This document shows positions 1 through 64,000 of a stretch of DNA of 64,000 nt, one piece after another. This DNA is from Methanohalophilus portucalensis (lineage in GTDB: Archaea; Halobacteriota; Methanosarcinia; Methanosarcinales; Methanosarcinaceae). The notes below the pieces were generated by a model, which worked only from the letters and a program-made list of their open reading frames with translations, did not search any database and had not been told where the DNA came from. The stretch is taken from contig NZ_CP017881.1 in NCBI RefSeq assembly GCF_002761295.1, positions 1,735,750-1,799,749 on the forward strand. Direction: 5' to 3'. The position numbers and the translations under genes are program-made. Each line of letters starts with the position of its first letter. Positions within the stretch are counted from its first letter, which is position 1.

Positions 1-320
1 ATGATTTCTCCACTAGGAGTCATATTCATATGGTAAATTTGTTCTTCTGATTTGGTATTAGTCACCGTTTTAGTTAGCACTTTCAAATTTATATGATTGT
101 TTTCTTCGCTTACCACATAGATATCAGTAGTTTCAGAAACTTTTGTACTTGGTTTTTCGATTGCAGTTAGAACTTCGTAGCTATATTGCTCGCCCTGCTT
201 AAAGTTATACTTCAACTCATATTTCTCTAAATCGTTTTGTTGGGAAGTTACAAGGCACCCAGCAGTTAGCAAAAATAATGTGATTAATGCTATTAATGTT
301 ATTGATAATTTAAAATTCAT
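1..320 (-). CDS. Secreted lipoprotein, 3' part outside window
   Basis: The first 106 codons are present and the gene runs off the left edge of the window. The N-terminus is a short basic stretch, a hydrophobic core and the lipobox LLTAGC (Cys at residue 22), so the product is probably a lipid-anchored extracellular protein. The visible mature part is hydrophilic and beta-prone, with the segment YNFKQGEQYSYEVLTAIEK; I recognise no family. The ATG at 320 is the only good start ahead of the signal peptide. It lies 17 bases after the small membrane-protein gene and seems to be the third gene of the first peptide cassette. A surface lipoprotein next to a peptide antibiotic could serve immunity or capture, but that is inference. 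Confidence 0.75.
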   Translation of the reverse strand, partial: MNFKLSITLIALITLFLLTAGCLVTSQQNDLEKYELKYNFKQGEQYSYEVLTAIEKPSTKVSETTDIYVVSEENNHINLKVLTKTVTNTKSEEQIYHMNMTPSGEI

Positions 321-337
321 ATAAATACTCCAAGATG

Positions 338-649
338 TCATTTTAATGTTTTTATATAATCTACTACAGCCAGTAAGAGAAATGTAATACCAAGTATTAG
401 TGCATAGTAATTACCTGAGGTAACATAAGATCCAATAATAACTGCAGAGATAAATAAAACAACCAAGTATTTACAAACCCCGCCATATTCTGTTTTATAC
501 ATACCAATGGACGAAAACAATGCAGCAAAACTGAGCAAAATCATATCCACATAATACTTTGAAACAACAAAATATCCGTAGAAAATCCACAATACTATGA
601 AACAAAAAATGATAAAGGGGATGTATCTCCCCATTTTAGTCATTACCAA
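338..649 (-). CDS. Small four-helix membrane protein, candidate immunity protein
   Basis: A 103-residue, very hydrophobic protein with about four predicted membrane helices (around residues 9-28, 31-48, 56-74 and 78-97) and a basic end (DYIKTLK). A good ribosome binding site (AAAGGAGG) precedes the ATG/GTG start region. The gene lies 9 bases behind the halocin C8-like precursor, and cassette 2 has a similar-sized membrane protein in exactly the same place. Small membrane proteins next to peptide antibiotic genes are often self-immunity factors; that role is inferred from position only. No family was recognised. Confidence 0.7.
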   Translation of the reverse strand: MVMTKMGRYIPFIIFCFIVLWIFYGYFVVSKYYVDMILLSFAALFSSIGMYKTEYGGVCKYLVVLFISAVIIGSYVTSGNYYALILGITFLLLAVVDYIKTLK

Positions 650-658
650 GTCCTCCTT

Positions 659-1279
659 TCAACAATGAGTTTCTGCCATCTCACAAGCGTCTTCAAAGCC
701 CTCTGAACAACCACATAAATAGCATGGACACAGTGAATCGTATGCTGCAGCTGCAAGACATGCTACACAAAGTGCTCCCATGGTTAGTACTCCTCCACTA
801 ACACAGACTGCTGAGCAACCAATTCCATAAATTAATATTCTTGTTAGGCATGTTCCACAATCAGTGACTCCGCGCACTGCCAAACTTTCGCCCGTCTGAT
901 CATTATATGCATAATTCAACCCATCAATATTCCCGTCAGCATCTTCAAATTTAAATGTTGAAACTTTGGCATCAACAACAGATCCATCTTCTGCAGTTAT
1001 TTCTAGGCTGTATGTTTCAACATCCTTTTGTTCAAATCCTTCTTCTTTTAGTTCTTCTTTAAGGCTAATGATTGCCTTATCTGCAAGAGCTTTATCTAGA
1101 AGTTCATCCCTGTCGTTTCCTTTTAATTCAACAGGTTCTCCCATCATTATATTGTCATCACATGTCTTCTCGCCACATGTTCCGCCAGGCACACATGCCA
1201 TAGCAGGCACTACTGAAAACATACTCACAACCAACATTACCATAAGCAATGCTGCAATTCTAATTCCCTTACTTTTCAT
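659..1279 (-). CDS. Secreted halocin C8-like cysteine-rich precursor
   Basis: The 206-residue product starts with a Sec-type signal peptide (residues 1-28, ending VVPAMA before Cys29). A charged, cysteine-poor middle domain follows (about 35-135). The C-terminal core (about 139-206) is hydrophobic, Gly/Ala-rich and has 12 cysteines in the pattern C-x2-C-x10-C-x3-C-x11-C-x2-C-x8-C-x-C-x2-C-x-C-x7-C-x6-C. The segment with GCSAVC resembles the mature microhalocin HalC8 (which I recall as containing GCSAAGGFICG), and the order immunity-like domain then toxin-like core matches the HalC8 precursor. The signal peptide is homologous to that of the precursor at 3989-4630. The start is fixed by a GAGGCGAAG ribosome binding site. 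Alternatives are a secreted metal-binding or structural cysteine-rich protein. The archaeocin function is inference. Confidence 0.6.
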   Translation of the reverse strand: MKSKGIRIAALLMVMLVVSMFSVVPAMACVPGGTCGEKTCDDNIMMGEPVELKGNDRDELLDKALADKAIISLKEELKEEGFEQKDVETYSLEITAEDGSVVDAKVSTFKFEDADGNIDGLNYAYNDQTGESLAVRGVTDCGTCLTRILIYGIGCSAVCVSGGVLTMGALCVACLAAAAYDSLCPCYLCGCSEGFEDACEMAETHC

Positions 1280-1712
1280 TTCTTCGCCTCTTTGATTTTA
1301 TTCCAGAGACAAAGCTATGTTTATATAGTGTAAACCACAACCTAACCCTGCCTCCGGGCCAATGTGGAGTTCTGTTTGATAACGCGCATTCAAGCTCCAC
1401 ATTGCAAAATACTATAATGTAATACCATATATAGTTGAGGATTACACATATTAGCTTTCTTGTTAACAAAAATGTCGTTAATATTTATAATAAAAAATAT
1501 GTATGAGAAGCATACAAAGTAATCATCCTCTAAATTTACAGAAATTCTTTTATATAAACTAAAATATATATAAATTATATTATCAAAAATGAATTAAAGA
1601 TGAAAGACTGAATTATTCCTCCCCATTGATTTTTCATTAATATAACAGATGAATATTAATTACTCCGTTTTTGAGGGTTATCTTTTTGATTCCTATTAAA
1701 CATAATTTTATC
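1276..1712. repeat. Duplicated upstream block, copy A
   Basis: About 440 bases upstream of the first precursor align end to end with 4627-5063 upstream of the second. The promoter-proximal 230 bases and the distal 90 bases (1613-1703 versus 4962-5053) are nearly identical; the middle is diverged but still alignable. The proximal 190 bases recur a third time at 9384-9571. The block contains the TATA box, an inverted repeat and AT-rich tracts. It also accounts for most of the 448-base gene-free stretch 1470-1917; the rest of that stretch (1713-1917) shows nothing I recognise. Confidence 0.9.
1320..1403 (-). promoter_or_regulatory. Promoter module A: TATA box plus inverted-repeat operator
   Basis: Read on the minus strand, the TATA box is CTATATAAA (1328-1320), about 40 bases before the start codon, which predicts a short leader. 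Upstream of it is the inverted repeat AATGTGGAG (1361-1369) / CTCCACATT (1395-1403) with 25 bases between the arms. The same module occurs at 4671-4754 and 9418-9501. Position upstream of the TATA box suits an activator site, though a repressor is possible. Confidence 0.65.
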
Positions 1713-1917
1713 CCAAGCTTGACAGTATCCGCTCCTTGATGAAGATATCTTTTCCTCTTTCAACCTAAAATTTCCGCTTTTTTTGCCAGGAAACCCGTTT
1801 GACAATATGGTCTATTTTACGACAATTTCTACGAGTTTATCCTTTTTTGTCTTAAAGACAGTGTTCTAAAATACACTATTTATTTGGTTTCTCATGTAAT
1901 CGACCGTAAGTGCCAGA

Positions 1918-2121
1918 TTACTGAGTGAACATTATGTAAAGCATGCCACCTATTAAAAAACCAACTGGATAAAAAATAGCTCTGGTGGGTGTTTTGGTTG
2001 TATCACCTATTGATTTCCATATTCCTTTGTAACGATATGGTTTGTATTTTTTGAGATAAAACGGATATAGTGACATAATAGTAAGAACGGCAACAGTAAC
2101 TATAATTGGTCCAACAGTCAT
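1918..2121 (-). CDS. Small membrane protein of unknown function
   Basis: A 67-residue protein with an N-terminal membrane helix (about 4-23), a basic/aromatic loop (KKYKPYRYKG) and a second helix near the C-terminus (about 48-65). An AGGTGA ribosome binding site lies 7 bases before the ATG, which supports it as a real gene. It is the last minus-strand gene of the region behind cassette 2, separated by about 40 bases from the thioredoxin-like pseudogene. No family was recognised. Confidence 0.6.
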   Translation of the reverse strand: MTVGPIIVTVAVLTIMSLYPFYLKKYKPYRYKGIWKSIGDTTKTPTRAIFYPVGFLIGGMLYIMFTQ

Positions 2122-2160
2122 GATCTTTCACCTATTAATACATACATTGATTTGAAATAT

Positions 2161-2486
2161 TTATAAAAAATAAAAATTGTGCTTATTAATATCATACATA
2201 GTGGGATGAATCAGCCCTTTTCTATATATTATGAAAGACACGAAAAATATTATGACCACAGCCGGAACCTCAATAAAGCCGTATTGATTCAACCGGTTGA
2301 ACACTTCAGTGTTTATGACATCGGTTCTCACAATTTCTACGTCTTCATATTCTTTTTCAATTTGATCAATAATAAGATCTGTTATCTCGCAGTCATGGCA
2401 ACCTGTCTGATGGAAATATTCGACATATAGTGGTTGTGCACCAGATATAGGAATTGACAGTAGAAGAAAAGAAAAAATCTCACCAT
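2161..2486 (-). pseudogene. Secreted thioredoxin-like protein, frameshifted in a T run
   Basis: An ATG at 2486, overlapping the stop of the upstream gene and preceded by AGGGGG, begins MVRFF and then shifts out of frame within a run of six T. In the frame one base away the reading continues uninterrupted as a signal peptide (FSFLLLSIPISGAQ), then YVEYFHQTGCHDCE, which is the CxxC active-site helix start of a thioredoxin/glutaredoxin fold, and later GFIEVPAVVI, which fits the cis-proline strand. Adding one T to the run restores one gene of about 107 codons. It may be a pseudogene, a sequencing error or a slippage-regulated gene. Its place behind a cysteine-rich secreted peptide suggests a disulfide-forming helper. 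Confidence 0.6.
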
Positions 2487-3655
2487 TTTTTCCCCCTAAA
2501 CATTATGAGAATTGCTATAGCTCCTATCAAAGGTGAAAGGCCTAACGGTATTAATTCTGGTTCTGATTGGGAAGAAGAATCGATCGTTTCAATTGTATTT
2601 TTAAATTCTACTATTGCATTTGCTTGTTCTTTTGCAATAAATGCATTGCGTATAGATATGTCTGCAAGAGGTATAGAACTGGTTGAATCTTTTATTCTGG
2701 ATTCTTCTAACCGAATTTTTGCGGATTCAAAATGAAGTACTATTATGGGAGCATCAATTTCAGGATTGCCAAGAAGGCTGCTCAGGGATGCATTTGTATT
2801 TTCCATTTGTTTTTCAGCGCTACGTATAGCCTCTTTGTGACCTACAACCCTTTTATAGTCAATTCCAAAATCAGCCAGAGCTTTAGCTTCTGCTGCATTC
2901 ATAGTTGCCAAATAGTATCTTTCTGCAGAATAGTGCTGCTTTGCAGTTTCCAATATGTTTTCGGAAGAGGCGAGTATATCTTTTCGGTTTCCCGATTCAC
3001 TTAAGATCTTTATTTGCTCGTCTGCAACCTGTATCCATTTGGATGCAGTTTCTTCTCCACCTTCAATACTCTGGATATGATTTATTTTTGAAGACTCATT
3101 GTTCTTATGTTTTGCAACATTTAACAAATTTTCTGCCTTATAAATAGCGAAATTTGATTCAATTAACGTTTCCAAAGTATCATTGAAATTTCCATTATCA
3201 TAATGTTCTTGAGAAATAGAGAAATAACGTCTACTTTCTTCAATTTCATTCTCAGCAAGAGAAAACCATTCCATTCCCGAAAAGCTTAAATTGTTTTCAC
3301 TTAGACCTGCTAATTGTTCATCAATTTCATTATTTTTACTCTCAATTTCATCAAACGTGTCATCAATAACGATTTTAGTTCCATGAACAGAGGCCATGTC
3401 ATTCATGTCCATTTTCATAACAATTCTACGACATTTTAATGCTAAATTATAAGTGTAAAATGGATATTCCTTACTGTATTCAGAAGACTGGGTATAAAAT
3501 TCATTCAATGGAAAAGTGGAGTTGTTTTGATAATAAAATGATAATTCTGAGATCTCTTTTGAAGATAAGTCGTAAAATATATTTTCTTCGGAAGCTGCCG
3601 GAACTATCGATATAATTACAATTACGAGTAAATAAAGTAATTTTTTAATATTCAT
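2480..3655 (-). CDS. Secreted, C-terminally membrane-anchored helical protein
   Basis: A 391-residue protein with a signal peptide (residues 1-22, cleavage near PAASEEN), a long acidic alpha-helical ectodomain rich in Glu, Asn and Ser, and a C-terminal anchor (PLGLSPLIGAIAILIMF, followed by RGKKW). The helices contain repeated segments of the type AENEIEESRRYF and AEKQMEN, hinting at TPR-like or coiled-coil hairpins. The start has an AGGGGAT ribosome binding site. It follows the small membrane protein by 12 bases and its stop overlaps the next start, so it belongs to the cassette 2 operon. It could act as a surface receptor, immunity or export factor; the function is unknown. Confidence 0.75.
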   Translation of the reverse strand: MNIKKLLYLLVIVIISIVPAASEENIFYDLSSKEISELSFYYQNNSTFPLNEFYTQSSEYSKEYPFYTYNLALKCRRIVMKMDMNDMASVHGTKIVIDDTFDEIESKNNEIDEQLAGLSENNLSFSGMEWFSLAENEIEESRRYFSISQEHYDNGNFNDTLETLIESNFAIYKAENLLNVAKHKNNESSKINHIQSIEGGEETASKWIQVADEQIKILSESGNRKDILASSENILETAKQHYSAERYYLATMNAAEAKALADFGIDYKRVVGHKEAIRSAEKQMENTNASLSSLLGNPEIDAPIIVLHFESAKIRLEESRIKDSTSSIPLADISIRNAFIAKEQANAIVEFKNTIETIDSSSQSEPELIPLGLSPLIGAIAILIMFRGKKW

Positions 3656-3667
3656 AAAATCCCCTAT

Positions 3668-3961
3668 TTATTGGATGAAGTATGTTGCTATAATTACACC
3701 AGAAATACCGCAAATAAGACAAAATATTGCGAATAACAGTGATTGGATTTGCGTCCATTTTTTTTCTCTAGCAACTAGATAGAAGTATATACCAATCAAA
3801 AACAGAATTGGTGAAAAAATCGATTCATACATTGATAATATCTCAAATTTTAAAATAAAGTAATTAAAGATTATTTCAAATATATCAATCAAAATTGTGG
3901 CGAATATAAAAAGTAGAAATAACTGTGAAGGTTTGTATTGTTTGTAGCCAATCATGATCAT
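3668..3961 (-). CDS. Small membrane protein, candidate immunity protein of cassette 2
   Basis: A 97-residue protein with three to four membrane helices (about 13-33, 45-63 and 74-95) and a basic loop (AREKKWTQ). A GGAGG ribosome binding site precedes the start region (ATG ATC ATG; the exact Met is uncertain). It sits 27 bases behind the second cysteine-rich precursor. Position, size and topology parallel the 338-649 protein in cassette 1, but I see no clear sequence identity. An immunity function is inferred from position. Confidence 0.7.
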   Translation of the reverse strand: MIMIGYKQYKPSQLFLLFIFATILIDIFEIIFNYFILKFEILSMYESIFSPILFLIGIYFYLVAREKKWTQIQSLLFAIFCLICGISGVIIATYFIQ

Positions 3962-3988
3962 AATCCTCCAAAAAAGATAAATGCTGTA

Positions 3989-4630
3989 TTAACATACAGC
4001 ATCACAAATTGCATCACAGTAGACCGTTATGTCTACGAAACAAATACCTAGGCATATGCCCACACACGCTACATATCCGACACCAGTTGGAGCAAGGACT
4101 CCACAAAGATATGGACAAGCTGCACCACATCCCTGGCCTCCTAAACCAGCACATGTGCCCATACATAATTCGTAACAATCAATACTTTGAGTTGTTACCA
4201 TCCCTGAAGCTGAATCATATACAGTAATTTTGCCACTGTTAGATGTGGAATCTCCTGCAATATTTACTGATATTTCCTGACCTTTGTCTGATACTAATGA
4301 TACTTGGTATCCACCCACTATCACTGATGAAGTTCCACTCCATACTTCTGTTATTTCATAATTTTTCGATATGTCGTAAAGTTTAAATGAGTCGGCAGAC
4401 TCTTGATAACTGAATATAAACCCACCTGTGTCTGGATTTTTTGAAATGGAATACTCCTCAGGCAGGCTTATTTCCTCTGCTACAAGTTTCAAAATTTTCT
4501 TTTCAGCAGACTTGTCTATAGGTTCTTGTGGTCCTTGTGGTGCACACGCCATAGCCGGTGCTATCGCAAACATACTCATAACTAGCATTGCCATAAACAA
4601 TGCTGCAATTCTTGTTCCTTTATTTTTCAT
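3989..4630 (-). CDS. Secreted precursor with symmetric twelve-cysteine C-terminal core
   Basis: The 213-residue product has a signal peptide (1-28, ending APAMA before Cys29) homologous to that of 659-1279. A beta-rich cysteine-free middle domain follows (about 35-148), then a 62-residue core (152-213). The core's twelve cysteines form two identical halves, each C-x3-C-x3-C-x7-C-x3-C-x3-C, joined by 12 residues. On helices this puts cysteines on one face, suggesting four short helices clamped by disulfides or by metal. The architecture matches HalC8-type archaeocin precursors (leader, immunity-like domain, toxin core). A Cys-lined metal-storage peptide is the main alternative. The start is set by GAGGCGAAG just upstream, with the shared promoter module before it. 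Confidence 0.65.
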   Translation of the reverse strand: MKNKGTRIAALFMAMLVMSMFAIAPAMACAPQGPQEPIDKSAEKKILKLVAEEISLPEEYSISKNPDTGGFIFSYQESADSFKLYDISKNYEITEVWSGTSSVIVGGYQVSLVSDKGQEISVNIAGDSTSNSGKITVYDSASGMVTTQSIDCYELCMGTCAGLGGQGCGAACPYLCGVLAPTGVGYVACVGICLGICFVDITVYCDAICDAVC

Positions 4631-5063
4631 TTCTTCGCCTCTTTGATTTTATTCCAGAGGCAAAGCTATGTTTATATAGTGTAAACCACAACCTAATCCT
4701 GCCTCCGGGCCAATGTGGAGTTCTGATTGGTAACGCACATTCAAACTCCACATTGTAAAATACTATAATGTAATGGTATATATAGTTGAGGGTTACACAT
4801 ATTAGCTTTCTTATTAACAAAAATGTCGTTAATATTTATAATAAAAATATGTATGAGCTCTATATAAAATAATTATTTCTTACCTTTGTAGAAATATTCT
4901 ATACTAATTAAAATATCTATAATTTGTAACATCAAAAAGGAATTACCGGTGAAAAAACCGAGTTATTCCTCCCCATTGATTTTTCATTAATATAACAGAT
5001 GAATATTAATTACTCCGTTTTTGAGGGTTATCTTTTTGATGCCTATTAAACATATTTTATCAT
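4627..5063. repeat. Duplicated upstream block, copy B
   Basis: This is the second copy of the block at 1276-1712, covering most of the 498 bases between the cassette 2 precursor and the plus-strand gene at 5129. Identity is highest in the promoter-proximal part and in 4962-5053. Homology continues into the signal-peptide codons of both precursors, so promoter plus 5' gene end were duplicated together. Bases 5064-5128 are unique and carry the ribosome binding site of the 5129 gene. Confidence 0.9.
4671..4754 (-). promoter_or_regulatory. Promoter module B: TATA box plus 11-base inverted repeat
   Basis: The minus-strand TATA box CTATATAAA is at 4679-4671. The inverted repeat here is perfect over 11 bases, AATGTGGAGTT (4712-4722) / AACTCCACATT (4744-4754). 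Copies A and C keep nine bases of each arm, so the arms are the constrained part. The arrangement relative to the start codon is the same as in module A. Confidence 0.65.
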
Positions 5064-5128
5064 CTAATCTATACTTTATTTTGAATTTTAATTGTTTGAA
5101 AAGTATGTAAACTATAGGAGGAGTGGAA

Positions 5129-6688
5129 ATGGTAAGTTTTGGGGATGTTTTTGACGTAGTAGCAGGAGTGGCAACAGGTGGATTATACACACTTGGTAAA
5201 TCGATTTATGAGAGCAGTGAATCTGCAGGGGATGCCGCAGAAGCCGCAGGTATATCCATCGCGATAATTGGCTCGACAATCCAATCCGTAGGAGAACAGC
5301 TAAATTCTTTCCTGCAGGAAACAGAAGAACTCATAACCATAAGAAGGCTGAGCCCACGGGCAGAAAATGATCTCTGGGAAGAAGAGAAAGACAGACTTGA
5401 TGAACTGAAAATTGAAAAACAGGAATTGTTGCAACAACTTCAAAATCTGGGTTTGGAAGACCCTCTGGATTTTTCCTTTACATTCGGGGATATGATTTCA
5501 GATATGGAAAATGTACTGGAAAAGTTCGAAATCCTGTCAAGAATCGCAGCTATCAACGGTCAGATAATGGAGATTCTCTACAAGGAACCGGGAGTTCTTA
5601 CCACCGGGATATACAACGCAAAAGAAGTTCTTGAACGCCTGAATACCGTTGAACAGCCTATGATAGAAGATGTCCTCGGAGGAATTGATGACAATCTGGA
5701 GGTTAGTGAAGAAGTATTGACAGAAACAAAGAAATTGTTTGTTACCAAAGAAAAGGTACCTATATCCATTACAGACCTTAAACCTGCACAGAAACTTAAA
5801 CTTGACAGAATAACTGCACGTAAAGCCTACTTCAATGACCTGATAGAACGCAAAGGTGAGATAACATCATCCCTGCAATCCTTAATGAAAGAAATGCCTG
5901 CTGCAAAATTTGAAGTGAAGAAGGATATCATTCAACCTGTGGGAAAGATTGATACATCCGACTACCTGAAATTTCCAACACCCGCTTTATTAGGGCAGGA
6001 TTCATCCAGTTTCATGCCAGAAAGTGATGATAATGAAGTTAAAAGAACCTTTAATCCTGATGATCTGAAAAATGAAGAGAATCAATTTGCAAAGATCGAC
6101 ACAGGAAAAAGGGATTACCAAAATACGGAAGAAAAATCTGGATTTAAAGATAAAATACCTTCAAACACAGAGGCAAACATTTCAGCTATAAGGAATTCAT
6201 TAGAATCTTCAGGAAAACATTCACTGGAAAAAGAACAGCCTGCAGGTGCAAGGGTTTCAGCTTCCATTGCGACAAAATTTGATGGCTACCAGCGCAATTT
6301 TGATCATATCCTGGCCCAAAGTTCCCTTTATGAAAGGCAATTGCATAAACTTGAAAAAGAAGAATTAATGCTAACCCATATCTGGAAGGATACACCCGGC
6401 ATTATCCCGCAAACCCTTGATGAAGCTCATGGGGTCCTGGAAAGCTTGCATAACGACCAACAACCACGCATCAATACTGTGCTGGACAACCTGAATGATA
6501 ATCTTGAAGAATCAAAAGAAACACTTTCAAAAGCAAACGACACAATGGATTCAGTACAACAATCCCTTTCAATATTCGATTTCAATACCACATGGCTCAA
6601 ATACGGATTAATAGCAATCGGAGGGCTTGTTGTATTGAATTTACTGATGGGGCTTATAGTGCTTACACGTACGGCTTTTGGAATATAA
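5129..6688 (+). CDS. Tail-anchored coiled-coil protein of unknown function
   Basis: About 519 residues. The N-terminal 40 residues are Gly/Ala-rich and amphipathic (VVAGVATGGLYTLGKSIYES). Most of the protein is acidic, helical and coiled-coil-like (for example RLDELKIEKQELLQQLQNL). Two segments resemble each other (around 95-200 and 400-490: EPGVLTTGIYNAKEVLERL versus TPGIIPQTLDEAHGVLESL, both followed by a DDNLE or NDNLE motif), so it has an internal duplication. A C-terminal helix (about 492-513) would anchor it in the membrane. The ATG at 5129 is preferred over GTG at 5123 because AGGAGGAG lies at the right distance. It is the only plus-strand gene among the peptide cassettes, and no family was recognised. 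Confidence 0.8.
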   Translation: MVSFGDVFDVVAGVATGGLYTLGKSIYESSESAGDAAEAAGISIAIIGSTIQSVGEQLNSFLQETEELITIRRLSPRAENDLWEEEKDRLDELKIEKQELLQQLQNLGLEDPLDFSFTFGDMISDMENVLEKFEILSRIAAINGQIMEILYKEPGVLTTGIYNAKEVLERLNTVEQPMIEDVLGGIDDNLEVSEEVLTETKKLFVTKEKVPISITDLKPAQKLKLDRITARKAYFNDLIERKGEITSSLQSLMKEMPAAKFEVKKDIIQPVGKIDTSDYLKFPTPALLGQDSSSFMPESDDNEVKRTFNPDDLKNEENQFAKIDTGKRDYQNTEEKSGFKDKIPSNTEANISAIRNSLESSGKHSLEKEQPAGARVSASIATKFDGYQRNFDHILAQSSLYERQLHKLEKEELMLTHIWKDTPGIIPQTLDEAHGVLESLHNDQQPRINTVLDNLNDNLEESKETLSKANDTMDSVQQSLSIFDFNTTWLKYGLIAIGGLVVLNLLMGLIVLTRTAFGI

Positions 6689-6994
6689 GCAACTTTCAAT
6701 ACATAGGTTTAAATTTGGAAAGCTTAATAATAAAAAGGAGGTGGAAACTTAGAATCTCATTTGGACAATAAATTCAATAGAAATATTCTTAATGATATTA
6801 TGAATCAGTAAATTCAGTTATCAACTTTCGACTGTGCTTCTTTGGTTTTTCATTTTGCATCTTAGAAGAAAAAGGGCTACTCAAAGAGAATATAAAGTTT
6901 ATTTCCGTGATAAATCTCCTTTTCATGGATACATTAAATAAAGTAAACTTTCATAAGCAGCCAATATATGAACTGTCACCACACCAAAAAAGGA
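6689..6994. other. Gene-free AT-rich stretch with an orphan ribosome binding site
   Basis: This lies between two converging genes. It contains a strong AAGGAGGTGG at about 6736-6745 that is not followed by a usable open frame: the next in-frame codons reach a stop at once, and a TTG 17 bases on gives only 16 codons. There is also a loose inverted repeat AAAGTTTA / TAAACTTT near 6896-6954. It may be the decayed 5' end of a lost gene. Confidence 0.4.
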
Positions 6995-7678
6995 TTATTT
7001 AGTAGAGTGAATTAATTGTCCATATTCCATTGTAATAACCCTGTTTGCATTTTTTAATATATTCTGATCATGTGAAATTACAATAAGGGTTTTACCATTG
7101 TTATGCATACCTTCCAACATCCCAGCAATTTTTTCAGCTGATTTTCTGTCAAGATTTGCTGTAGGTTCATCTACAAGTACTATGGTTGGATCATTCATTA
7201 GTGACCTTGCTATCCCAACTTTTTGTTGCTCCCCTCCACTTAGTTCATTCGGGTAATGAAATAATCGAGCCTCTAACCCCTGCTCATATAATAATCGTCT
7301 TGCTATTTCAACTATGGTAGAATAATCTTTGTTTGCAATGATAGAAGGAACAATTACATTTTGTAACACATTGAACTCCCTAATGAGATTAAATTGTTGA
7401 AAAACCATACCTATTTTTTTATTTCTGAATTGAGAAAATTGTTCATCATTAAATGTGGATAGATCAAATCCATCAACCATAATCTTTCCACTTGTTGGTG
7501 TATCAAATCCTGCAATTAAATTGATTAATGTTGTCTTACCAGAACCTGACATTCCCATAATACCTAAAAATTCACCTCTCTTAACAGACAGGTCTACATT
7601 ATCAACTGCTTTCACTACATGGCTATTTTTCAAATATGTTTTTGAAACATTGTTCATATTAATGATGTTAGTTGCCAT
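6995..7678 (-). CDS. ABC transporter ATPase, MacB/LolD type
   Basis: A 227-residue nucleotide-binding subunit of the MacB/LolD/FtsE class, which powers permeases that extrude or release peptides and lipoproteins rather than importing solutes. Walker A is GMSGSGKT (about 42-49), the Q-loop is VFQQFN, the ABC signature is LSGGEQQ and Walker B is IVLVDEP with the switch His in VISHD. All catalytic residues look intact. It follows the permease by 3 bases and is the last gene of cassette 3. The arrangement (secreted lactococcin-like protein, large-ectodomain permease, ATPase) is that of bacterial lactococcin 972 loci, where the transporter is tied to immunity or export. The role here is inferred. 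Confidence 0.9.
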   Translation of the reverse strand: MATNIINMNNVSKTYLKNSHVVKAVDNVDLSVKRGEFLGIMGMSGSGKTTLINLIAGFDTPTSGKIMVDGFDLSTFNDEQFSQFRNKKIGMVFQQFNLIREFNVLQNVIVPSIIANKDYSTIVEIARRLLYEQGLEARLFHYPNELSGGEQQKVGIARSLMNDPTIVLVDEPTANLDRKSAEKIAGMLEGMHNNGKTLIVISHDQNILKNANRVITMEYGQLIHSTK

Positions 7679-7681
7679 AAA

Positions 7682-8863
7682 TTACACCTTCAATAATTTA
7701 GCAATCGGAATTTTACTGATTTTCCTATGACTGTACAACAAGGCTATTATAACAGCAATTGAATAAACAACTAAACCGATCATTATTCCTTGAAATCCCA
7801 CTTCTATTGGAAGATAAAGTTCAAACAATAACTGGTATATCAAATACTTTGTCACAATTAAAGCAAGAAATAATACACAAACCATAACAAGAATCTGTTC
7901 AATTGTGTATATTTTCATAATTTGCTTTTTGCTAGCCCCAAGTGAAGTTAATATAGAAAAATTTCTTTTCTTGCTATCAATAGCAATATTTTGCTCACGG
8001 AGGAGTATTGTAAGATGAAGCAATAATCCACCTGAAAAAAATACAATTCTTATAGTTAAGGGTAATAGCTCTTTCAATTCTGTTGCTGCTCTATTTAGTT
8101 GTTCTTCTTTAGTAGTTAGTACCCAATCTTTTTCATTTTTAGTCATATAAGCTTGGATATATTCAAATGTAGCCTCTTGGTTACTACTGGCTATGTACAA
8201 ATTACCAGCAAGTTCTTCATCTTCTGCAATAAGATCAATAGGTCTTGTATCTTCAATAATAAATTCTGTTTCAGAAGTCGGAATTGTTATACCTGTGATT
8301 TTATAAACATATTTGGAGCTGCCTACCCAATATATGATCGTGTCGCCAATATTAACATCCAGTCTCTTTGCTATATTCCAACCGACTAAAACAGATCTAA
8401 AATCCAGATATCCACTTTCAATATTACCTGAAATTAAGAAATGGTCAAGACCTATAATTTCGAGTTTTGATGTATTCTTAAGTGTTTCAGAATCCAATAA
8501 TAAAGTATTAACAGGAATAGTTGTTTCTATATAAGTATCACTAATATTTCCATTGTATACTTTCCCGGACCCATAACTACCAACTGCAGAATCAACAATA
8601 TTAGGCCCTTTTAATAATTGTGAATGGTCATATTTTGTAATTTCACCATTTACAAATATATCATAATTTGCTTTTTCTAAAGGAGAAAGTTGTTCATGTT
8701 CAAAACGAATGGGAACTAATATCAAAGTTAAAGCGATTGAGAAGACAATTGTTAAAACTAATAACTGCCTTAGCAATTGCCCAGGAGTTTTTCTAAATTC
8801 ATTTTTTAAATAAAAAAAAGAAAGATAGGAAATATAATCCCTCCTTTTAAGAAAGATTGACAT
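7682..8863 (-). CDS. MacB/FtsX-type ABC permease with large outside domain
   Basis: About 393 residues. One membrane helix near the N-terminus (LLVLTIVFSIALTLILVPI), an extracellular domain of about 200 residues, then three C-terminal helices (around IRIVFFSGGLLL, QILVMVCVLFLALIV and MIGLVVYSIAVIIALL) with the FtsX-like cytoplasmic loop NFSILTSLGASKKQIMKIY. This is the MacB-fold topology. Upstream Mets overlap the preceding gene; I chose the ATG at 8863. A strong AGGAGGGA at 8845-8838 lies inside the first codons and has no ATG, GTG or TTG in frame after it, so the start is uncertain. Translation is probably coupled to the secreted-protein gene, whose stop it overlaps. Confidence 0.8.
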   Translation of the reverse strand: MSIFLKRRDYISYLSFFYLKNEFRKTPGQLLRQLLVLTIVFSIALTLILVPIRFEHEQLSPLEKANYDIFVNGEITKYDHSQLLKGPNIVDSAVGSYGSGKVYNGNISDTYIETTIPVNTLLLDSETLKNTSKLEIIGLDHFLISGNIESGYLDFRSVLVGWNIAKRLDVNIGDTIIYWVGSSKYVYKITGITIPTSETEFIIEDTRPIDLIAEDEELAGNLYIASSNQEATFEYIQAYMTKNEKDWVLTTKEEQLNRAATELKELLPLTIRIVFFSGGLLLHLTILLREQNIAIDSKKRNFSILTSLGASKKQIMKIYTIEQILVMVCVLFLALIVTKYLIYQLLFELYLPIEVGFQGIMIGLVVYSIAVIIALLYSHRKISKIPIAKLLKV

Positions 8864-9374
8864 ACACATATGCATTATCGCCATTAGCAAGTGTCAATCC
8901 CGCATATTGACGAGCTTTATACCTCCCCGTATTTTTGGCATCTGCATTTGAATAAACATGTTTATTAGTAGGTCCCCCAAACATGCCCATTGAATAACGA
9001 TGAGTCCAAGCCTTACCTATCGCAGTATTCGACTTATAGACGTATTCGATATCCTCTGAAGATGATGTAACTTCAGGTTTATTGAAACCTTCATAACTTA
9101 TATCATTAGCAAACCATGCATATTCCGGAAGAGGCACTCCATAAACTTCAGCCTCATATGTAGCTTCTCCTTCAAAATCAAAATTTGAACCTACTGTTCC
9201 TTGATGTTTATCTACAGATAAACTTGCATCTGCAACCAGGCTCCTAATAGTTACGTTTTCTTCAATGTCAGGATTTAGATTTTCTTTTGCACTCACGGTT
9301 GGCATTAAGCAACACGCCATCAACAACATTGCTGCAAACAATATACTGATTTGAAATTTTGGTATATTCCTCAT
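8847..9374 (-). CDS. Secreted lactococcin 972-like candidate bacteriocin
   Basis: The 175-residue product has a signal peptide (1-29, cleavage after TVSA) and no cysteine in the mature part, unlike the other two precursors. The C-terminal 60 residues, rich in Tyr, Gly and Asn, contain NKHVYSNADAKNTGRYKAR and end in AYVYVNLS. This is reminiscent of lactococcin 972 family members, which are beta-sandwich toxins with a similar Ser/Asn-rich, GR-containing, Tyr-rich end. I judge this from pattern and from the following permease and ATPase genes, not from an alignment. The gene carries the shared promoter module although its coding sequence is unrelated to the cysteine-rich precursors. Confidence 0.55.
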   Translation of the reverse strand: MRNIPKFQISILFAAMLLMACCLMPTVSAKENLNPDIEENVTIRSLVADASLSVDKHQGTVGSNFDFEGEATYEAEVYGVPLPEYAWFANDISYEGFNKPEVTSSSEDIEYVYKSNTAIGKAWTHRYSMGMFGGPTNKHVYSNADAKNTGRYKARQYAGLTLANGDNAYVYVNLS

Positions 9375-9383
9375 TTTATTTCT

Positions 9384-9571
9384 ACCTCTTTGATTTTACT
9401 CCAGAGGCAAAGCTATGTTTATATAGTGTAAACCACAACCTAATCCTGCCTACGGGCCAATGTGGAGTTCTGATTGGTAACGCACATCCAATCTCCACAT
9501 TGTAAAATACTATAATGTAATGGTATATATAGTTGAGGGTTACACATATTAGCTTTCTTGTTAACAAAAAT
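9384..9571. repeat. Promoter-proximal part of the duplicated block, copy C
   Basis: About 190 bases nearly identical to the proximal parts of copies A and B. Identity ends sharply near the GTTAACAAAAAT segment, and the coding sequence downstream is not homologous. So here the promoter alone was mobilised or kept in front of a different secreted protein. Confidence 0.9.
9418..9501 (-). promoter_or_regulatory. Promoter module C: TATA box plus inverted repeat
   Basis: The minus-strand TATA box CTATATAAA is at 9426-9418. The inverted repeat AATGTGGAG (9459-9467) / CTCCACATT (9493-9501) has the same 25-base spacing as in modules A and B. The leader differs slightly near the start codon (AGAGGTAGAAATAAAATG). 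Confidence 0.65.
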
Positions 9572-9657
9572 AAGAGCAATCTTTGCACTAAAATTGTGTA
9601 TAGAAAACATAAATATATAAACTCTGACGGCAGGATAGTAAAACAAATTCTCATGAA

Positions 9658-9950
9658 TCATTTCTTGATAATATCCCTAAACTTAACCCTTCTGCGAGTC
9701 ATGATAACAGTTTTATCGGTACCACGAATGACCTGTTCAAGGAACACATCCTTCAGAAAGTTCTTGAAGAATGGGCGGGTGGTTGAGCCCAAAAAGATCA
9801 CATCATGATTCTTTGCCTCTTCATCAATTACGGACACTGCATCATCACCAACAATAAACTTGCTTTCGTTTTCCGCTCCCGATAAATGAGCGGAAACTCC
9901 ATGGAATACCTTGAAGAGAAAAGAAAAATACTGGAAAAGATTTTCTCTTT
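9658..9950 (-). pseudogene. C-terminal fragment of a universal stress protein domain
   Basis: The minus-strand frame ending in a TGA at 9658-9660 encodes about 96 residues, including DEEAKNHDVIFLGSTTRPFF, VFLEQVIRGTDKTVIMTRRR and KFRDIIKK. This is the C-terminal half of a UspA-type domain (nucleotide-binding beta strand and last helix), often found at the end of permeases. There is no start codon: the frame is closed by a stop at about 9951. The 5' part is missing, so the gene was cut at its junction with the fetB end. It marks an insertion or deletion boundary at the right edge of the peptide island. Confidence 0.65.
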
Positions 9951-10018
9951 ATGTGTCTGTATTGTTCAATAACAGGGGATAACTGTTATCGATTTTCCAC
10001 TTTTCCATACATATTAAT

Positions 10019-10819
10019 TCATGCAACATCCGGTGTATTTCGGAACATTTGATCCTTCAATATCCCGTATTCATCAAAACACATACGGGATGTCAGGAAA
10101 ATTGCAAGTGTCACACATGTAACAGTGGATACATAAACAGAAACCATTACTGCAATCTGGTATTTGATCGCCAGGATCGGTGATGCTCCGGCTATCAACT
10201 GGCCACTCATCATGCCGGGTAGATGAACTATTCCTATCGTAGAAATATCTCCTACAGCCGGTTTCAGGGAAGAACGGAGACCTTTTCTTACATAGGGCAT
10301 AAGTGCCTCATTCATTCCGGCACCAAAAGAAAGTCTGGACACATAGCGGTTTTCATTCCTTTTCAAACTGCTGTAGAAATTTCCTACACCAATTATAGTT
10401 CCGCCAAGGGAATTACCAAGCAATATACCACCTATGGGTATGAGGTAGGGAGCTTCAAACACATTGGCCAGGTCAATTACAAAGGAGTTCACATACATAA
10501 GTATCAGGAACGTCCCTCCCAAGAAAGCACCAAGTGTAGGGATATAGAGGGATTTGAGATCCATTTCCTGACGCTGGACAGACTCAAAGGCTGCAAATGA
10601 AACCATCAGGAAAAACCACAATAAATTCAATACAGGATTATTCATATCAAACACAAATGTCAGGAATAAGCCGGCAAGGAAAAGCTGTATCGTCATCCTG
10701 AGAATAGCTGTAAGGGATTCTTTACCCATATTCAGCCGCACATATCTCATTATGAATAAAGGAATTATGAGCAGAAGAAAACCAAAAAATAAACCTGTGT
10801 AAGAAATCTCGTCAGGCAT
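10019..10819 (-). CDS. fetB: FetB/UPF0014-family ABC permease
   Basis: A 266-residue membrane protein with about seven helices. The conserved block STIGIVHLPGMMSGQLIAGASP (split: STIGIVHLPGMM, then SGQLIAGASP) near residues 192-213 is diagnostic for the UPF0014/FetB (YbbM) family. Another family mark is the motif LLGNSLGGTIIG. In Escherichia coli the FetAB exporter lowers excess iron; plant relatives affect aluminium tolerance. The start overlaps the end of the ATPase gene by 8 bases, so the pair is translationally coupled. The substrate in this organism is unknown; iron or another metal is likely. Confidence 0.85.
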   Translation of the reverse strand: MPDEISYTGLFFGFLLLIIPLFIMRYVRLNMGKESLTAILRMTIQLFLAGLFLTFVFDMNNPVLNLLWFFLMVSFAAFESVQRQEMDLKSLYIPTLGAFLGGTFLILMYVNSFVIDLANVFEAPYLIPIGGILLGNSLGGTIIGVGNFYSSLKRNENRYVSRLSFGAGMNEALMPYVRKGLRSSLKPAVGDISTIGIVHLPGMMSGQLIAGASPILAIKYQIAVMVSVYVSTVTCVTLAIFLTSRMCFDEYGILKDQMFRNTPDVA

Positions 10820-11456
10820 TTATTTCACATCCGTCAACAAAGACTTCATCCATAGCTACTCTATCCCATGTGTTGTCGTGGGACACAACAAGAAGTGTCC
10901 AATCTTCATTTTCAAGAAAGAAGTCCACAACCTTTTCCTTAAGTTCGGGATCCAGTGCCGATGTGACTTCATCAAGCAGGAAAATCTCCTTGCCCAGTAA
11001 CACGGAAATTATTATGCATATTCTCTGTTTCTCCCCTCCAGACAGATCCTCAAACTTCTTGTACACAATGGACCTGTCCAATCCAAAGTATTCAAGCAGG
11101 GAATTACGTCTCCTGTGATACTTTCTTCCCTGGTTATGGTCAAAAGAAAATATTTCGTTGATCAAATCCTTGACAATCCCCTCACCGATATCAGTATCCT
11201 GTGAAACATATGCGATTTCTTTCCTGATGTCCCATATGTTAGAGGCCGAAACTTTTCTGCCCCTGTAAAAAACCTCTCCATCATCGACACGTAAAATACC
11301 CAATAGTATTTTGAGAAGAGTTGACTTACCGCTTCCTGATCGCCCTTTCAGAATTAACTTATCACCCAGATTGACAGTCAGGTTAAAGTTAGAAAAAAGA
11401 CGGGAACCATGAAAATCAACACATATATCCTTATATCGTATCAGTTCTGAACTCAT
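10812..11456 (-). CDS. fetA: FetA-type ABC ATPase
   Basis: A 214-residue ATP-binding subunit with Walker A GRSGSGKST (38-46), signature LSGGEKQRI, Walker B IFLLDEVTSALD and the switch His in VVSHD. It is the partner of the overlapping FetB permease and together they form an exporter. The start is the ATG at 11456; the upstream bases are AT-rich with no clear Shine-Dalgarno, so the mRNA may have a short leader. The gene symbol rests on pairing with FetB rather than on the ATPase alone. Confidence 0.85.
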   Translation of the reverse strand: MSSELIRYKDICVDFHGSRLFSNFNLTVNLGDKLILKGRSGSGKSTLLKILLGILRVDDGEVFYRGRKVSASNIWDIRKEIAYVSQDTDIGEGIVKDLINEIFSFDHNQGRKYHRRRNSLLEYFGLDRSIVYKKFEDLSGGEKQRICIIISVLLGKEIFLLDEVTSALDPELKEKVVDFFLENEDWTLLVVSHDNTWDRVAMDEVFVDGCEINA

Positions 11457-11846
11457 GTATGAACCTCACTCAAAAATCCTCATTTAGTAACACTTAAATC
11501 ATAAATATCATATTTATTCTTGCAATAAATCATACTAATTAATACAGCGTTACATATTGTTTTTTTATAAAATATAGCAATTAGATCTATTTTACTTGTT
11601 TTTTAGATTCAATTATTTCAATTAATAATCTATTATGTGCATATTAGATATGAATTTTACTTATTATTTTTAACACTAAAGTTGTATTTGATTATAATAA
11701 AATCCCCTATAGTAACACCCTAACTTCACATCGACAAAATCTGTCAATGATGTTGAAAACAAAAATATGGAAGGATAACACTGAAGTAGTAAATGAACCA
11801 AAGCTAAAGGAAATAGAGAATAAAACATCTTATACAAAGGTCAACC
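11457..11846. promoter_or_regulatory. AT-rich intergenic region and long leader of the methyltransferase gene
   Basis: 390 bases without a gene. A TATA-like TTTATAAAATA is near 11565-11575, about 275 bases before the methyltransferase start, so a long 5' untranslated leader is possible; methanol methyltransferase genes in Methanosarcina are known for long leaders. A 49-codon open frame from 11751 overlaps the gene in another frame and has no ribosome binding site. Nothing else was recognised. Confidence 0.4.
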
Positions 11847-12863
11847 ATGCAACAAAAACAGAGAATCATCAATGCACTGGAATGCAAATCGGTAGATAAA
11901 ATTCCTGTAGGATTGTTCACAACCGCTGCTCCACTGGAAATTATGGATTCATGTGGTGTTGCCAGGCCCGAAGCTGACTTTGATCCTGAAAAGATGGCTG
12001 AGCTGGCAATAGCCACTCAGAGTATCCCCGGATTTGAGACTATACGCTACCCCTTTGACTTAACAGTGCTGGCAGAAAGTTTCGGCTGTAAGATTCACAG
12101 GGGATCAAAGGACATACCTCCTGCTGTACTCGAAGGACCGGAGATCAATATTGAAGACATAGAAGTTCCTGAAGATTTGATGCAAAAAGGAAGAATGCCT
12201 GCAATCCTTGAAGCCACACATATTATAAAAAGACAAGTAGGGAATGAAGTTCCACTTATATGTGGTTTTGCCGGTCCTGTGGACCTTGCTGTTAATCTGA
12301 TGGGCATGAAGCCGTTCCTGTTAAAAATACTTAAAGAACCACATAAAATAGAAAGATTAATGGAAGTCACTACCCAGGCATGCATAAAAGCTGCTAATGA
12401 AAGCCTGGGAGCAGGAGCAGATGTGATATGTTTCGGAGAAGCAGTTGTTTCCCCCGACATTGTTCCACCGGCTATGTTTAAGTCCGTCATAAAACCATAC
12501 TATAGACAACTTGTAGATTCTGTTAACGGGAAATGTGTAATCCATGTATGCGGAAAAGCCGATCCCGTAATAAAAGATATTGCCGAATGTGGATTTTGTG
12601 GTATAAGTGTTGAAGAAAGTGTTGAAGATCTGCAATACGCCATAAAAATGGCACATGAAGGCGGTGCTGCACTGATAGGCAATGTTTCAACTTCCACTAC
12701 CATATACAATAAAACTGCTGAAGAAGTAAAAGCAGAAGCTTTGAAATGTCTGGAGGCAGGCGTGGATATCCTGGCTCCGGGTTGTGGGATCGCACCACAG
12801 TCACCCATAAAGAATATGCAGGCCCTTGCACAGGCACGGAATGAATTCTGCGAGGAAAGATAA
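11847..12863 (+). CDS. Methylcobamide:CoM methyltransferase, MtaA/MtbA family
   Basis: The 338-residue product belongs to the uroporphyrinogen-decarboxylase fold family. It transfers a methyl group from a methylated corrinoid protein to coenzyme M, the entry step of methylotrophic methanogenesis, in the cytoplasm. The zinc ligands are visible: His233-x-Cys235 in CVIHVCGK and Cys313 in LAPGCGIAP, closely matching the H-x-C...C set of MtaA/MtbA. Length is usual for the family. Whether it serves methanol (MtaA), methylamines (MtbA) or another substrate cannot be told, because no corrinoid protein is adjacent. The following CobW-type GTPase may load its metal. It has its own promoter region upstream. 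Confidence 0.9.
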   Translation: MQQKQRIINALECKSVDKIPVGLFTTAAPLEIMDSCGVARPEADFDPEKMAELAIATQSIPGFETIRYPFDLTVLAESFGCKIHRGSKDIPPAVLEGPEINIEDIEVPEDLMQKGRMPAILEATHIIKRQVGNEVPLICGFAGPVDLAVNLMGMKPFLLKILKEPHKIERLMEVTTQACIKAANESLGAGADVICFGEAVVSPDIVPPAMFKSVIKPYYRQLVDSVNGKCVIHVCGKADPVIKDIAECGFCGISVEESVEDLQYAIKMAHEGGAALIGNVSTSTTIYNKTAEEVKAEALKCLEAGVDILAPGCGIAPQSPIKNMQALAQARNEFCEER

Positions 12864-12904
12864 AAACGGATCAAGAAGTAACTTATTTCTCAAAGGTGTA
12901 ATGA

Positions 12905-13963
12905 ATGAAAGTAATAATCATTGGCGGATTCCTGGGCAGCGGTAAAACTACTACCCTGCTTAAGCTGGGAAAATATCTCAATGATAAAGGCGAAAAAATC
13001 GCCATTATCGTAAATGAGATAGGTGAAATCGGAGTTGACGGGACAACACTGGATATAGAAGGAGTGGAAACCAGGGAAATCACCAACGGATGTATTTGCT
13101 GCACTTTGAAAATCGATATGGAACAGGCGCTTGACTCCCTTGCCGAGGAATATGGGCCAGATACAGTAATTATTGAACCAACTGGCGTCGCATTTCCCCG
13201 ACAGATCAAAGAAGAAATTGAATTGATGAAAATTGCAGAAATGGAGTTTTCCCCCATAATAAATCTGATAGATGGAAGCAGGTTCGATCTGGAAATTGAG
13301 CAGATTCCAAAATTCATAAAAACTCAGATAGAGGATGCAGACATCCTGGGCATTAACAAAATAGACATTGCGACAGACGAACAGATCAGTAAGGTCAAAG
13401 CGTTATTGCAACACTATAATACAGATGCAAAAATACTGGAATTTTCGGCAAAAGAAAATGCAGGAAATTTTGAAGAATTAATAGAAACCATAGGTGGAGA
13501 AGGAAAACAAAGAGACCATTCCACAAAACAAAATTCTATTGCTGAATCAAATGTATCATCCCATGCCATTGAATTTGCAATTGAGTCAAATGATCTGGAA
13601 ATCAAGAAGGGCCACAAGCTGGCAAATGAAATTGTTGATTCCATACATAGCCAGTTCATTCAATTGAATCCGGATTTTATAGGCCATATAAAGATGTCCA
13701 TGGACCTACCGGAAACTTTCCTGAAAATCAGCCTCACATCCTCTACAAACAAACCTGAAATAGAAATTTTTGAGAGGGAAAATGCTGCAAACCCAAAGGT
13801 TAGAGCATTGGCAGCTGTGACAAATATCAGACAGGATGATGTAGTCAAAATACTGGAAAACACTATTGAGGAAATGTTTGCGGAAACAGGAATTGACCTT
13901 CAGAGACTTCAGCAACATACAGACACAAAAAATATCATTAACCTGTGTGATATTTCTATATAA
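12905..13963 (+). CDS. CobW/P47K-family GTPase metallochaperone
   Basis: A 352-residue GTPase of the COG0523 family, with Walker A GGFLGSGKTT (7-16), the metal-binding CxCC motif in NGCICCTLK (Cys63, Cys65, Cys66) and the guanine motif NKID. The C-terminal CobW_C domain is present. Such proteins insert Zn, Co or other metals into client enzymes. It starts 42 bases after the zinc-dependent methyltransferase on the same strand. A role in supplying zinc to that enzyme, or in corrinoid metabolism, is a reasonable inference from context. A linker around residues 195-225 (GKQRDHSTKQN) is variable in the family. Confidence 0.88.
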   Translation: MKVIIIGGFLGSGKTTTLLKLGKYLNDKGEKIAIIVNEIGEIGVDGTTLDIEGVETREITNGCICCTLKIDMEQALDSLAEEYGPDTVIIEPTGVAFPRQIKEEIELMKIAEMEFSPIINLIDGSRFDLEIEQIPKFIKTQIEDADILGINKIDIATDEQISKVKALLQHYNTDAKILEFSAKENAGNFEELIETIGGEGKQRDHSTKQNSIAESNVSSHAIEFAIESNDLEIKKGHKLANEIVDSIHSQFIQLNPDFIGHIKMSMDLPETFLKISLTSSTNKPEIEIFERENAANPKVRALAAVTNIRQDDVVKILENTIEEMFAETGIDLQRLQQHTDTKNIINLCDISI

Positions 13964-14016
13964 ACAGAACCGGGGGTCTAATAATAACTGATAACAAATC
14001 GGAGCAAAATCAGAGA

Positions 14017-14283
14017 GTGATGCCTATATGGGTATCTGCAGGAGCTATTGCGGGTGCACTCTACGGCAACCTGTTACTTGGACCGTCTATAGGAAGCGTG
14101 GGGCTTGGCACTATAATGGGTATAGCAATAGGGTCACTTGGTGGTATTTCTTTCGGATTATCACAAATCCGAAAACAGGAAGGAGATGAAAGATATTCTT
14201 TTGAAGGTGAAGAAAACCTCATGAAGATCATGGGAGCAGTCGCCATCATCCTTTTTGTAATCACTCTTGCTATGTTGTTCTGA
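14017..14283 (+). CDS. Small membrane protein of unknown function
   Basis: An 88-residue product if started at GTG 14017, with a Gly-rich N-terminal double helix region (WVSAGAIAGALYGNLLLG, then GTIMGIAIGSLGGISFG), a charged segment and a C-terminal helix (IMGAVAIILFVITLAMLF). The frame is open 12 codons further upstream. A GGGGGT box at 13972-13977 lies just before in-frame ATA codons (13981, 13984), giving a possible non-standard start with a hydrophilic N-terminus (ITDNKSEQNQR). It lies 53 bases after the CobW gene. No family was recognised. Confidence 0.65.
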   Translation: MMPIWVSAGAIAGALYGNLLLGPSIGSVGLGTIMGIAIGSLGGISFGLSQIRKQEGDERYSFEGEENLMKIMGAVAIILFVITLAMLF

Positions 14284-14435
14284 CCAGAAGAATGCCGATA
14301 AGGGGTGATCGACATTCCTCAAATGAGCCATGCAGCCTGTTATGCTATGCGAGAAACTTATATACCATTTGCAAACATATAAACATGTTAACAATTGTGA
14401 AATTGCAGATATAATAAATATTCAGGGGAAAAGAA

Positions 14436-14657
14436 ATGACAAAAATAGAAGTAGATACAAGGGGAGAGACCTGCCCGGTCCCGCTAGTTGAATGCAGGAA
14501 GGCACTGAGAAAAGCTACACCGGGAGATGAGGTAATAGTTACCGGCACACATCCAGCTTCAAAGAAGGAGATACCAATGGCCTGCGAATCCATGGGGCTT
14601 GAAATTATCGGTATCGATGAAGAAGCTGATGAGTGGAAAATCAGAATTAAGCGTTAA
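14436..14657 (+). CDS. TusA/SirA-family sulfur carrier
   Basis: A 73-residue protein with the TusA signature GETCPVPLVECRKAL; the sulfur-binding cysteine is Cys13 in the CPxP motif. TusA-like proteins accept persulfide sulfur and pass it to partners. A GGGGAAAAG ribosome binding site precedes the ATG, and a TATA box CTTATATACC lies near 14354-14363, so this is likely the first gene of an operon continuing with the DsrE-like, IscS-like, IscU and flavoprotein genes. The order suggests a sulfur relay for Fe-S cluster or thiocofactor assembly. Confidence 0.9.
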   Translation: MTKIEVDTRGETCPVPLVECRKALRKATPGDEVIVTGTHPASKKEIPMACESMGLEIIGIDEEADEWKIRIKR

Positions 14658-14671
14658 AAGGGTTGGTTTCT

Positions 14672-15091
14672 GTGAGCAATAAAACAGTCATAATAGTCCA
14701 TAGCGGGGACATGGACAAACTGTACAGTGCACTCATTATTGCAAATGGTTCACTGTCGATGGGAATGGAAGCTTCCCTATATTTTACTTTTTGGGGCCTT
14801 GAGCGGTTGAAAAAAGGAGGACTTGAAAAGGGTCCCTTATCCAAAATGAATTTCCTGGGGCTTGGCAAATGGATGGTCAAAAGCAGGATGAAAAAGGTCA
14901 ATGTAGCTCCCCTTGAAAAAATGATGACCGATTTCAAGGAACTTGGGGGTAAAATAATTGCCTGTGAAATGACCATGGAAATTATGGGAATCAAGCAAGA
15001 ACAGCTACGTACCGAATGGATTGATGAATATGGTGCTGTGGGTACCTATGTCCATGAAGCAAAAGATGCAGAGATTACATTGTTTATCTGA
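14672..15091 (+). CDS. DsrE/F-like protein (peroxiredoxin-like sulfur relay family)
   Basis: About 139 residues starting at GTG 14672, with AAAAGGGTTGG as ribosome binding site (TTG at 14663 is an alternative). The N-terminus (TVIIVHSGDMDKLYSALIIANGSLSMGMEASLYFTFWG, in pieces) fits the DsrE/DsrF/DrsH fold, which commonly partners TusA. One cysteine is visible in the second half (KIIACEMTMEIMG), at the position where sulfur-relay members carry the active Cys. It sits 14 bases after TusA and 8 before the IscS-like gene. Direct sulfur transfer between the two is inferred. Confidence 0.8.
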   Translation: MSNKTVIIVHSGDMDKLYSALIIANGSLSMGMEASLYFTFWGLERLKKGGLEKGPLSKMNFLGLGKWMVKSRMKKVNVAPLEKMMTDFKELGGKIIACEMTMEIMGIKQEQLRTEWIDEYGAVGTYVHEAKDAEITLFI

Positions 15092-15099
15092 GGAATTTT

Positions 15100-16266
15100 A
15101 TGGAAGACAAAACTGCTTATTTTGATAATTCCGCAAGCACAAGGCTGGATGAAAGAGTGTTTGAGGCAATGAAGCCGTATTATTTTGATACTTATGCAGT
15201 GGCAACATCAGAGTTTGCTTATTCGATGGGTATCGATGCAAAGGAGGCACTTGAAGAAGCCAGGTCCACAATTGCAGATTCATTAAATGCTTCGCCTGGA
15301 GAAATTGTTTTCACATCCGGAAGCACCGAATCAAGCAACATGGCAATAAAGGGAGTAACATCTGCACTCAAAAAGAAAGGGAAACACCTTATTGTCTCAA
15401 AAATCGAGGATTTCCCCGTCCTGAATACCGCAAAAGCACTGGAAAAACAGGGTTTTGAAATCGATTTCATTGAAGTGGATGGCAGTGGTCGGCTAAATAC
15501 AGAACAACTTGCAGAGACGATCACAGATGAAACTGTTCTCGTCTCGATACAGCATGCCAATCAGGAAATAGGTACGCTGCAGGATCTGGAAAGCATTTCA
15601 AGCATATGCAAGGAGAAAGGAGTACTTCTGCATACAGATGCCACCCATAGTTTCACACGCGTTCCAATAGATGTACAAAAAATTCCTGTGGACCTGATAA
15701 CGATTGCATCGCATACCATACATGGCCCCCGGGGTATTGGAAGTCTCTACATACGCAAAGACACACCTATCAACAAATGGATGGACGGCGGATTCCAGGA
15801 ATTCAATCTCAGGGCAGGTCTTGAAAACATACCCGCATCTGTAGGGTTTGCAAAGGCAGTCGAACTTGTGACAGAAGAGGAAAACAGACAGATCAAAGCG
15901 CTGAGAGACCATCTTATAGAGAGAATATCCAGTGAAATCACGGATGTAATATTAAATGGAAGTAAGGAACACAGGAGTCCACATAATGCCAACATAACGT
16001 TCCATTATGTAGAAGGTGAATCACTTACCCTCCATCTAGATATGCGTGGATTTGCGGTCAGCACGGGTTCTGCGTGTTTTAGCCGCTCCCTTGAAGCAAG
16101 TCACGTTATACTGGGCATAGGTGGAGACCATGAAAGGGCCCATGGATCATTGCGCTTTACCTTCAGTCGTTACAATACCCTTGAGGAAACCGATGCCATT
16201 GTGGATGCGATTAAGGAAATAGTTGCTCAATTAAGAGAGATTAGTCCATTGTACGAGAAAAAGTGA
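15100..16266 (+). CDS. IscS/NifS-like protein lacking the PLP-binding lysine
   Basis: A 388-residue aligned relative of cysteine desulfurase IscS, with conserved SGSTESSN, QHANQEIGTLQ, Asp180 and the mobile-loop Cys326 in STGSACFS. The lysine that forms the PLP Schiff base (Lys206 in E. coli IscS) is replaced by Thr206 in ASHTIHGPRGIG, and the pyridoxal-contacting Gln183 is His183. So the protein should not work as a normal PLP desulfurase. It may be a structural partner or sulfur acceptor for IscU; I recall a similar lysine loss in Archaeoglobus fulgidus IscS. The start has TGAGGAAT ahead of the ATG. It is co-transcribed with the TusA and DsrE-like genes and IscU. Confidence 0.85.
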   Translation: MEDKTAYFDNSASTRLDERVFEAMKPYYFDTYAVATSEFAYSMGIDAKEALEEARSTIADSLNASPGEIVFTSGSTESSNMAIKGVTSALKKKGKHLIVSKIEDFPVLNTAKALEKQGFEIDFIEVDGSGRLNTEQLAETITDETVLVSIQHANQEIGTLQDLESISSICKEKGVLLHTDATHSFTRVPIDVQKIPVDLITIASHTIHGPRGIGSLYIRKDTPINKWMDGGFQEFNLRAGLENIPASVGFAKAVELVTEEENRQIKALRDHLIERISSEITDVILNGSKEHRSPHNANITFHYVEGESLTLHLDMRGFAVSTGSACFSRSLEASHVILGIGGDHERAHGSLRFTFSRYNTLEETDAIVDAIKEIVAQLREISPLYEKK

Positions 16267-16276
16267 GGTGTTTAAT

Positions 16277-16912
16277 GTGAAATTCCCTTACAGTGAAAAA
16301 GTTCTTGATCACTTTAAAAACCCCCGAAATGTGGGTAAAATAGAAAATCCGGATGGCAAGGGGCTGGAAGGAAGTCCGGCATGTGGTGACATGGTGGCAG
16401 TATACCTGAATGTCAATCCCGAAACCCTGGTGATAGAGGATATAAGATTTGAATCCTATGGATGTGCATCCAATATCGCTACAGCTTCCATAATTACCGA
16501 AATGGCCAAGGGAAAGACCCTGGATGAGGCTAAAAATATCTCATGGAAGCAGGCCACCGAAGAACTAGGAGGGCTGCCCACCGTAAAAGCACACTGTTCA
16601 GTACTGGCTGTGGAAGGTTTGAGGGCAGCAATACGGGATTATGAAGAAAAGCATGGCCTTGTGAGCGAGAAAGAAACTACTACTGAAGAAGTCGTCAGAA
16701 GACGCCTGAAACATGTCATGAATCCCATGGCAGGGTTGGATATCATCAGGACAGAACTTGTGACAAAGATAGAGATCAATGAGGGTTCTGTGAGAATACT
16801 TATAGACCTTCCTTCAGATCACCAGTTCGCATCGGCTATTAAAGAGGATATTCTGGAGAAAGTAAAGTCACTCTGGGATATCGAAGAAGTGAATGTCGTT
16901 TTCACAGAATAA
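16277..16912 (+). CDS. iscU: IscU scaffold fused to an additional C-terminal domain
   Basis: About 211 residues. The first 125 are a complete IscU with cluster ligands Cys36 and Asp38 (GSPACGDM), Cys63 (YGCASN) and His106-Cys107 (KAHCSVL). Residues about 138-211 add a second domain (RRRLKHVMNPMAGLD, then a beta-alpha-beta segment ending EEVNVVFTE) that resembles the MIP18/DUF59 (SufT-type) Fe-S assembly fold. Ordinary IscU is about 130 residues. The GTG at 16277 is chosen because GAGGTG lies 6 bases upstream. It follows the IscS-like gene by 10 bases. The fusion would join scaffold and targeting functions; the second-domain assignment is by pattern. Confidence 0.85.
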   Translation: MKFPYSEKVLDHFKNPRNVGKIENPDGKGLEGSPACGDMVAVYLNVNPETLVIEDIRFESYGCASNIATASIITEMAKGKTLDEAKNISWKQATEELGGLPTVKAHCSVLAVEGLRAAIRDYEEKHGLVSEKETTTEEVVRRRLKHVMNPMAGLDIIRTELVTKIEINEGSVRILIDLPSDHQFASAIKEDILEKVKSLWDIEEVNVVFTE

Positions 16913-16935
16913 TTACAGAAGAGGAGGAATATAAT

Positions 16936-17529
16936 ATTACAATCGATATCCTGGGAATCTGTGCAAGCCCCAGAAAGGCAGGCAATACTGACGTATTGCT
17001 GGATGAGGTAATGGAAGGAGCAAAAAGTAACGGTGCTACAGCCGAGATAGCACATCTGCGGGATTACAGTATCGAGTCCTGTGTGGGATGCGAAAGATGT
17101 CGCCAGGATAAGACCTGTACCCGCTTCCATGACGGGATGAATTTACTTTATCCGAAGATCGAAGAAGCAAAGGGTCTGGTTCTTGGCTCCCCTACCTACA
17201 ATTACAACGTTACCTCCCTTATGAAAACCTTCATAGACCGCCTCTATCCTTACTACAATTTCACAGATGACAGGCCACGTGAGTATTCCAGCCGGCTGGC
17301 AGGACAGGGAAGACGTGCCTGCGTTTTCACCATTGGAGAGCAACCTATCATAGAAGATATCGGGTTCAGCCTGGAAGCCATGAGTTATCCCCTGGAAGCC
17401 CTGGGATACACAGTGGATAAGGCGATGCCTGTGCTTAACCAGTTTGACAGAGGAATTATCAAAAAGGATGAAGCAGCGCTTAAAAATGCTTTCGAAATGG
17501 GCGAGGAACTTGCAGGGAAATTAAAGTGA
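16936..17529 (+). CDS. Isf-type iron-sulfur flavoprotein, apparent non-AUG start
   Basis: About 197 residues of the NADPH-dependent FMN reductase fold. The N-terminus has the FMN-binding ICASPRKAGNTD, followed by the compact cluster motif C-x2-C-x2-C-x5-C (Cys49, 52, 55, 61 in SCVGCERCRQDKTC), characteristic of Isf of Methanosarcina. It also has the flavin motif LGSPTYNYNVTSLMKTF. Isf proteins carry a 4Fe-4S cluster and FMN and transfer electrons, possibly in oxidative stress. The ILGICASPR strand begins before any ATG, GTG or TTG. A perfect GGAGG lies 8 bases before an in-frame ATT at 16936, so I place the start there; the next canonical ATG (17011) would delete the FMN site. Confidence 0.8.
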   Translation: MTIDILGICASPRKAGNTDVLLDEVMEGAKSNGATAEIAHLRDYSIESCVGCERCRQDKTCTRFHDGMNLLYPKIEEAKGLVLGSPTYNYNVTSLMKTFIDRLYPYYNFTDDRPREYSSRLAGQGRRACVFTIGEQPIIEDIGFSLEAMSYPLEALGYTVDKAMPVLNQFDRGIIKKDEAALKNAFEMGEELAGKLK

Positions 17530-17615
17530 AGTATGGCCTATTGGATTGATAACTAAAATACATTTGTTATTGAAGAATACAGGCACAATTAATCAGTACT
17601 GTTTGATATAGAATT

Positions 17616-17630
17616 TACATAATCTATGTA
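17616..17630. promoter_or_regulatory. Short palindrome upstream of arsenate reductase
   Basis: TACATA-ATC-TATGTA, a perfect 6-base inverted repeat, lies about 40 bases before the arsC start and just behind a TATA-like GATATAGAA. It may be a repressor site, but a short AT-rich palindrome can arise by chance. Confidence 0.3.
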
Positions 17631-17667
17631 GGTAACACTTATTGCCACATCAGCTCCTCTATATTTC

Positions 17668-18129
17668 ATGAAAGAAAGCAACGAAAATGTCAAAGTACTT
17701 TTCATTTGTGTACACAACAGTGCAAGAAGCCAGATAGCAGAAGAATACCTGAAAAGACTTGGAGAAGGCAAGTTCGAAGCTGAGAGTGCGGGTTTTGAGC
17801 CCGAACAGATTAATCCACTAATCCTTGAAGTAATGAAGGAGGATGGATTCGACCTTACAAATAAAAAGACCCAGGATGCATGGGATCTCTTCCGGGCGGG
17901 TAAATTTTTCCATTTTGTAATCACTGTTTGCAACAGAGAGCACGAGGAGAGATGTCCCATATATCCAAAACCCTTTGCAAAATTATACTGGCCATTCCCG
18001 GAACCTGAAAATTTCACAGGCACACATGAAGAAAAGCTGGAACAAATGAGAAATTTGAGAGATGCAATAAAAAAGAGAGTGGAACAATTCGTAGAAGAAA
18101 CAAGTGGATTTTCACAAGGACAAAAATAA
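17668..18129 (+). CDS. arsC: Arsenate reductase, low-molecular-weight phosphatase type
   Basis: A 153-residue protein with the P-loop CVHNSARS (Cys14 to Ser21) of LMW protein-tyrosine-phosphatase-like, thioredoxin-coupled arsenate reductases. Additional cysteines in TVCNREHEERC (about 95 and 103) could form the redox triad. The segment WPFPEPENFTGTHEEK replaces the usual Asp-Pro acid loop found in ArsC. It would reduce arsenate to arsenite in the cytoplasm; a tyrosine phosphatase role is less likely. It stands alone, with no ArsR or ArsB neighbour. No strong ribosome binding site is visible at the ATG. Confidence 0.85.
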   Translation: MKESNENVKVLFICVHNSARSQIAEEYLKRLGEGKFEAESAGFEPEQINPLILEVMKEDGFDLTNKKTQDAWDLFRAGKFFHFVITVCNREHEERCPIYPKPFAKLYWPFPEPENFTGTHEEKLEQMRNLRDAIKKRVEQFVEETSGFSQGQK

Positions 18130-18211
18130 TTCAATTCCGGAATACCTTTTAAGTGGAGGGCATAAATCACTCCACATAATGCTTTTTGTTTTTTACTCAC
18201 ATAAGGATAAA

Positions 18212-18220
18212 CTATATAAG
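18212..18220 (+). promoter_or_regulatory. TATA box of lysA
   Basis: CTATATAAG about 92 bases before the lysA start. The leader between (predicted start of transcription near 18245) shows no recognised structure. Confidence 0.45.
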
Positions 18221-18311
18221 AAACCTTTATCACAGCAATAGCAATAATCATTTTAATAAAGATGCACCACTGAGTGTATCGTCTTTATTTTACAATTATT
18301 GAGGAGAAAAA

Positions 18312-19574
18312 ATGGTATCAAAAGAAGTACCTTTTACTAAAGAAAAAGTACAGGAGATCTCGGAAAAATATCCCACTCCTTTCCATCTCTATGATGAGAA
18401 AGGCATACTGGAAAATGTGGAAAAACTTAAAGAAGCCTTCGGGATTCTGGAAGGTTTTCAGGAATACTACGCTGTAAAAGCCCTCCCCAATCCTTATATA
18501 CTCAAAATCCTGAAAAATCAGGGATTCGGTGCCGATTGCAGTTCCCTCCCCGAACTTGTACTTGCTGAAAAAGCGGGTATTGTTGGCGAAAATATTATGT
18601 TCAGCTCCAACGATACACCAGCAGAAGAGTTCGTCAAAGCAAAAGAACTGGGCGCTATAATCAATCTTGACGACATAAGCCATATCGATTACCTTGAAAA
18701 ACATGCAGGCCTGCCTGAAATGATATGTTTCCGCTATAATCCCGGTGCATTAAAAAAAGGTAACAAGTTCATAGGCAATCCAGAAGATGCAAAATACGGT
18801 TTTACCCGGGAACAGCTCTTTGAAGGATATAAAAAACTGGCCGATAAAGGGGTCAAGAGATTCGGTATCCACACAATGGTAGCATCCAATGAACTGGACC
18901 CTACCTATTTCATAGAAACTGCCAGGATTCTCTTTGAAGTTATCGCCGATATTTCAAAGGAACTCGGTATCAAATTCGAATTCGCAAATCTGGGAGGCGG
19001 TATAGGAATACCCTACGAGCCAGACCAGGAGCCAGTCCCCTATGATGTTATAGCAAAGGGTGTTAAGGAAGAATATGATAAAATAATTTCCGCAAACGGC
19101 CTTGACCCCCTCAAGATCTACCTTGAATGCGGGAGAGTAATCACCGGACCCTATGGATACCTTATCAGTAAAGTACGCCATCTCAAGCATACCTACAAGG
19201 ATTTTGTAGGAATGGATGCCACAATGGCAAACCTTATGAGGCCGGGCGTTTACGGCGCTTACCACCATATAACTGTACCTGGCAAGGAAAACCAGCCTCA
19301 TGACCATACATATGATGTGACAGGCTCTCTTTGCGAAAACAATGACAAATTCGCCATAGACAGGAAACTGCCTGAAATCGAAATTGGTGACATCCTGGCA
19401 ATGCATGATGCCGGAGCACACGGCCATGCAATGGGATTCAATTATAATGGAAAATTACGCTCTGCTGAAATTTTGCTCAGGGAAGATGGCAGTGCTGTAC
19501 AAATCAGAAGAGCAGAAACCATGGAAGACTATTTTGCCACACTGGATTTTGAAGGTCTTGAGAATTTTAAATGA
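18312..19574 (+). CDS. lysA: Diaminopimelate decarboxylase
   Basis: A 420-residue PLP-dependent alanine-racemase-fold enzyme that converts meso-diaminopimelate to lysine. The PLP lysine is Lys56 in YYAVKALPN. Other family marks are GADCSSLPELVLA, HTMVASNELD, the glycine-rich NLGGGIGIPYEPD phosphate site and the second-domain SLCENNDKFA with the substrate-binding cysteine, all present. GAGGAGAAAAA precedes the ATG. It is a single-gene unit with its own TATA box and a hairpin after the stop. Related ornithine/arginine decarboxylases are excluded fairly well by length and motifs. Confidence 0.93.
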   Translation: MVSKEVPFTKEKVQEISEKYPTPFHLYDEKGILENVEKLKEAFGILEGFQEYYAVKALPNPYILKILKNQGFGADCSSLPELVLAEKAGIVGENIMFSSNDTPAEEFVKAKELGAIINLDDISHIDYLEKHAGLPEMICFRYNPGALKKGNKFIGNPEDAKYGFTREQLFEGYKKLADKGVKRFGIHTMVASNELDPTYFIETARILFEVIADISKELGIKFEFANLGGGIGIPYEPDQEPVPYDVIAKGVKEEYDKIISANGLDPLKIYLECGRVITGPYGYLISKVRHLKHTYKDFVGMDATMANLMRPGVYGAYHHITVPGKENQPHDHTYDVTGSLCENNDKFAIDRKLPEIEIGDILAMHDAGAHGHAMGFNYNGKLRSAEILLREDGSAVQIRRAETMEDYFATLDFEGLENFK

Positions 19575-19594
19575 AATGGCCTGAAAAAACAAAT

Positions 19595-19618
19595 ATAATC
19601 GGGTATAAACCCGATTAT
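19595..19618. terminator. Hairpin between converging lysA and TPR genes
   Basis: Perfect 9-base stem ATAATCGGG / CCCGATTAT with a 6-base loop, followed on the plus strand by T-rich sequence. The stop codon of the TPR gene (19615-19617) is inside the right arm. Confidence 0.7.
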
Positions 19619-22600
19619 TTATTATACCACCGTGAAGGCAGCTCATATCCCAGATTGAGATCGTATTCCTTTGGCAGGAAGAATTTCGTTCCCCTGTTGT
19701 CCAGAGCCTCTTCAAAGCCCGGATCTATGGAATCAAGTTTCAGTTTGGTTGTCTTTGCCTCTGAAGATTTACCTATCCTATAAAGGGCAAACCGCTTATT
19801 ATAAAGTACAGAAGGATTGTTCGGATCAATCGAAAGGGCTTGATCATAGCATTCGATTGCCTCATCGACATTACCCATCATGTTATTGGCAAATCCTTTG
19901 TTGTACCATGCAGTAATGCAATTAGGTTTCACCTCAAGTAGACGATCATAATATTTTATTGAGCCTGCATAGCTACTCAACAGGTACTTGACAGTAGCCT
20001 TGTGATAGAGAGCATCAGCGTTGTTGGGCTGGAGCGTTAGAATCTGGTCATATACAACATCGGCTTTATTGTACTCCCCAAGAAGGTATAGATTAAACCC
20101 TTTATGCTCCATTGCAGCAACATGCTGTGGATTAACGGCAAGTAACTGTTCATAGCATTCAATTGCTTTCTGGTATTGTCCGATATTTTCAAAAGCCAGC
20201 CCCTTATTAAACAATGCATCCTGATTTTCGGGGTCAGAATCCAGAATTTCATCATAAACAACTATTGCATCACTGAAACGGCCCATCTTTTCAAGGTTGT
20301 CAGATTTGAGATACAAAGCATCCTGATCAGAGGGGTGATTATTAATGACAGTATCGATTGCATTCAGGGATACATCATACATCCTTGCTTTGTGTGCAGA
20401 TTGGGCCAGCAGATACCATGTGTCCATATCTTTTGGCTCCAAACTGAGATATTTCTGGTAAGCATTGGCTGCATTCCTGAAACTTCCAATTTTGTCGTAT
20501 ATCAAACCCCTGTTATACAGAGCATCCTTATTATCCGGATCATTCTCTACCACTCTTCCATAAGCATACAGTGCAGTCTGGAGGTCATCTGCCTTTTGTG
20601 ATACTATTGCGTATTTATGCCACAATTTTACAGAATCAGGATTAACTGAAAGAGCCTGTTTAAACGCATCTGAAGAATCGTCCCATTGATTGTATTTTTT
20701 GAAAAGATCCCCTTTACCTTCCCACGCAGCTGCATAATCAGGTGCTACCATTGTAGCCATTTCAAATGAAGAAAGGGATTTATTCGTATTATTTACGGCT
20801 GACATTGTCATGGCGCGTGAATACCATAGGTATTCGGGAGCTGGCAGCTTACCATCTTCAATAGACGTAAGGGGGTTGACGGACACATCTGTCCCACTTC
20901 CCATGAAAGCCAGGTCAAAGCCGTTACTCTTCAGGAAATCAAGGAACGGGGAATTGCCTGCATAATGAAAATTATTCCTATGATCAGATTCTTTTTGATT
21001 GGATTCTAATAGCTTACTCTGATCAGTCCTTAGTTGATAACTAGCTGCTGAGTGACCAGGATTCAGTTCAAGGACTTTTTCATAAGAAGTGATAGCTTCA
21101 TCATATCTTCCAAGTTCATCCAGAACGGCCCCTCTCTCATACCACACCTGTGCTGAGGATGGCTCAAGTTCACAGACTTTATCATAGGCCTCTAAAGATT
21201 GCTCATATTTACCAAGTATTTTCAGGTCAACAGCCATTTCATACCAGGCAAGGGTATAGTTCTCATCCCTTTCTGTGGCCTCCTCATAGCTCTTTACCGC
21301 TTTTCCATACTCGCCTATCCTGTCTAACAATACCGCCTGTTCATACCATACAGCAGGAGCGTTCGGTTCAAGATCAAGGGCTTCTTCATAGCTATCGATA
21401 GCTTCGGAAAAATCACCATTATCTTTCAGAATAGTGGCTTTTCGGTACCATACAACTGCATGAGGTTCGGTATCAAGTACGTCATTATAGCATTCAAGTG
21501 CATCCTCATATTTTTCCAGCCTGTAGAATGCTTCACCTTTATTGAACAGTATCTGGGCAGACTCTGAATCAAACTGTGGTGTTTCATAAAAAACCTCATG
21601 GGAATCGGTTTCAATTATAATTGAGGGTGCCTCTGAAACACGTCCGATGCCACGTGCATGATCAGGATTTAATTTCAGTGCCTGGTCATAACATTCAATC
21701 GACTCCTCATACCTACCCATTTTATCCAGTAATTGTCCCTTCAGGTTCCATAGTGTCTTATTTTCCGGATCGTATTTCAGTGCCTGGTTGTAACAGGTAA
21801 GTGCATAATTATTCTGACCCAGCTCTTCAAGACTGCGAGCTTTGTATCTCCATGAATCCACATTGTATGGCTGTATCTCAAGCACCCTTTCATAATATTC
21901 AATGGCCAGGTTGTGATTATCCATTTTTTCTGCAACAAGACCATACTTCAATAATAATACAGAATTATTTGGATCCCTCTGGAGGGCCTTTTCATAATTA
22001 TCCTGTGCTTTCTGGTACTCTCCCATAGCTTCATAGCATTCTCCCAACTGTGTCCAGGAATCGGTTTTGGAGGGATTAATACGCAAAGCAGCCTGGAAAT
22101 GTTCAATAGCATCCCCGTAGTTGCCTTCATTTTTGTGATACAGACCTTTGTTATAGAGGTCCTCAGAATGATATCCATAAGCACTCAATGCTGCATTCTG
22201 ATATGTAAGAGAATCATTATAATTACCCTCTAAATGGCTTAATTTTCCTTTAAGGAATAGAATTGGCAACGTTTCAAGATCTGGATTATCGACCATTTCA
22301 GTTATATTTTGATCAGCATCATTCAGGTTCAAAAGAGCTTTTTCATAATACTTTGTGGCTTCATTCTCACGAGCCAGATTTTCGAGACTCAGGCCAGCCA
22401 TGTATAGGGCATAAGTAGAATTGGGATTGGAATCTAGAACCCTTTTGGAAACTTCCAGAGATTTATCATAGTTTCCTGATAAATAAAAAGATGAAATGTT
22501 CTCATATGTGTCATTATAAGGGTACTGAGAATCATTTGTCTGTGAAATATTTACTTCATCCGAATAAAGGGATATATCATCATTCAAATTGTCAACAGCA

Positions 22601-22680
22601 ACAGCTGGATGACATAGAGTAATTGCTAAAAGTAAGACTAAAGTAAATCTTAATAAAATGTTTTTGAGCCCCATCATCAT
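19615..22680 (-). CDS. Large secreted tetratricopeptide-repeat protein
   Basis: 1021 residues: a signal peptide (about 1-29, ending HPAVA) followed by more than twenty TPR units of 34 residues. Each has the usual W/LG-Y-A/F-A-P consensus, for example AIEYYERVLEIQPYNVDSWRYK (shortened: AIEYYERVLEIQPYN) and NALYNRG-type starts. Two breaks without TPRs, near 345-365 and 555-620, separate three TPR blocks. Such solenoids bind other proteins; an extracellular scaffold role is likely, partner unknown. Three consecutive Met codons make the exact start uncertain; GGTGGTAGG is upstream. A second, cytoplasmic TPR protein is at 39647-40564. Methanosarcinaceae genomes have many such genes. Confidence 0.88.
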   Translation of the reverse strand: MMMGLKNILLRFTLVLLLAITLCHPAVAVDNLNDDISLYSDEVNISQTNDSQYPYNDTYENISSFYLSGNYDKSLEVSKRVLDSNPNSTYALYMAGLSLENLARENEATKYYEKALLNLNDADQNITEMVDNPDLETLPILFLKGKLSHLEGNYNDSLTYQNAALSAYGYHSEDLYNKGLYHKNEGNYGDAIEHFQAALRINPSKTDSWTQLGECYEAMGEYQKAQDNYEKALQRDPNNSVLLLKYGLVAEKMDNHNLAIEYYERVLEIQPYNVDSWRYKARSLEELGQNNYALTCYNQALKYDPENKTLWNLKGQLLDKMGRYEESIECYDQALKLNPDHARGIGRVSEAPSIIIETDSHEVFYETPQFDSESAQILFNKGEAFYRLEKYEDALECYNDVLDTEPHAVVWYRKATILKDNGDFSEAIDSYEEALDLEPNAPAVWYEQAVLLDRIGEYGKAVKSYEEATERDENYTLAWYEMAVDLKILGKYEQSLEAYDKVCELEPSSAQVWYERGAVLDELGRYDEAITSYEKVLELNPGHSAASYQLRTDQSKLLESNQKESDHRNNFHYAGNSPFLDFLKSNGFDLAFMGSGTDVSVNPLTSIEDGKLPAPEYLWYSRAMTMSAVNNTNKSLSSFEMATMVAPDYAAAWEGKGDLFKKYNQWDDSSDAFKQALSVNPDSVKLWHKYAIVSQKADDLQTALYAYGRVVENDPDNKDALYNRGLIYDKIGSFRNAANAYQKYLSLEPKDMDTWYLLAQSAHKARMYDVSLNAIDTVINNHPSDQDALYLKSDNLEKMGRFSDAIVVYDEILDSDPENQDALFNKGLAFENIGQYQKAIECYEQLLAVNPQHVAAMEHKGFNLYLLGEYNKADVVYDQILTLQPNNADALYHKATVKYLLSSYAGSIKYYDRLLEVKPNCITAWYNKGFANNMMGNVDEAIECYDQALSIDPNNPSVLYNKRFALYRIGKSSEAKTTKLKLDSIDPGFEEALDNRGTKFFLPKEYDLNLGYELPSRWYNK

Positions 22681-22871
22681 TTGAACCTACCACCACGGTC
22701 CATTAAATCAATATTATAATACAATGCTTTACTAAAATTTAAAGTTATTGTCCGGATATAAAATCATCACAGGACAACAAAAAAGACAAATGAATGTAAT
22801 CAGAGGGGTTTGGCAGTCCACATTCTTATTTGCTTATAATCAATGTTGCAACCTATTAATCTTGCTTTTTG

Positions 22872-22991
22872 CTATTTGGATTCACATTCCTGCAAAAATG
22901 TACATTTACCAATTGTATTCCATATAATGCAATCTGAACAAAATATTTCTTTGTTTTCCTGAGAATAACCAAATTTTTCGATCTGGCACAT
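22872..22991 (-). CDS. Tiny cysteine-containing protein (39 residues)
   Basis: A short open frame MCQIEKFGYSQENK... with Cys at 2, 18, 21, 30 and 36 (IFCSDCIIWN then KCTFLQEC). AAGGGTTAC precedes the ATG, which lies 14 bases behind the stop of the next small gene on the same strand. The CxxC plus later cysteines fit a small metal-binding knot. It is too short for usual gene calling, and no family was recognised. Confidence 0.5.
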   Translation of the reverse strand: MCQIEKFGYSQENKEIFCSDCIIWNTIGKCTFLQECESK

Positions 22992-23005
22992 TGTAACCCT
23001 TCATG

Positions 23006-23149
23006 TTAGCATATCAGAATTGGATCGATTCTAGCCTGGCCTTTTTGAGTCCAGTAATGGCAGCATTCACATATCTGATAACCGTTGTTTTCCCTGAGAT
23101 CTGTTCCGCAAACCGGGCAATTTTTTAAGAGATAGTCATATTGGTTCAT
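23006..23149 (-). CDS. Tiny zinc-ribbon protein (47 residues)
   Basis: The product reads MNQYDYLLKNCPVCGTDLRE..., with CPVCG and CECCHYW forming two zinc knuckles about 16 residues apart, a classic zinc ribbon. A strong AGGAGTGATT ribosome binding site sits 5 bases before the ATG, supporting expression. It appears to head a two-gene unit with 22872-22991. A nucleic-acid or protein-binding role is possible; none can be assigned. The stretch 23150-23405 beyond it shows AT-rich promoter-like sequence only. Confidence 0.65.
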   Translation of the reverse strand: MNQYDYLLKNCPVCGTDLRENNGYQICECCHYWTQKGQARIDPILIC

Positions 23150-23405
23150 TGAATCACTCCTTACTGCTCCATGAGGAAAGAACATTAATATATATTTTTG
23201 GAATATAAACTATAGAAATAGTTCATTAATATATAGTTAATCTGCATGATTTCTAATTACAACCTGGAATCTGAATTGCTTCATGCAAGTCTTCAAAAAT
23301 TAATTTTACCATTTGTGCACAAATACATATATAAAAATAAATTAAACTAAAAGATGACTTTTATAAATAATCAGTGCTTTATTAAACAAAAAATCTCTGA
23401 TTTTC

Positions 23406-24728
23406 ATGACAGGCTGGCCAAAATGCTTTACCGGAGAAGATAAAGGGAAAAACTATACCCTCTATTTAATAACTATCGCATTAGTTTCCATGCTCATATT
23501 TCCATTCTTAAGCAGGGAAATCTTACTCCTGATCTTTGCAGGTGCCGGTGTATATGGCTACATAACCAGTAGCAATCGGAATATAACCAATCTTATTGTC
23601 TCAGTAGTTTTGCTACTTTTGATAAGTATTACTGCGAATCACTATTCCTATTCCCTACCAAAATACATAATTATATCAGCAATCCAGATCTCCACTATTG
23701 GTTTCACAAGTGCAACCATAGTGCGCTGTGGCACCAAAAAGGACTTACAGGAAAATACCACCAACCTGCCATCAAGCCTTGCTTTATTAATAGCAGGGGC
23801 CTCTTCTGCCTTCATAGCAGGTTCATGGTATGCATACTGGACAGCCGCTGTATCATACGAACTTATATTTTTCATAGCAGTAATCGGAGCAATTACAGCA
23901 GCTCTATTTGAATCCATACCATCCTCTGTAGATCGGCTTTTTTCAATGACCCTCGGTTCGGCAATGGCAATGTGGATTCTTGCATCCTTTGGTTACACAG
24001 TTGCCCCTTTACATTTATTGATTGCATTCAGTTTTGCACTCTTTTTGGGGTATCTGGCATATCGCACCAATATAGCCGATATTTCCGCAGTGTTGAGTGC
24101 TACACTTATGGGAGTTTTGATAATTGTTTTTAGTAACATCCTCTGGTTTGTTTTGCTACTTACCTTTTTCATACTCGGAGGAGTATTCACTAAATACAAA
24201 TACAACTATAAGCTCGATCTGGGTATCGCACAGGAAAAGGGAGGAGTAAGGACTTATGAAAATGTTTTCAGCAACAGTACTGCTGCCCTTGTGCTTGCCA
24301 TTGCATGTGGCATATATCCACAACATAGCAATCTAATAACATATGCTTTCCTGGGAACCGTAGCAACAGCTGCAGGGGACACCCTTGCAAGTGAAATCGG
24401 AACAACTGCACGCCAGACACCCAGGATGATAACAAACTTAAAACCTACAAAAACCGGTACTGATGGGGCTGTAACATCACTCGGAGAGCTTGCAGCCTTT
24501 GGAGGAGCACTGGCAATCGGAATACTCGGAGCAGCCTTTGGTTTTGTGGAGCAGATAATTCCTGCCATAATTATTACATGTGCAGGCGGATGGGGAGGTA
24601 CAAATATCGATAGTTTACTAGGTGCTACATTCCAGAAAAATGGTTACCTTTCCAATAGTGGAGTCAATTTTGTAGCAACTGCCACAGGTGCCCTCATATC
24701 CGGTATACTGTATATTCTTGTCCTGTAA
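23406..24728 (+). CDS. DUF92-family integral membrane protein
   Basis: 440 residues with about eleven membrane helices. The C-terminal half carries the DUF92 (TMEM19/VTE6-like) signature: GDTLASEIG, TNLKPTKTGTDGAVTSLGE and GGWGGTNIDSLLGATFQ. Plant VTE6 in this family phosphorylates phytyl phosphate, so an isoprenoid-phosphate kinase role for archaeal lipid salvage or synthesis is possible but unproven. The N-terminal extension of about 200 residues is also helical. The JAMM protease gene follows after 39 bases. The ATG at 23406 has no strong ribosome binding site; ATG 23424 is an alternative. Confidence 0.85.
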   Translation: MTGWPKCFTGEDKGKNYTLYLITIALVSMLIFPFLSREILLLIFAGAGVYGYITSSNRNITNLIVSVVLLLLISITANHYSYSLPKYIIISAIQISTIGFTSATIVRCGTKKDLQENTTNLPSSLALLIAGASSAFIAGSWYAYWTAAVSYELIFFIAVIGAITAALFESIPSSVDRLFSMTLGSAMAMWILASFGYTVAPLHLLIAFSFALFLGYLAYRTNIADISAVLSATLMGVLIIVFSNILWFVLLLTFFILGGVFTKYKYNYKLDLGIAQEKGGVRTYENVFSNSTAALVLAIACGIYPQHSNLITYAFLGTVATAAGDTLASEIGTTARQTPRMITNLKPTKTGTDGAVTSLGELAAFGGALAIGILGAAFGFVEQIIPAIIITCAGGWGGTNIDSLLGATFQKNGYLSNSGVNFVATATGALISGILYILVL

Positions 24729-24767
24729 GGACAAAAAAGATATACTTACCGCAATTATATCTAACAT

Positions 24768-25163
24768 ATGAAAGTAGAGGGGATTGCCCGGGAAACACTG
24801 GAATTTATATTGAAAAGTAGTGAATCAACATATCCCCGGGAATTTGTGGGTTTACTGGAAACAGAAAAAGGCATAATAAGCAATGTGATGATTCTGCCTG
24901 GAACAGAGAGCAGTGAAATGAATGCAGTAATCAAATTATTCATGATGCCAAATGTACAATCCGTAGGTTCTGTGCACAGCCATCCGGGACCCAGTTATCG
25001 GCCCTCAAATGCCGACCTTATAATGTTTGGTAAGACAGGGGACTGGCATATAATCGTTGCCGAACCTTTTGATGAGAACAGCTGGCAATGCTATAATAGG
25101 GAGGGCTATCCTGTAGACCTTCCAGTACTTGATGTAGAATTGGACCAGCCGGAACTGCCCTAA
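24768..25163 (+). CDS. JAMM/Mov34 metalloprotease
   Basis: 131 residues, a stand-alone JAB1/MPN domain. The zinc motif is complete: Glu in REFVGLLE (about residue 27) and HSHPGPSYRPSNADL (about 72-86), with His, His, Ser and Asp. Archaeal relatives cleave ubiquitin-like SAMP proteins from targets or process sulfur-carrier tails. The start follows a TATA-like region and lacks a strong Shine-Dalgarno. It lies between the DUF92 gene and a tiny membrane-protein gene on the same strand. Confidence 0.88.
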   Translation: MKVEGIARETLEFILKSSESTYPREFVGLLETEKGIISNVMILPGTESSEMNAVIKLFMMPNVQSVGSVHSHPGPSYRPSNADLIMFGKTGDWHIIVAEPFDENSWQCYNREGYPVDLPVLDVELDQPELP

Positions 25164-25213
25164 CAAAAAAATAAATATGAACAGAAATAGAATTCTTTAA
25201 AGGGATGATAAAT

Positions 25214-25339
25214 ATGGAACCTGAAGACTATGTAATAAAAGAAGGACCAATACCACATGAAAATGCCAAATTTGGAGCCGGTCTTGTAATATTGATCCTG
25301 TACATTATTGTACTTGGAAGATGGCTGGGAGTATTTTAA
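25214..25339 (+). CDS. Tiny single-helix membrane protein (41 residues)
   Basis: The open frame begins MEPEDYVIKEGPIPHENAKF and continues with one membrane helix (LVILILYIIVLGRWLGVF) to the stop. AGGGATGATAA is just ahead of the ATG. It is 50 bases behind the JAMM gene and ends 9 bases from the converging membrane-protein gene. The acidic N-terminus and single helix resemble small regulatory subunits. No family was recognised. Confidence 0.55.
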   Translation: MEPEDYVIKEGPIPHENAKFGAGLVILILYIIVLGRWLGVF

Positions 25340-25348
25340 TCCCATTAC

Positions 25349-25540
25349 TTATTTTTCCCGCAGGACCGAATATGTAAACCCCCCGAGCCAATAGCCTATC
25401 ATTCCAAAAAGGAAAGCTGCGGGGATCAGTATAAGAGATTCATAACCCAAATCCAGTATCCATTCAAAAGCCAGTATTACAAACAGGATTACAAAAAGAA
25501 TATATCCTGCATATTTGGCACTTGTTTTGCCCAGGTACAT
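25349..25540 (-). CDS. Small membrane protein with two helices
   Basis: About 63 residues from the ATG at 25540 (GTG at 25549 is an alternative), with helices at YAGYILFVILFVILAFEW and LILIPAAFLFGMIGYWLGG. AAAGTGATTA acts as ribosome binding site and overlaps the stop region of the upstream gene, so it is coupled to 25551-25868. The function is unknown. Confidence 0.65.
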   Translation of the reverse strand: MYLGKTSAKYAGYILFVILFVILAFEWILDLGYESLILIPAAFLFGMIGYWLGGFTYSVLREK

Positions 25541-25550
25541 TTTAATCACT

Positions 25551-25868
25551 TTAAATCATCTGGCAGGCAGATCCTCCAAATCCACATCTGGACATCATAG
25601 AGTCTATTTGTTCTTCAGAAGAAAAATCATCATATGCTTTATTCGCCTCTTCCACACTGGAATAGAGGCGTGCAAAGATACAATCCCAGCACCCATCATC
25701 ACTTTTTACAATTGAATTATAATGATTGGTTTCAGCGGGTGCCCATATCAACACCTGTCCACCGGTTCCCTGCTGGGACTGGACTTCGACCTTCAACCTT
25801 CCAAGAGCCTTGGTTTCATGATTAATACTATTATTTTCTGCCATAGCATCCCAATATAATTCCATCAT
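25551..25868 (-). CDS. Hypothetical cytoplasmic protein
   Basis: 105 residues, soluble. The middle (LGRLKVEVQSQQGTGGQVLI) looks beta-stranded, and the C-terminal half has three cysteines (GCWDC and RCGFGGSAC) and an acidic helix. No signal peptide or known motif was seen. It shares an operon with the membrane protein just downstream. Two Mets start it (25868 or 25865, and 25841 begins MAENNS); the exact one is uncertain. Confidence 0.55.
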   Translation of the reverse strand: MMELYWDAMAENNSINHETKALGRLKVEVQSQQGTGGQVLIWAPAETNHYNSIVKSDDGCWDCIFARLYSSVEEANKAYDDFSSEEQIDSMMSRCGFGGSACQMI

Positions 25869-25973
25869 TTTTAACCTATTGGGTCACCGGAAACGATTTG
25901 TATTTAAAGATCAAAAACAAAATTCGACAGGTACTTAAAGAAGATAAATTAAAGAGGAAATGCGAAAGAAATA

Positions 25974-26714
25974 ATGGGGGTAATTATTCCTATGCAGGAC
26001 AAAAATCAAGAATACGAAAATCCCATAATAGTTTTTCTATGGAATGCAGAAAAGGACTGGCCGGTTGAATTTGTATCCGATAATATTCAGCAATTCGGAT
26101 ACAACGCCGAGGATTTTATATCCGGGGACAAGACTTATGCACAGATAATCCATCCACACGATATCGATGAAGTCAGAGAAAACATACGCCGCATCTGTAA
26201 GGAAGGCATCAAAGAATACACCCATCGATACAGGATACTAACTGCTGATGATCAGGAAAGGTGGGTTATGGAAAAAACCCTTGTGGAAAGAGACATCGAG
26301 GATGAACCTTGCCATTTCCAGGGTTTTGTAATGGATATCACAGGCCAGATGGATTCGGAAGAGATGAGTGTGGATATGATATCTACAAAAAGTCCTGTTG
26401 TAGCATTTGTCTGGAAAGTAGAAAAGGGGTGGCCTGTAGAATACGTATCAGATGAAATTGAAAAGTATGGCTACACAACCGAAGAATTCCTGTCCGGCAA
26501 TCTCAATTACGGGGACATTATCCACAAAGACGATCTAAAAAGAGTAGAAGACGAACTGAGCAGGAGATGCCGCGAAGGATACAATGATTTCTATCAGGAA
26601 TATCGGATATACACAAAAGAAGGCCAGATACGCAAAGTTGCTGAAAGGACCCTTATAATTCGTGACGAGCATGGCAATCCTTCAAAATACCAGGGAATCA
26701 TTGAAGACCTCTGA
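25974..26714 (+). CDS. Two-PAS-domain protein without output domain
   Basis: 246 residues consisting of two PAS/PAC units (about 8-118 and 130-246). Both contain the same core: WPVEFVSDNIQQFGY or WPVEYVSDEIEKYGY, then IIHPHDIDEV or IIHKDDLKRV, then RYRILTADDQERWV. These are PAS_3-type sensor domains that bind small ligands or mediate dimers. No kinase, HTH or GGDEF follows; the stop comes right at the end of the second PAC. The same PAS subtype is used in the 832-residue protein at 41200-43698. It may modulate a separate histidine kinase by PAS-PAS contact. Start 25974 or the ATG at 25992. Confidence 0.85.
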   Translation: MGVIIPMQDKNQEYENPIIVFLWNAEKDWPVEFVSDNIQQFGYNAEDFISGDKTYAQIIHPHDIDEVRENIRRICKEGIKEYTHRYRILTADDQERWVMEKTLVERDIEDEPCHFQGFVMDITGQMDSEEMSVDMISTKSPVVAFVWKVEKGWPVEYVSDEIEKYGYTTEEFLSGNLNYGDIIHKDDLKRVEDELSRRCREGYNDFYQEYRIYTKEGQIRKVAERTLIIRDEHGNPSKYQGIIEDL

Positions 26715-26762
26715 TTCCCAGATAAATTATATATAAAATAATATTATATTTTAATAGTAAGT

Positions 26763-27458
26763 ATGCGTGCCTACTTCAACAGAAAAGGTTTGAGAGATTA
26801 TATAATATACACACTGGCCTTGCTTCCCATAGCCATGTTGTGTTACAAGCAACAGCTAACTCTTGGACCAATTTCATCATACCCCCTCTTTTTAATCCTA
26901 GTTCTGATGCCAATTGCATCAAATATAGAAATACCGATAACCAAAATCAGAACTCGCAAAAACCAGCATATGCATAGGGACGCCCTTCTTCTGGAGGAAA
27001 CGTACGGTGTACCTGTGGTAAATGAACTTACTACAGGCACAAACCTGATCTATGACACAAAGATCACACTGAATATCGGTGGATTTGTAATTCCTATGTT
27101 AACAATTCTGTACCTACTTGTCAGTGAAATGGATTTTGTTGCGTTGGAGATAATGCTCATAGTACTGGTTGTCGTTGCATTACTGTCCGATTTTGTTGAT
27201 GGTATAGGAATAGTAATACCCTCATACACAGGAATATTTACAATTCCATTGGCATTGATATTGGCCCCTCAGAATGCAGATACTATAATATTCATCGCCG
27301 GGGCAGGCGGAATCATAGCAGGCTCTGTGGCATCCCTGATGGCCTTGAAAAGAGAAGAAAAAGGAAGCGCTTATATTGATATAGGTGGAGCAGCCTGCTT
27401 TCAGGCAATATATGTAACCACCTTACTGGCCGCATTAATATCCGGGTTCATTCCTTGA
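26763..27458 (+). CDS. DUF1614 membrane protein
   Basis: 231 residues with about seven membrane helices. DUF1614 marks are SNIEIPITKI, LTTGTNLIYDTKITLNIGG and DGIGIVIPSYTGIFTIPL. The family is common in methanogens and thermophilic bacteria and has no established function. TATA-like TTATATATAAAATA lies 20-35 bases before the ATG, so transcripts may be nearly leaderless. The end overlaps the converging KaiC-like gene by 24 bases. Confidence 0.85.
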   Translation: MRAYFNRKGLRDYIIYTLALLPIAMLCYKQQLTLGPISSYPLFLILVLMPIASNIEIPITKIRTRKNQHMHRDALLLEETYGVPVVNELTTGTNLIYDTKITLNIGGFVIPMLTILYLLVSEMDFVALEIMLIVLVVVALLSDFVDGIGIVIPSYTGIFTIPLALILAPQNADTIIFIAGAGGIIAGSVASLMALKREEKGSAYIDIGGAACFQAIYVTTLLAALISGFIP

Positions 27459-28343
27459 ATAAGGACTAACATTCCCCTCATTTCCAATTTTATTTTGCAG
27501 GACTTTTGATGTTTGAATGGAACGATATTTTTCAATCCCTTTCTCACCGAACCTGAATGATTGAGGAGTGGAATCTATTTTTGTGGCCCTCATTTTTTGT
27601 ATGGCCATAACAGGAGTCAAAGTGTTATCAATATCATTTAATTGCATGGAATCAAGAAATATGATACCATCACCCAGAAAATCATATTCATCAAAATCTT
27701 TGGTTTCAATACCATGCTTTTTTTCTGTTATTAAAAATGAAGTTATATTCCTATTCTTAATTGTCCTGTGTAACGAACGCCAGCCTCCGGAATTGCGGAA
27801 TTGTTCAGGATTGCTAAAAACATTAAGGGAATCAAACACGATGCGACGGGGCTTATACGTCTCAATAATCTCTGTGATCTCTTCAAAGGTCAACATCGAC
27901 ATCCCAAAAACTTCCAGGTAGCCATCATCGATGTATTTTGCAACATCCCATCCAAATCTCATAAATTGTTGCACCAGCTGTGGAAGACGTTCTTCAAAGG
28001 AAAAAAGAACACATTTCTCTCCTTTGGTTACACCCTCCATAAGATATTGCATGCAAAGAGTGGTCTTTCCCGTACCAGGAGGACCTGTAACAATCACAGA
28101 GAAACCTTCCGGTATACCTCCTTCAAGCATATCATCCAGCCCAACAATACCGGTACTTATCCGTTTTATTGAACATTGCAAATTACCGGCATCCATTTTT
28201 GACCTGAAGCGCCCCTTGTCAAGCGAGAGTAAAGCTTTCTCGAGTACAAGGTTTTTAGCACCAAGTTCTTTTTCATACCTATCAAGAACTTTAATGGCAT
28301 CCGAACTGAGTGTCGTATGAACCGGATATTTGTTACGTACCAT
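27435..28343 (-). CDS. KaiC/RadA-like ATPase with N-terminal DNA-binding-like segment
   Basis: 302 residues. Residues 1-45 (VHTTLSSDAIKVLDRYEKEL) resemble a ribbon-helix-helix dimerisation/DNA-binding unit. From about 62 on it is a single KaiC domain: Walker A TGPPGTGKTT (about 86-95), Walker B RIVFDSLNVF, and the conserved glycine-rich GIVGLDDMLEGGIPEG. Single-domain archaeal KaiC proteins act in signalling (ArlH-like) or unknown processes. The gene is monocistronic, with the TATA-like TTTTATATG about 30 bases before the start on its strand. Its 3' end overlaps DUF1614. Confidence 0.85.
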   Translation of the reverse strand: MVRNKYPVHTTLSSDAIKVLDRYEKELGAKNLVLEKALLSLDKGRFRSKMDAGNLQCSIKRISTGIVGLDDMLEGGIPEGFSVIVTGPPGTGKTTLCMQYLMEGVTKGEKCVLFSFEERLPQLVQQFMRFGWDVAKYIDDGYLEVFGMSMLTFEEITEIIETYKPRRIVFDSLNVFSNPEQFRNSGGWRSLHRTIKNRNITSFLITEKKHGIETKDFDEYDFLGDGIIFLDSMQLNDIDNTLTPVMAIQKMRATKIDSTPQSFRFGEKGIEKYRSIQTSKVLQNKIGNEGNVSPYSRNEPGY

Positions 28344-28415
28344 GCTTTAAGGATATAGTCCATAGTGCATATAAAATTTTGCGCACCATGGACACAAAAA
28401 AAGAAAGTATGTACA

Positions 28416-29783
28416 TCAATCGTCGTCTTTAGCAGAGCCGGCACCCGGAAGGAAGTTACCCCTTCCCCGCCTTCCCACAATATCACCATCCCAGATAATC
28501 TCCCCGCGGGAAATGGTATATTCAGGGAATATGCCTTCCATCCCTTCATACGGAGTCCATCCTGCCTTACTGTGCAGCATGTCTGAATTAATAGGTTTCA
28601 CATTACCCGGATCCATGACTATTAAATCAGCATCATAGCCTTCAGCAAAAACACCTTTTCCGTGTTTGTCAAGTCCGAAAATTCTTGCCGGATTGCTGCT
28701 TGTGACTTCAATGAGACGCTTGATATGGAAAAGATTTCTTTTAGCCCCCACCATCATAAGGGGCATAAGGGTTTCCACTCCCGGTACACCCGATGGAGCG
28801 CTCTTAATGTCTCCCTCCTTCTCTGATTCCCTGTGAGGAGCATGATCTGAAGCTACAACATCAACTGTACCATCATTTATTCCATTAACAAGTGCTTTCA
28901 CACTTTGCCGGTTCCTCAGAGGGGGATTCATTTTACCGAAAGTATCAAGTCTTTCCCAATCACGGTCTGATAGGAAAAGGTGATGAGGAGCTACCTCAAA
29001 GCTTAAATGACGCGAAACATCCTCTTTTTCAAGAATGTATTTTTCCCTTTTTAGCTGACCAAAAGCTTCCAGGGTACTGATGTGGCAAAAATGAGTATTC
29101 ACGGATGTCAAACCAGACAGCTCAAGCGCATTCTTAACTGCCATTGCCTCACATTGATTGGAGCGAATCCGGGAATGGGACTGAGGAGTGAAATCTTTCT
29201 TGAGTAAGATTTCGTTATCGCATTTGATATTTTCATCCTCAGCATGGATACAGGCCAATGCTCCAAGTTGCTGGATTGTTTCAAGAGCCTCTTTTAGCAA
29301 ATCTGAATCCAATCCCAGACCGGCAGTTGATTCTGCCATGAAAATTTCTCCAAAAGCCGTAACACCCAGCCCCCAGAGACTTTCCAGCTTTTCAATGTTC
29401 TTTCCCACACCACCATTAATTCCAAAATCAATGATGGATTTACGGTTTGCCAATTTGAATTTTTCCCTGAAAGATTTTCTGTCAAGAACCGGAGGCAATG
29501 TGTTTGGGTGTTCCACAACTGTCCCAATACCACCCGCAGCAGCAGCACAACTTCCTGAATACCAATCTTCTTTGTGAGTCATACCGGGCTCCCGGAAATG
29601 CACATGTACATCGATGCCTGCTGGAATAGTAAGTCCGCCGTGTGCATCAATATGCCTGTCCGCCTCCTCACCCTTCAGATTTTTGGCAATTTTCTTTATT
29701 TTACCTTCATCTATGAGCACTTCGCCGGGTTGCAACTGATTTTTATAAAAAACTTTAGTGTTCTTAATTAATATATCATTCAT
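28416..29783 (-). CDS. pyrC: Dihydroorotase
   Basis: A 455-residue type I dihydroorotase, third step of pyrimidine synthesis: cyclises carbamoyl-aspartate to dihydroorotate. Metal-site motifs are DVHVHFREPGMTHKEDW near residue 58-74 (two His ligands), HAEDE, HFCHIST and SDHAPH. The substrate-binding N/R region and the C-terminal LIVMDP strand typical of amidohydrolases are in place. It is longer than average by a short acidic tail (GSAKDDD). It is single, with no pyr neighbours. Confidence 0.92.
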   Translation of the reverse strand: MNDILIKNTKVFYKNQLQPGEVLIDEGKIKKIAKNLKGEEADRHIDAHGGLTIPAGIDVHVHFREPGMTHKEDWYSGSCAAAAGGIGTVVEHPNTLPPVLDRKSFREKFKLANRKSIIDFGINGGVGKNIEKLESLWGLGVTAFGEIFMAESTAGLGLDSDLLKEALETIQQLGALACIHAEDENIKCDNEILLKKDFTPQSHSRIRSNQCEAMAVKNALELSGLTSVNTHFCHISTLEAFGQLKREKYILEKEDVSRHLSFEVAPHHLFLSDRDWERLDTFGKMNPPLRNRQSVKALVNGINDGTVDVVASDHAPHRESEKEGDIKSAPSGVPGVETLMPLMMVGAKRNLFHIKRLIEVTSSNPARIFGLDKHGKGVFAEGYDADLIVMDPGNVKPINSDMLHSKAGWTPYEGMEGIFPEYTISRGEIIWDGDIVGRRGRGNFLPGAGSAKDDD

Positions 29784-29937
29784 ACTCTTCCCTTCGACTA
29801 GTTATTGGTAGGTATGCATATTATTTTTCCCATTTTACATCTTCCGACCGGATGGAAATAATGATTTAAATTTTATATATAGATATTTGGGATAAAGTAT
29901 ATATTAATGAAATACATTACTTATTTTGGAGGAGGAA

Positions 29938-30105
29938 GTGATAGACAATATGAAATGCATTGAGAAAAATGAAAGGGAACTTAAATCCCAAAAAGGTAAT
30001 CCTAACATTTCCCATACAATCTATAGGGGAAGGATTAGTGGAAACCTTGACAATGAAGAAATGGACCTTTACAGATTCCTTATAGGTGGAATCGAAGGAA
30101 AATGA
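29938..30105 (+). CDS. Short hypothetical protein (55 residues)
   Basis: The open frame begins at GTG 29938 right after GGAGGAGGAA; the in-frame ATG at 29950 is too far from that site. The product is charged and soluble (MKCIEKNERELKSQKG, later DLYRFLIGGIEGK). A TATA-like TTTTATATATAG is at about 29872-29883. Its stop overlaps the start of the next zinc-ribbon gene (ATGA), so the two are coupled. The function is unknown. Confidence 0.6.
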   Translation: MIDNMKCIEKNERELKSQKGNPNISHTIYRGRISGNLDNEEMDLYRFLIGGIEGK

Positions 30106-30248
30106 GTGCAAAAACAATGGCCAATGTTGTGCCAGGCAATGTACAATGTTATTTTTGCAGCTCATATCTTGAGAACAGGCGCCTGGGAAATATGGCCATA
30201 TACTTTTGCAACAATTGCAATCATATAATACCAAAAAAGATCGAGTAA
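30102..30248 (+). CDS. Tiny zinc-ribbon protein (48 residues)
   Basis: Overlaps the previous stop by 4 bases. Contains QCYFCSSYLEN and YFCNNCNHIIPKK, two CxxC knuckles about 20 residues apart, a zinc ribbon. It resembles the ribbon protein at 23006-23149 in size and layout though not clearly in sequence. A regulatory or RNA-binding role is possible. Confidence 0.65.
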   Translation: MSAKTMANVVPGNVQCYFCSSYLENRRLGNMAIYFCNNCNHIIPKKIE

Positions 30249-30309
30249 TATTAACTACTCAATCACTTTTTTCGATTCCATAAATGAAGAGTAAGTCAAT
30301 ATATTCACC

Positions 30310-30357
30310 ATAGAATATATACACATATATAGAATATAGTAACAAATATTTATAAAT
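30310..30357 (+). promoter_or_regulatory. Promoter of the phosphate locus with repeated ATAGAATAT motif
   Basis: ATAGAATAT occurs at 30310-30318 and again at 30329-30337, 19 bases apart (two helical turns), directly upstream of a TATA box TTTATAAAT (30349-30357). The ATG of pstS is 52 bases on. The motif recurs before the second pstS. It may bind a phosphate-responsive regulator. Confidence 0.5.
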
Positions 30358-30408
30358 GCCTAGTTCACTTATTTTAAAAAGAAACTTTACTTACATTAGA
30401 GGGTTTAT

Positions 30409-31296
30409 ATGATAAAATCACACAGGCCATTAATAATTATACTTATTTTATTGCTGGCATTATTTGCTGCAGGATGCCTTAATGAAAGTGATAACACACA
30501 AGACGAGAAGATAAATGAAACAATAACAGAACATACTAAAGTCGAAAATCTTAACTTAGAAGGATCCACTACTGTCTTCCCTCTTGCACAGGCAGCAGCT
30601 GAAATATACATGGAAAATCATCCTGAGAAGTCAATAAATGTTATTAGCGGAGGATCAACCACTGGCATAAAAGCCCTGATCGATGGTAAAGTAGATATTG
30701 CAATGGCATCCAGGAAAATGAAAAATTCCGAAATAGAAGCAGCAGAAGCAAACGGACTTGACCCTGTAGAACACGTAATTGCATGGGATGGACTCACAGT
30801 AGTTGTAAATCCGGAGAACCCTGTAAACCAGCTGACCTACGATCAGATAAAGGGAATTTATGATGGCTCCATCAGCAACTGGGCAGATGTAGGCGGAGAA
30901 GATCAAGAAATAATAATACAGAACCGCGATCCGAGTTCCGGAACCTATGGCTATTTCAAAGACGAATTATTAGGAGAAGATAAATTCCGCCCGGATTTAG
31001 TCTCGCGGGACTCAAACGGAGCCATTGTCCAGGCAGTCACCCATGAAGATGCAGCAATTGGGTACATAGGATTTGCATATCTGGATGATAGTGTGAAGGC
31101 CGTAGATATCGATGCCGGGAATGGAATGGTTGAGCCTACTTCAAAAAATATCCTTTCAGGCAAATATCCACTTGCCAGACCCCTTCATTTATACACAGAC
31201 GGACAGCCTACAGGCCTTGCTGCAGACTTCATAGAATTTATCCTGAGCGAAAAAGGCACAATAATTATAAATGATGTGGGATACTTCCCCGCATAA
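30409..31296 (+). CDS. pstS: Phosphate-binding lipoprotein PstS
   Basis: 295 residues: signal peptide with lipobox LFAAGC (Cys23), then a type II periplasmic-binding domain. Phosphate-loop motifs are LEGSTTVFPLAQAAAE, ISGGSTTGIKALIDG, AMASRKMK, QNRDPSSGTYGYFK and AIGYIGFAYL. It captures phosphate outside the cell and delivers it to PstCA. AGAGGGTTTAT precedes the ATG. It is 60-70 percent like each half of the next, fused PstS by eye, and its gene is separated from that one by a second promoter. Confidence 0.93.
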   Translation: MIKSHRPLIIILILLLALFAAGCLNESDNTQDEKINETITEHTKVENLNLEGSTTVFPLAQAAAEIYMENHPEKSINVISGGSTTGIKALIDGKVDIAMASRKMKNSEIEAAEANGLDPVEHVIAWDGLTVVVNPENPVNQLTYDQIKGIYDGSISNWADVGGEDQEIIIQNRDPSSGTYGYFKDELLGEDKFRPDLVSRDSNGAIVQAVTHEDAAIGYIGFAYLDDSVKAVDIDAGNGMVEPTSKNILSGKYPLARPLHLYTDGQPTGLAADFIEFILSEKGTIIINDVGYFPA

Positions 31297-31369
31297 ATCT
31301 CCTAAAAACGCCTGCTGTTAACCCTCTATTTTTTTAAGTGCACTGAAATTACATACCCAATATACCTAT

Positions 31370-31407
31370 ATAGACTATATGTTGAAATATAGTGTAGTAT
31401 AGAATAT
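31370..31407 (+). promoter_or_regulatory. Second phosphate-locus promoter with related motif
   Basis: ATAGAATAT at 31399-31407 and the one-mismatch ATAGACTAT at 31370-31378, in an AT-rich region upstream of the fused pstS. This suggests the same regulator acts on both binding-protein genes. Confidence 0.4.
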
Positions 31408-31485
31408 TGCGATAAAGACTATAAGTACGGTATCCATTACTTTTTCCGAGGCTTAAGCCTTCAAATGGAAAAGGATAATGTAACT

Positions 31486-33174
31486 ATGGTAGAAAGGTCA
31501 AAAATACTTTCAATAGCACTTACTTTAATAATGGTACTGGCGTTATTCACCGCCGGCTGTGTCAGCAATGATGAAGAACCAGCAGAACCAACAGAAAGCT
31601 CTGGTGATGACTATTCAACTGGTGCTGAAGAATCTGAAGAACTTAATGTAAAAGGTTCAACAACTGTGCTCCCCCTCGCACAGGCAGCAGCTGAAACCTA
31701 CATGGAAAATCATCCTGAGGCTTCAATCAGTATCAGTGGTGGCGGCTCCGGTACAGGTATCGCAGCCCTGATCGATGGTGACGTTCACATTGCAATGGCT
31801 TCTAGGCAAATCAAAGATTCCGAAATCGAAGAAGCAGAAGCAAACGGAATTGATCCTGTAGAACACGTAATTGCATGGGATGGACTCACAGTAGTTGTAA
31901 ACCCGGAAAATCCCGTAGACCAGCTTACATACGACCAGATAAAGGGAATCTATGACGGTTCCATCAGCAATTGGGCAGATGTAGGTGGCCCTGACAAGGA
32001 AATTGTAGTAATTAACCGTGACAGCAGCTCCGGTACATACGGCTATTTCCAGGGAGAAGTTCTTGGTGATGATAATGAATTCCGTGAGGACGCAGTTTCC
32101 ACAAGTTCAAACGGTGCAGTATTACAGTCCGTTTCACAGAACGATGCAGCAATCGGCTACATTGGTTTTGCTTACCTCACTGACAATGTGAAAGGCCTTG
32201 ATGTCAACAAGGGAGACGGAATGGTAGCACCAACCGCTGAGAACATTCTTGCAGGCGACTACCCACTTGCCAGACCTCTTCACTTCTACACAAACGGACA
32301 GCCCACTGGCCTTGCTGCAGACTTCAAAGAATATATCCTGAGTGAGGAAGGTACAGAGATCGTCTACGATGTAGGATACTTCCCTGCAGAATCATCTTCT
32401 GAAACTGCAGAGGCTGAAGAAATCAATGTAAAAGGTTCAACAACTGTGCTCCCCCTCGCACAGGCAGCAGCTGAAACCTACATGGAAAATCATCCTGAGG
32501 CTTCAATCAGTATCAGTGGTGGCGGCTCCGGTACAGGTATCGCAGCCCTGATCGATGGTGACGTTCACATTGCAATGGCTTCCAGGCAAATCAAAGATTC
32601 CGAAATCGAAGAAGCAGAAGCAAACGGAATTGACCCTGTAGAACATGTAATTGCATGGGATGGACTCACAGTAGTTGTAAACCCTGCAAACTCCGTAGAC
32701 CAGCTTACCTACGACCAGATAAAGGGAATCTATGACGGATCCATCAGCAACTGGGCAGATGTCGGTGGCGAGGATGAAGAAATCGTAGTTATTAACCGTG
32801 ACAGCAGCTCCGGTACCTATGGTTACTTCCAGGAAGAAGTACTCGGTGAAGAAAATGAATTCCGCCCGGACGCACTTGCACAGAGTTCAAACGGTGCAGT
32901 GGTACAGGCAGTTTCACAGAACGATGCAGCTATCGGTTACATCGGTTTTGCTTACCTCAATGAAAACGTAAAGGGTGTAGATGTCAACAAGGGAGACGGA
33001 ATGGTTGCACCAACTTCCGAAAACATCCTTGCAGGCGACTACCCACTTGCCAGACCACTTCACTTCTACACAGACGGACAGACTACCGGCCTTGCTGCAG
33101 ACTTCAAAGAATATATCCTGAGTGAGGAAGGTACAGAGATCGTCTATGAAGTAGGATACTTCCCTGTTGAGTAA
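31486..33174 (+). CDS. pstS: Tandem-fused double PstS phosphate-binding lipoprotein
   Basis: About 562 residues: lipobox FTAGC, an acidic linker, then two complete PstS domains (about 50-300 and 315-562) joined by SSSETAEAEE. Both halves contain the phosphate motifs KGSTTVLPLAQAAAETYME, SGGGSGTGIAALIDG, NRDSSSGTYGYFQ and AIGYIGFAYL, so both should bind phosphate. PstS proteins normally have one domain. The first 180 bases of the two halves are almost identical, showing recent duplication or gene conversion. The start at ATG 31486 is preferred for its AAGGAT site; ATG 31465 is the alternative. pstC follows after 33 bases. Confidence 0.9.
   Translation: MVERSKILSIALTLIMVLALFTAGCVSNDEEPAEPTESSGDDYSTGAEESEELNVKGSTTVLPLAQAAAETYMENHPEASISISGGGSGTGIAALIDGDVHIAMASRQIKDSEIEEAEANGIDPVEHVIAWDGLTVVVNPENPVDQLTYDQIKGIYDGSISNWADVGGPDKEIVVINRDSSSGTYGYFQGEVLGDDNEFREDAVSTSSNGAVLQSVSQNDAAIGYIGFAYLTDNVKGLDVNKGDGMVAPTAENILAGDYPLARPLHFYTNGQPTGLAADFKEYILSEEGTEIVYDVGYFPAESSSETAEAEEINVKGSTTVLPLAQAAAETYMENHPEASISISGGGSGTGIAALIDGDVHIAMASRQIKDSEIEEAEANGIDPVEHVIAWDGLTVVVNPANSVDQLTYDQIKGIYDGSISNWADVGGEDEEIVVINRDSSSGTYGYFQEEVLGEENEFRPDALAQSSNGAVVQAVSQNDAAIGYIGFAYLNENVKGVDVNKGDGMVAPTSENILAGDYPLARPLHFYTDGQTTGLAADFKEYILSEEGTEIVYEVGYFPVE
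31642..32398 (+). repeat. PstS domain repeat, first unit
   Basis: Tandem intragenic repeat of about 780 bases with the unit at 32422-33171. Bases 31650-31800 and 32430-32580 show virtually no difference, while later parts have more substitutions. Confidence 0.9.
32422..33171 (+). repeat. PstS domain repeat, second unit
   Basis: Second copy of the intragenic PstS repeat. The 24 bases between the two units encode the acidic linker. Confidence 0.9.
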
Positions 33175-33207
33175 ATGATTTGAAGCATGAACCCTTAGAG
33201 GTGAGCG

Positions 33208-34101
33208 ATGTTTCACAGAAGACTTAAAGAGAAGGGCATTGAAATCGGCCTGTTCTTAGCAGCGGCAACGACTGTCGTTGTCCTTCTCTTCATTTGTATT
33301 TTTCTTTTCCGAGATGGATACCTGTTATTCGAAACAAGTTCTTTTACTGGTTTCATAACCGGTAGTTCATGGTACACCGCTTCAACACCGCCACGTTTTG
33401 GAATACTCCCCCTTTTATTCGGCTCATTTCTGGTCACAGCAGGCGCAATCGCCATAGCTGTACCCCTGGGTGTTGCTGCAGCAATATATATTTCAGAGTT
33501 GGCAAGCCCAAAAATCGCCGACTTATTGAAACCATTCATTGAAATCCTTGCAGGTATACCTTCTGTTGTATACGGTTTCTTTGGTCTGATAGTCCTTGTC
33601 CCCCTTATAAAAGATATTTTTGATATACCCACAGGTCAAACAGCCCTTACAGGTTCTATAATGCTTGCAATGATGGCACTACCCACAATAATTTCAATTT
33701 CCGAAGATTCCATTAATGCGGTACCACAGGCACTTAAAGAAGGTTCGTTAGCCCTGGGAAGTACACAATGGCAGACAATTTATAAAGTAACATTGCCGGC
33801 TGCCCTTTCCGGAATATCCGCCGCAGTGATATTGGGAGTAGGCAGAGCAATCGGTGAAACAATGACAGTATTGATGGTAACAGGTAACATGGCCATAATA
33901 CCTGGATTCCCCGAGGGATTTCTTGATCCTGTCAGGACAATGACAGCAACTATTGCACTTGAAATGGGAGAAGTGCCTAAAGGCAGCCCGCATTTCCATG
34001 CATTGTTTGCAGTTGGTTCTGTATTGTTTATTACGACCTTCATAATAAATATGGTTGCAGATCAAATAAAGAGAAAATATAAACTCAAGGAGGGGCTCTG
34101 A
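33208..34101 (+). CDS. pstC: Phosphate ABC permease PstC
   Basis: 297 residues with six membrane helices and the inner-membrane-component motif LKEGSLALGSTQWQTIYKVTLPAALSGI (the EAA loop, read in two parts), plus IGETMTVLMVTGN, typical of PstC. It forms the membrane channel with PstA. GAGGTGAGCG precedes the ATG. It is the first permease gene after the fused pstS. Confidence 0.93.
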   Translation: MFHRRLKEKGIEIGLFLAAATTVVVLLFICIFLFRDGYLLFETSSFTGFITGSSWYTASTPPRFGILPLLFGSFLVTAGAIAIAVPLGVAAAIYISELASPKIADLLKPFIEILAGIPSVVYGFFGLIVLVPLIKDIFDIPTGQTALTGSIMLAMMALPTIISISEDSINAVPQALKEGSLALGSTQWQTIYKVTLPAALSGISAAVILGVGRAIGETMTVLMVTGNMAIIPGFPEGFLDPVRTMTATIALEMGEVPKGSPHFHALFAVGSVLFITTFIINMVADQIKRKYKLKEGL

Positions 34102-34953
34102 TTGGACTCAAAAACTACTGAAAAATTAGCATTTGGTTTCCTCAGAGCATGTATATGGATTGTTGTTGCATTTGTAGCAATCCTTATACTCTACATTGTA
34201 ATACAGGGATACAGCATAATGAGCTGGGAATTCCTGACTGAGATGCCCAAAAACCGGATGACTGAAGGTGGCATCTATCCCGCTTTGATAGGAACGGCAC
34301 ATCTTGTTGCCATATCCATGGCTGTCGCAATTCCCCTTGGCGTTCTTTCAGCTATATACCTAAATGAATATGCAAAGGAAAGCCGTTCAACCTGGATCAT
34401 TGAAATGGCAATCAACAATCTTGCCGGCACCCCTTCCGTAGTATTCGGATTGTTCGGATTGGCATTGTTTGTCAAATATTTAGCATTTAAACCTTCAATT
34501 ATCTCGGCATCCCTTACCCTTTCCCTCTTGATATTGCCAGTTGTAATCAGAGCAAGCAAAGAAGCCCTGATAACCGTTCCTCAGGCACACAGGGAAGCTT
34601 CTCTTGCCCTTGGCGTAACAAAATGGAAGACCATAAGTAGTATAGTATTACCAGAAGCATTACCCGGAATAGTAACCGGAATTATCCTGAGTATTGGCAG
34701 GGTTGCAGGTGAAACAGCCCCCATAATGTTCACAGGTGCAGCTTTCTTCTTACCACGTCTGCCGGAGTCTGTATTTTCACAATTCATGGCTTTGCCCTAT
34801 CATTTGTATATACTGGCTACCTCCGGCCTCAACCCTATGGAAACCAGACACATACAGTACGGAACTGCTCTTGTGTTACTGATATTGGTACTGCTCATAA
34901 ACAGCATAGCAATTATTATCAGAAAACATTACAGGAAAAAACTTCACAGATAA
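34102..34953 (+). CDS. pstA: Phosphate ABC permease PstA
   Basis: 283 residues, six helices, with the EAA-loop HREASLALGVTKWKTISSI and GRVAGETAPIMFTGAAFF, which identify PstA. It starts at TTG 34102, overlapping the TGA of pstC (TGATTG), with AAGGAGGGG 9 bases upstream; the next ATG (about 34219) would cut into the first helix. Translational coupling to pstC is likely. Confidence 0.92.
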   Translation: MDSKTTEKLAFGFLRACIWIVVAFVAILILYIVIQGYSIMSWEFLTEMPKNRMTEGGIYPALIGTAHLVAISMAVAIPLGVLSAIYLNEYAKESRSTWIIEMAINNLAGTPSVVFGLFGLALFVKYLAFKPSIISASLTLSLLILPVVIRASKEALITVPQAHREASLALGVTKWKTISSIVLPEALPGIVTGIILSIGRVAGETAPIMFTGAAFFLPRLPESVFSQFMALPYHLYILATSGLNPMETRHIQYGTALVLLILVLLINSIAIIIRKHYRKKLHR

Positions 34954-34970
34954 TTATTCGAGGATAAGAG

Positions 34971-35738
34971 ATGAGTGAAATTAATGATTTCGCAGACATA
35001 GAGGTTGAGGATCTCAACCTATGGTATGGATCCAACCAAGCCCTCCAGGACATAAATATTAAAATCCCCAGCAAAAGTGTAACCGCCCTTATAGGTCCTT
35101 CAGGATGTGGAAAATCCACCTTCCTGCGCTGTATAAACCGGATGAATGATCTTATAAAAGTATGTCATATCGAAGGCAGAGTGAAAATCGACAATAAAAA
35201 CATCTACGATGAAGATGTGGATGTAGTTGAACTCAGAAAGAAGGTTGGCATGGTTTTCCAGAAACCAAACCCATTTCCCATGTCAGTTTTTGATAATATT
35301 GCCTATGGTCCAAAAATCCACAAAGTTCCCAAAAAAGACATAAAGGGAATTGTTGATAAAACCCTGCAGGATTCAGCTCTTTACGGAGAAGTATCTGACA
35401 GGCTGGATTCATCAGCCCTGGACCTCAGCGGAGGACAGCAGCAGAGACTCTGCATTGCAAGGACCATGGCCGTAGAACCGGAGATAATTCTTTTTGATGA
35501 GCCATGCAGTGCCCTTGATCCCATATCTACAAATAAGATCGAAGACCTGATTCTTGAATTGAAGAAAGATTACACAATTGTAATTGTTACCCACAATATG
35601 CAGCAAGCGGCCAGAATTTCTGACTACACCGCATTTTTCCTTATGGGAAAAATAATCGAGTTTGGAGAAACAAACCAGATATTTGAAAATCCCAGGGAAA
35701 AACGTACTGAAGATTACATCACGGGAAGATTCGGGTGA
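34971..35738 (+). CDS. pstB: Phosphate ABC ATPase PstB
   Basis: 255 residues. Walker A is GPSGCGKST, followed by the PstB-specific [12 protein letters not shown], then [19 protein letters not shown], signature [10 protein letters not shown] and Walker [14 protein letters not shown]. It energises phosphate import through PstCA. It lies 17 bases after pstA; GAGGATAAGAG precedes the ATG. Confidence 0.95.
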
Positions 35739-35742
35739 TTAA

Positions 35743-36393
35743 ATGGTTCGTGAGAAATACCACGCTGAACTAGATGAACTAAAAGAAAACATCTCTGATA
35801 TGAGCGCCGTATCCCAGGAAATGTTCAGGAAGTCTATAAAGGCACTTGCAAATATTGATAAAGAACTTGCTCAGGAAATCATTGAAATGGATCATACAGT
35901 AAATGATTTTGAAGAGAAAGTTGAAACCCGTATCACAAGATTACTGGCATTACAGCAGCCAATTGCCAGTGACCTGCGACTTATAACGGCTTCTTATCGA
36001 ATATCAATCGATCTGGAAAGAATGGGTGATCTGGCAGTGGATGTAGCCAAAAGAATAAAAAAGATGGATGCTGAGAAGGCTCTTTCAATTTCTGAATGTA
36101 AACCTATTATATCCACATGTGAAGAAATGATAGAACAATCCATAAAAGCCTATTCTGAATTGGATACTGAGCTGGCAAAAGATATCACTTCAAAAGATGA
36201 CATCGTCGACAGGAATGTCTACGCAGGCTGGCAGGATCTGGTCCAGATGATGATCGACAACTCAACTGTTATTGAAAATGCAGTGGAAATGATGTTTGTT
36301 CTCAGGTATCTGGAACGCATTGCAGACCATACATGCAACATATGTGAAAGTATTGTATACATTGCAACCGCTAAAAGGGTCGATCTTAACTGA
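35743..36393 (+). CDS. phoU: Phosphate uptake regulator PhoU
   Basis: 216 residues, all helical, with the two PhoU three-helix repeats. The metal-binding motifs of the family appear as DxxxNDFEEKVETR (about 46-58) and ERMGDLAVDVAKR, repeated as ERIADHTCNICE near the C-terminus. PhoU restrains the Pst transporter and phosphate signalling. It is 4 bases after pstB and ends the locus; a T-rich run (36403-36412) follows and may terminate transcription. Confidence 0.92.
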   Translation: MVREKYHAELDELKENISDMSAVSQEMFRKSIKALANIDKELAQEIIEMDHTVNDFEEKVETRITRLLALQQPIASDLRLITASYRISIDLERMGDLAVDVAKRIKKMDAEKALSISECKPIISTCEEMIEQSIKAYSELDTELAKDITSKDDIVDRNVYAGWQDLVQMMIDNSTVIENAVEMMFVLRYLERIADHTCNICESIVYIATAKRVDLN

Positions 36394-36500
36394 TTGATCC
36401 TTTATTTTTTCATTGTCCATCCTATTTTTCAATTCGTAAAATTAATATGCTGAAGGTCTCTTCTATGACCCCTGAATAACGAAAAACAGAGGCTTTCAAC

Positions 36501-37628
36501 GTGACCCAAGAACTTTTTGATCTAAATATAGGATACATCCATTTCAAAAATCCAGTCGCCATCGCTCCAATGGCGGGTATTACAGACAGCTCATTCGTAA
36601 ACAGTTATGGCAAAAGTGCCGCACTTGTGGTAATGGGCGGATACAACCTTGATGAGAAAACCAATGCTGCAGCATGTGAGCTCATAGAAAGAGGAAGAAA
36701 AGAATTCGTATCACAGGAGCCTATCGAATATATCACAAAAGAGCTAAAAGCCGTTGATTTCGATGGGACAGTGGGAATAAACCTGCGCAGCAGTGAACTT
36801 AAACCCTTACTTGATGTGGCAAAAATCATCAGGGATGCTGGTGCATTAATGGAACTGGATGCACACTGCCGCCAATCTGAAATGAAAGAAGCAGGAGTTG
36901 GAGAGGCCCTAATGGAAGACCTCCCACGCCTTACAGACTGGATAAGGCAGATAAAAGAAACTGGTGTCGTGCTTTCTGTTAAAATCAGGGCTAATGTTGT
37001 TGATGACATACAACTTGCAAAAGCAATTGAAAGTGCAGGTGCCGATATTATCCATATCGATGCCATGAAAAAAGGTGCAAGTGCCGACCTTGATGCCATA
37101 CGCCGTGTAAGGGATGCAACACGTATATTCCTGATAGGCAATAATTCGATACAGAGCTTTGATGATGCAAAGGAGATGTTTTCCAGAGGTGCAGATATGG
37201 TATCTGTGGGAAGACAGGCAATGGACTCCCCGGAAATTATAGATTCCCTTGTAGAGGCTGTTTCTGAATTTCAGGAAATTACTGGCTGGTATAATGCTCC
37301 AAAACATATTTGCAGAGGACAGGGCGATATGCGAGGACTAACGTTCTGTTGCCTCCCGGTAAAGCCCTGTGCTGTAAATAATAAGGCCAAACAACTGGGT
37401 TTCAGTCCCCGGGAATTTGCAAACCTGAAAATGGAATTTGTAAAAGGTACCCCCCTTGAATACGGTGACAGTACCTGCTTTGGCAGTCTTGCATGGTGTT
37501 GTAAAATCACAAAACCATGTTTCATGAGAGATGGTGTGCTGGATCTTATAGATCTCTCCCCACAAGAGTACATGAAACTCAAAAAACAAATGGCTGACTA
37601 CATCCTCGACCACGCCAAAGAAAAATAA
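36501..37628 (+). CDS. Methanogenesis marker protein 9
   Basis: 375 residues. A TIM-barrel like dihydrouridine synthases (PVAIAPMAGITDSSF, then NNSIQSFDDAKEMFSRGADMVSVGRQAM) is followed by a C-terminal cysteine-rich domain (residues about 270-345: ICRGQGDMRGLTFCC, KPCAVNNK, STCFGSLAWCCKITKPC) that probably binds an Fe-S cluster. This domain pair defines methanogenesis marker 9, conserved in methanogens and of unsettled function. GTG 36501 is the start, with AGAGGC ahead. The next gene follows after 11 bases. Confidence 0.88.
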   Translation: MTQELFDLNIGYIHFKNPVAIAPMAGITDSSFVNSYGKSAALVVMGGYNLDEKTNAAACELIERGRKEFVSQEPIEYITKELKAVDFDGTVGINLRSSELKPLLDVAKIIRDAGALMELDAHCRQSEMKEAGVGEALMEDLPRLTDWIRQIKETGVVLSVKIRANVVDDIQLAKAIESAGADIIHIDAMKKGASADLDAIRRVRDATRIFLIGNNSIQSFDDAKEMFSRGADMVSVGRQAMDSPEIIDSLVEAVSEFQEITGWYNAPKHICRGQGDMRGLTFCCLPVKPCAVNNKAKQLGFSPREFANLKMEFVKGTPLEYGDSTCFGSLAWCCKITKPCFMRDGVLDLIDLSPQEYMKLKKQMADYILDHAKEK

Positions 37629-37639
37629 ACGGTGGGGAT

Positions 37640-38560
37640 ATGAACGCCTGTTACAAAATACAGCCCTCCGAAGTTGCCCGAAGTGCCCAGCTTGCAATGA
37701 TACTGGAGGTATCGGCATCACCCAAACCCGGAAATATCGACAGGACACATGATTATGTCGATACACGTTATGAGCATTTCCTCGCATCTGCAACAGGCGT
37801 TTATCCAGTATTTGAAAGGGCTGTTTCCGGAAAAGAAAAGATAGGGGAATTGCTTAAAGAAGCTGTGCTTGAAAGCAATAAATGGCAAAAGGGGGGAAAC
37901 ACACATTTCGGTGCGTTCCTACTCCTTCTTCCCCTGACAAAAGCTGCAGGTCAGCTGAGTCAGGAAAATGAAAAGTTTGATATGAACAAAATCGTTGAGA
38001 GAGCCCACTTGATAGTTAAACACACAGATGTAGAGGACTCGATTAATTTCTATCAGGCTTTTGGAAAAGCAAATGTCTGCGTACAGGATGTAGAGGATCT
38101 TGATCTCAACGATTCGGATTCCATCACAAACTTAAGGAAAAATCAAACCAGCCTTTTCGAATTGATGGAAATATCCGAAAACTACGACATGATAGCTAAT
38201 GAGTGGACCAATGGTTTTGAACTGTGCTGCCGGTGCAGCGAACATATCACTGACCTTATGGAAGGAAAAGGGATTTGTACAGACATAAATTGCTCCATTG
38301 TTTACACTTTTCTCAAGTTATTGTCGAATAATCCCGATACATTCATACAGACTAAATTCAACCGGGAAACTGCAGTTGAGGTTTCAGAAAAGGCAACCTC
38401 TATTGCCACACAGATAGAAACATCAGGCTATGAAGCAACCCTTCCTTCAATAATTGAACTTGATGAAGAGTTACTCAAAAAGAAAATAAATCCCGGTTCA
38501 ACTGCAGATATAATTATTGGGGGGCTTTTCCTTTCAATTATTGGAGGCATGCGGTTTTGA
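37640..38560 (+). CDS. Triphosphoribosyl-dephospho-CoA synthase-like (CitG family) protein
   Basis: 306 residues of the CitG/MdcB fold: SASPKPGNIDRTHDY, GGNTHFGAFLLLLPL and NPGSTADIIIGGLFL carry the conserved Asn/Gly nucleotide-binding sites. In bacteria CitG makes the precursor of the citrate-lyase prosthetic group. Methanogens lack that enzyme, so the archaeal relative likely acts on another nucleotide or cofactor. It is co-transcribed with marker 9 and overlaps the DUF447 gene by one base, a methanogen-typical cluster suggesting cofactor work. Confidence 0.85.
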   Translation: MNACYKIQPSEVARSAQLAMILEVSASPKPGNIDRTHDYVDTRYEHFLASATGVYPVFERAVSGKEKIGELLKEAVLESNKWQKGGNTHFGAFLLLLPLTKAAGQLSQENEKFDMNKIVERAHLIVKHTDVEDSINFYQAFGKANVCVQDVEDLDLNDSDSITNLRKNQTSLFELMEISENYDMIANEWTNGFELCCRCSEHITDLMEGKGICTDINCSIVYTFLKLLSNNPDTFIQTKFNRETAVEVSEKATSIATQIETSGYEATLPSIIELDEELLKKKINPGSTADIIIGGLFLSIIGGMRF

Positions 38561-39183
38561 TGGAAGTTTCAGAACTTGACAAATACGGTATATGCGATGG
38601 AATTTCCGAGATCATATTGACATCTGGCATTAAAAATCCCAACGCTGCTCCAATTGGCCTGATTCGTAAAGACAACAAAGTCTTCATAAGACTTTATAAA
38701 GGTTCTACAACATATGAAAATGTGAAACAGGATGAAATTTTTGCTGCCAATGTGACCTGTAACCCTCTACTTTTTGTAAAATCGACTTTTTCCAATCTCG
38801 AAAATGAGAATTTCAAATACTATCACCTGAATTCAACAAAAATACCACTGCTAAAAAATTCAGCCAGCAGTGTTATTTTCAGATGCGGCGAAATAAAACA
38901 TACAGAACAGGCCATGACAGCAGAAATCATTCCAATGAATGCAATGGCCAATGATTATAGACCAAGGGCCATTAACCGGGGCCTTACAGCAGTTATTGAG
39001 GCAGCTGTTCACGCTACTCGTTATGAATTAACAAGAAATAGTGATTTTCTCGACTTGATTGATAGATGTCTGGAAACTACCTACAAATGCGGAGGACAAA
39101 GGGAAAAAGATGCCGCTGAAATCCTCTTAAATGAAATTGATGAAATTAAGAAACGTGTAGCCGGAGGCAAAGACACTGAATAA
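38560..39183 (+). CDS. DUF447-family flavin-binding-like protein
   Basis: About 207 residues with DUF447 features: an N-terminal split-barrel strand set (NPNAAPIGLIRKDNKVFIRLYKG in pieces), CNPLLFVKST and a C-terminal helical part (NRGLTAVIEAAVHATRYEL). The fold is that of FMN-binding flavoreductases. The ATG at 38560 overlaps the CitG-like stop (TGATG), so translation is coupled. Function unproven; a tetrahydromethanopterin-related link has been suggested for neighbours of this type, but I only infer a cofactor role. Confidence 0.82.
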   Translation: MEVSELDKYGICDGISEIILTSGIKNPNAAPIGLIRKDNKVFIRLYKGSTTYENVKQDEIFAANVTCNPLLFVKSTFSNLENENFKYYHLNSTKIPLLKNSASSVIFRCGEIKHTEQAMTAEIIPMNAMANDYRPRAINRGLTAVIEAAVHATRYELTRNSDFLDLIDRCLETTYKCGGQREKDAAEILLNEIDEIKKRVAGGKDTE

Positions 39184-39187
39184 TTTC

Positions 39188-39640
39188 ATGGAAATTGCCA
39201 TTGAACAGGCACGTCTGGGCATGAGAAACAATCTGGGAGGGCCTTTTGGAGCTGTAATTGTAAAAGATAAAACTGTAATCTCCAGAGCACATAACAGAGT
39301 GCTTGATTCTAATGATCCCACGGCTCATGCTGAAATAGTGGCAATCAGGATAGCCTCGTCAAAGCTGGGAACATTTGACCTGTCTGACTGCGAAATATAT
39401 ACTACCTCTTATCCATGCCCTATGTGTATGTCAGCTCTGTACTGGGCACGCATCAAAACGCTTTATTATGGGACAACAACAACCGAGGTAGAAAAAATCG
39501 GATTTGACGACGGAAAGATATACAGGGCCCTCTGTAATGATCATACTGATACAGGAATGAATATGGAAAATATGGACAGCAAAATATGCCAACAATTGCT
39601 GTCCGAATGGGAAGAAAAAGAAGACAAATATATGTACTGA
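39188..39640 (+). CDS. Guanine/nucleoside deaminase
   Basis: 150 residues of the cytidine-deaminase-like superfamily. Zinc site HAEIVAI (about 51-57; catalytic Glu) and PCPMCMSALYWARI (about 78-91). Length, the GTTTTEVEKIGFDD segment and the C-terminus match short guanine deaminases (GuaD) and related nucleoside deaminases. It would deaminate guanine or another base in salvage. It starts 4 bases after DUF447 and ends the operon, with a hairpin over the stop. Confidence 0.85.
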   Translation: MEIAIEQARLGMRNNLGGPFGAVIVKDKTVISRAHNRVLDSNDPTAHAEIVAIRIASSKLGTFDLSDCEIYTTSYPCPMCMSALYWARIKTLYYGTTTTEVEKIGFDDGKIYRALCNDHTDTGMNMENMDSKICQQLLSEWEEKEDKYMY

Positions 39641-39663
39641 AGATATTCACTCTTTCTCTTCAG
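39637..39663. terminator. Hairpin containing both convergent stop codons
   Basis: CTGAAGA / TCTTCAG, a perfect 7-base stem with a 13-base T-rich loop. The deaminase TGA (39638-39640) lies in the left arm and the TPR stop (39647-39649) in the loop. Confidence 0.55.
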
Positions 39664-40564
39664 CAGGATTGGCAGGTTTTATGTGATCTTTTGCCTGAGA
39701 GTTTTCAGGATCAAGTTCCAATAACTTTGCAAAAGCTTTATTGACCCTATCCTTGTCTCCAGTTTTCAGGTAAGTATTTGCAAGACCCTGCCATATTTTG
39801 GGAGATTCTGGCTCTATATCAATGGCACCATTAAAGGCTTCTATAGCCTCGTCGAACCGTTCCAGTTTGAACAAAGTATTACCTTTCCCATATAAAATGC
39901 CTGCAGCATCTTTTTTAAGTTTGGGCTTTGGATTTATGTTCAAAAATGAATATCGCGGAAATGCAAAATCCTTGACATCTGAATGTTGGGCCGCCATTTC
40001 ATAACATTCAAGAGCTTGCGTAAATTCACCATTGTGATAAAGAAGAGTGGCTTTACAATACCAGGCATCTGCGAAAGCAGAATCCAGATCCAGACATTTA
40101 GAAAAGGATTCAATCGCTTTTTGGTGTTCTCCTATCGATTGCATTACAAATCCATGTCCAAACCATTTACCGGCATCTTGCGGATCATCTTCAAGAAAAC
40201 TATCAATCACTTCAAGAGCCTCTTCATGCTTTCCCATTTTGTAAAGGACAAAACAACGGCTATAAAGAACATTCTGGGATTTTTTTCTCAAAGTGGCCAG
40301 GTCATCTTCCATATCATCTTCAAGCTCACTTAATTTATTTTCCAGTTCGCCCCATATAGCGGCCGCCTCATTGTATTTATCCAGCGCTTCTTCATAATTG
40401 CCCATTTCAAAAAGTACATATCCATTCCCATAGATTTCTTCACCACGTCTATAAAGAGCCGTGAATTGTTTCTTCCGGGATACTTTATCGTACCATTTTT
40501 TCAGAAAACTCATGGCAGTAGAATAAGCCTTCTCTGTATCATATATCTTTTGTAATATAGGCAC
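39647..40564 (-). CDS. Cytoplasmic tetratricopeptide-repeat protein
   Basis: 305 residues, no signal peptide. It has about six TPR units from residue 40 on (for example GNYEEALDKYNEAAAIWGEL and AIEAFNGAIDIEPESPKIW), a linker around 185-205 (FLNINPKPKLKKDA) and a last pair ending LELDPENSQAKDH. It is a protein-binding scaffold, partner unknown. The start codon is only 13 bases from that of the divergent glycosylase gene; an internal ATG at 40513 is possible and would leave more room for a promoter. Confidence 0.85.
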   Translation of the reverse strand: MPILQKIYDTEKAYSTAMSFLKKWYDKVSRKKQFTALYRRGEEIYGNGYVLFEMGNYEEALDKYNEAAAIWGELENKLSELEDDMEDDLATLRKKSQNVLYSRCFVLYKMGKHEEALEVIDSFLEDDPQDAGKWFGHGFVMQSIGEHQKAIESFSKCLDLDSAFADAWYCKATLLYHNGEFTQALECYEMAAQHSDVKDFAFPRYSFLNINPKPKLKKDAAGILYGKGNTLFKLERFDEAIEAFNGAIDIEPESPKIWQGLANTYLKTGDKDRVNKAFAKLLELDPENSQAKDHIKPANPAEEKE

Positions 40565-40577
40565 ATCAAATTTGTAG

Positions 40578-41057
40578 ATGGCAAAAAAAGGACTTGAGCC
40601 GATAATTCATCAGGACACCGAAATATTAATTCTGGGATCCCTGCCAGGAGAAGAATCCCTCAGACAACAAAAATATTATGCCAATAAAGGAAATGATTTC
40701 TGGAAGCTCACAGGTAATGCTATCGGAGAGGAACTTGACAATAAGGAATATCCAGAAAAATTAAGGCTCCTAAAAGAACATAAAATAGGCCTGTGGGATG
40801 TTTTCAGGGAAGCAGAAAGAAAGGGAAGTGGTGATTCTGAAATCAGGTATGAGGTTATCAATGATTTTTCCCTGCTTGAAGTGATAGCACCGAACATACG
40901 TAAAATCCTTTTCAATGGAAAAACAAGAGCCGGGAAATATGAGTATTTGTTACAGGAAAAGGGATACGATACTGCAGTATTGCCTTCATCCAGTGGAGCC
41001 AACAGACAAAACAGAATTGAAAGAGAAAAAATATGGAAACAGCAATTGCAATGCTGA
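40578..41057 (+). CDS. Hypoxanthine-DNA glycosylase, UDG family 6
   Basis: 159 residues of the uracil-DNA-glycosylase superfamily. The diagnostic family 6 motif ILGSLPGEESLRQQKYY followed by NKGNDFW is at about 17-43, and the C-terminal motif LPSSSGANR replaces the HPS loop. Members (first characterised from Methanosarcina) remove hypoxanthine, the deamination product of adenine, from DNA. A TATA-like CATATATC about 40 bases before the ATG implies a very short leader. Confidence 0.87.
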   Translation: MAKKGLEPIIHQDTEILILGSLPGEESLRQQKYYANKGNDFWKLTGNAIGEELDNKEYPEKLRLLKEHKIGLWDVFREAERKGSGDSEIRYEVINDFSLLEVIAPNIRKILFNGKTRAGKYEYLLQEKGYDTAVLPSSSGANRQNRIEREKIWKQQLQC

Positions 41058-41199
41058 TTCGATACAGTATATTATATAAGTGTTCAGATACCAATTTTAA
41101 TAAGTAAGATCAATCAGTAGAAGTGATACCATCGCAACTCCCAATCATCCATCCCCGAAAAATGACAGTTCTTTTTCTGCAGGTATTGACACCCCAACA

Positions 41200-43698
41200 A
41201 TGAAAAGTGTACTTGAAGATATTGTCAATGCAAGCCCTGCTATTGTTTTCGTATGGAAGGAAGAGGACAGGTGGCCTGTGGAGTTCGTCTCGAAAAATAT
41301 TTCTCTTTTTGGCTATACTCCCGATGATTTTATTTCAGGCGCCTTAAGGTACAGTGACATTATCCATCCGGATGACCTTGAAATGGTAACTGAAGAGGTG
41401 GAAAAACATCTGGAAAGTGGAGATGAACAGTTCAACCTTACCTATCGTGTCCTCACCGGGAAAAAAGATGTACGCTGGGTAGAAGAACGTACCATAATCC
41501 ACCATAATCCGGATAACACCTACTATGAAGGTATTATCATGGATATTACTTCCAGGAAAATGGAAGAAAAAAAGGTCATTGATGGTGCCCTGGAGATGAA
41601 AAAAGCCCTCGAGACAGTAATCAATTCAAGCCCTGTAATTGTTTTCCTGTGGAGAGCAGAAGACGATTGGCCTGTGGAATTTGTCTCGGAAAACATTACA
41701 CAATTCGGATATGAAGTTGAAGAATTCACATCAGACAAACTGGTGTACGGTGATATCGTTCACCCTGATGATATAGAGAAAGTTCGCCAGGGTATGGCCC
41801 GGTGTGTTGCAGAGGGTAACCGGCAGTTCACCAAAGAATATCGTATCCTGACAAAAGATGGAAATGTACGCTGGGTGGATGAACGCACAAAAATCCAGCA
41901 AAATGATACAGGTGATGTGACATACCTTCAGGGTATAATTGTTGATATAACAGAAAGAAAGAATGTGGAAAACGCTCTCTATCTTGAAGAAAAACGTCAT
42001 GAAGCTCTTTTAAAACTATATGCCATGTCTGATTCCTCAATTCAGAAAATAATGGATTATGCGCGTGAACAGGCAGTCTCACTAACTGAAAGCAAGATTG
42101 GCTTTCTGGCATTCCTGGATGAAACGGAAACAAACTACGCGGTTATTTCCTGGTCAAACGGCAAACAAAGTTCCGATAAGGCTCCGGCAGAGAGTTACAG
42201 TATCTGGGATGAAGCACTTTACCATCGCACCCCCATAATGAACAATGAATATTTAGCTGAGAAAGATACTGATCCTAAATTAATCCAGAGAAATCTGAGC
42301 GTCCCCATTTTTGAAGGCAGTAGAATTGCAGGTATTGTGGGTGTTGCCAATAAGGGGCAGGATTATACATCTACAGATGTGAGGCAGTTAAAATTACTCA
42401 TGCAGGGAATGTGGAATATAATCCAGCAAAAACTGGCTGATGAAGAATTATACCAGTATATGGAAGATTTGAAAAGATCAAGTGAAATAAAATCAGTCCT
42501 TTCTGATGTCATTAAGAACAGCCCTGCAGTCGTATTTATATGGTGGGCCGAAGAAGACTGGCCTGTTGAATTCGTTTCCGAGAACGTAACACAGTTTGGC
42601 TACACTGTGAATGATTTCCTGTCGGGTAAGCTGGTCTATGCCGACATAGTACACCCATATGACCTGGAAAGGGTCCAGAAAGAACTCGCAAAAAGAATTG
42701 ATGCGGGGCAGACTGATTTCAATCAGGAATACAGGATAATGACGAAATTTGGAGATGTCCGATGGATAGACGAAAGGACTTTTATCAAATATGATGAGGA
42801 TGGAAAAGTAACGTATTTGCAAGGTATCATTGTAGACATCACAGAAAGAAAGCATTCCGATGATTTCATGCACCTGCAGTATGATCTTGATAGTGTTATC
42901 AGCTCTGCCACATCAAATAGCGAGATATTCAACAGGCTACTGGATCTTGCACTGAAAATCACACCCATTGATTCAGGAGCCCTGTACCTTGTTGACGATA
43001 AAACAGGAGACCTGAACCTGGTAGCTCATCACGGGCTGTCTGAGCAATTTGTGAATAGTACCTCCCACTATGAAAGGAATTCTGTACAGACACGCCTTGT
43101 TATGAGTGGACAGGCGGTGTATAAACATCATTCCGAACTCAGCGCAATCACCACCGGCAAGAACCTCCGGTATGAAGGGTTGCATGGAACTGCAATAATT
43201 CCGATTCGATACCACAACGAGATAATAGCTGCTCTCTACCTATCCTCACATTCTGAATATGAAATCCCCGATAAATCCAGACATGATCTCGAAACGATAG
43301 CAAAACAAATCGGGGAAGTCCTATCAAATATGCACAAAGAAGCATCCGCCCAAAAGGAGATCAGTGATTTGCAGATATTGATTGACAATGTAAAAGAAGG
43401 GATCACTGTAACCGATAAAAAGGGAGCGTTGCTTTATACAAATAAGATACTTGAGAAGTGGATACGATACTCTGCAGATGAACTTAAAAAGATGGACATT
43501 ACAGATATATATCCGCTGAGATACAGGCATGTCCTGGATTCCGTAAACAAGCCAATAAACCAAAACCGGCCTTATAGTGAAGATATCAGGTTACACTCCA
43601 GCACAGGAAGAGAAATTCCCTGCAGAGTAACTTTTAAGAATATAAAGTGGAACGAAAAGGATTGCATACTAGGAATCTACGAACATATCAATACATAA
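41200..43698 (+). CDS. Large PAS/GAF sensory protein without kinase
   Basis: 832 residues in the order PAS (about 5-115), PAS (130-245), GAF (265-420), PAS (430-545), GAF (555-700), PAS (712-832). The three first PAS units share the text PAIVFVWKEEDRWPVEFVS or close variants and RWVEERTII / RWVDERTKI. The second GAF carries HHGLSEQFVNSTSHYERN. The protein stops right after the last PAS, with no histidine kinase, response regulator or HTH domain. It is likely an accessory sensor acting on another protein. The ATG at 41200 lacks a ribosome binding site, so the true start may be further upstream. Confidence 0.88.
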   Translation: MKSVLEDIVNASPAIVFVWKEEDRWPVEFVSKNISLFGYTPDDFISGALRYSDIIHPDDLEMVTEEVEKHLESGDEQFNLTYRVLTGKKDVRWVEERTIIHHNPDNTYYEGIIMDITSRKMEEKKVIDGALEMKKALETVINSSPVIVFLWRAEDDWPVEFVSENITQFGYEVEEFTSDKLVYGDIVHPDDIEKVRQGMARCVAEGNRQFTKEYRILTKDGNVRWVDERTKIQQNDTGDVTYLQGIIVDITERKNVENALYLEEKRHEALLKLYAMSDSSIQKIMDYAREQAVSLTESKIGFLAFLDETETNYAVISWSNGKQSSDKAPAESYSIWDEALYHRTPIMNNEYLAEKDTDPKLIQRNLSVPIFEGSRIAGIVGVANKGQDYTSTDVRQLKLLMQGMWNIIQQKLADEELYQYMEDLKRSSEIKSVLSDVIKNSPAVVFIWWAEEDWPVEFVSENVTQFGYTVNDFLSGKLVYADIVHPYDLERVQKELAKRIDAGQTDFNQEYRIMTKFGDVRWIDERTFIKYDEDGKVTYLQGIIVDITERKHSDDFMHLQYDLDSVISSATSNSEIFNRLLDLALKITPIDSGALYLVDDKTGDLNLVAHHGLSEQFVNSTSHYERNSVQTRLVMSGQAVYKHHSELSAITTGKNLRYEGLHGTAIIPIRYHNEIIAALYLSSHSEYEIPDKSRHDLETIAKQIGEVLSNMHKEASAQKEISDLQILIDNVKEGITVTDKKGALLYTNKILEKWIRYSADELKKMDITDIYPLRYRHVLDSVNKPINQNRPYSEDIRLHSSTGREIPCRVTFKNIKWNEKDCILGIYEHINT

Positions 43699-43794
43699 GC
43701 AACCTCCATTCATAATACATAAAGTCCGAAGATATTTATATATTAGAAGGACTATCGTAGTTAAATTCAACAGGGATGACTGCGGAGTGAATTC

Positions 43795-44673
43795 ATGAGT
43801 CCTAGAAAAAAAGATGAAAAAAAATATACAAAATATGTAGGTATATTCCTTGCAGTAATAATGGTCGGATCAATCGGTATGTTCTTTTTCAGCGGCGGGT
43901 CAACCAACAACAATAATGAACAGACATCTGAAAATGTTCAGGTATCTGGTTTTGAGAGTGTGCCGGGTCAACATATAGGGATAACATTAAACTCCATCCA
44001 GGATGGTCTGCAGGTAACTCCAGATAATGTTACTACAGCCAGATACATGAACATCGCCTACCTGAAAGGTACGCCACTACAATATCTTACAGGTAATACA
44101 TCCGTTTACAATAATTTCTACGGATCAAATGTAACCAAACTATATTCAGCAGGATATGATAATTCTTCATGGATAGAAATGCATGAGATCGACCCAAAGG
44201 TTGTGGCATTCCAGTATTATACTGCTCCTGAAACATATAAGGGGTACCAGCCCCTTTCCAGAGGACAGGGTATCTACAACGTCATAGGAACTCCCATGAT
44301 CCTGGGAGAACAACAAAGTGTTGAAGCCACAATAGATGTAATTGAAGGAGATGCAGAATCCGCCCAGAAATTCAATGAGATTCTACAATTCGCAAGTACA
44401 GATGCCCCTATACAGCAAGTTGTCGATCTGGAAAATGAATTCGCAGACCAGTATTATGTTGAATGGGATATTGAAGATGATAGCAGTTTCAGAAGAACTG
44501 CCCTGTATGCAGATCCCACTGAAAACACAATGAACAACCTTACAACCAGGGCATCCAACACAAGCCAGAGAGGCCTAAACTACAACATTACAGAATATGG
44601 GAATATTATTAAGGTGGATATCAATGCCAATGCATCTAATTTCTATGCAATGGCTATGGAACCCATCCAGTAA
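43795..44673 (+). CDS. Membrane-anchored extracellular protein of unknown function
   Basis: 292 residues. A very basic N-terminus (MSPRKKDEKKYTKY), one membrane helix (VGIFLAVIMVGSIGMFFFSGG) acting as uncleaved anchor, then an Asn/Gln-rich spacer and an extracellular alpha/beta domain of about 240 residues with many Asn-x-Ser/Thr sequons. No known motif. Transcription probably starts from a TATA-like TATTTATATATTAG at about 43732-43745; GGATGACTGCGGAG precedes the start. I recall similar hypothetical proteins in Methanosarcinales, but cannot name a family. Confidence 0.75.
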   Translation: MSPRKKDEKKYTKYVGIFLAVIMVGSIGMFFFSGGSTNNNNEQTSENVQVSGFESVPGQHIGITLNSIQDGLQVTPDNVTTARYMNIAYLKGTPLQYLTGNTSVYNNFYGSNVTKLYSAGYDNSSWIEMHEIDPKVVAFQYYTAPETYKGYQPLSRGQGIYNVIGTPMILGEQQSVEATIDVIEGDAESAQKFNEILQFASTDAPIQQVVDLENEFADQYYVEWDIEDDSSFRRTALYADPTENTMNNLTTRASNTSQRGLNYNITEYGNIIKVDINANASNFYAMAMEPIQ

Positions 44674-44860
44674 TTTTTCCTTTTACTTTTTTAAATCGAT
44701 ACCAGAAGTTTTATAATCGATAGGCATATTCAAGAAGTGCTATCGAGTTGTCGCAAGTTATATATGTACCAGTGGCGATTCATACCAAATACTCCAACGA
44801 ATGTAAACAGTATGGTAGAATTGACCTTTGTTTGCATCTATACAATGAATAATGACAAAC

Positions 44861-44876
44861 CGCGGTGAAAACCGTG
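44861..44876 (+). promoter_or_regulatory. GNRA-loop hairpin in the rpl7ae leader
   Basis: CGCGGT-GAAA-ACCGTG folds into a 6-base stem (one G-U pair) closed by a GAAA tetraloop, 6 bases ahead of the AAGGAG ribosome binding site of rpl7ae. L7Ae is an RNA-binding protein reported to repress its own leader in some archaea, so this hairpin is a candidate control element. The kink-turn itself is not clearly visible. Confidence 0.4.
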
Positions 44877-44897
44877 ATTTCGAAGGAGATAGAAATT

Positions 44898-45251
44898 ATG
44901 GCAAAATTTGATGTTCCAGATGAACTAATAGATAAAGCTCTTGAAGCAGTAGAAGTTGCCAGAGATACTGGCAAGGTAAAAAAAGGAGCTAACGAAGCTA
45001 CAAAGGCTGTAGAAAGAGGTATTGCAAAACTGACAGTCATTGCAGACGATGTCGAACCTGCAGAAGTAGTAGCTCACATTGGTCCCCTTTGTGAAGAAAA
45101 GAATGCACCTTACATCTACGTGAAACAGCAGAAAGAACTTGGGGCTGCCTGCGGAATAGGCGTTGGCTGTGCTGCAGTGGTAATTACAGATGCAGGTAAG
45201 GGCGCAGAGACCATCGAGGACCTGGCCGAAAAAGTCAGTGCCCTCAAATAA
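44898..45251 (+). CDS. rpl7ae: Ribosomal protein L7Ae
   Basis: 117 residues, the archaeal L7Ae that binds kink-turns in rRNA, box C/D and H/ACA RNAs and RNase P. Seen: [32 protein letters not shown] (read in parts) and the C-terminal [16 protein letters not shown]. Start ATG 44898 has AAGGAGAT upstream. It is first in the order L7Ae-S28e-L24e-Ndk-aIF5B, conserved in many euryarchaea. Confidence 0.96.
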
Positions 45252-45280
45252 ACTTACCCATAAAAAAGGAGTAATTCTCC

Positions 45281-45496
45281 ATGGCAGATGAAAACTTAGG
45301 ATATGCCGCGGAGGTCATAGATGTCATCGGCAACACCGGTATGCATGGCGAAGCAAGCCAGATCCAGTGCAGAGTACTGGATGGCCGGGACAAGGGCAGG
45401 ATCATCACCCGTAACTGCATGGGCCCTGTTCGTATCGGCGATGTGCTGATGCTGATGGAGACTTCCAGAGAGGCAAAGAAACTTACAACAAGGTGA
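45281..45496 (+). CDS. rps28e: Ribosomal protein S28e
   Basis: 71 residues. The small OB-fold protein contains [21 protein letters not shown] and [22 protein letters not shown], the S28e signature. It follows L7Ae by 29 bases with an AAAAGGAG site. Confidence 0.96.
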
Positions 45497-45502
45497 TGCG
45501 CA

Positions 45503-45691
45503 ATGGAAACCAAGAAATGCTCTTTCTGCGGAACTAAACTGGAACCTGGAACTGGTATCCTTTTTGCAAAGAAGGACGGTTCTACCTATAATTTCTGCTC
45601 CTCTAAATGCAGGAATAATTACAAGATGGGTAGACTTCCAAGGCGTACTATCTGGACCGAAACGGGCAGAACCTACATGAAAAAAGCCTGA
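45503..45691 (+). CDS. rpl24e: Ribosomal protein L24e
   Basis: 62 residues with the zinc site [13 protein letters not shown] and [17 protein letters not shown]. The four cysteines of the zinc finger are intact. AGGTGATGCGC precedes the ATG and overlaps the S28e stop. Confidence 0.96.
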
Positions 45692-45705
45692 TGAGGAATT
45701 AATCA

Positions 45706-46155
45706 ATGGAACGCACATATGTTATGATCAAACCAGACGGAGTCCAGAGGGGACTTATCGGAGAGATCATAGGAAGAATCGAAAGGAGAGGCCTCAAGAT
45801 AAGTGCCATGCGCATGAATGTTATCGATGAGAATGACGCAAAGGAACATTACAGTGAACACTGCGAAAAGCCATTTTTCGGTTCACTTATATCCTATGTG
45901 ATTTCCGCTCCTTCAGTTTCAATGATTGTTGAAGGCAAGGATGCAATAAAATCCATGAGGACAATAAATGGTGCCACCAATCCATCCGAAGCAATGCCTG
46001 GTACAATAAGGGGCGATTTTGCTCTTGAAACCGGTAGAAATGTGGTACATGCATCCGATTCAGTAGAATCAGCTGAAAGAGAAATCAGCATCCATTTCAA
46101 GGATGATGAGACAAACGAATATTCCCGTATAGACGAAGAATGGCTCTATGAGTGA
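45706..46155 (+). CDS. ndk: Nucleoside diphosphate kinase
   Basis: 149 residues. Exchanges phosphates between nucleoside di- and triphosphates. The active-site His is in [18 protein letters not shown]; the N-terminal [15 protein letters not shown] and the Kpn-loop region are typical. It follows L24e by 14 bases. Confidence 0.96.
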
Positions 46156-46193
46156 GTACCCTTTTGCTCACTCCCCTGTTTCTTAAGGAAGGG

Positions 46194-47975
46194 ATGCATA
46201 TTACCGATAACGAAAATCTCAGGACACCCATTGTATGCGTTATGGGACATGTGGATCACGGTAAAACCACACTGTTAGACAGGATACGCGGTAGTTCTGT
46301 GGCTGCAGGAGAAGCCGGTGCGATCACCCAGCATATCGGTGCAACGGAAGTAATGATCGATTCCATAATAGAACGTAGTGGTGCTTCCGGGATGAAGAAC
46401 AATTTCATCGTACCCGGCCTTTTATTCATAGATACACCGGGACACCATGCATTCACATCCCTGCGTAGCAGAGGAGGAGCACTTGCTGATCTGGCAGTCG
46501 TAATTGTAGACATTAATGAGGGCTTCATGCCCCAGACAAAAGAAAGTCTGCAAATACTCAAGCGGTTCAAAACTCCTTTTGTGGTTGTTGCAAATAAGAT
46601 CGACAGGATACATGGCTGGCAACCACATGAAAGTGCGAGTTTTCTGGAAACTTACAACAAACAAAGTGAACGTGTAAGAACTGATCTTGATAACAAGTTC
46701 TATGAAATTGTCGGGGAACTATATAACAGTGGTTTTAATTCCGAACGCTATGACCGTGTTTCTGACTTCCAGAGAAATATAGGAATAATACCAATAAGCG
46801 CGGTTACCGGCGAAGGTATACCTGACCTGCTTATGGTATTACTCGGACTGGCCCAGAAATTCCTCGAATCTAATCTTCATTATAACGCAAGTGGACCTGG
46901 CGAAGGAACAATACTTGAAGTAAAGGAAGAAAAGGGATTGGGAACCACCATCGATATTATTCTCTATGATGGAACCCTCAAAAAAGGGGACACTATTGTA
47001 GTCGGAAGTCTTGGGGAACCTATTCAGACCAAAGTGAGGGCTTTGCTAAAACCCAATCCAATGGGAGAAATATCTGCCGAGGAAAAGTTCCAGAATGTGG
47101 AATCAGTTACGGCTGCTATTGGTGTAAAGATATCTGCGCCAAATCTTGATGATGCCCTGTCAGGAGCCACTGTAAGAGCGGCTAACCCGGAAAACATTGA
47201 AACTATTGTCAAAGAAGTTCAAGAGGAACTTGACGAGGTACAGATTAGTACGGGCACCACAGGTGTGACTCTTAAAGCAGATACAATCGGATCACTGGAA
47301 GCGCTTGTTAATGAACTCCAGAAAGAGGATATACCCATCAGAAAAGCCGAAGTAGGAGACATATCCCAGAGGGATATTATCGAGGTTTCGGCTATCGAAG
47401 ATCCTTTTAATGCGGTTCTTATTGGCTTTAATGTAAAGATGTTACCTGATGCAAAAGAAAAAGCAAAGGGTGCCGATCTTAAAATATTCCAGAATGATGT
47501 TATTTACAGGCTTATTGATGATTACAAAGACTGGGTCAAAGAAAAGAAGGAGAAATCCGAAAAAACAATATCCCAGCTCATAGTCAAGCCTGCAAGATTC
47601 CTGCTTCTTCCAGAATGTACGTTCAGACAAAGCAAACCTGCTGTTGTTGGTGTAAGAATCACAGGTGGAAAGGTCAAAACTAACATCGGTGTTACAGATA
47701 ACAGTGGCAGAGTTGTAGGCACAATCAAAGGGCTCCAATTAGAGGGAGAAAACATCAAGGAAGCCAGTGCAGGGATGGAAGTTGCAATGGCGATTGATGG
47801 ACCTACAATAGGTCGCCAGATCAAAGAAGGTGATGTACTTTATTCAAATATTCCCGAAAAGCATGCAAAGGTGCTTGAAACGGAGATACTTGACTCACTT
47901 TCGGCAGATGAAATGGAAACCCTCGATGCTTTCCTTGAAATCAAACGCAGGGATAATCCGTTCTGGGCCAAGTAA
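46194..47975 (+). CDS. infB: Translation initiation factor aIF5B
   Basis: 593 residues from ATG 46194. The GTPase promotes subunit joining. Motifs G1 GHVDHGKT, G3 DTPGH and G4 NKID are intact, with the domain II to IV layout of archaeal aIF5B (no long N-terminal extension). An in-frame GTG at 46152 overlapping the ndk stop would add 14 residues ([13 protein letters not shown]) unlike the family; I prefer 46194, with AAGGAAGG just ahead although spacing is tight. Confidence 0.93.
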   Translation: MHITDNENLRTPIVCVMGHVDHGKTTLLDRIRGSSVAAGEAGAITQHIGATEVMIDSIIERSGASGMKNNFIVPGLLFIDTPGHHAFTSLRSRGGALADLAVVIVDINEGFMPQTKESLQILKRFKTPFVVVANKIDRIHGWQPHESASFLETYNKQSERVRTDLDNKFYEIVGELYNSGFNSERYDRVSDFQRNIGIIPISAVTGEGIPDLLMVLLGLAQKFLESNLHYNASGPGEGTILEVKEEKGLGTTIDIILYDGTLKKGDTIVVGSLGEPIQTKVRALLKPNPMGEISAEEKFQNVESVTAAIGVKISAPNLDDALSGATVRAANPENIETIVKEVQEELDEVQISTGTTGVTLKADTIGSLEALVNELQKEDIPIRKAEVGDISQRDIIEVSAIEDPFNAVLIGFNVKMLPDAKEKAKGADLKIFQNDVIYRLIDDYKDWVKEKKEKSEKTISQLIVKPARFLLLPECTFRQSKPAVVGVRITGGKVKTNIGVTDNSGRVVGTIKGLQLEGENIKEASAGMEVAMAIDGPTIGRQIKEGDVLYSNIPEKHAKVLETEILDSLSADEMETLDAFLEIKRRDNPFWAK

Positions 47976-48003
47976 TAATATTAATTCATGTTGGAGGTAA
48001 ATA

Positions 48004-48408
48004 ATGGTAGATTTCAAAATTGTCGTATCAGATCCAAAAGCCAAAGCATATCAGTTCGATGTGAGTGGTGCCGAGGCAAATAAGTTTATAGGAAAAGCAA
48101 TAGGCGAAACTGTAGAAGGAACAGTAGTCGGTCTTCCCGGTTACACCATCCAGGTTACTGGAGGAAGTGACAGAAGTGGTTTTGTCATGCGCAAGAATGT
48201 ACCCGGTCCCAAAAGGCAGAGGTTACTCGTAGCCGAAGGTGTCGGATATAAGCCAAAAGACAAGGGAATGCGTCGCCGTAAATTCCTGAGAGGAAGAGAA
48301 ATAGCTCCGGATATTGTCCAGATCAACACGAAAGTTGTTGGATACGGAGACAAAACCATCGAAGAAATTCTCGGTGGCGGAGAAGAGGGAGAAACTTCCG
48401 AAGAGTAA
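48004..48408 (+). CDS. rps6e: Ribosomal protein S6e
   Basis: 134 residues with the S6e block [21 protein letters not shown] and [31 protein letters not shown] is directly before the ATG. It ends the ribosomal operon; a GC-then-T sequence (CCCGCCCTTTTTT, 48413-48425) after the stop probably terminates it. Confidence 0.95.
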
Positions 48409-48559
48409 TCTCCCGCCCTTTTTTATTTCAATTGATATTTCATCCCTGAATATTCCTTGTAGGCTACACATTATTATATCTTCAATTACATTATAATACA
48501 ATAGTTATTTATAAAAATTAATTATATTGTATATATAGAGAATTGGGGATAGATGTGGC

Positions 48560-48919
48560 ATGGATATCCGGAATTCAAACACAAAACAGCTCTTCTCTTA
48601 TGAGAAGAAGGCCAGCAGACTTGAATTATTTTTCAGGATCATTTATTCCATTCTTATAGGAATTGTACTCTATATATACGGGATATTTACCGGAATCTGT
48701 CTTGTCCTTCAATGGTTTGTAATCCTTATTGCAGGAAGGAGAATCGAGAGACTAAACCGTATCATAAAGGGCTACCTTGAGTACTGCACTCATGTCATAG
48801 GATATCTTTTCCTCACAACTGATATAAGGCCGTCTATAAAGCCACCCTCAATAGCAATATTTGAAAAGAAGCTGTACTATGATAGGGATACAGTAGAGAT
48901 AATAAAAAAAGATAGCTGA
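48560..48919 (+). CDS. DUF4389 membrane protein
   Basis: 119 residues with two membrane helices (IIYSILIGIVLYIYGIFTGICLVLQWFVILIAG, in parts) followed by the DUF4389 segment RRIERLNRIIKGYLEYCTHVIGYLFLTTD. The family is uncharacterised. GGGGATAGATGTGGC precedes the start, and TATA-like TTGTATATATAG lies just upstream (48527-48538). Confidence 0.8.
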   Translation: MDIRNSNTKQLFSYEKKASRLELFFRIIYSILIGIVLYIYGIFTGICLVLQWFVILIAGRRIERLNRIIKGYLEYCTHVIGYLFLTTDIRPSIKPPSIAIFEKKLYYDRDTVEIIKKDS

Positions 48920-48971
48920 TAATTAAAATGATGCTCACTCAAAAGTATAAATAGACATAATCCAATTGACA

Positions 48972-48979
48972 TATATAAA
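48972..48979 (+). promoter_or_regulatory. TATA box of the DUF1724 regulator
   Basis: TATATAAA about 70 bases before the ATG at 49047. Because a start at 48966 would lie upstream of this box, the shorter coding sequence is preferred. Confidence 0.5.
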
Positions 48980-49046
48980 ATATATAAAAGAAATCAATTT
49001 GCAGACAGAATTTGTACCAATTAAAAGCAAAGCAGGAAGAATAGAT

Positions 49047-49835
49047 ATGAGGCGCTCACTTATTGACATTACATGTTTTTCCGAAAAACGTAAGCGCCTT
49101 CTTCTCCTGCTTATGGAAGGCAAAAAAGATATTGATGAAATAAAAGAGGTTCTTGATGAAACTTCGCCTTCAATTCTTCCCCAGATAAAAATATTGAAAG
49201 AAAACGGCCTCATAGTTCAGGAAAATGGTACGTATTCATTAACCAGAATTGGCATGTTGCTGGTGCACATGCTTCAGGAGGTGTTTCAAACATTTGATGT
49301 ACTTGAAGACCATTTCGATTATTTTAATGAACATGATTTAACCCCTATTCCAAAAGAATTATTGAACAATATCGGAGAATTAAATAATAGTGAATATATA
49401 GTACCTTCACTTACTGATGCATTCGATCCTTTCACAAAAATAAAACCACTTACAAAAGCATCTATCTGGATTAAAGCTTTTATTGCAGTCTATCATCCTG
49501 AATATCCTCCGCTTGCCTCTGAAATGGTCTCAAAAGGAGCAAACTTATCGTTGATAATGACAGAACCGATGTTTGAAAAAATGAAAAATGATTATCCTGA
49601 AGCAACCCGGATACTCAAAAATTCAGACAATTCCCGGATATTGATCTACAAAGGAGAAGTTATGCCCTCCTTAATCATTGCTTCTGATCAATATTTCCTT
49701 TTATCCCTTATGTTGAAAACCTGCCGTTATGACAACAGCTACCTTATGGGTACAAAAAAAGAAGCCATCGAATGGGCAACCAAGCTGTATGAATGGTATG
49801 AAAAAAAATCAGAGTTAGTCCCAAAAAAGGACTAA
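49047..49835 (+). CDS. DUF1724 winged-helix transcription regulator
   Basis: 262 residues. The N-terminal 75 residues form an ArsR-like winged helix (KRKRLLLLLMEGKKDIDEI, ETSPSILPQIKILKENGLI as recognition region). The rest is the DUF1724 ligand or sensor domain typical of methanogen regulators (DHFDYFNEHDLTPIPKELL, YHPEYPPLASEMVSKG). The start at 49047 has AGGAAG upstream. Targets are unknown; its neighbours (a membrane protein and a flavin split-barrel protein) are candidates. Many Methanosarcina methyltransferase regulators belong to this class. Confidence 0.85.
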   Translation: MRRSLIDITCFSEKRKRLLLLLMEGKKDIDEIKEVLDETSPSILPQIKILKENGLIVQENGTYSLTRIGMLLVHMLQEVFQTFDVLEDHFDYFNEHDLTPIPKELLNNIGELNNSEYIVPSLTDAFDPFTKIKPLTKASIWIKAFIAVYHPEYPPLASEMVSKGANLSLIMTEPMFEKMKNDYPEATRILKNSDNSRILIYKGEVMPSLIIASDQYFLLSLMLKTCRYDNSYLMGTKKEAIEWATKLYEWYEKKSELVPKKD

Positions 49836-49836
49836 C
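49814..49836. terminator. Perfect hairpin over the regulator stop codon
   Basis: GTTAGTCC / GGACTAAC, an 8-base perfect stem with a 7-base loop. The TAA of the regulator (49833-49835) is in the right arm; the convergent gene ends 8 bases further. Confidence 0.6.
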
Positions 49837-49842
49837 ATAATT

Positions 49843-50247
49843 TCAGAGCAACTTCTTTCCAGCTTCAGGGCCACCTTTACACTCAAAGACATCGGTAATT
49901 TTCATGACAATCAGGGCTTTGGCAGGATATTTCTCTCCTTTTTCCTTTGCCATGGCATATGCAGCATCGTAATCATCACCTTCAGTCTTAATTTCCACAT
50001 CACCTTTTATCTGGAAACAGCCCTTTGAGCCTTCACCCCACACATAAAGTGATGCTTTAGGATTTTCTTCAAGGTTATTGCGGGTTTTCAAAAAATAATT
50101 ATCCACAATCCAGATAGTTGCATCATCCACAAGTTTACACATACCAATTGGAATTACATTTGGTATACCGTCTTTAGAGGCGGTAGCAAGAGGAAGCGGC
50201 CTGACATTGGCAATTGATTCTTTCATATCTTCTGTGAGTTTTACCAT
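49843..50247 (-). CDS. Pyridoxamine-5'-phosphate oxidase-like FMN split-barrel protein
   Basis: 134 residues of the PNPOx-like superfamily: PLATASKDGIPNVIPIGMCK forms the first strands of the flavin barrel, then NPKASLYVWGE. Such small archaeal members bind FMN or F420 and reduce or sense substrates; true PdxH activity is doubtful because the longer C-terminal part is absent. AAGGAGATC lies before the ATG. Proximity to the PdxST genes is suggestive but they form separate units. Confidence 0.82.
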   Translation of the reverse strand: MVKLTEDMKESIANVRPLPLATASKDGIPNVIPIGMCKLVDDATIWIVDNYFLKTRNNLEENPKASLYVWGEGSKGCFQIKGDVEIKTEGDDYDAAYAMAKEKGEKYPAKALIVMKITDVFECKGGPEAGKKLL

Positions 50248-50322
50248 ATTTAGATCTCCTTGATAGATAATAAAATAGTAAGGTAGAGGTATATTACATT
50301 TATGATTTTTTAATTTCTGACT

Positions 50323-50922
50323 TCAGGTAACCGATATCATATCCAGGAAATAATGATGCAACCGTAGATCAGGCGTCAGTTCGGGATGGAAAGCCAGAGC
50401 AAGTACATTGTTTTGTCTTGCTGCTACAATTCTCCCATTAATTGTTGACAATACATCAACTTCCGGACCTGCATCCATGATTGCAGGGGCCCGGATAAAA
50501 ATTGCTGTATAGGGAGAATCCAGGAATGGAAGATCCAGATCAACCTCAAAGGACTCCCGCTGCCTTCCGAAAGCATTCCGGTTCACTTTTACATCCATCA
50601 GACCGAGAAGATGCTGATGGGTCTTATGCACCTGTTCGTCCCCGCGGGTTGCAACAAGGATCAAGCCGGCGCAGGTGCCAAGTACAGGAATACCGTTCTT
50701 TGCAGCATTCTGAATTTCACCTGCAATTCCTTCTCTCTCAATCAGACGGCCCAATGTTGTACTTTCCCCTCCGGGTAGTATGACGGCGTCACACCGGGGC
50801 ACAATGCCTTCATGACGGATTTCCAGCACTTCCCCTTCAATGCCCCTTTCGCAAAGGGCACGTTCTACGGCATCAACATGTTCGGAAACATCACCTTGTA
50901 TGGCGATTATACCGATACGCAT
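50323..50922 (-). CDS. pdxT: Pyridoxal 5'-phosphate synthase glutaminase subunit
   Basis: 199 residues. Class I glutamine amidotransferase that feeds ammonia to PdxS. Seen: GIIAIQGDVSEHV, ILPGGESTTLGRL, the nucleophile Cys in VLGTCAGLI (about residue 79), and the His-Glu pair in FHPELTPD. Start ATG 50922 (MRIGIIAIQG) is the family start; it lies 19 bases after pdxS, with which it forms an operon. Confidence 0.95.
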   Translation of the reverse strand: MRIGIIAIQGDVSEHVDAVERALCERGIEGEVLEIRHEGIVPRCDAVILPGGESTTLGRLIEREGIAGEIQNAAKNGIPVLGTCAGLILVATRGDEQVHKTHQHLLGLMDVKVNRNAFGRQRESFEVDLDLPFLDSPYTAIFIRAPAIMDAGPEVDVLSTINGRIVAARQNNVLALAFHPELTPDLRLHHYFLDMISVT

Positions 50923-50941
50923 CAATTTCACCGTTGATAAT

Positions 50942-51838
50942 TTACCAGCCACGGGTCTGCAGAGCTTCTTCAGGGAGTATAGTGTCAGCACTCATACCCT
51001 TCATTCCTGAACCGATTCCCCTGGAAATTTCTGCCAGTTTTTCGGGGTTATCATAATTATTAACTGCTTCCACAACTGCTTTAGCCATCATTTCAGGATT
51101 TTCAGCCTTGAAAATTCCAGAGCCTACGAATACACCATCTGCACCCAGCCTCATCATTAGGGCAGCATCTGCTGGAGTGGCAACACCACCTGCTGCAAAG
51201 TTTACCACAGGCAAACGCTGTAAGTCTGCAGACTCAAGAACAAGTTCTATGGGTGCTTCGATATCACGGGCAACCTTGATGAGTTCTTCTTTGTCCTTGC
51301 CGGCAAGTTCACGTACTTCCCCCATGATCTTTTTCATGTGGCGCACAGCCTCACGGACATCCCCGGTACCTGCTTCACCTTTGGTACGTATCATTGCCGC
51401 ACCTTCATTGATACGTCTCAGGGCTTCACCAAGGTCTCTTGCACCACATACAAAAGGAACAGTAAAACCGGTTTTATCAATATGGTACATTTCGTCTGCA
51501 GGAGTCAGGACTTCAGACTCATCTACCATATCAGCTCCCAGGGATTCAAGGATTTCAGCTTCTACAAAATGGCCGATCCTGGCCTTTGCCATTACAGGAA
51601 TTGTTACAGTATCAATAATCTGCGCAACTATTTCCGGGTCTGCCATTCTGGCCACTCCACCGGCCTTACGGATATCAGCCGGAACTGCCTGCAGGGCCAT
51701 TACAGCCACAGCCCCTGCTTCTTCGGCGATTCTAGCCTGCTCAGGGTTGGTTACATCCATAATAACCCCGCCTTTCTGCATTCTGGCAAAACCTCTTTTA
51801 ATGAGTTCAGTACCGTGCCTTAAGTTTTCAAGTTCCAT
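50942..51838 (-). CDS. pdxS: Pyridoxal 5'-phosphate synthase subunit PdxS
   Basis: 298 residues. Condenses ribose 5-phosphate, glyceraldehyde 3-phosphate and ammonia to PLP. Highly conserved TIM barrel: [36 protein letters not shown] and [17 protein letters not shown], with the catalytic lysines in AKAR and IRTKGE. Start 51838 ([16 protein letters not shown]) matches the family. Confidence 0.96.
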
Positions 51839-52069
51839 CTCATAAGCCTTCTTTTTTTTAATCGGATATAGGGTCAATAGTAAGTATATTTACATAAAAA
51901 GATTTGGTCGCAGCATCTCTGCGGAATTATATTGAAATGTCTCACGTGCCCTATATTCTTTTTGGGTAATCCAACAGCTTGCATGAAACTCGTTGATTGC
52001 CAGAAATAAGACAACATCCGGCGCTTTCTTTATTGAATAAAAAAGGAACAGGCGAGTGGGGCCCATATA

Positions 52070-52121
52070 TTAACAATGTTAACCATTCCAATAAAAACAT
52101 ATTTATGAAATATGTTAACAT
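52070..52121 (+). promoter_or_regulatory. Two GTTAAC palindromes flanking the symporter TATA box
   Basis: TTAACAATGTTAA (52070-52082) and ATGTTAACAT (52112-52121) are perfect palindromes on either side of a TATA-like ACATATTTATG (52098-52108). The downstream one falls between TATA box and predicted transcription start, a classic repressor position. The remaining intergenic sequence (51878-52069) shows nothing recognised. Confidence 0.55.
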
Positions 52122-52152
52122 GTGTCAATATAGCATATGTAGAGGTGCCCTC

Positions 52153-52278
52153 ATGCTTGGAATAGAAGACCCCCAAATATGGATAGCATATATCCTGTGT
52201 ATAGCAGGTGCGATAAGCTGTATGATATATGGTATAATGAAATGGAATGACGGCGAGGAAACGGAGGTCTGCTCATGA
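52153..52278 (+). CDS. Symporter small accessory protein
   Basis: 41 residues with one membrane helix (IWIAYILCIAGAISCMIYGI) and an acidic tail. It begins at ATG 52153 after a perfect AGAGGTG site and overlaps the start of the symporter by 4 bases (ATGA). This matches the short accessory peptides encoded before archaeal SSS-family symporters. It is probably a subunit required for transport. Confidence 0.85.
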   Translation: MLGIEDPQIWIAYILCIAGAISCMIYGIMKWNDGEETEVCS

Positions 52279-53858
52279 TAAGCACCCCCGTCCTTGGTGT
52301 AATTATCCTGATCTATCTTATGATAATTTTTTATCTGGGAATGCTTGGATACAAAAAGACAAAAGAAATTGACGATTATATGGTCGCCGGCAGGCACATC
52401 AATCCATATATACTTGCCCTTTCCTATGGCGCCACATTTATCAGTACATCGGCAATCATTGGTTTTGGCGGGGCTGCCGGTGCACTGGGAATGGGATTGC
52501 TCTGGCTTGCGGTAATGAACATCATTGTCGGGATACTCATAGCGTTTGTGTTTTTCGGATCCAGAACACGCCGCATGGGATTAAGGCTTAAAGCAGTTAC
52601 ATTTCCTGAATTACTGGGACGCAGATTCCAGTCACGTTTCATACAGGGTTTCTCGGGCGGCCTCATAGGAGTATTTATGCCCCTTTATGCAGGTATCGTG
52701 CTGATTGGCGGAGCCCGTTTTGTCGAAACCACCCTGGGGATAAACTATGATGTGGCAGTCCTTTTACTTACGGTAATTGTTGCAGCATACGTTATCACCG
52801 GGGGATTGATAGCAGTTATGTACACAGACGCCCTTCAGGGAGCATTCATGTTTATAGGAATGCTGGTCCTGCTTGCACTTACTTACGTCAAACTGGGAGG
52901 AATCGCTGAAGCACATCAAGCACTCACAGCAATGACACCCCTTGTTCCTGATTCACTTGCAGCAGGGGGACATCTGGGATGGACGGCAATGCCCGCCTTC
53001 GGGTCGCCTATCTGGTGGACACTGGTATCTACCCTGATACTTGGAGTTGGTGTCGGTGTACTTGCTCAACCTCAACTGGCTGTCAGGTTCATGACTGTGG
53101 AAAATGACAGGGCATTGAACAGGGCAGTCCTTGTAGGCGGCCCATTCATTTTAATGATGACGGGAGTTGCCTTTACAGTAGGTTCTCTTTCAAATGCTTT
53201 TTTTTACAAAACAGAAGGGTTGATATCCGTAGCTGTAACGGGAGGAAATACCGACCTGATAATTCCACAATATATCAACAATGCAATGCCTGAAACTTTT
53301 GTTATCCTATTCATGTTAACCTTACTGGCAGCCGCCATGTCAACATTAAGTTCCCAATACCATACAATGGGAACATCAATCGGACATGATTTCTATCGCC
53401 AGTTTGTTAAGAGAGGAGAAGTTGGCAAAACAGTCAATATTACAAGGTTGGGAATTGCAACAACCATTCTGATAAGTGTTATATTGGCTTACATCCTGCC
53501 TATAAGTATAATAGCCCGTGCCACAGCAATCTTTTTTGGATTATGTGCAGCGGCCTTTTTACCGATGTATGCAGGAGCTTTATTCTGGCCACGTATGACA
53601 AGGGAGGGAGCAATTGCAAGCCTGTTAGTTGGAACATTTGCAAGCTTGTTCTGGCTGGGCTTTGTTCATGCAAAAGAAGCAGTCCCGCTGGGAATCTGCA
53701 AATTCATATTCGGAACGGATACTCTCCTGACCGGAACCTGGACAGTTGTGGACCCGATTCTCGTTGCAACCCCCCTTGCAGCAGTCGTAGCCGTTGCAGT
53801 AAGTTATATGACAAAACCGACATCTACAGAACATCTGAAAAAATGCTACGGGAAATAA
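52275..53858 (+). CDS. Sodium:solute symporter (SSS family)
   Basis: 527 residues with thirteen or so helices. SSS marks: DYMVAGRHINPYILALSYGATFISTSAIIGF (read in parts) at the N-terminus, the sodium-site helix and MYTDALQG. The substrate cannot be read (proline, pantothenate, acetate and others are transported by relatives). It is co-translated with the accessory peptide. Confidence 0.9.
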   Translation: MISTPVLGVIILIYLMIIFYLGMLGYKKTKEIDDYMVAGRHINPYILALSYGATFISTSAIIGFGGAAGALGMGLLWLAVMNIIVGILIAFVFFGSRTRRMGLRLKAVTFPELLGRRFQSRFIQGFSGGLIGVFMPLYAGIVLIGGARFVETTLGINYDVAVLLLTVIVAAYVITGGLIAVMYTDALQGAFMFIGMLVLLALTYVKLGGIAEAHQALTAMTPLVPDSLAAGGHLGWTAMPAFGSPIWWTLVSTLILGVGVGVLAQPQLAVRFMTVENDRALNRAVLVGGPFILMMTGVAFTVGSLSNAFFYKTEGLISVAVTGGNTDLIIPQYINNAMPETFVILFMLTLLAAAMSTLSSQYHTMGTSIGHDFYRQFVKRGEVGKTVNITRLGIATTILISVILAYILPISIIARATAIFFGLCAAAFLPMYAGALFWPRMTREGAIASLLVGTFASLFWLGFVHAKEAVPLGICKFIFGTDTLLTGTWTVVDPILVATPLAAVVAVAVSYMTKPTSTEHLKKCYGK

Positions 53859-53881
53859 GTGTAACCTTAAAGGCTACACTT
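53857..53881. terminator. Hairpin spanning both stop codons of symporter and gyrA
   Basis: AAGTGTA / TACACTT continued after one mismatch by CCTT / AAGG. Both the symporter TAA (53856-53858) and the gyrA stop (53880-53882) touch the stem ends. T-rich CTCCTCTTTTTT follows on the plus strand. Confidence 0.7.
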
Positions 53882-56354
53882 ACTCCTCTTTTTTAATTCT
53901 GGCCAAACTGACCACTTTATCTTTCTCCCTGATATTCATAATTTTTACACCCTTAGTATTACGTCCCTGCACTCTAATATCTGTCACAGGGATACGTATC
54001 ACAATGCCGGCAGAGCTTGTCAGGATGATCTCGTTATCATCTTCCACTGTTTTTACAGTGACCACGGGACCATTGCGCATATCAGTGAAAATGGTTATCA
54101 CTCCCTGCCCTCCACGACGAAGGGTACGGTACTCATCAAATGGCGTGCGTTTACCAAAACCATTCTCTGTAACGGTCAGCAGGGTAGCATCAGAATCTAC
54201 AACATCTAGGCTTACAATAACATCCTCACCTGTCAGTTTCATACCCTTCACACCACGTGCCGTCCTGCCCATCACACGCACATCTTCTTCAGAGATACGG
54301 AGGGCTTTGCCATGCCTTGAAGCCAGCATTATATCCTGGTTTCCGTCGGTCTGGAGGACATTTACAAGTTCATCCCCCTCTTTCAGGGAAATCGCAATAA
54401 TACCGGCTTTGCGAGGATTACTGAAATCCGAAAGACTGCAACGTTTTACGGTCCCATCACGGGTACCCATGAAAAGGTAGCGATCCTTCTCAAAATCATG
54501 TACCGGAATCATAGCATTTACTGATTCACCTTCAGCAAGTTCAAGCAGGTTAACAATAGCCTTGCCTCTGGACTGGCGGCTTCCCCTGGGAATATCATAG
54601 ACCTTTTGCCAGTAAACCTTACCGCGATTTGTGAAAAAGAGGATGTAATCATGGGTAGAAGCCACAAAGATGCTTCCCACAGTATCATCTTCCTTTGTTT
54701 CCATACCTCTCACACCACGACCGCCCCGATGCTGCATATTATATGTCTGGAGAGGAATATTCTTTATATAACCACTCTGGGTTGAGGTTACAACCACTTC
54801 TTCCTCGGGTATCAGGTCTTCATCCGCAAGTTCTTCACGGCTACCCTGAATAAGGGTTCTGCGCTCATCACCATATTTATTTTTCAACTCCAGAACTTCA
54901 TCCTTAATAATCGCATATTTACGCTCATCATTTGCAAGAATATCCTTAAGATCGGCAATCGTATCGATCAGACCATTATACTCTTCATCGATCTTTTGCC
55001 TCTCCAATCCAGTCAGACGCTGCAGCCTCATATCCAGAATAGCTTTGGCCTGAATTTCATCCAGATCGAAATTACTTATAAGCCCTTCTCTTGCTTCCTC
55101 TGTGGTAGAAGAGCCGCGTATCAATTTGATAACTTCATCGATATTATCCAGGGCTATTTTAAGCCCCTGGAGAATATGTGCCCTTTCCTCAGCCTTTCTT
55201 AGATCAAAAGCTGTACGTCGACTGATAACATCTATACGATGTTTGAGATATATCTGGATCAGTTCCCTGAGATTAAGCACGCGAGGTACACCGTCAACCA
55301 GAGCCAGGTTAATGATACCAAATGTTGTTTCAAGCTGGGTCTGTTTGTAGAGCTGATTGAGCAGGACTTTGGGATTGGCTGCCTTCTTAAGCTCAATAAC
55401 CACCCGCATACCTTCCCTGCCGGATTCATCCCTTAAATCTGAAATACCCTCAATTTTTTTATCCCTTACAAGATTGGCGATGGATTCCACAAGACGTGCC
55501 TTGTTCACCTGATAAGGAAGTTCGTATACCACAATGCGGTATTTATCATTCTTCATCTCCTCTATCTCGGTCACGGCACGCAGATGGATAGGGGAGCGTC
55601 CTGTCTCATAAGCAGTCTTGATCCCACTGGTACCCATTATGATACCACCAGTAGGGAAATCCGGTCCTTTCACGATCTTTCGAAGTTCTGAAAGTTCAGT
55701 ATCAGGGTCATCAATCAATTTGACAGTAGCATCCACGACCTCCCTGAGATTATGGGGAGCCATGTTGGTCGCCATTCCCACAGCAATACCTGTGGAGCCG
55801 TTCAAGAGAAGGTTGGGCAACTTTGAAGGCAGGACTTCAGGTTCCTCCAGGGAACCATCATAGTTAGGTTTGAAATCTACAGTTCCCTTCTTGATATCCT
55901 CAAGCATTTCAGTGGTTATCTTATCCATGCGGACTTCTGTGTAACGCATTGCTGCAGCAGAATCACCATCAACAGACCCAAAGTTACCCTGCCCGTCTAT
56001 TAATGGATAACGCAGGGAAAAGTCCTGGACCATACGCACCAGACTGTCATAAACAGCAGTATCACCGTGCGGATGGAACTTACCCAATACATCACCCACT
56101 ACACGGGCGGATTTCTTGTACGCCTTATCATGGGTTATACCGGCTTCATTCATCGAATGAAGAATACGACGATGAACCGGCTTCAAACCATCACGGGCAT
56201 CAGGTAGGGCCCTCCCCACAATAACACTCATCGAGTAATCAATATAAGAACGTCTCATTTCATCCTGGATAAGCACCGGAACTACACGTCCGCCTTCCCC
56301 GTCATGCTGCTCGATTTTTTTATCAAGAGGATTAATATCATTATCTTCTGCCAT
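53880..56354 (-). CDS. gyrA: DNA gyrase subunit A
   Basis: 824 residues. The breakage-reunion subunit of gyrase; the catalytic tyrosine is Tyr138 in AAAMRYTE, and the C-terminal GyrA beta-propeller repeats include GyrA-box-like QRRGGRG (in [11 protein letters not shown] form [11 protein letters not shown]). Start ATG 56354 follows GAGGTGG and overlaps nothing; the gyrB stop lies 12 bases upstream. Archaeal gyrase is held to be of bacterial origin. Confidence 0.96.
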
Positions 56355-56365
56355 TTTATACCACC

Positions 56366-58294
<1,929 letters not shown>

Positions 58295-58523
58295 TTAAAT
58301 AATAAATGCAAAAAATAAACAAAAAGAGAACACAAAAACTGTAGCTAGCGTCTCCTATTGAGTTTTGCTCCCCCTATGTGTTCATTTATTAAATAGTTAA
58401 GTATAATCTGTGACGGGACCCTTTAACTAATGGTTAGATATATTTACAGGAATGTTTTTTAAGAGGAAAACCGATAATGACCAGAAATCATATTCACAAT
58501 ATCAATAAAATCAAGGTGAGCAA

Positions 58524-59855
58524 ATGTCATTGGCAAATTTAAGGACGCATTATACTACACAAATCGATCCCGGTAAAATCGGAGACGACAAGGTTGCTCT
58601 TGCAGGTTGGGTACATGAGGTACGTGATCTTGGAGGAATCTGTTTTGTTGTATTAAGGGACAGACAGGGAAGAGCCCAGGTTACTCTTGTGAAGAAGAAA
58701 ATTGACAGGGAACTGTTTAATTTCGCCAGAAAACTTATCCGGGAATCAGTAATCTCTGTCAGGGGCAGTATTAAGCCCGAAGAAAAAGCCCCTAATGGTT
58801 ATGAATTAATACCTGATGAGATAGAACTGCTCAATGAAGCAGAATCTCCCCTGCCTCTGGACACCACAGGGAAAGTGGATGCTGAACTCGACACAAGACT
58901 GGATTCACGTTTCATAGATTTGAGAAGAAGCAGAACTAATGCCATATTCAGAATAAGACATGAGGTTCTGCATGCTGTCAGGAATTATCTTGCAAATGAT
59001 GGATTCCTGGAAACTTCAAGTCCAAAGGTAGTGGCCACAGCAACCGAAGGAGGTACTGCCCTTTTCCCGATTACTTATTTTGACAGGGAGGCCTTCCTCA
59101 ACCAGAGTCCCCAGCTTTTCAAGCAGATCCTGATGTCCGGTGGAATGGACAGGGTATTTGAGATCGGACCGATCTTCCGTGCAGAGGAACACGACACCCG
59201 TCGCCACCTGAACGAAGCTACATCTATTGATATAGAGGCGAGTTTTGTCGACCACTTCGATGTAATGGAAATCCTCGAAAACATGGTGGAATATGTTTAC
59301 ACCCGGGTAATAGAGAACGTACCCGATGCTCTTGAAGTACTGGGAATTGAACTCAAGGTCCCGAAAACCCCATTCCTCAAACTGACATATCAGGAAGCGA
59401 TAGAGATTGTCAATTCCCATGGTGAAGAGGAATTGAAATGGGGAGACGATCTTTCCACCCTTTCCGAACATACGATAGGGGAACATGTATTTCAGGAAAC
59501 CGGGGAAGAACACTATTTCATCATAGACTGGCCAACCGAAATTAAACCATTCTACGCCATGCCCTACGAGGAAAAACCTGAATTCTCCAAGTCTTTTGAC
59601 ATGATGCACAGGACCATGGAACTCTCCTCCGGTGCACAGCGCATACACATTCCGGAAATGCTCAAAAACAGGATAGCAGATCAGGGACTTGACCCTGAAG
59701 GCTTTGATTTCTATCTCCGCGCTTTCAGTTACGGGATGCCCCCACACTCCGGCTGGGGCCTGGGTTGTGAAAGATTTGTGATGACCATGCTTGGCGTGGA
59801 GAACATACGCGATGTCGTGTTGTTCCCAAGGGACCGCAGGCGTCTTTCCCCATAA
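58524..59855 (+). CDS. aspS: Aspartyl-tRNA synthetase, archaeal type
   Basis: 443 residues, class II synthetase. OB-fold anticodon domain first (about 1-105), then motif 2 [21 protein letters not shown] and motif 3 [13 protein letters not shown]. Archaeal length (no bacterial GAD insertion). Archaeal AspRS may be non-discriminating and also charge tRNA-Asn; an AsnRS cannot be checked here. CAAGGTGAGCAA precedes the ATG. Confidence 0.95.
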
Positions 59856-59867
59856 GAAGGCAGGATT

Positions 59868-60560
59868 ATGACAGATCGAAACGCAAAAAGTCATCATCCG
59901 GGCAAGGAAGCCGCCGGCAGGGCCGCAGCAGAACTTGTGAAGGACGGGACTATCGTGGGGTTGGGTACCGGCTCCACAACTGCCTATGCAATCAAAGCCC
60001 TGGGAGAAAATGTCAAAAAGGGACTGGACATCAGGGCAGTTGTCACATCATACCAGTCGGAAATGCTGGCGATACAGGCAGGCATACCCCTGACAAGCCT
60101 GGCCGAGAATCCCGTGCTTGATATTGCAATTGACGGTGCAGATGAAGTCGATGCAAATCTCAATGTGGTAAAGGGAGGCGGAGGTGCTCACTTTCGGGAA
60201 AAAGTAGTATCCCTTTCTGCCAACAAATTCATTGTAGTTGTGGATGACTCAAAGATAAGTGAAACAATATCAATGGCTATTCCATTGGAAGTCCTGCCAT
60301 GTGCCCGTGAACTTGTACAGCAACAGGTTGCTCAAATGGGCGGAGAAGCCAGTATACGCCCGGCATCCAGAAAAGATGGGCCTGTTATATCTGATAATGG
60401 TAATTTCATTATGGATGCTGCTTTCGGAGAGATCCCAAATCCACAGGAATTTGCAGATAAACTGTCAAATGTTGTCGGAATCGTAGAACACGGAATATTT
60501 ACCAATACCGATAAAGTGTATATCGGTTACAAAGACGGAAAAATTGAACTGAGGGAATGA
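59868..60560 (+). CDS. rpiA: Ribose-5-phosphate isomerase A
   Basis: 230 residues. Interconverts ribose 5-phosphate and ribulose 5-phosphate. GLGTGSTTAYAIKAL, DIAIDGADEVD and KGGGGAHFREKVV are RpiA motifs with the catalytic Asp and Glu/Lys. It follows aspS by 12 bases; AAGGCAGGATT precedes the start. Confidence 0.95.
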   Translation: MTDRNAKSHHPGKEAAGRAAAELVKDGTIVGLGTGSTTAYAIKALGENVKKGLDIRAVVTSYQSEMLAIQAGIPLTSLAENPVLDIAIDGADEVDANLNVVKGGGGAHFREKVVSLSANKFIVVVDDSKISETISMAIPLEVLPCARELVQQQVAQMGGEASIRPASRKDGPVISDNGNFIMDAAFGEIPNPQEFADKLSNVVGIVEHGIFTNTDKVYIGYKDGKIELRE

Positions 60561-60570
60561 TTACATTCCC
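60553..60570. terminator. Hairpin spanning rpiA and SRP54 stop codons
   Basis: GGGAATG-ATTA-CATTCCC followed by ATTTTTTT. The rpiA TGA (60558-60560) and the srp54 stop (60561-60563) abut each other inside the hairpin. Confidence 0.8.
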
Positions 60571-61880
60571 ATTTTTTTCATCATTTTCTTCATGTTGAAT
60601 TTGCCGCCACGCATACCTTTCATGGCGTTTTGCATCTGTTTATGATATTTCAGCAGCTCACGAACGGTTTCCGGAGTGGAACCAGCACCTATGGATATCC
60701 TTTTTATGCGGGAACTCCCAATAATACGTGGATTTGTCATTTCTTCTTCTGTCATTGAATCCATAAGGGTTTTGTACTGTGCCATTTTCTGCCCTGTAAC
60801 TTCATAAGCATCATCGGAAACTTTCATTCCCATACCGCCCAGTGGCAACATTTGCATGATCTGTTTCATGGGGCCCATCTTGTTCATGGCTTCAAGCTGT
60901 TTGTACATGTCCTTGAGGGTAAATTTCCCCTTCATCATGGACTCAACATCGAGTTCATCTTCTGATAGTGATTCTTCTGCCTTTTCCATCAGGGACCTGA
61001 GATCCCCCATCCCAAGCAGACGGGAAATGAACCTGTCCGCCTCGAATTTTTCCAGGTCTTCTGGTGTTTCACCAACACCAATGAAGGCTATCGAGGAATC
61101 TGTTGCGGCAACAGCAGACATAGCACCGCCACCTTTTGCGGTACCATCAAGTTTTGAAATTACAACACCGGAAATTCCAACTGAGTCGTTGAATGCTTTT
61201 GCCTGTTCACTTGCCTGTTGACCTATACCGGCATCGAGTACAAGCAATTTATAATCAGGACTGGAAATTGCGTGGATTCTCTCCATCTCATCGATAAGAT
61301 CGTTTTCGAGAGAGTGACGACCTGCCGTATCAATGATCTTCACATCATACTTGTCTATTTCAGCAAGGCCCCTTTCGACTATACCCACAGCATCAGGATT
61401 GCCTTCTTCACCATAGAACGGCACACTCAGGGATTCACAAAGGGTTTTCAGCTGCTGGTAAGCCCCGGGCCTGAAAGTATCGGCACAGACCACAGCAGGT
61501 TTGAGACCTTTGCGCTGGAAATAGCGGGCAAGTTTAGCTGTGGTTGTAGTCTTACCACTACCCTGCAATCCAATCATCATTATTTTTTGAGGTTTTAGCG
61601 GGATATCGGTACCTTCACCCACAATTTTCATTAGTTCTTCATAAACGATGCGTATCACATGTTCCCGGGGATTCATACCCTGTGGAACGTCCTCATCAAG
61701 AGCTCGCTCCTTTATGCTCTTGGAAAGCTGCATCACCATCTTAACATTAACATCGGATTGAAGAAGTGCCCTCTGGATATCCTTTACAACATCGTTTACC
61801 GTCCGCTCATCAATGCGTCCGGCACCTACGAGTTTTTTGAGGGCATCCTGCAGGGAATTACTGAGTTTGTCCATTACCAT
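60561..61880 (-). CDS. srp54: Signal recognition particle protein SRP54
   Basis: 439 residues: N domain, GTPase G domain ([33 protein letters not shown]) and Met-rich M domain ([19 protein letters not shown]) ending [17 protein letters not shown]. It targets membrane and secreted proteins to the Sec translocon. ATG 61880 ([17 protein letters not shown]) matches the family; an upstream ATG at 61913 would add 11 residues. Confidence 0.95.
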
Positions 61881-61965
61881 AATAGGGATCGTCCTTTTTA
61901 AGTTCTGCTTCAATAGTACTCGATTGTTTTATATAATTATTTTGTGACAAATGGTCAGTACCCTA

Positions 61966-62817
61966 TCAAACAGACAGCAAAATAACTGAAAACAAAGCCA
62001 TAAATACGCCCATCCATTGTCTGGACGATAGATATTCACCAAGCACTATCCAGGAAAGCAGGACTGTGCCTGCCGGGTAAAGAGCAGATGTGACCGTGGC
62101 AATATCCAGCCTTCCTACCTGACTTGCTGCTGTGAAAAAGATACTGCCTGCAGTGTCACCAATACCTGCGATAAGAATGGGCAGAGCCACTTTTCTAGCT
62201 GGTATGCATAGATTACCTTTTGAGAGTAGAAACAATAGCAATATTGTTGCACCTTCAATTTTAGCGACTGCCAGTGTCCAGAAGATCGAAACTCCACTGA
62301 AATTGCTGATCGAGATATAAGCCAATCCAAATCCCAGTCCTGCAAGAAAGGGGAGTTTTAGATCACCTGTATTGATTTTTGACATACTGCTGCTGCTTGA
62401 AACTAACCAAACACCTACAAGAGCAATACTAAATCCCAAAATTTTATGGAATGCAGGTAAGCCTTCTGTAAAAAGGCTATAAATAACAGGAACAAGAACG
62501 GCAACTACCGCTGAAACAGGTGCTACAAGTCCCATTTTCCCCGATGAAAGGCCCTTGTAAAGGGAAAGGATTCCTACATTCCCAAATATCCCTACCAGAA
62601 GGGCCCATAAATAATCAATTTTTAGAGGAAAGGGTTCTGAGGTTATGTGGCCTGTAGTAACAAGTAAGAAGAAACCTATGAACTGGGTTATCATAACAAC
62701 TATGTAAACACTGGCCTTTCTGGTTGCAATACCGCCGCTGAAGTCTCCCGTACCCCAGGACATAGCAGCTGCAAGACCAAAAACTACGACTAGCAATTCA
62801 GCAGGAAATGGAAACAT
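61966..62817 (-). CDS. EamA/DMT-family permease
   Basis: 283 residues, ten membrane helices in two EamA repeats (PLKIDYLWALLVGIFGNVGILSLYKGLSSGK, in parts, and VTSALYPAGTVLLSWIVLGEYLSS). These drug/metabolite transporters export amino acids, nucleotides or drugs; the substrate is not predictable. It is a single gene. Confidence 0.88.
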   Translation of the reverse strand: MFPFPAELLVVVFGLAAAMSWGTGDFSGGIATRKASVYIVVMITQFIGFFLLVTTGHITSEPFPLKIDYLWALLVGIFGNVGILSLYKGLSSGKMGLVAPVSAVVAVLVPVIYSLFTEGLPAFHKILGFSIALVGVWLVSSSSSMSKINTGDLKLPFLAGLGFGLAYISISNFSGVSIFWTLAVAKIEGATILLLFLLSKGNLCIPARKVALPILIAGIGDTAGSIFFTAASQVGRLDIATVTSALYPAGTVLLSWIVLGEYLSSRQWMGVFMALFSVILLSV

Positions 62818-62922
62818 ATTCCCTAGAATGAGTCTGAACTATTAAATTTGACGATATTGAACAATAACTATGATGCTATTTAAAATTGAAATGAAAGTTG
62901 ATATGTCCAAAAGAAGAGTGTA

Positions 62923-62997
62923 TAGCGGGGGATGGATTCGAACCATCGGTCTACGGGTTATGAGCCCGTCGGGATCTCCTGGCTACCCCACCCCGCT
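62923..62997 (-). tRNA. Initiator tRNA-Met (CAT), copy 1
   Basis: 75-base tRNA read on the minus strand: acceptor AGCGGGG pairing with CCCCGCT, anticodon loop CTCATAA (anticodon CAT) on a stem with three G-C pairs (GGG/CCC) that marks initiators, T-arm GGTTCGAATCC. No CCA is encoded. It is identical to the copy at 63061-63135. Confidence 0.93.
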
Positions 62998-63060
62998 ACG
63001 GGTGGATACTCCAACAATCACAATACAGCAAAAATTAGCCATTTCCAATTAAGAGATATA

Positions 63061-63135
63061 TAGCGGGGGATGGATTCGAACCATCGGTCTACGGGTTATG
63101 AGCCCGTCGGGATCTCCTGGCTACCCCACCCCGCT
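63061..63135 (-). tRNA. Initiator tRNA-Met (CAT), copy 2
   Basis: Identical in all 75 bases to copy 1, 63 bases further upstream in transcription. The repeat extends 8 bases beyond the 5' end of the tRNA (ACGGGTGG on the plus strand), so it arose by recent tandem duplication. Confidence 0.93.
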
Positions 63136-63270
63136 ACGGGTGGCTTATACTGCGCTTGTCGAGGAACCTGATAAGGGTATTATGGTACATAAATGTTGTG
63201 CATGGAAAAACTATATGAAAAAAGATATAATACAGCACGGTTAAACCAGTCCATAGCAGGAGGAAATTCA

Positions 63271-63969
63271 ATGGCATTACCTGATAAATTCAAATGTGTT
63301 ATTACAAACTGGGATTACATCTATAATCTTTGCAGGGACGTTTCTGAAGACGTTAAAAATTCTGGTTATGAACCTGATATCATTATTGCACTGGCCAGAG
63401 GCGGATGGTTTGCCGGTCGCGTGATGTGTGACTTTCTGGGACTGGATGATCTTACAAGCCTTAAGATCGAACACTATACAGGAACTGCCGTTGCAGGGGA
63501 CGAACCTCTGATACGCTATCCATTGGCAGAAAATGCCGCTACCGGCAAGAAGGTACTCATTGTGGATGATATAACAGACAGTGGCCAGAGTATGCTTCAT
63601 GCAAAGGATTATATTCAGAAGCAGGAACCAAAAGAGATCAGGACCGCTACTCTCCAGTACCTCTATAACTCTGCTATTGATCCTGATTATTGTGGTGAAA
63701 GATTGGAGGAATGGGCATGGATAGTCTATCCCTGGAACTTCATTGAGGATATGACCGACATCATTAATGGTACCATGGAGCGTGAAGAAGCCGAATACTG
63801 GGACATTCCCGCTCTAAAACATGTTCTTTATAAACACCATTCCGTGGAATCCATATCCTTTGAAATCGCCCAGCCCGGACGTCTTGTTGAAGTACTCAGG
63901 GAGATGGAAAGAAGAGGATTTTTAACTTCCGAAACCACAAGGGGCAAAACATTCTGGAAAAAACTTTGA
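63271..63969 (+). CDS. Phosphoribosyltransferase with C-terminal extension
   Basis: About 232 residues. The PRPP-binding motif KKVLIVDDITDSGQS lies at about 96-110 and ALARGGWFAGRVMCD is the type I PRTase loop. The C-terminal 60-residue part (ISFEIAQPGRLVEVLREMERRGFL) looks like a winged-helix or dimerisation add-on. It is similar in type to archaeal xanthine/hypoxanthine transferases, but the base is not predictable. ATG 63271 is preferred for AGGAGGAAAT ahead; an upstream in-frame ATG at 63193 is unlikely. Confidence 0.85.
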   Translation: MALPDKFKCVITNWDYIYNLCRDVSEDVKNSGYEPDIIIALARGGWFAGRVMCDFLGLDDLTSLKIEHYTGTAVAGDEPLIRYPLAENAATGKKVLIVDDITDSGQSMLHAKDYIQKQEPKEIRTATLQYLYNSAIDPDYCGERLEEWAWIVYPWNFIEDMTDIINGTMEREEAEYWDIPALKHVLYKHHSVESISFEIAQPGRLVEVLREMERRGFLTSETTRGKTFWKKL

Positions 63970-63983
63970 AAAAAGGTGATACA

Positions 63984-64000
63984 TTGAAAGGACATGCTGA
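63984..64000 (+). CDS. Start of next gene, truncated by window end
   Basis: AAAAAGGTGATAC is followed by TTG AAA GGA CAT GCT at 63984, a likely TTG start right behind the PRTase gene (stop 63967-63969). Only five codons are visible; no product can be named. Confidence 0.35.

Follow-up and report, generated by a model that had tools for sequence, protein, structure and literature searches.

Halocin C8 is an antimicrobial whose cleaved core is active and whose pro-region confers immunity, and its family is reportedly expanded across diverse archaea. We know of hardly any peptide antibiotics from methanogens, and the methanogens of the order Methanosarcinales are thought to live only on methyl compounds, acetate or H2. 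For comparison at the level of control there are two kinds of bacterial system, the PlcR regulons of Bacillus and the membrane one-component regulators of the ToxR/CadC type. In the first, one promoter element stands before many secreted enzymes and antimicrobial-type proteins; in the second, the DNA-binding protein is anchored in the membrane. Here we compare with these systems a window of 64,000 nucleotides from the genome of Methanohalophilus portucalensis (contig NZ_CP017881.1).

A preliminary description of the window had claimed three minus-strand cassettes, each beginning with a gene for a secreted protein. We find the three ORFs at 659–1279 (P1), 3989–4630 (P2) and 8847–9374 (P3), each encoding an N-terminal signal peptide and each with membrane or ABC genes next in line, all on the minus strand. 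P1 has a signal peptide, a pro-region and a C-terminal core with 12 cysteines, and its gene is followed by one for a 103-aa membrane protein that is kept in relatives (338–649) and by the 5′ part of a gene for a 281-aa lipoprotein (1–341); past the left edge of the window the cassette extends through this lipoprotein gene to a thioredoxin-CcdA gene. P2, also with 12 cysteines in its core, is followed by a 97-aa membrane protein (3668–3961), kept in M. profundi and in genome G017 of a second genus, a 391-aa secreted protein with a C-terminal membrane segment that is kept in other genera (2480–3655), and the remnant of a thioredoxin-CcdA gene (2251–2478; 72% identity by tblastn, residues 8–83 only), which is intact in G017 and G044. 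The third cassette consists of genes for P3, a 175-aa secreted protein not assigned to a family, an FtsX/MacB-like permease (7682–8842; PF02687, 37 bits) and an ABC ATPase of the LolD/MacB type (6995–7678; TIGR02211, 225.9 bits). A PADLOC search gave only generic ATPase and HTH matches.

P1 and P2 are best read as divergent precursors of the halocin C8 type. Like members of that family (TIGR04449) both have a signal, a pro-region and a C-terminal cysteine-rich core of about 65–75 residues. The relationship is argued from the P1 pro-region, the P2 core and a conserved gene linkage. Homology links the pro-region of P1 with the pro-region of a set of methanogen proteins that exceed the halocin C8 cutoff of TIGR04449 (hhalign 98.8%, E=1e-15). 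These TIGR04449-positive proteins occur in 8 genomes of the family, some of them behind the promoter module described below, and themselves match haloarchaeal HalC8 (93% for the pro-region, 96% for the core). The core of P2 is weakly related to their core (hhalign 56%), and its pro-region gave only 6.7% against theirs, too little to indicate homology. Relatives of P1 and P2 sit in conserved cassettes with a thioredoxin-CcdA gene in most, and genuine halocin C8 domain proteins have the same pro-region and, in most cases, a linked thioredoxin-CcdA gene. The earlier view that both cysteine-rich precursors are halocin C8-like holds to this extent, but neither core passes TIGR04449 itself (curated cutoff 24 bits): the P1 core gave no match and the P2 core 11.6 bits (E=0.45). 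There are further differences from the haloarchaeal proteins. The signals of P1 and P2 are of the Sec type and lack a twin-arginine motif, whereas of three haloarchaeal HalC8 proteins examined at least two carry a Tat signal; the linked thioredoxin-CcdA gene of the P1- and P2-type cassettes is absent from the three haloarchaeal HalC8 loci examined; and the cores have 12 cysteines against 10 in HalC8. An AlphaFold model of P1, built from an alignment of 12 sequences, predicts with confidence a pro-region of helices followed by four strands, the core scoring below 50; compared with PDB folds it gave nothing better than E=0.1, and a PDB sequence search gave nothing notable.

Similarity between the P1 core and halocin C8 was undetectable, which would fit a different role for both proteins, as structural or metal-binding surface proteins whose cysteines need redox care and whose likeness to halocin C8 is confined to a common pro-region. 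Thioredoxin-CcdA is a general thiol-redox module, and many of the genes behind the module are not toxin genes, as this explanation would expect. It is nevertheless rather doubtful, since proteins with true halocin C8 domains share the pro-region and mostly also the linked thioredoxin-CcdA gene, since the P2 core keeps a weak halocin C8 similarity, and since cores vary while leaders stay constant. Between P2 and its counterpart in M. profundi, for example, the DNA is 98% identical over signal and pro-region and 82% identical over the core, which is thus diverging faster than the leader. We retain the reading of P1 and P2 as halocin-C8-type precursors, and from this sequence relationship we infer an antimicrobial activity.

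P3 had been described as lactococcin 972-like, and this assignment did not survive comparison. P3 shares with the lactococcin 972 family (TIGR01653/TIGR03608) its small size, its secretion and the ABC pair encoded behind it. The ATPase of the pair reaches 177.7 bits on TIGR03608, and a few residues of P3 can be aligned to lactococcin 972 by eye, which would suit a bacteriocin of this type with the ABC pair as its immunity function. However, P3 has no TIGR01653 match at E≤10, its hhalign result (0.5%, score 14.1) lies below the shuffle maximum of 17.9, the TIGR03608 score of the ATPase is under the cutoff of 254.85 and the LolD model fits it better, and in place of the long seven-TM immunity protein of lactococcin 972 systems only a short, 402-aa FtsX-type ORF follows P3. 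Membership of that family is therefore unlikely. The mature part of P3 was found, within the family Methanosarcinaceae, only here and in M. profundi, and AlphaFold modelled P3 alone at a pLDDT of 28, too low to be informative.

All three cassettes share one promoter module, as had been noted: about 240 nt upstream of P1, P2 and P3 are 93–94% identical, and the similarity continues through the signal peptide in a 300-nt family (71–91%). Our model of the module (R1) finds it on the minus strand at 1302–1411 before P1 (87.0 bits, E=1.2e-24), at 4653–4762 before P2 (90.8 bits) and at 9400–9509 before P3 (89.0 bits). Strong modules contain an inverted repeat, GGRGTTCA-N~18-TGAACYCC (arms at 4746–4754 and 4712–4720 in the P2 copy), and a GAGGCA/TGCCTC pair around a TATA box (4672–4678); the start codon follows about 25 nt past the conserved block and opens a Sec-type signal peptide. 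Beyond the three cassettes the genome holds further copies, giving 7 strong ones in all besides weaker ones. On dinucleotide-shuffled sequence (3 × 652 kb) the model gave no match at E<1e-3. Arms complementary at 9/10 or better were found by an automatic finder in 65 of 127 modules against 7 of 635 shuffles; since roughly one module in three has its arms misplaced by the finder, we use only its positive counts.

The segments upstream of P1 and P2 are recent copies of one another. The part common to 1192–1708 and 4543–5058 spans the signal peptide, the module and the next gene's leader, and contains two direct repeats (D1, 91%; D2, 95%) of 300 and 106 nt, evidence for cassette duplication. The module could on this basis be the mere trace of a recent segmental duplication with no regulatory role. 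We regard this as very improbable, given that TATA box, inverted repeat and spacing are kept before unrelated genes in distant genera and families and that a regulator gene is linked to modules. The arms of the inverted repeat covary (A-T in 9 and G-C in 18 at one position, G-C in 6 and A-T in 6 at another), as they would in an RNA leader element, an attenuator or sensor, in place of a DNA operator. The repeat, however, lies upstream of the TATA box, which itself precedes the start codon by about 48 nt, so that with normal archaeal spacing the repeat would fall outside the transcript, and an Rfam search of the module found no match; this explanation too is improbable, if a little less so than duplication.

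Judged by its sequence and by the genes behind it, the module is instead a conserved Methanosarcinales exoprotein promoter with inverted repeat and TATA box, and not an archaeocin switch. Within the family, 61 of 112 genomes, spread over 9 of 14 genera, carry it, as do members of three more families of the order (f3–f5), and the P1- and P2-type cassettes are likewise conserved in other Methanosarcinaceae. Among 104 distinct pairs of module and ORF, 100 ORFs have a signal-peptide-like N-terminus by a crude test that 11 of 45 window ORFs also pass, and 94 start 18–30 nt after the module. The 102 downstream genes include members of the C39 (12), reprolysin (8), matrixin (2), transglutaminase (1) and halocin C8 domain (2) families; an alpha-lytic/streptogrisin-like serine protease family also occurs downstream. 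Of the single co-regulated toxin programme proposed in the preliminary description, co-regulation through one module stands, but the module is not dedicated to toxins: throughout the order it fronts peptidases and many further exoproteins.

Gene linkage suggests that a DNA-binding protein anchored in the membrane probably controls the genes behind the module. The candidate has a signal peptide or TM segment, a short extracytoplasmic loop, a TM segment and two winged HTH domains. In 28 cases, from 24 genomes, its gene and a module are no more than 1 kb apart, where chance would give 0.17, and 21 of these are divergent. Regulator and module also co-occur across genomes (50/11/16/35, p=9e-8), an association that is partly phylogenetic. 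In several genomes the regulator is encoded together with a small secreted beta-rich protein, divergently beside a module. Many copies have no module nearby. M. portucalensis has one copy, which stands apart from the window cassettes and at 0.6 kb from what is only a weak match to the module (E=0.04). In M. profundi (89% complete) and G037, which have modules, the regulator search found no match. As in exoprotein regulons, one element thus precedes many unrelated secreted proteins and a regulator is linked to it genetically, by linkage only. The resemblance to PlcR and ToxR/CadC systems is an analogy and we claim no homology: here the promoter is an archaeal TATA promoter, the double winged-HTH protein belongs to another family, and its partner is a secreted beta-rich protein. 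A transcriptional regulator also occurs near archaeocin genes in Halobacteria (PMC8416519). We considered the MarR-type regulator beside HalC8 in Haloferax as an orthologue of the candidate and rejected it, the similarity being merely generic to winged-HTH proteins. A literature search, which did not include the full text of the main earlier paper (Makarova et al. 2019), found no report of the module, the regulator or the cassette.

We consider it likely that all three cassettes belong to an exoprotein regulon of the Methanosarcinales, that its probable regulator is a membrane-anchored one-component factor, and that the cores of P1 and P2 are cut and act on competitors. Association of this factor with the module is observed, and it would act by binding there. 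When its signal is met, the cell would secrete P1 and P2 along with peptidases and further exoproteins; in view of their signal peptides, P1 and P2 would leave unfolded through Sec. The cassette-linked thioredoxin-CcdA redox protein may then help to fold the cysteine-rich C-terminal cores, which would be cut from the pro-region and, like halocin C8, act against competing cells. In the weakest part of the scheme, P3 may be a third secreted effector or a surface protein, with an FtsX/ABC pair that may serve its export or the protection of the producing cell. Belief and doubt are about equal for the broader proposal that, throughout the order, a membrane one-component system of double winged-HTH protein and secreted partner switches on secreted peptidases and halocin-C8-type peptides jointly, by way of a palindromic TATA promoter that was passed down or copied along with a signal-peptide segment, as an archaeal counterpart of bacterial exoenzyme and bacteriocin regulons. 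Peptidases and antimicrobial-type peptides on one promoter point to a social or starvation programme, and suggest why strict methanogens retain many secreted peptidases. The analysis puts names to genes for antimicrobial-type peptides of methanogens, places them in a conserved cassette that has a redox partner of its own, and proposes a switch that can be tested. Were the regulator confirmed, loss of one gene would expose the entire secreted set; Methanosarcina is a genetically tractable member of the order.

In G033 (Methanohalophilus) and in G124 (family f3), the candidate regulator and its partner also have a P1-type gene as their divergent neighbour. Together with the short extracytoplasmic loop of the regulator and the variation of the core among close strains, this adjacency would suit secreted cysteine-rich peptides that are themselves signals sensed by the regulator, placing the exoprotein set under self- or kin-sensing control. 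Such a role for P1 and P2 appears unlikely, as the chain of homology ends at halocin C8, a known antimicrobial, and as many regulator copies adjoin modules of peptidase or other exoprotein genes and not of cysteine-rich ones.

Re-reading the ORFs in the window, part of a single-contig genome of 2.08 Mb (bases 1735750–1799749), bore out the preliminary description of three signal-peptide-bearing minus-strand ORFs, P1 (659–1279), P2 (3989–4630) and P3 (8847–9374), each followed by membrane or ABC genes and preceded by one common promoter module, the copies being 93–94% identical. The similarity extends on through the signal peptide. The region upstream of P1 and its counterpart at P2 are segmental copies, and the duplication includes a farther-upstream piece of 106 nt (1603–1708 and 4953–5058, 95%). 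Its second copy precedes the gene (5123–6688, plus strand) for a coiled-coil protein of 521 aa that carries a membrane segment at its C-terminus, lies between the P2 and P3 cassettes and has no family match.

A DNA search found four more modules in the genome, three in a row at 1268–1274 kb and one at 25 kb, to which a profile search added a copy at 2054388 and weaker ones. Aligning 31 copies brought out an inverted repeat (GTGGAGTTC...GAACTCCAC or GTGGGGTTCAG...CTGAACCCC), a TATA box, and a GAGGCA box with its mirrored counterpart, TGCCTC. The TATA box comes downstream of the inverted repeat, which makes a DNA operator likelier than an RNA element; a search of Rfam gave no match for the module. 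Looking for the module in other Methanosarcinaceae, as had been proposed, a sequence-only profile located it in 61 of 112 family genomes (9 of 14 genera) and in three further families of the order, with no match at E<1e-3 in shuffled sequence. Among 104 distinct module-ORF pairs (E<1e-3, fetched regions), 100 ORFs have a signal-peptide-like N-terminal segment by a crude test that 11 of 45 long window ORFs pass, and 94 start 18–30 nt past the module block. The same holds for the other families: where the ORF after a module could be read, it mostly encoded a signal peptide.

The 102 downstream proteins include C39-like peptidases (12), reprolysin-like proteins (8), matrixins (2) and a transglutaminase (1) by Pfam, and two halocin C8 domains by NCBIfam; one large family has alpha-lytic protease and streptogrisin as relatives, and the remainder are mostly unnamed. 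The module accordingly marks an exoprotein set and not a toxin set. The earlier idea of a single programme is thus kept, but not its restriction to toxin-like proteins. A second island in the same genome (1268–1275 kb; locus L008:6000–13542) carries three modules, with genes for a 170-aa secreted protein (homologue in genome G105), an alpha-lytic-like protease and a transglutaminase-like protein. The last (L008:12204–13542, 1274 kb) is split over two frames here and intact, at 445 aa, in genome G031 (L068).

When the genes around modules and halocin-type islands were clustered, a candidate regulator of ~244 aa emerged in 14 genomes: a signal or TM segment at its N-terminus is followed by a short loop on the outside, a TM segment and a pair of winged HTH domains. 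By profile search, 66 of the 112 genomes encode it. Of 120 listed copies, 28, spread over 24 genomes, have a module within 1 kb (0.17 expected at random positions), and 21 of these are in divergent orientation. Fifty genomes have both regulator and module, 11 the module only, 16 the regulator only and 35 neither (Fisher p = 9e-8, phylogeny left uncorrected). A small secreted beta-rich protein is often encoded before the regulator, and in a Methanohalophilus genome (G033) and one from another family (G124) the two genes stand divergently to a gene of P1 type. The single copy in M. portucalensis (1180256–1180960) adjoins a gene that encodes a secreted protein and has a weak module. The G031 copy (G031:C14:195996–196694) has one in-frame TAG, possibly pyrrolysine or the sign of a pseudogene.

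P1 and P2 had been called halocin C8-like, which holds for parts of them. Neither gave a whole-protein match to family models, but profile comparison with above-cutoff methanogen halocin C8 proteins matched the P1 pro-region (98.8%, E 1e-15) and the Cys-rich C-terminal core of P2 (56%, E 1.6e-5), with no similarity for the P1 core. Those above-cutoff proteins, encoded in eight family genomes, match both regions of haloarchaeal HalC8, the pro-region at 93% and the core at 96%; the module precedes two of their genes (G022, G110), and a weaker match precedes that of G062. That halocin-C8-type proteins occur beyond the haloarchaea is to be expected after the 2019 work of Makarova and colleagues, who reportedly extended the family to diverse archaea. 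Compared with its counterpart in the close relative M. profundi (SLHTYRO), P2 of M. portucalensis shows 98% DNA identity in signal and pro-region but only 82% in the core, a pattern that would be expected of a fast-changing effector. In the M. profundi homologue (L063:8109–8746) the frame is broken within the core by a gap of 1 nt, owing perhaps to decay or to a sequencing error.

The search for cassette order in other genomes found both cassettes conserved: P1, small membrane protein, lipoprotein and thioredoxin-CcdA; and P2, small membrane protein, 391-aa protein and thioredoxin-CcdA, the last reduced in the window to a fragment (2251–2478). Incomplete P1-type cassettes also exist; G124, G173 and G135, for instance, gave no thioredoxin-CcdA match in the stretches that were read. 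Most genes examined that are positive for TIGR04449, the halocin C8 model, are also linked to thioredoxin-CcdA, whereas none is annotated in three haloarchaeal HalC8 loci read; the redox partner therefore appears to be a methanogen-side feature. A Sec-exported, unfolded precursor would presumably need disulfide handling outside the cell. The sequences themselves show the promoter element and where it sits, what sorts of gene it precedes, the cassettes and the regulator linkage; a mechanism built on these would have the regulator bind the inverted repeat, the exoprotein set switch on together, thioredoxin-CcdA fold the P1 and P2 cores, and these cores be released and antagonise other cells. In the literature searched, neither the order-wide promoter with its candidate membrane regulator nor the thioredoxin-CcdA cassette and the divergent cores turned up; if confirmed, the regulatory system may merit a greater claim of newness than the archaeocin part.

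The reading of P3 as lactococcin 972-like found no support, tests against lactococcin 972 having failed. P3, whose mature part was found only in the two Methanohalophilus genomes, is left as an orphan: a secreted protein accompanied by an ABC pair of FtsX/LolD type. No ATG, GTG or TTG follows the ribosome-binding site of the FtsX permease at 8834–8842 (minus strand), which may start at an ATT. A short ORF (9658–9837, minus strand) close upstream of the P3 cassette resembles the C-terminal end of a lost gene.

Follow-up and report, generated by a model that had tools for sequence, protein, structure and literature searches.

Described systems closest to the locus

The minimal ISC system (MIS) consists of a cysteine desulfurase and a scaffold. 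MIS and SMS (SufBC) are minimal machineries of anaerobic archaea (PMC12192291), and the genome studied here resembles both, with SMS represented by a SufB-type protein; unlike MIS, its module is predicted to lack the desulfurase function and includes two additional sulfur carriers. The IscS of Archaeoglobus fulgidus (structures 4eb5, 4eb7 and 4hvk; 4r5f is its D199K variant) is reported to show no desulfurase activity, its lysine being replaced by Asp, and its cysteine ligates the cluster on IscU (PMC7585200). The absence of the PLP lysine was also noted for M. acetivorans IscS1 (MA0808, with its scaffold IscU1, MA0807), which was suggested to have a role like that of A. fulgidus IscS and went into inclusion bodies if expressed alone; its locus was reported to have four neighbours of unknown function, and TusA and DsrE were unmentioned (PMC7585200).

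The window analysed here is a 64,000-nucleotide stretch of the Methanohalophilus portucalensis genome, in which positions 15100-16266 (+ strand) encode a 388-aa IscS-like protein without the PLP lysine (IscS1). Residue numbers were taken from an alignment to E. coli IscS (MG1655 record), and homologs were classed as K+ (lysine-bearing), T-type (Thr206, as in the window) or D-type (Asp206, the A. fulgidus type). IscS1 shares with its M. acetivorans namesake the missing PLP lysine, the loop STGSACFS and a 24-kDa IscU partner, and by sequence the two are very probably orthologous; however, M. acetivorans has two further lysine-bearing IscS proteins and the present genome has none. It also shares with A. 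fulgidus IscS the replaced PLP lysine, the retained loop cysteine and the adjacent IscU, and in A. fulgidus DsrE likewise lies upstream of both IscS copies, with TusA too at one of them. A. fulgidus IscS is different in having Asp206, Ala183, Asn205 and Leu354 while keeping His104 and Asn155, and it belongs to the separate D-type clade, whose signature is Asp206, Ala183 and Asn205, usually without Arg354; the window protein has Thr206, His183, His205 and Arg354 at these positions. With E. coli IscS it has in common the fold, the loop cysteine (Cys328 in E. coli), Asp180, His205, Arg354 and the IscU-docking residues examined, whereas Lys206, His104, Asn155, Gln183 and Thr243 are all substituted; moreover, no tusA lies beside iscS in the E. 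coli isc stretch examined.

Operon and genome setting

IscS1 is encoded within a set of four genes on the same strand. A TusA-family persulfide carrier of 73 aa (14436-14657, + strand; PF01206, E=4.2e-22), with Cys13 of its CPVP motif at 14472-14474, is followed by a DsrE2-like carrier of the DsrE/DsrF/DsrH family (14663-15091, + strand, 142 aa; PF13686, E=2.6e-34; PF02635, E=6.9e-5), whose conserved Cys101 lies at 14963-14965. Downstream of IscS1, an IscU scaffold fused to an FeS_assembly_P (DUF59) domain (IscU1; 16268-16912, + strand; PF01592, E=2.3e-43; PF01883, E=5.5e-13) retains the equivalents of Cys37, Asp39, Cys63, His105 and Cys106. These positions bear out the sequence-only reading of the locus, which had placed the gene between DsrE-like/TusA genes and IscU. 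All 49 IscU partners of T-type IscS are at least 200 aa in length, as against ~120-140 aa for most partners of lysine-bearing IscS. Directly 3' of IscU (window 16996-17529), an FMN_red flavoprotein with the motif CVGCERC is encoded, which is a possible electron donor; its gene was seen downstream of IscU within this genus only.

The source genome is a single contig of 2.08 Mb (99.99% complete) and encodes a single IscS (IscS1), a single NifU_N/IscU protein, a single TusA and one SUFBD_core (SufB-type) protein. Since only one IscS and one IscU are present, the lysine-less module is the sole ISC system of the organism. The genome also contains one SufS-type protein with both Lys and Cys retained, encoded by a gene unlinked to the iscS1 operon. 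Within the genus, this genome and three others (G109, G112 and G113) show lysine-less IscS only, and three other species (G107, G108 and G110) carry a second, lysine-bearing copy (L115-L117).

Fold and active site of IscS1

The product of 15100-16266 was assigned to Aminotran_5, NifS/IscS-like (PF00266, E=6e-73), and thus has the class-V aminotransferase fold type I of class I cysteine desulfurases. NifS and IscS models are its best-scoring profiles, with scores under the curated NCBIfam cut-offs (429 bits vs 531 for NifS and 380 vs 643 for IscS), and its closest sequence match in the PDB is A. fulgidus IscS. An AlphaFold2 model (pLDDT 85.9, pTM 0.87; low-certainty regions at residues 35-41, 229-234 and the cysteine loop 326-330) reached TMq ~0.90-0.94 to the A. 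fulgidus, E. coli and human desulfurase structures (IscS/NFS1), and IscS1 is predicted from this model to keep the ordinary IscS fold.

Two of the features of a class I desulfurase in the active site are missing, namely the PLP lysine and the His104/Asn155/Gln183 set, and the third, the loop cysteine, is present. Thr206 (15715-15717, + strand) replaces the lysine that forms the Schiff base with PLP; this position is Thr in 49/49 T-type, Asp in 96/99 D-type and Lys in 53/53 K+ proteins. Asp104 (15409-15411, + strand), Gln155 (15562-15564, + strand) and His183 (15646-15648, + strand) stand in place of E. coli His104, Asn155 and Gln183, each being identical in 49/49 T-type proteins, and the E. 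coli residue is found at each of the three positions in 50/53 K+ proteins. Thr243 of E. coli is Leu in IscS1, and Leu, Val or Ile across the T-type proteins. Positions 104, 155 and 243 are regarded as PLP contacts. Asp180 (15637-15639, + strand) is retained in 49/49 T-type proteins, and the mobile-loop persulfide cysteine Cys326 (16075-16077, + strand; E. coli Cys328), located in TGSACFSRSLEASH, occurs in 49/49 T-type, 99/99 D-type and 53/53 K+ proteins. The alignment to E. coli IscS therefore agrees with what had been read from the letters, i.e., Lys206 to Thr and Gln183 to His with Asp180 and Cys326 kept, and adds the changes H104D, N155Q and T243L.

The loss of catalytic residues is complete and fixed, which supports the view, so far as residues can indicate activity, that cysteine desulfurase chemistry has been lost in IscS1. 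Asp180, His205, Thr76, the Cys loop and Arg354 are retained in T-type IscS, and could be taken to indicate a desulfurase still dependent on PLP, bound through another lysine or non-covalently. This is extremely improbable, considering that four PLP-contact residues are gone together, that Thr243 has become Leu, Val or Ile, and that A. fulgidus IscS, which has lost this lysine too, is reported to be inactive as a result.

Conservation and selection in the T-type group

A class-wide search of 238 genomes recovered an orthologue group of ~65-97% identity, nearly all from the family of the window's own host, and paralogues of no more than 50% identity, so that a sharp identity gap separates the two. 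Alignment with archaeal IscS proteins that lack the lysine was the check proposed along with the initial reading. Within the T-type (Methanosarcinaceae-type) group, all 49 intact orthologues share D104, Q155, H183, T206 and the loop Cys, and K206 and the loop Cys are both present in 53/53 lysine-bearing relatives. Comparisons of iscS1 within the genus gave dN of 0.012-0.019 and dS of 0.19-0.31 (dN/dS ~0.05-0.09), and constraint is weaker on the lysine-bearing paralogue found in this genus. The gene is under strong purifying selection despite the missing catalytic lysine, and the identical substitutions in 49 orthologues together with the low dN/dS rule out a pseudogene or a sequencing error.

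The invariance of the pocket could alternatively mean that the remodelled T-type active site (D104, D180, H183, H205, Q155 and T206) binds another ligand, perhaps a metal ion or a sulfur species, and performs new chemistry. The four switched residues never vary among the 49 proteins, which would be expected by chance with a probability of ~0.02 given that 39% of all columns in the clade are invariant, and the nine active-site positions examined show no variation either (p = 1.7e-4). However, general conservation of the protein could explain this pattern, and with so many unvarying columns the conservation of the pocket is in itself poor evidence that its chemistry is new. Such chemistry would also be confined to the T-type, since the D-type pocket differs (Ala183, Asn205 and Asp206), and we consider it very improbable.

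Three individual T-type loci are of separate interest. One genome (locus L061; G151:C17) has a broken IscS1 with an in-frame stop, and TusA and DsrE remain upstream of it. A full T-type operon with TusA and DsrE2 was found in another family of the same class (locus L060; G195, family f7), possibly through horizontal transfer of the whole module. A third locus (L048; G150) encodes a T-type IscS of 74% identity, also with TusA and DsrE2 upstream.

Association with TusA and DsrE

The carrier genes follow the lysine-less state of IscS almost perfectly. In a locus set from which identical proteins had been removed, and for which at least 700 bp of upstream DNA and location on the same strand were required, TusA and/or DsrE lay directly upstream of 132/144 lysine-less IscS genes (T-type 43/49, D-type 89/95) vs 0/53 lysine-bearing ones, the comparison being limited by a control sample that is mostly archaeal. 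The corresponding Fisher p of 1e-36 is inflated and overstates the association, because the loci are related by descent. A paired control within 23 genomes, in which the carriers were found at 21/23 lysine-less loci vs 0/24 K+ loci, pointed the same way, and the overall and within-genome counts together rule out chance synteny. As judged from the trees of IscS, the association may reflect one or two ancient events only (AU p = 0.43). The TusA profile also detects E. coli TusA and is therefore not fitted to these operons alone. The six T-type loci without upstream carriers all belong to one genus (g7), and an adjacent TusA-DsrE2 pair was found elsewhere in the genome in 8/8 genomes of this genus tested. 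No description of a TusA-DsrE-IscS-IscU operon was found in a search of the open-access literature; the loss of the lysine itself was already known, and its breadth and the TusA/DsrE context appear to be the new part.

In lysine-less operons with complete genes, the cysteines of all four proteins are conserved almost without exception. The CPxP Cys of TusA is found in 43/43 T-type and 87/88 D-type operons (the exception is a gap), DsrE has only one conserved Cys across 96 operon proteins (95 Cys and 1 gap), the loop Cys is invariant in 148/148 lysine-less IscS proteins, and the ligands Cys37, Asp39, Cys63, His105 and Cys106 are retained in 49/49 T-type IscU proteins. The IscU-docking positions examined in IscS1 (E309, E311, S312, R381 and P385) are retained as well.

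These observations bear on the possibility that IscS1 docks IscU and contributes Cys326 as a ligand of the nascent cluster, with inorganic sulfide as the sulfur source and TusA and DsrE serving another pathway or a regulatory function. This model has been published for A. fulgidus IscS, the closest solved relative of IscS1, and M. acetivorans IscS1 was suggested to act alike (PMC7585200). However, it leaves unexplained why TusA and/or DsrE stands beside nearly all lysine-less and no lysine-bearing IscS genes tested, and why the carrier cysteines are so tightly conserved; we regard it as rather unlikely.

Proposed sulfur relay

The interpretation that we favour, and hold to be reasonably probable, is that IscS1 is a non-desulfurase persulfide relay and a docking platform for IscU, fed by TusA/DsrE instead of by cysteine. 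TusA and the DsrE2-like protein would be loaded with sulfane sulfur, which the TusA cysteine would hand to the loop Cys326 of IscS1 for transfer to the cysteines of IscU1, where iron and electrons would complete an Fe-S cluster; no PLP chemistry on cysteine would be involved, and the DUF59-type domain of IscU1 may aid the handing-on of the cluster. The binding of TusA to IscS1, the direction in which sulfur moves, the chemistry and the cluster formed are inferred. The reading made from the sequence alone had likewise proposed that desulfurase chemistry was lost, that the Fe-S role was kept and that sulfur came from TusA/DsrE; the gene context and the invariant cysteines now lend this partial support.

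Residues at the presumptive TusA-IscS interface are consistent with such a relay. In E. coli, TusA docks on IscS via W45, E49 and D52, which pair with R27 and R31 of TusA (PMC2854127). The T-type proteins have a hydrophobic residue at 45, E49 and mostly E52 in IscS, with R27 and R/K31 in TusA. In the D-type, TusA position 31 is acidic in 80/88 proteins, IscS position 49 is mostly basic or neutral and IscS position 52 is acidic, so that the charges appear reversed at one pair in a pattern compatible with docking. This is suggestive only, and the interface evidence is weak because it comes mainly from two clades and IscS position 49 is variable within the D-type.

Because sulfur in E. coli runs from IscS to TusA, the reverse direction is an assumption here. 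The genome's SufS-type protein, with its Lys and Cys, could instead charge IscS1, from which sulfur would flow out both to IscU and to TusA/DsrE, the latter serving tRNA thiolation or other purposes; E. coli TusA indeed takes IscS sulfur onward for tRNA thiolation (PMC2854127). Such an outflow is improbable, as the SufS-type gene is unlinked to the iscS1 operon. We also know of no precedent for the transfer of sulfur from one desulfurase to another. Within the carrier-fed relay, cysteine may still be the ultimate source of sulfur, because the genome encodes both the SufS-type desulfurase and the SufB-type protein.

Distribution of lysine-less IscS and origin of the lysine loss

D-type proteins were recovered by searching the phylum with A. 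fulgidus IscS as query and by scanning the genome collection. Their archaeal hosts include Archaeoglobi, Methanophagales, Methanoperedens, Bathyarchaeota, Hadarchaeota and Asgard lineages; the bacterial hosts are few (Deltaproteobacteria, WOR-3 and one actinobacterial MAG), and most of these assignments are MAG-based. It had been suggested that a lysine-less IscS fits methanogens, which use sulfide. This proved too narrow, because lysine-less IscS also occurs in Archaeoglobi, Methanoperedens, Bathyarchaeota, Hadarchaeota, Asgard lineages, Deltaproteobacteria and WOR-3, and normal IscS is also retained by many methanogens.

The T-type and D-type clades are each well supported in the IscS tree (100/100 and 100/99). 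The larger of two trees splits T and D, and a joint lysine-less T+D group appeared in 6% of bootstrap trees; the AU test did not reject a single lysine-less T+D clade (p = 0.43). Both the trees and the AU test are compatible with either one or two losses of the lysine. More tentatively, and possibly rather than probably, TusA/DsrE-IscS(no Lys)-IscU could constitute a distinct and widespread carrier-fed pathway. Normal IscS would have given rise to it on at least two occasions (T and D), with coupling to TusA/DsrE on each, and the unit would have spread among archaeal phyla and into some bacteria.

Hitherto two isolated cases, A. fulgidus IscS and M. acetivorans IscS1 now appear as members of a kind of IscS that is common among anaerobic archaea and some bacteria. 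The position of lysine-less IscS beside sulfur-carrier genes suggests Fe-S assembly without sulfur taken directly from cysteine, and the near-perfect gene association points to TusA and DsrE as candidate sulfur donors, which makes the question testable. Annotation as cysteine desulfurases should be avoided for such genes when metabolism is modelled in methanogens and other anaerobes.

Some variant loci were encountered in the same survey. In 19 D-type operons, IscU is ~440 aa in length, and a Pyr_redox_2 domain is present in the one scanned (L217). In this and similar loci of Methanoperedens and related families (such as L109 and L119), IscU is fused to a thioredoxin-reductase-like pyridine-nucleotide-disulfide oxidoreductase, confirmed by Pfam in L217; an oxidoreductase fused to D-type IscU would suit persulfide reduction on the scaffold. 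Three other loci (L108, L195 and L231) have a shorter C-terminal extension of IscU (~257-276 aa in total), which in L195 is a weak reductase match. Two Hadarchaeota genomes also encode IscS paralogues (L274 and L275) that keep the lysine within an odd active site of Asn104, Asp155, Asn180 and Ala183.
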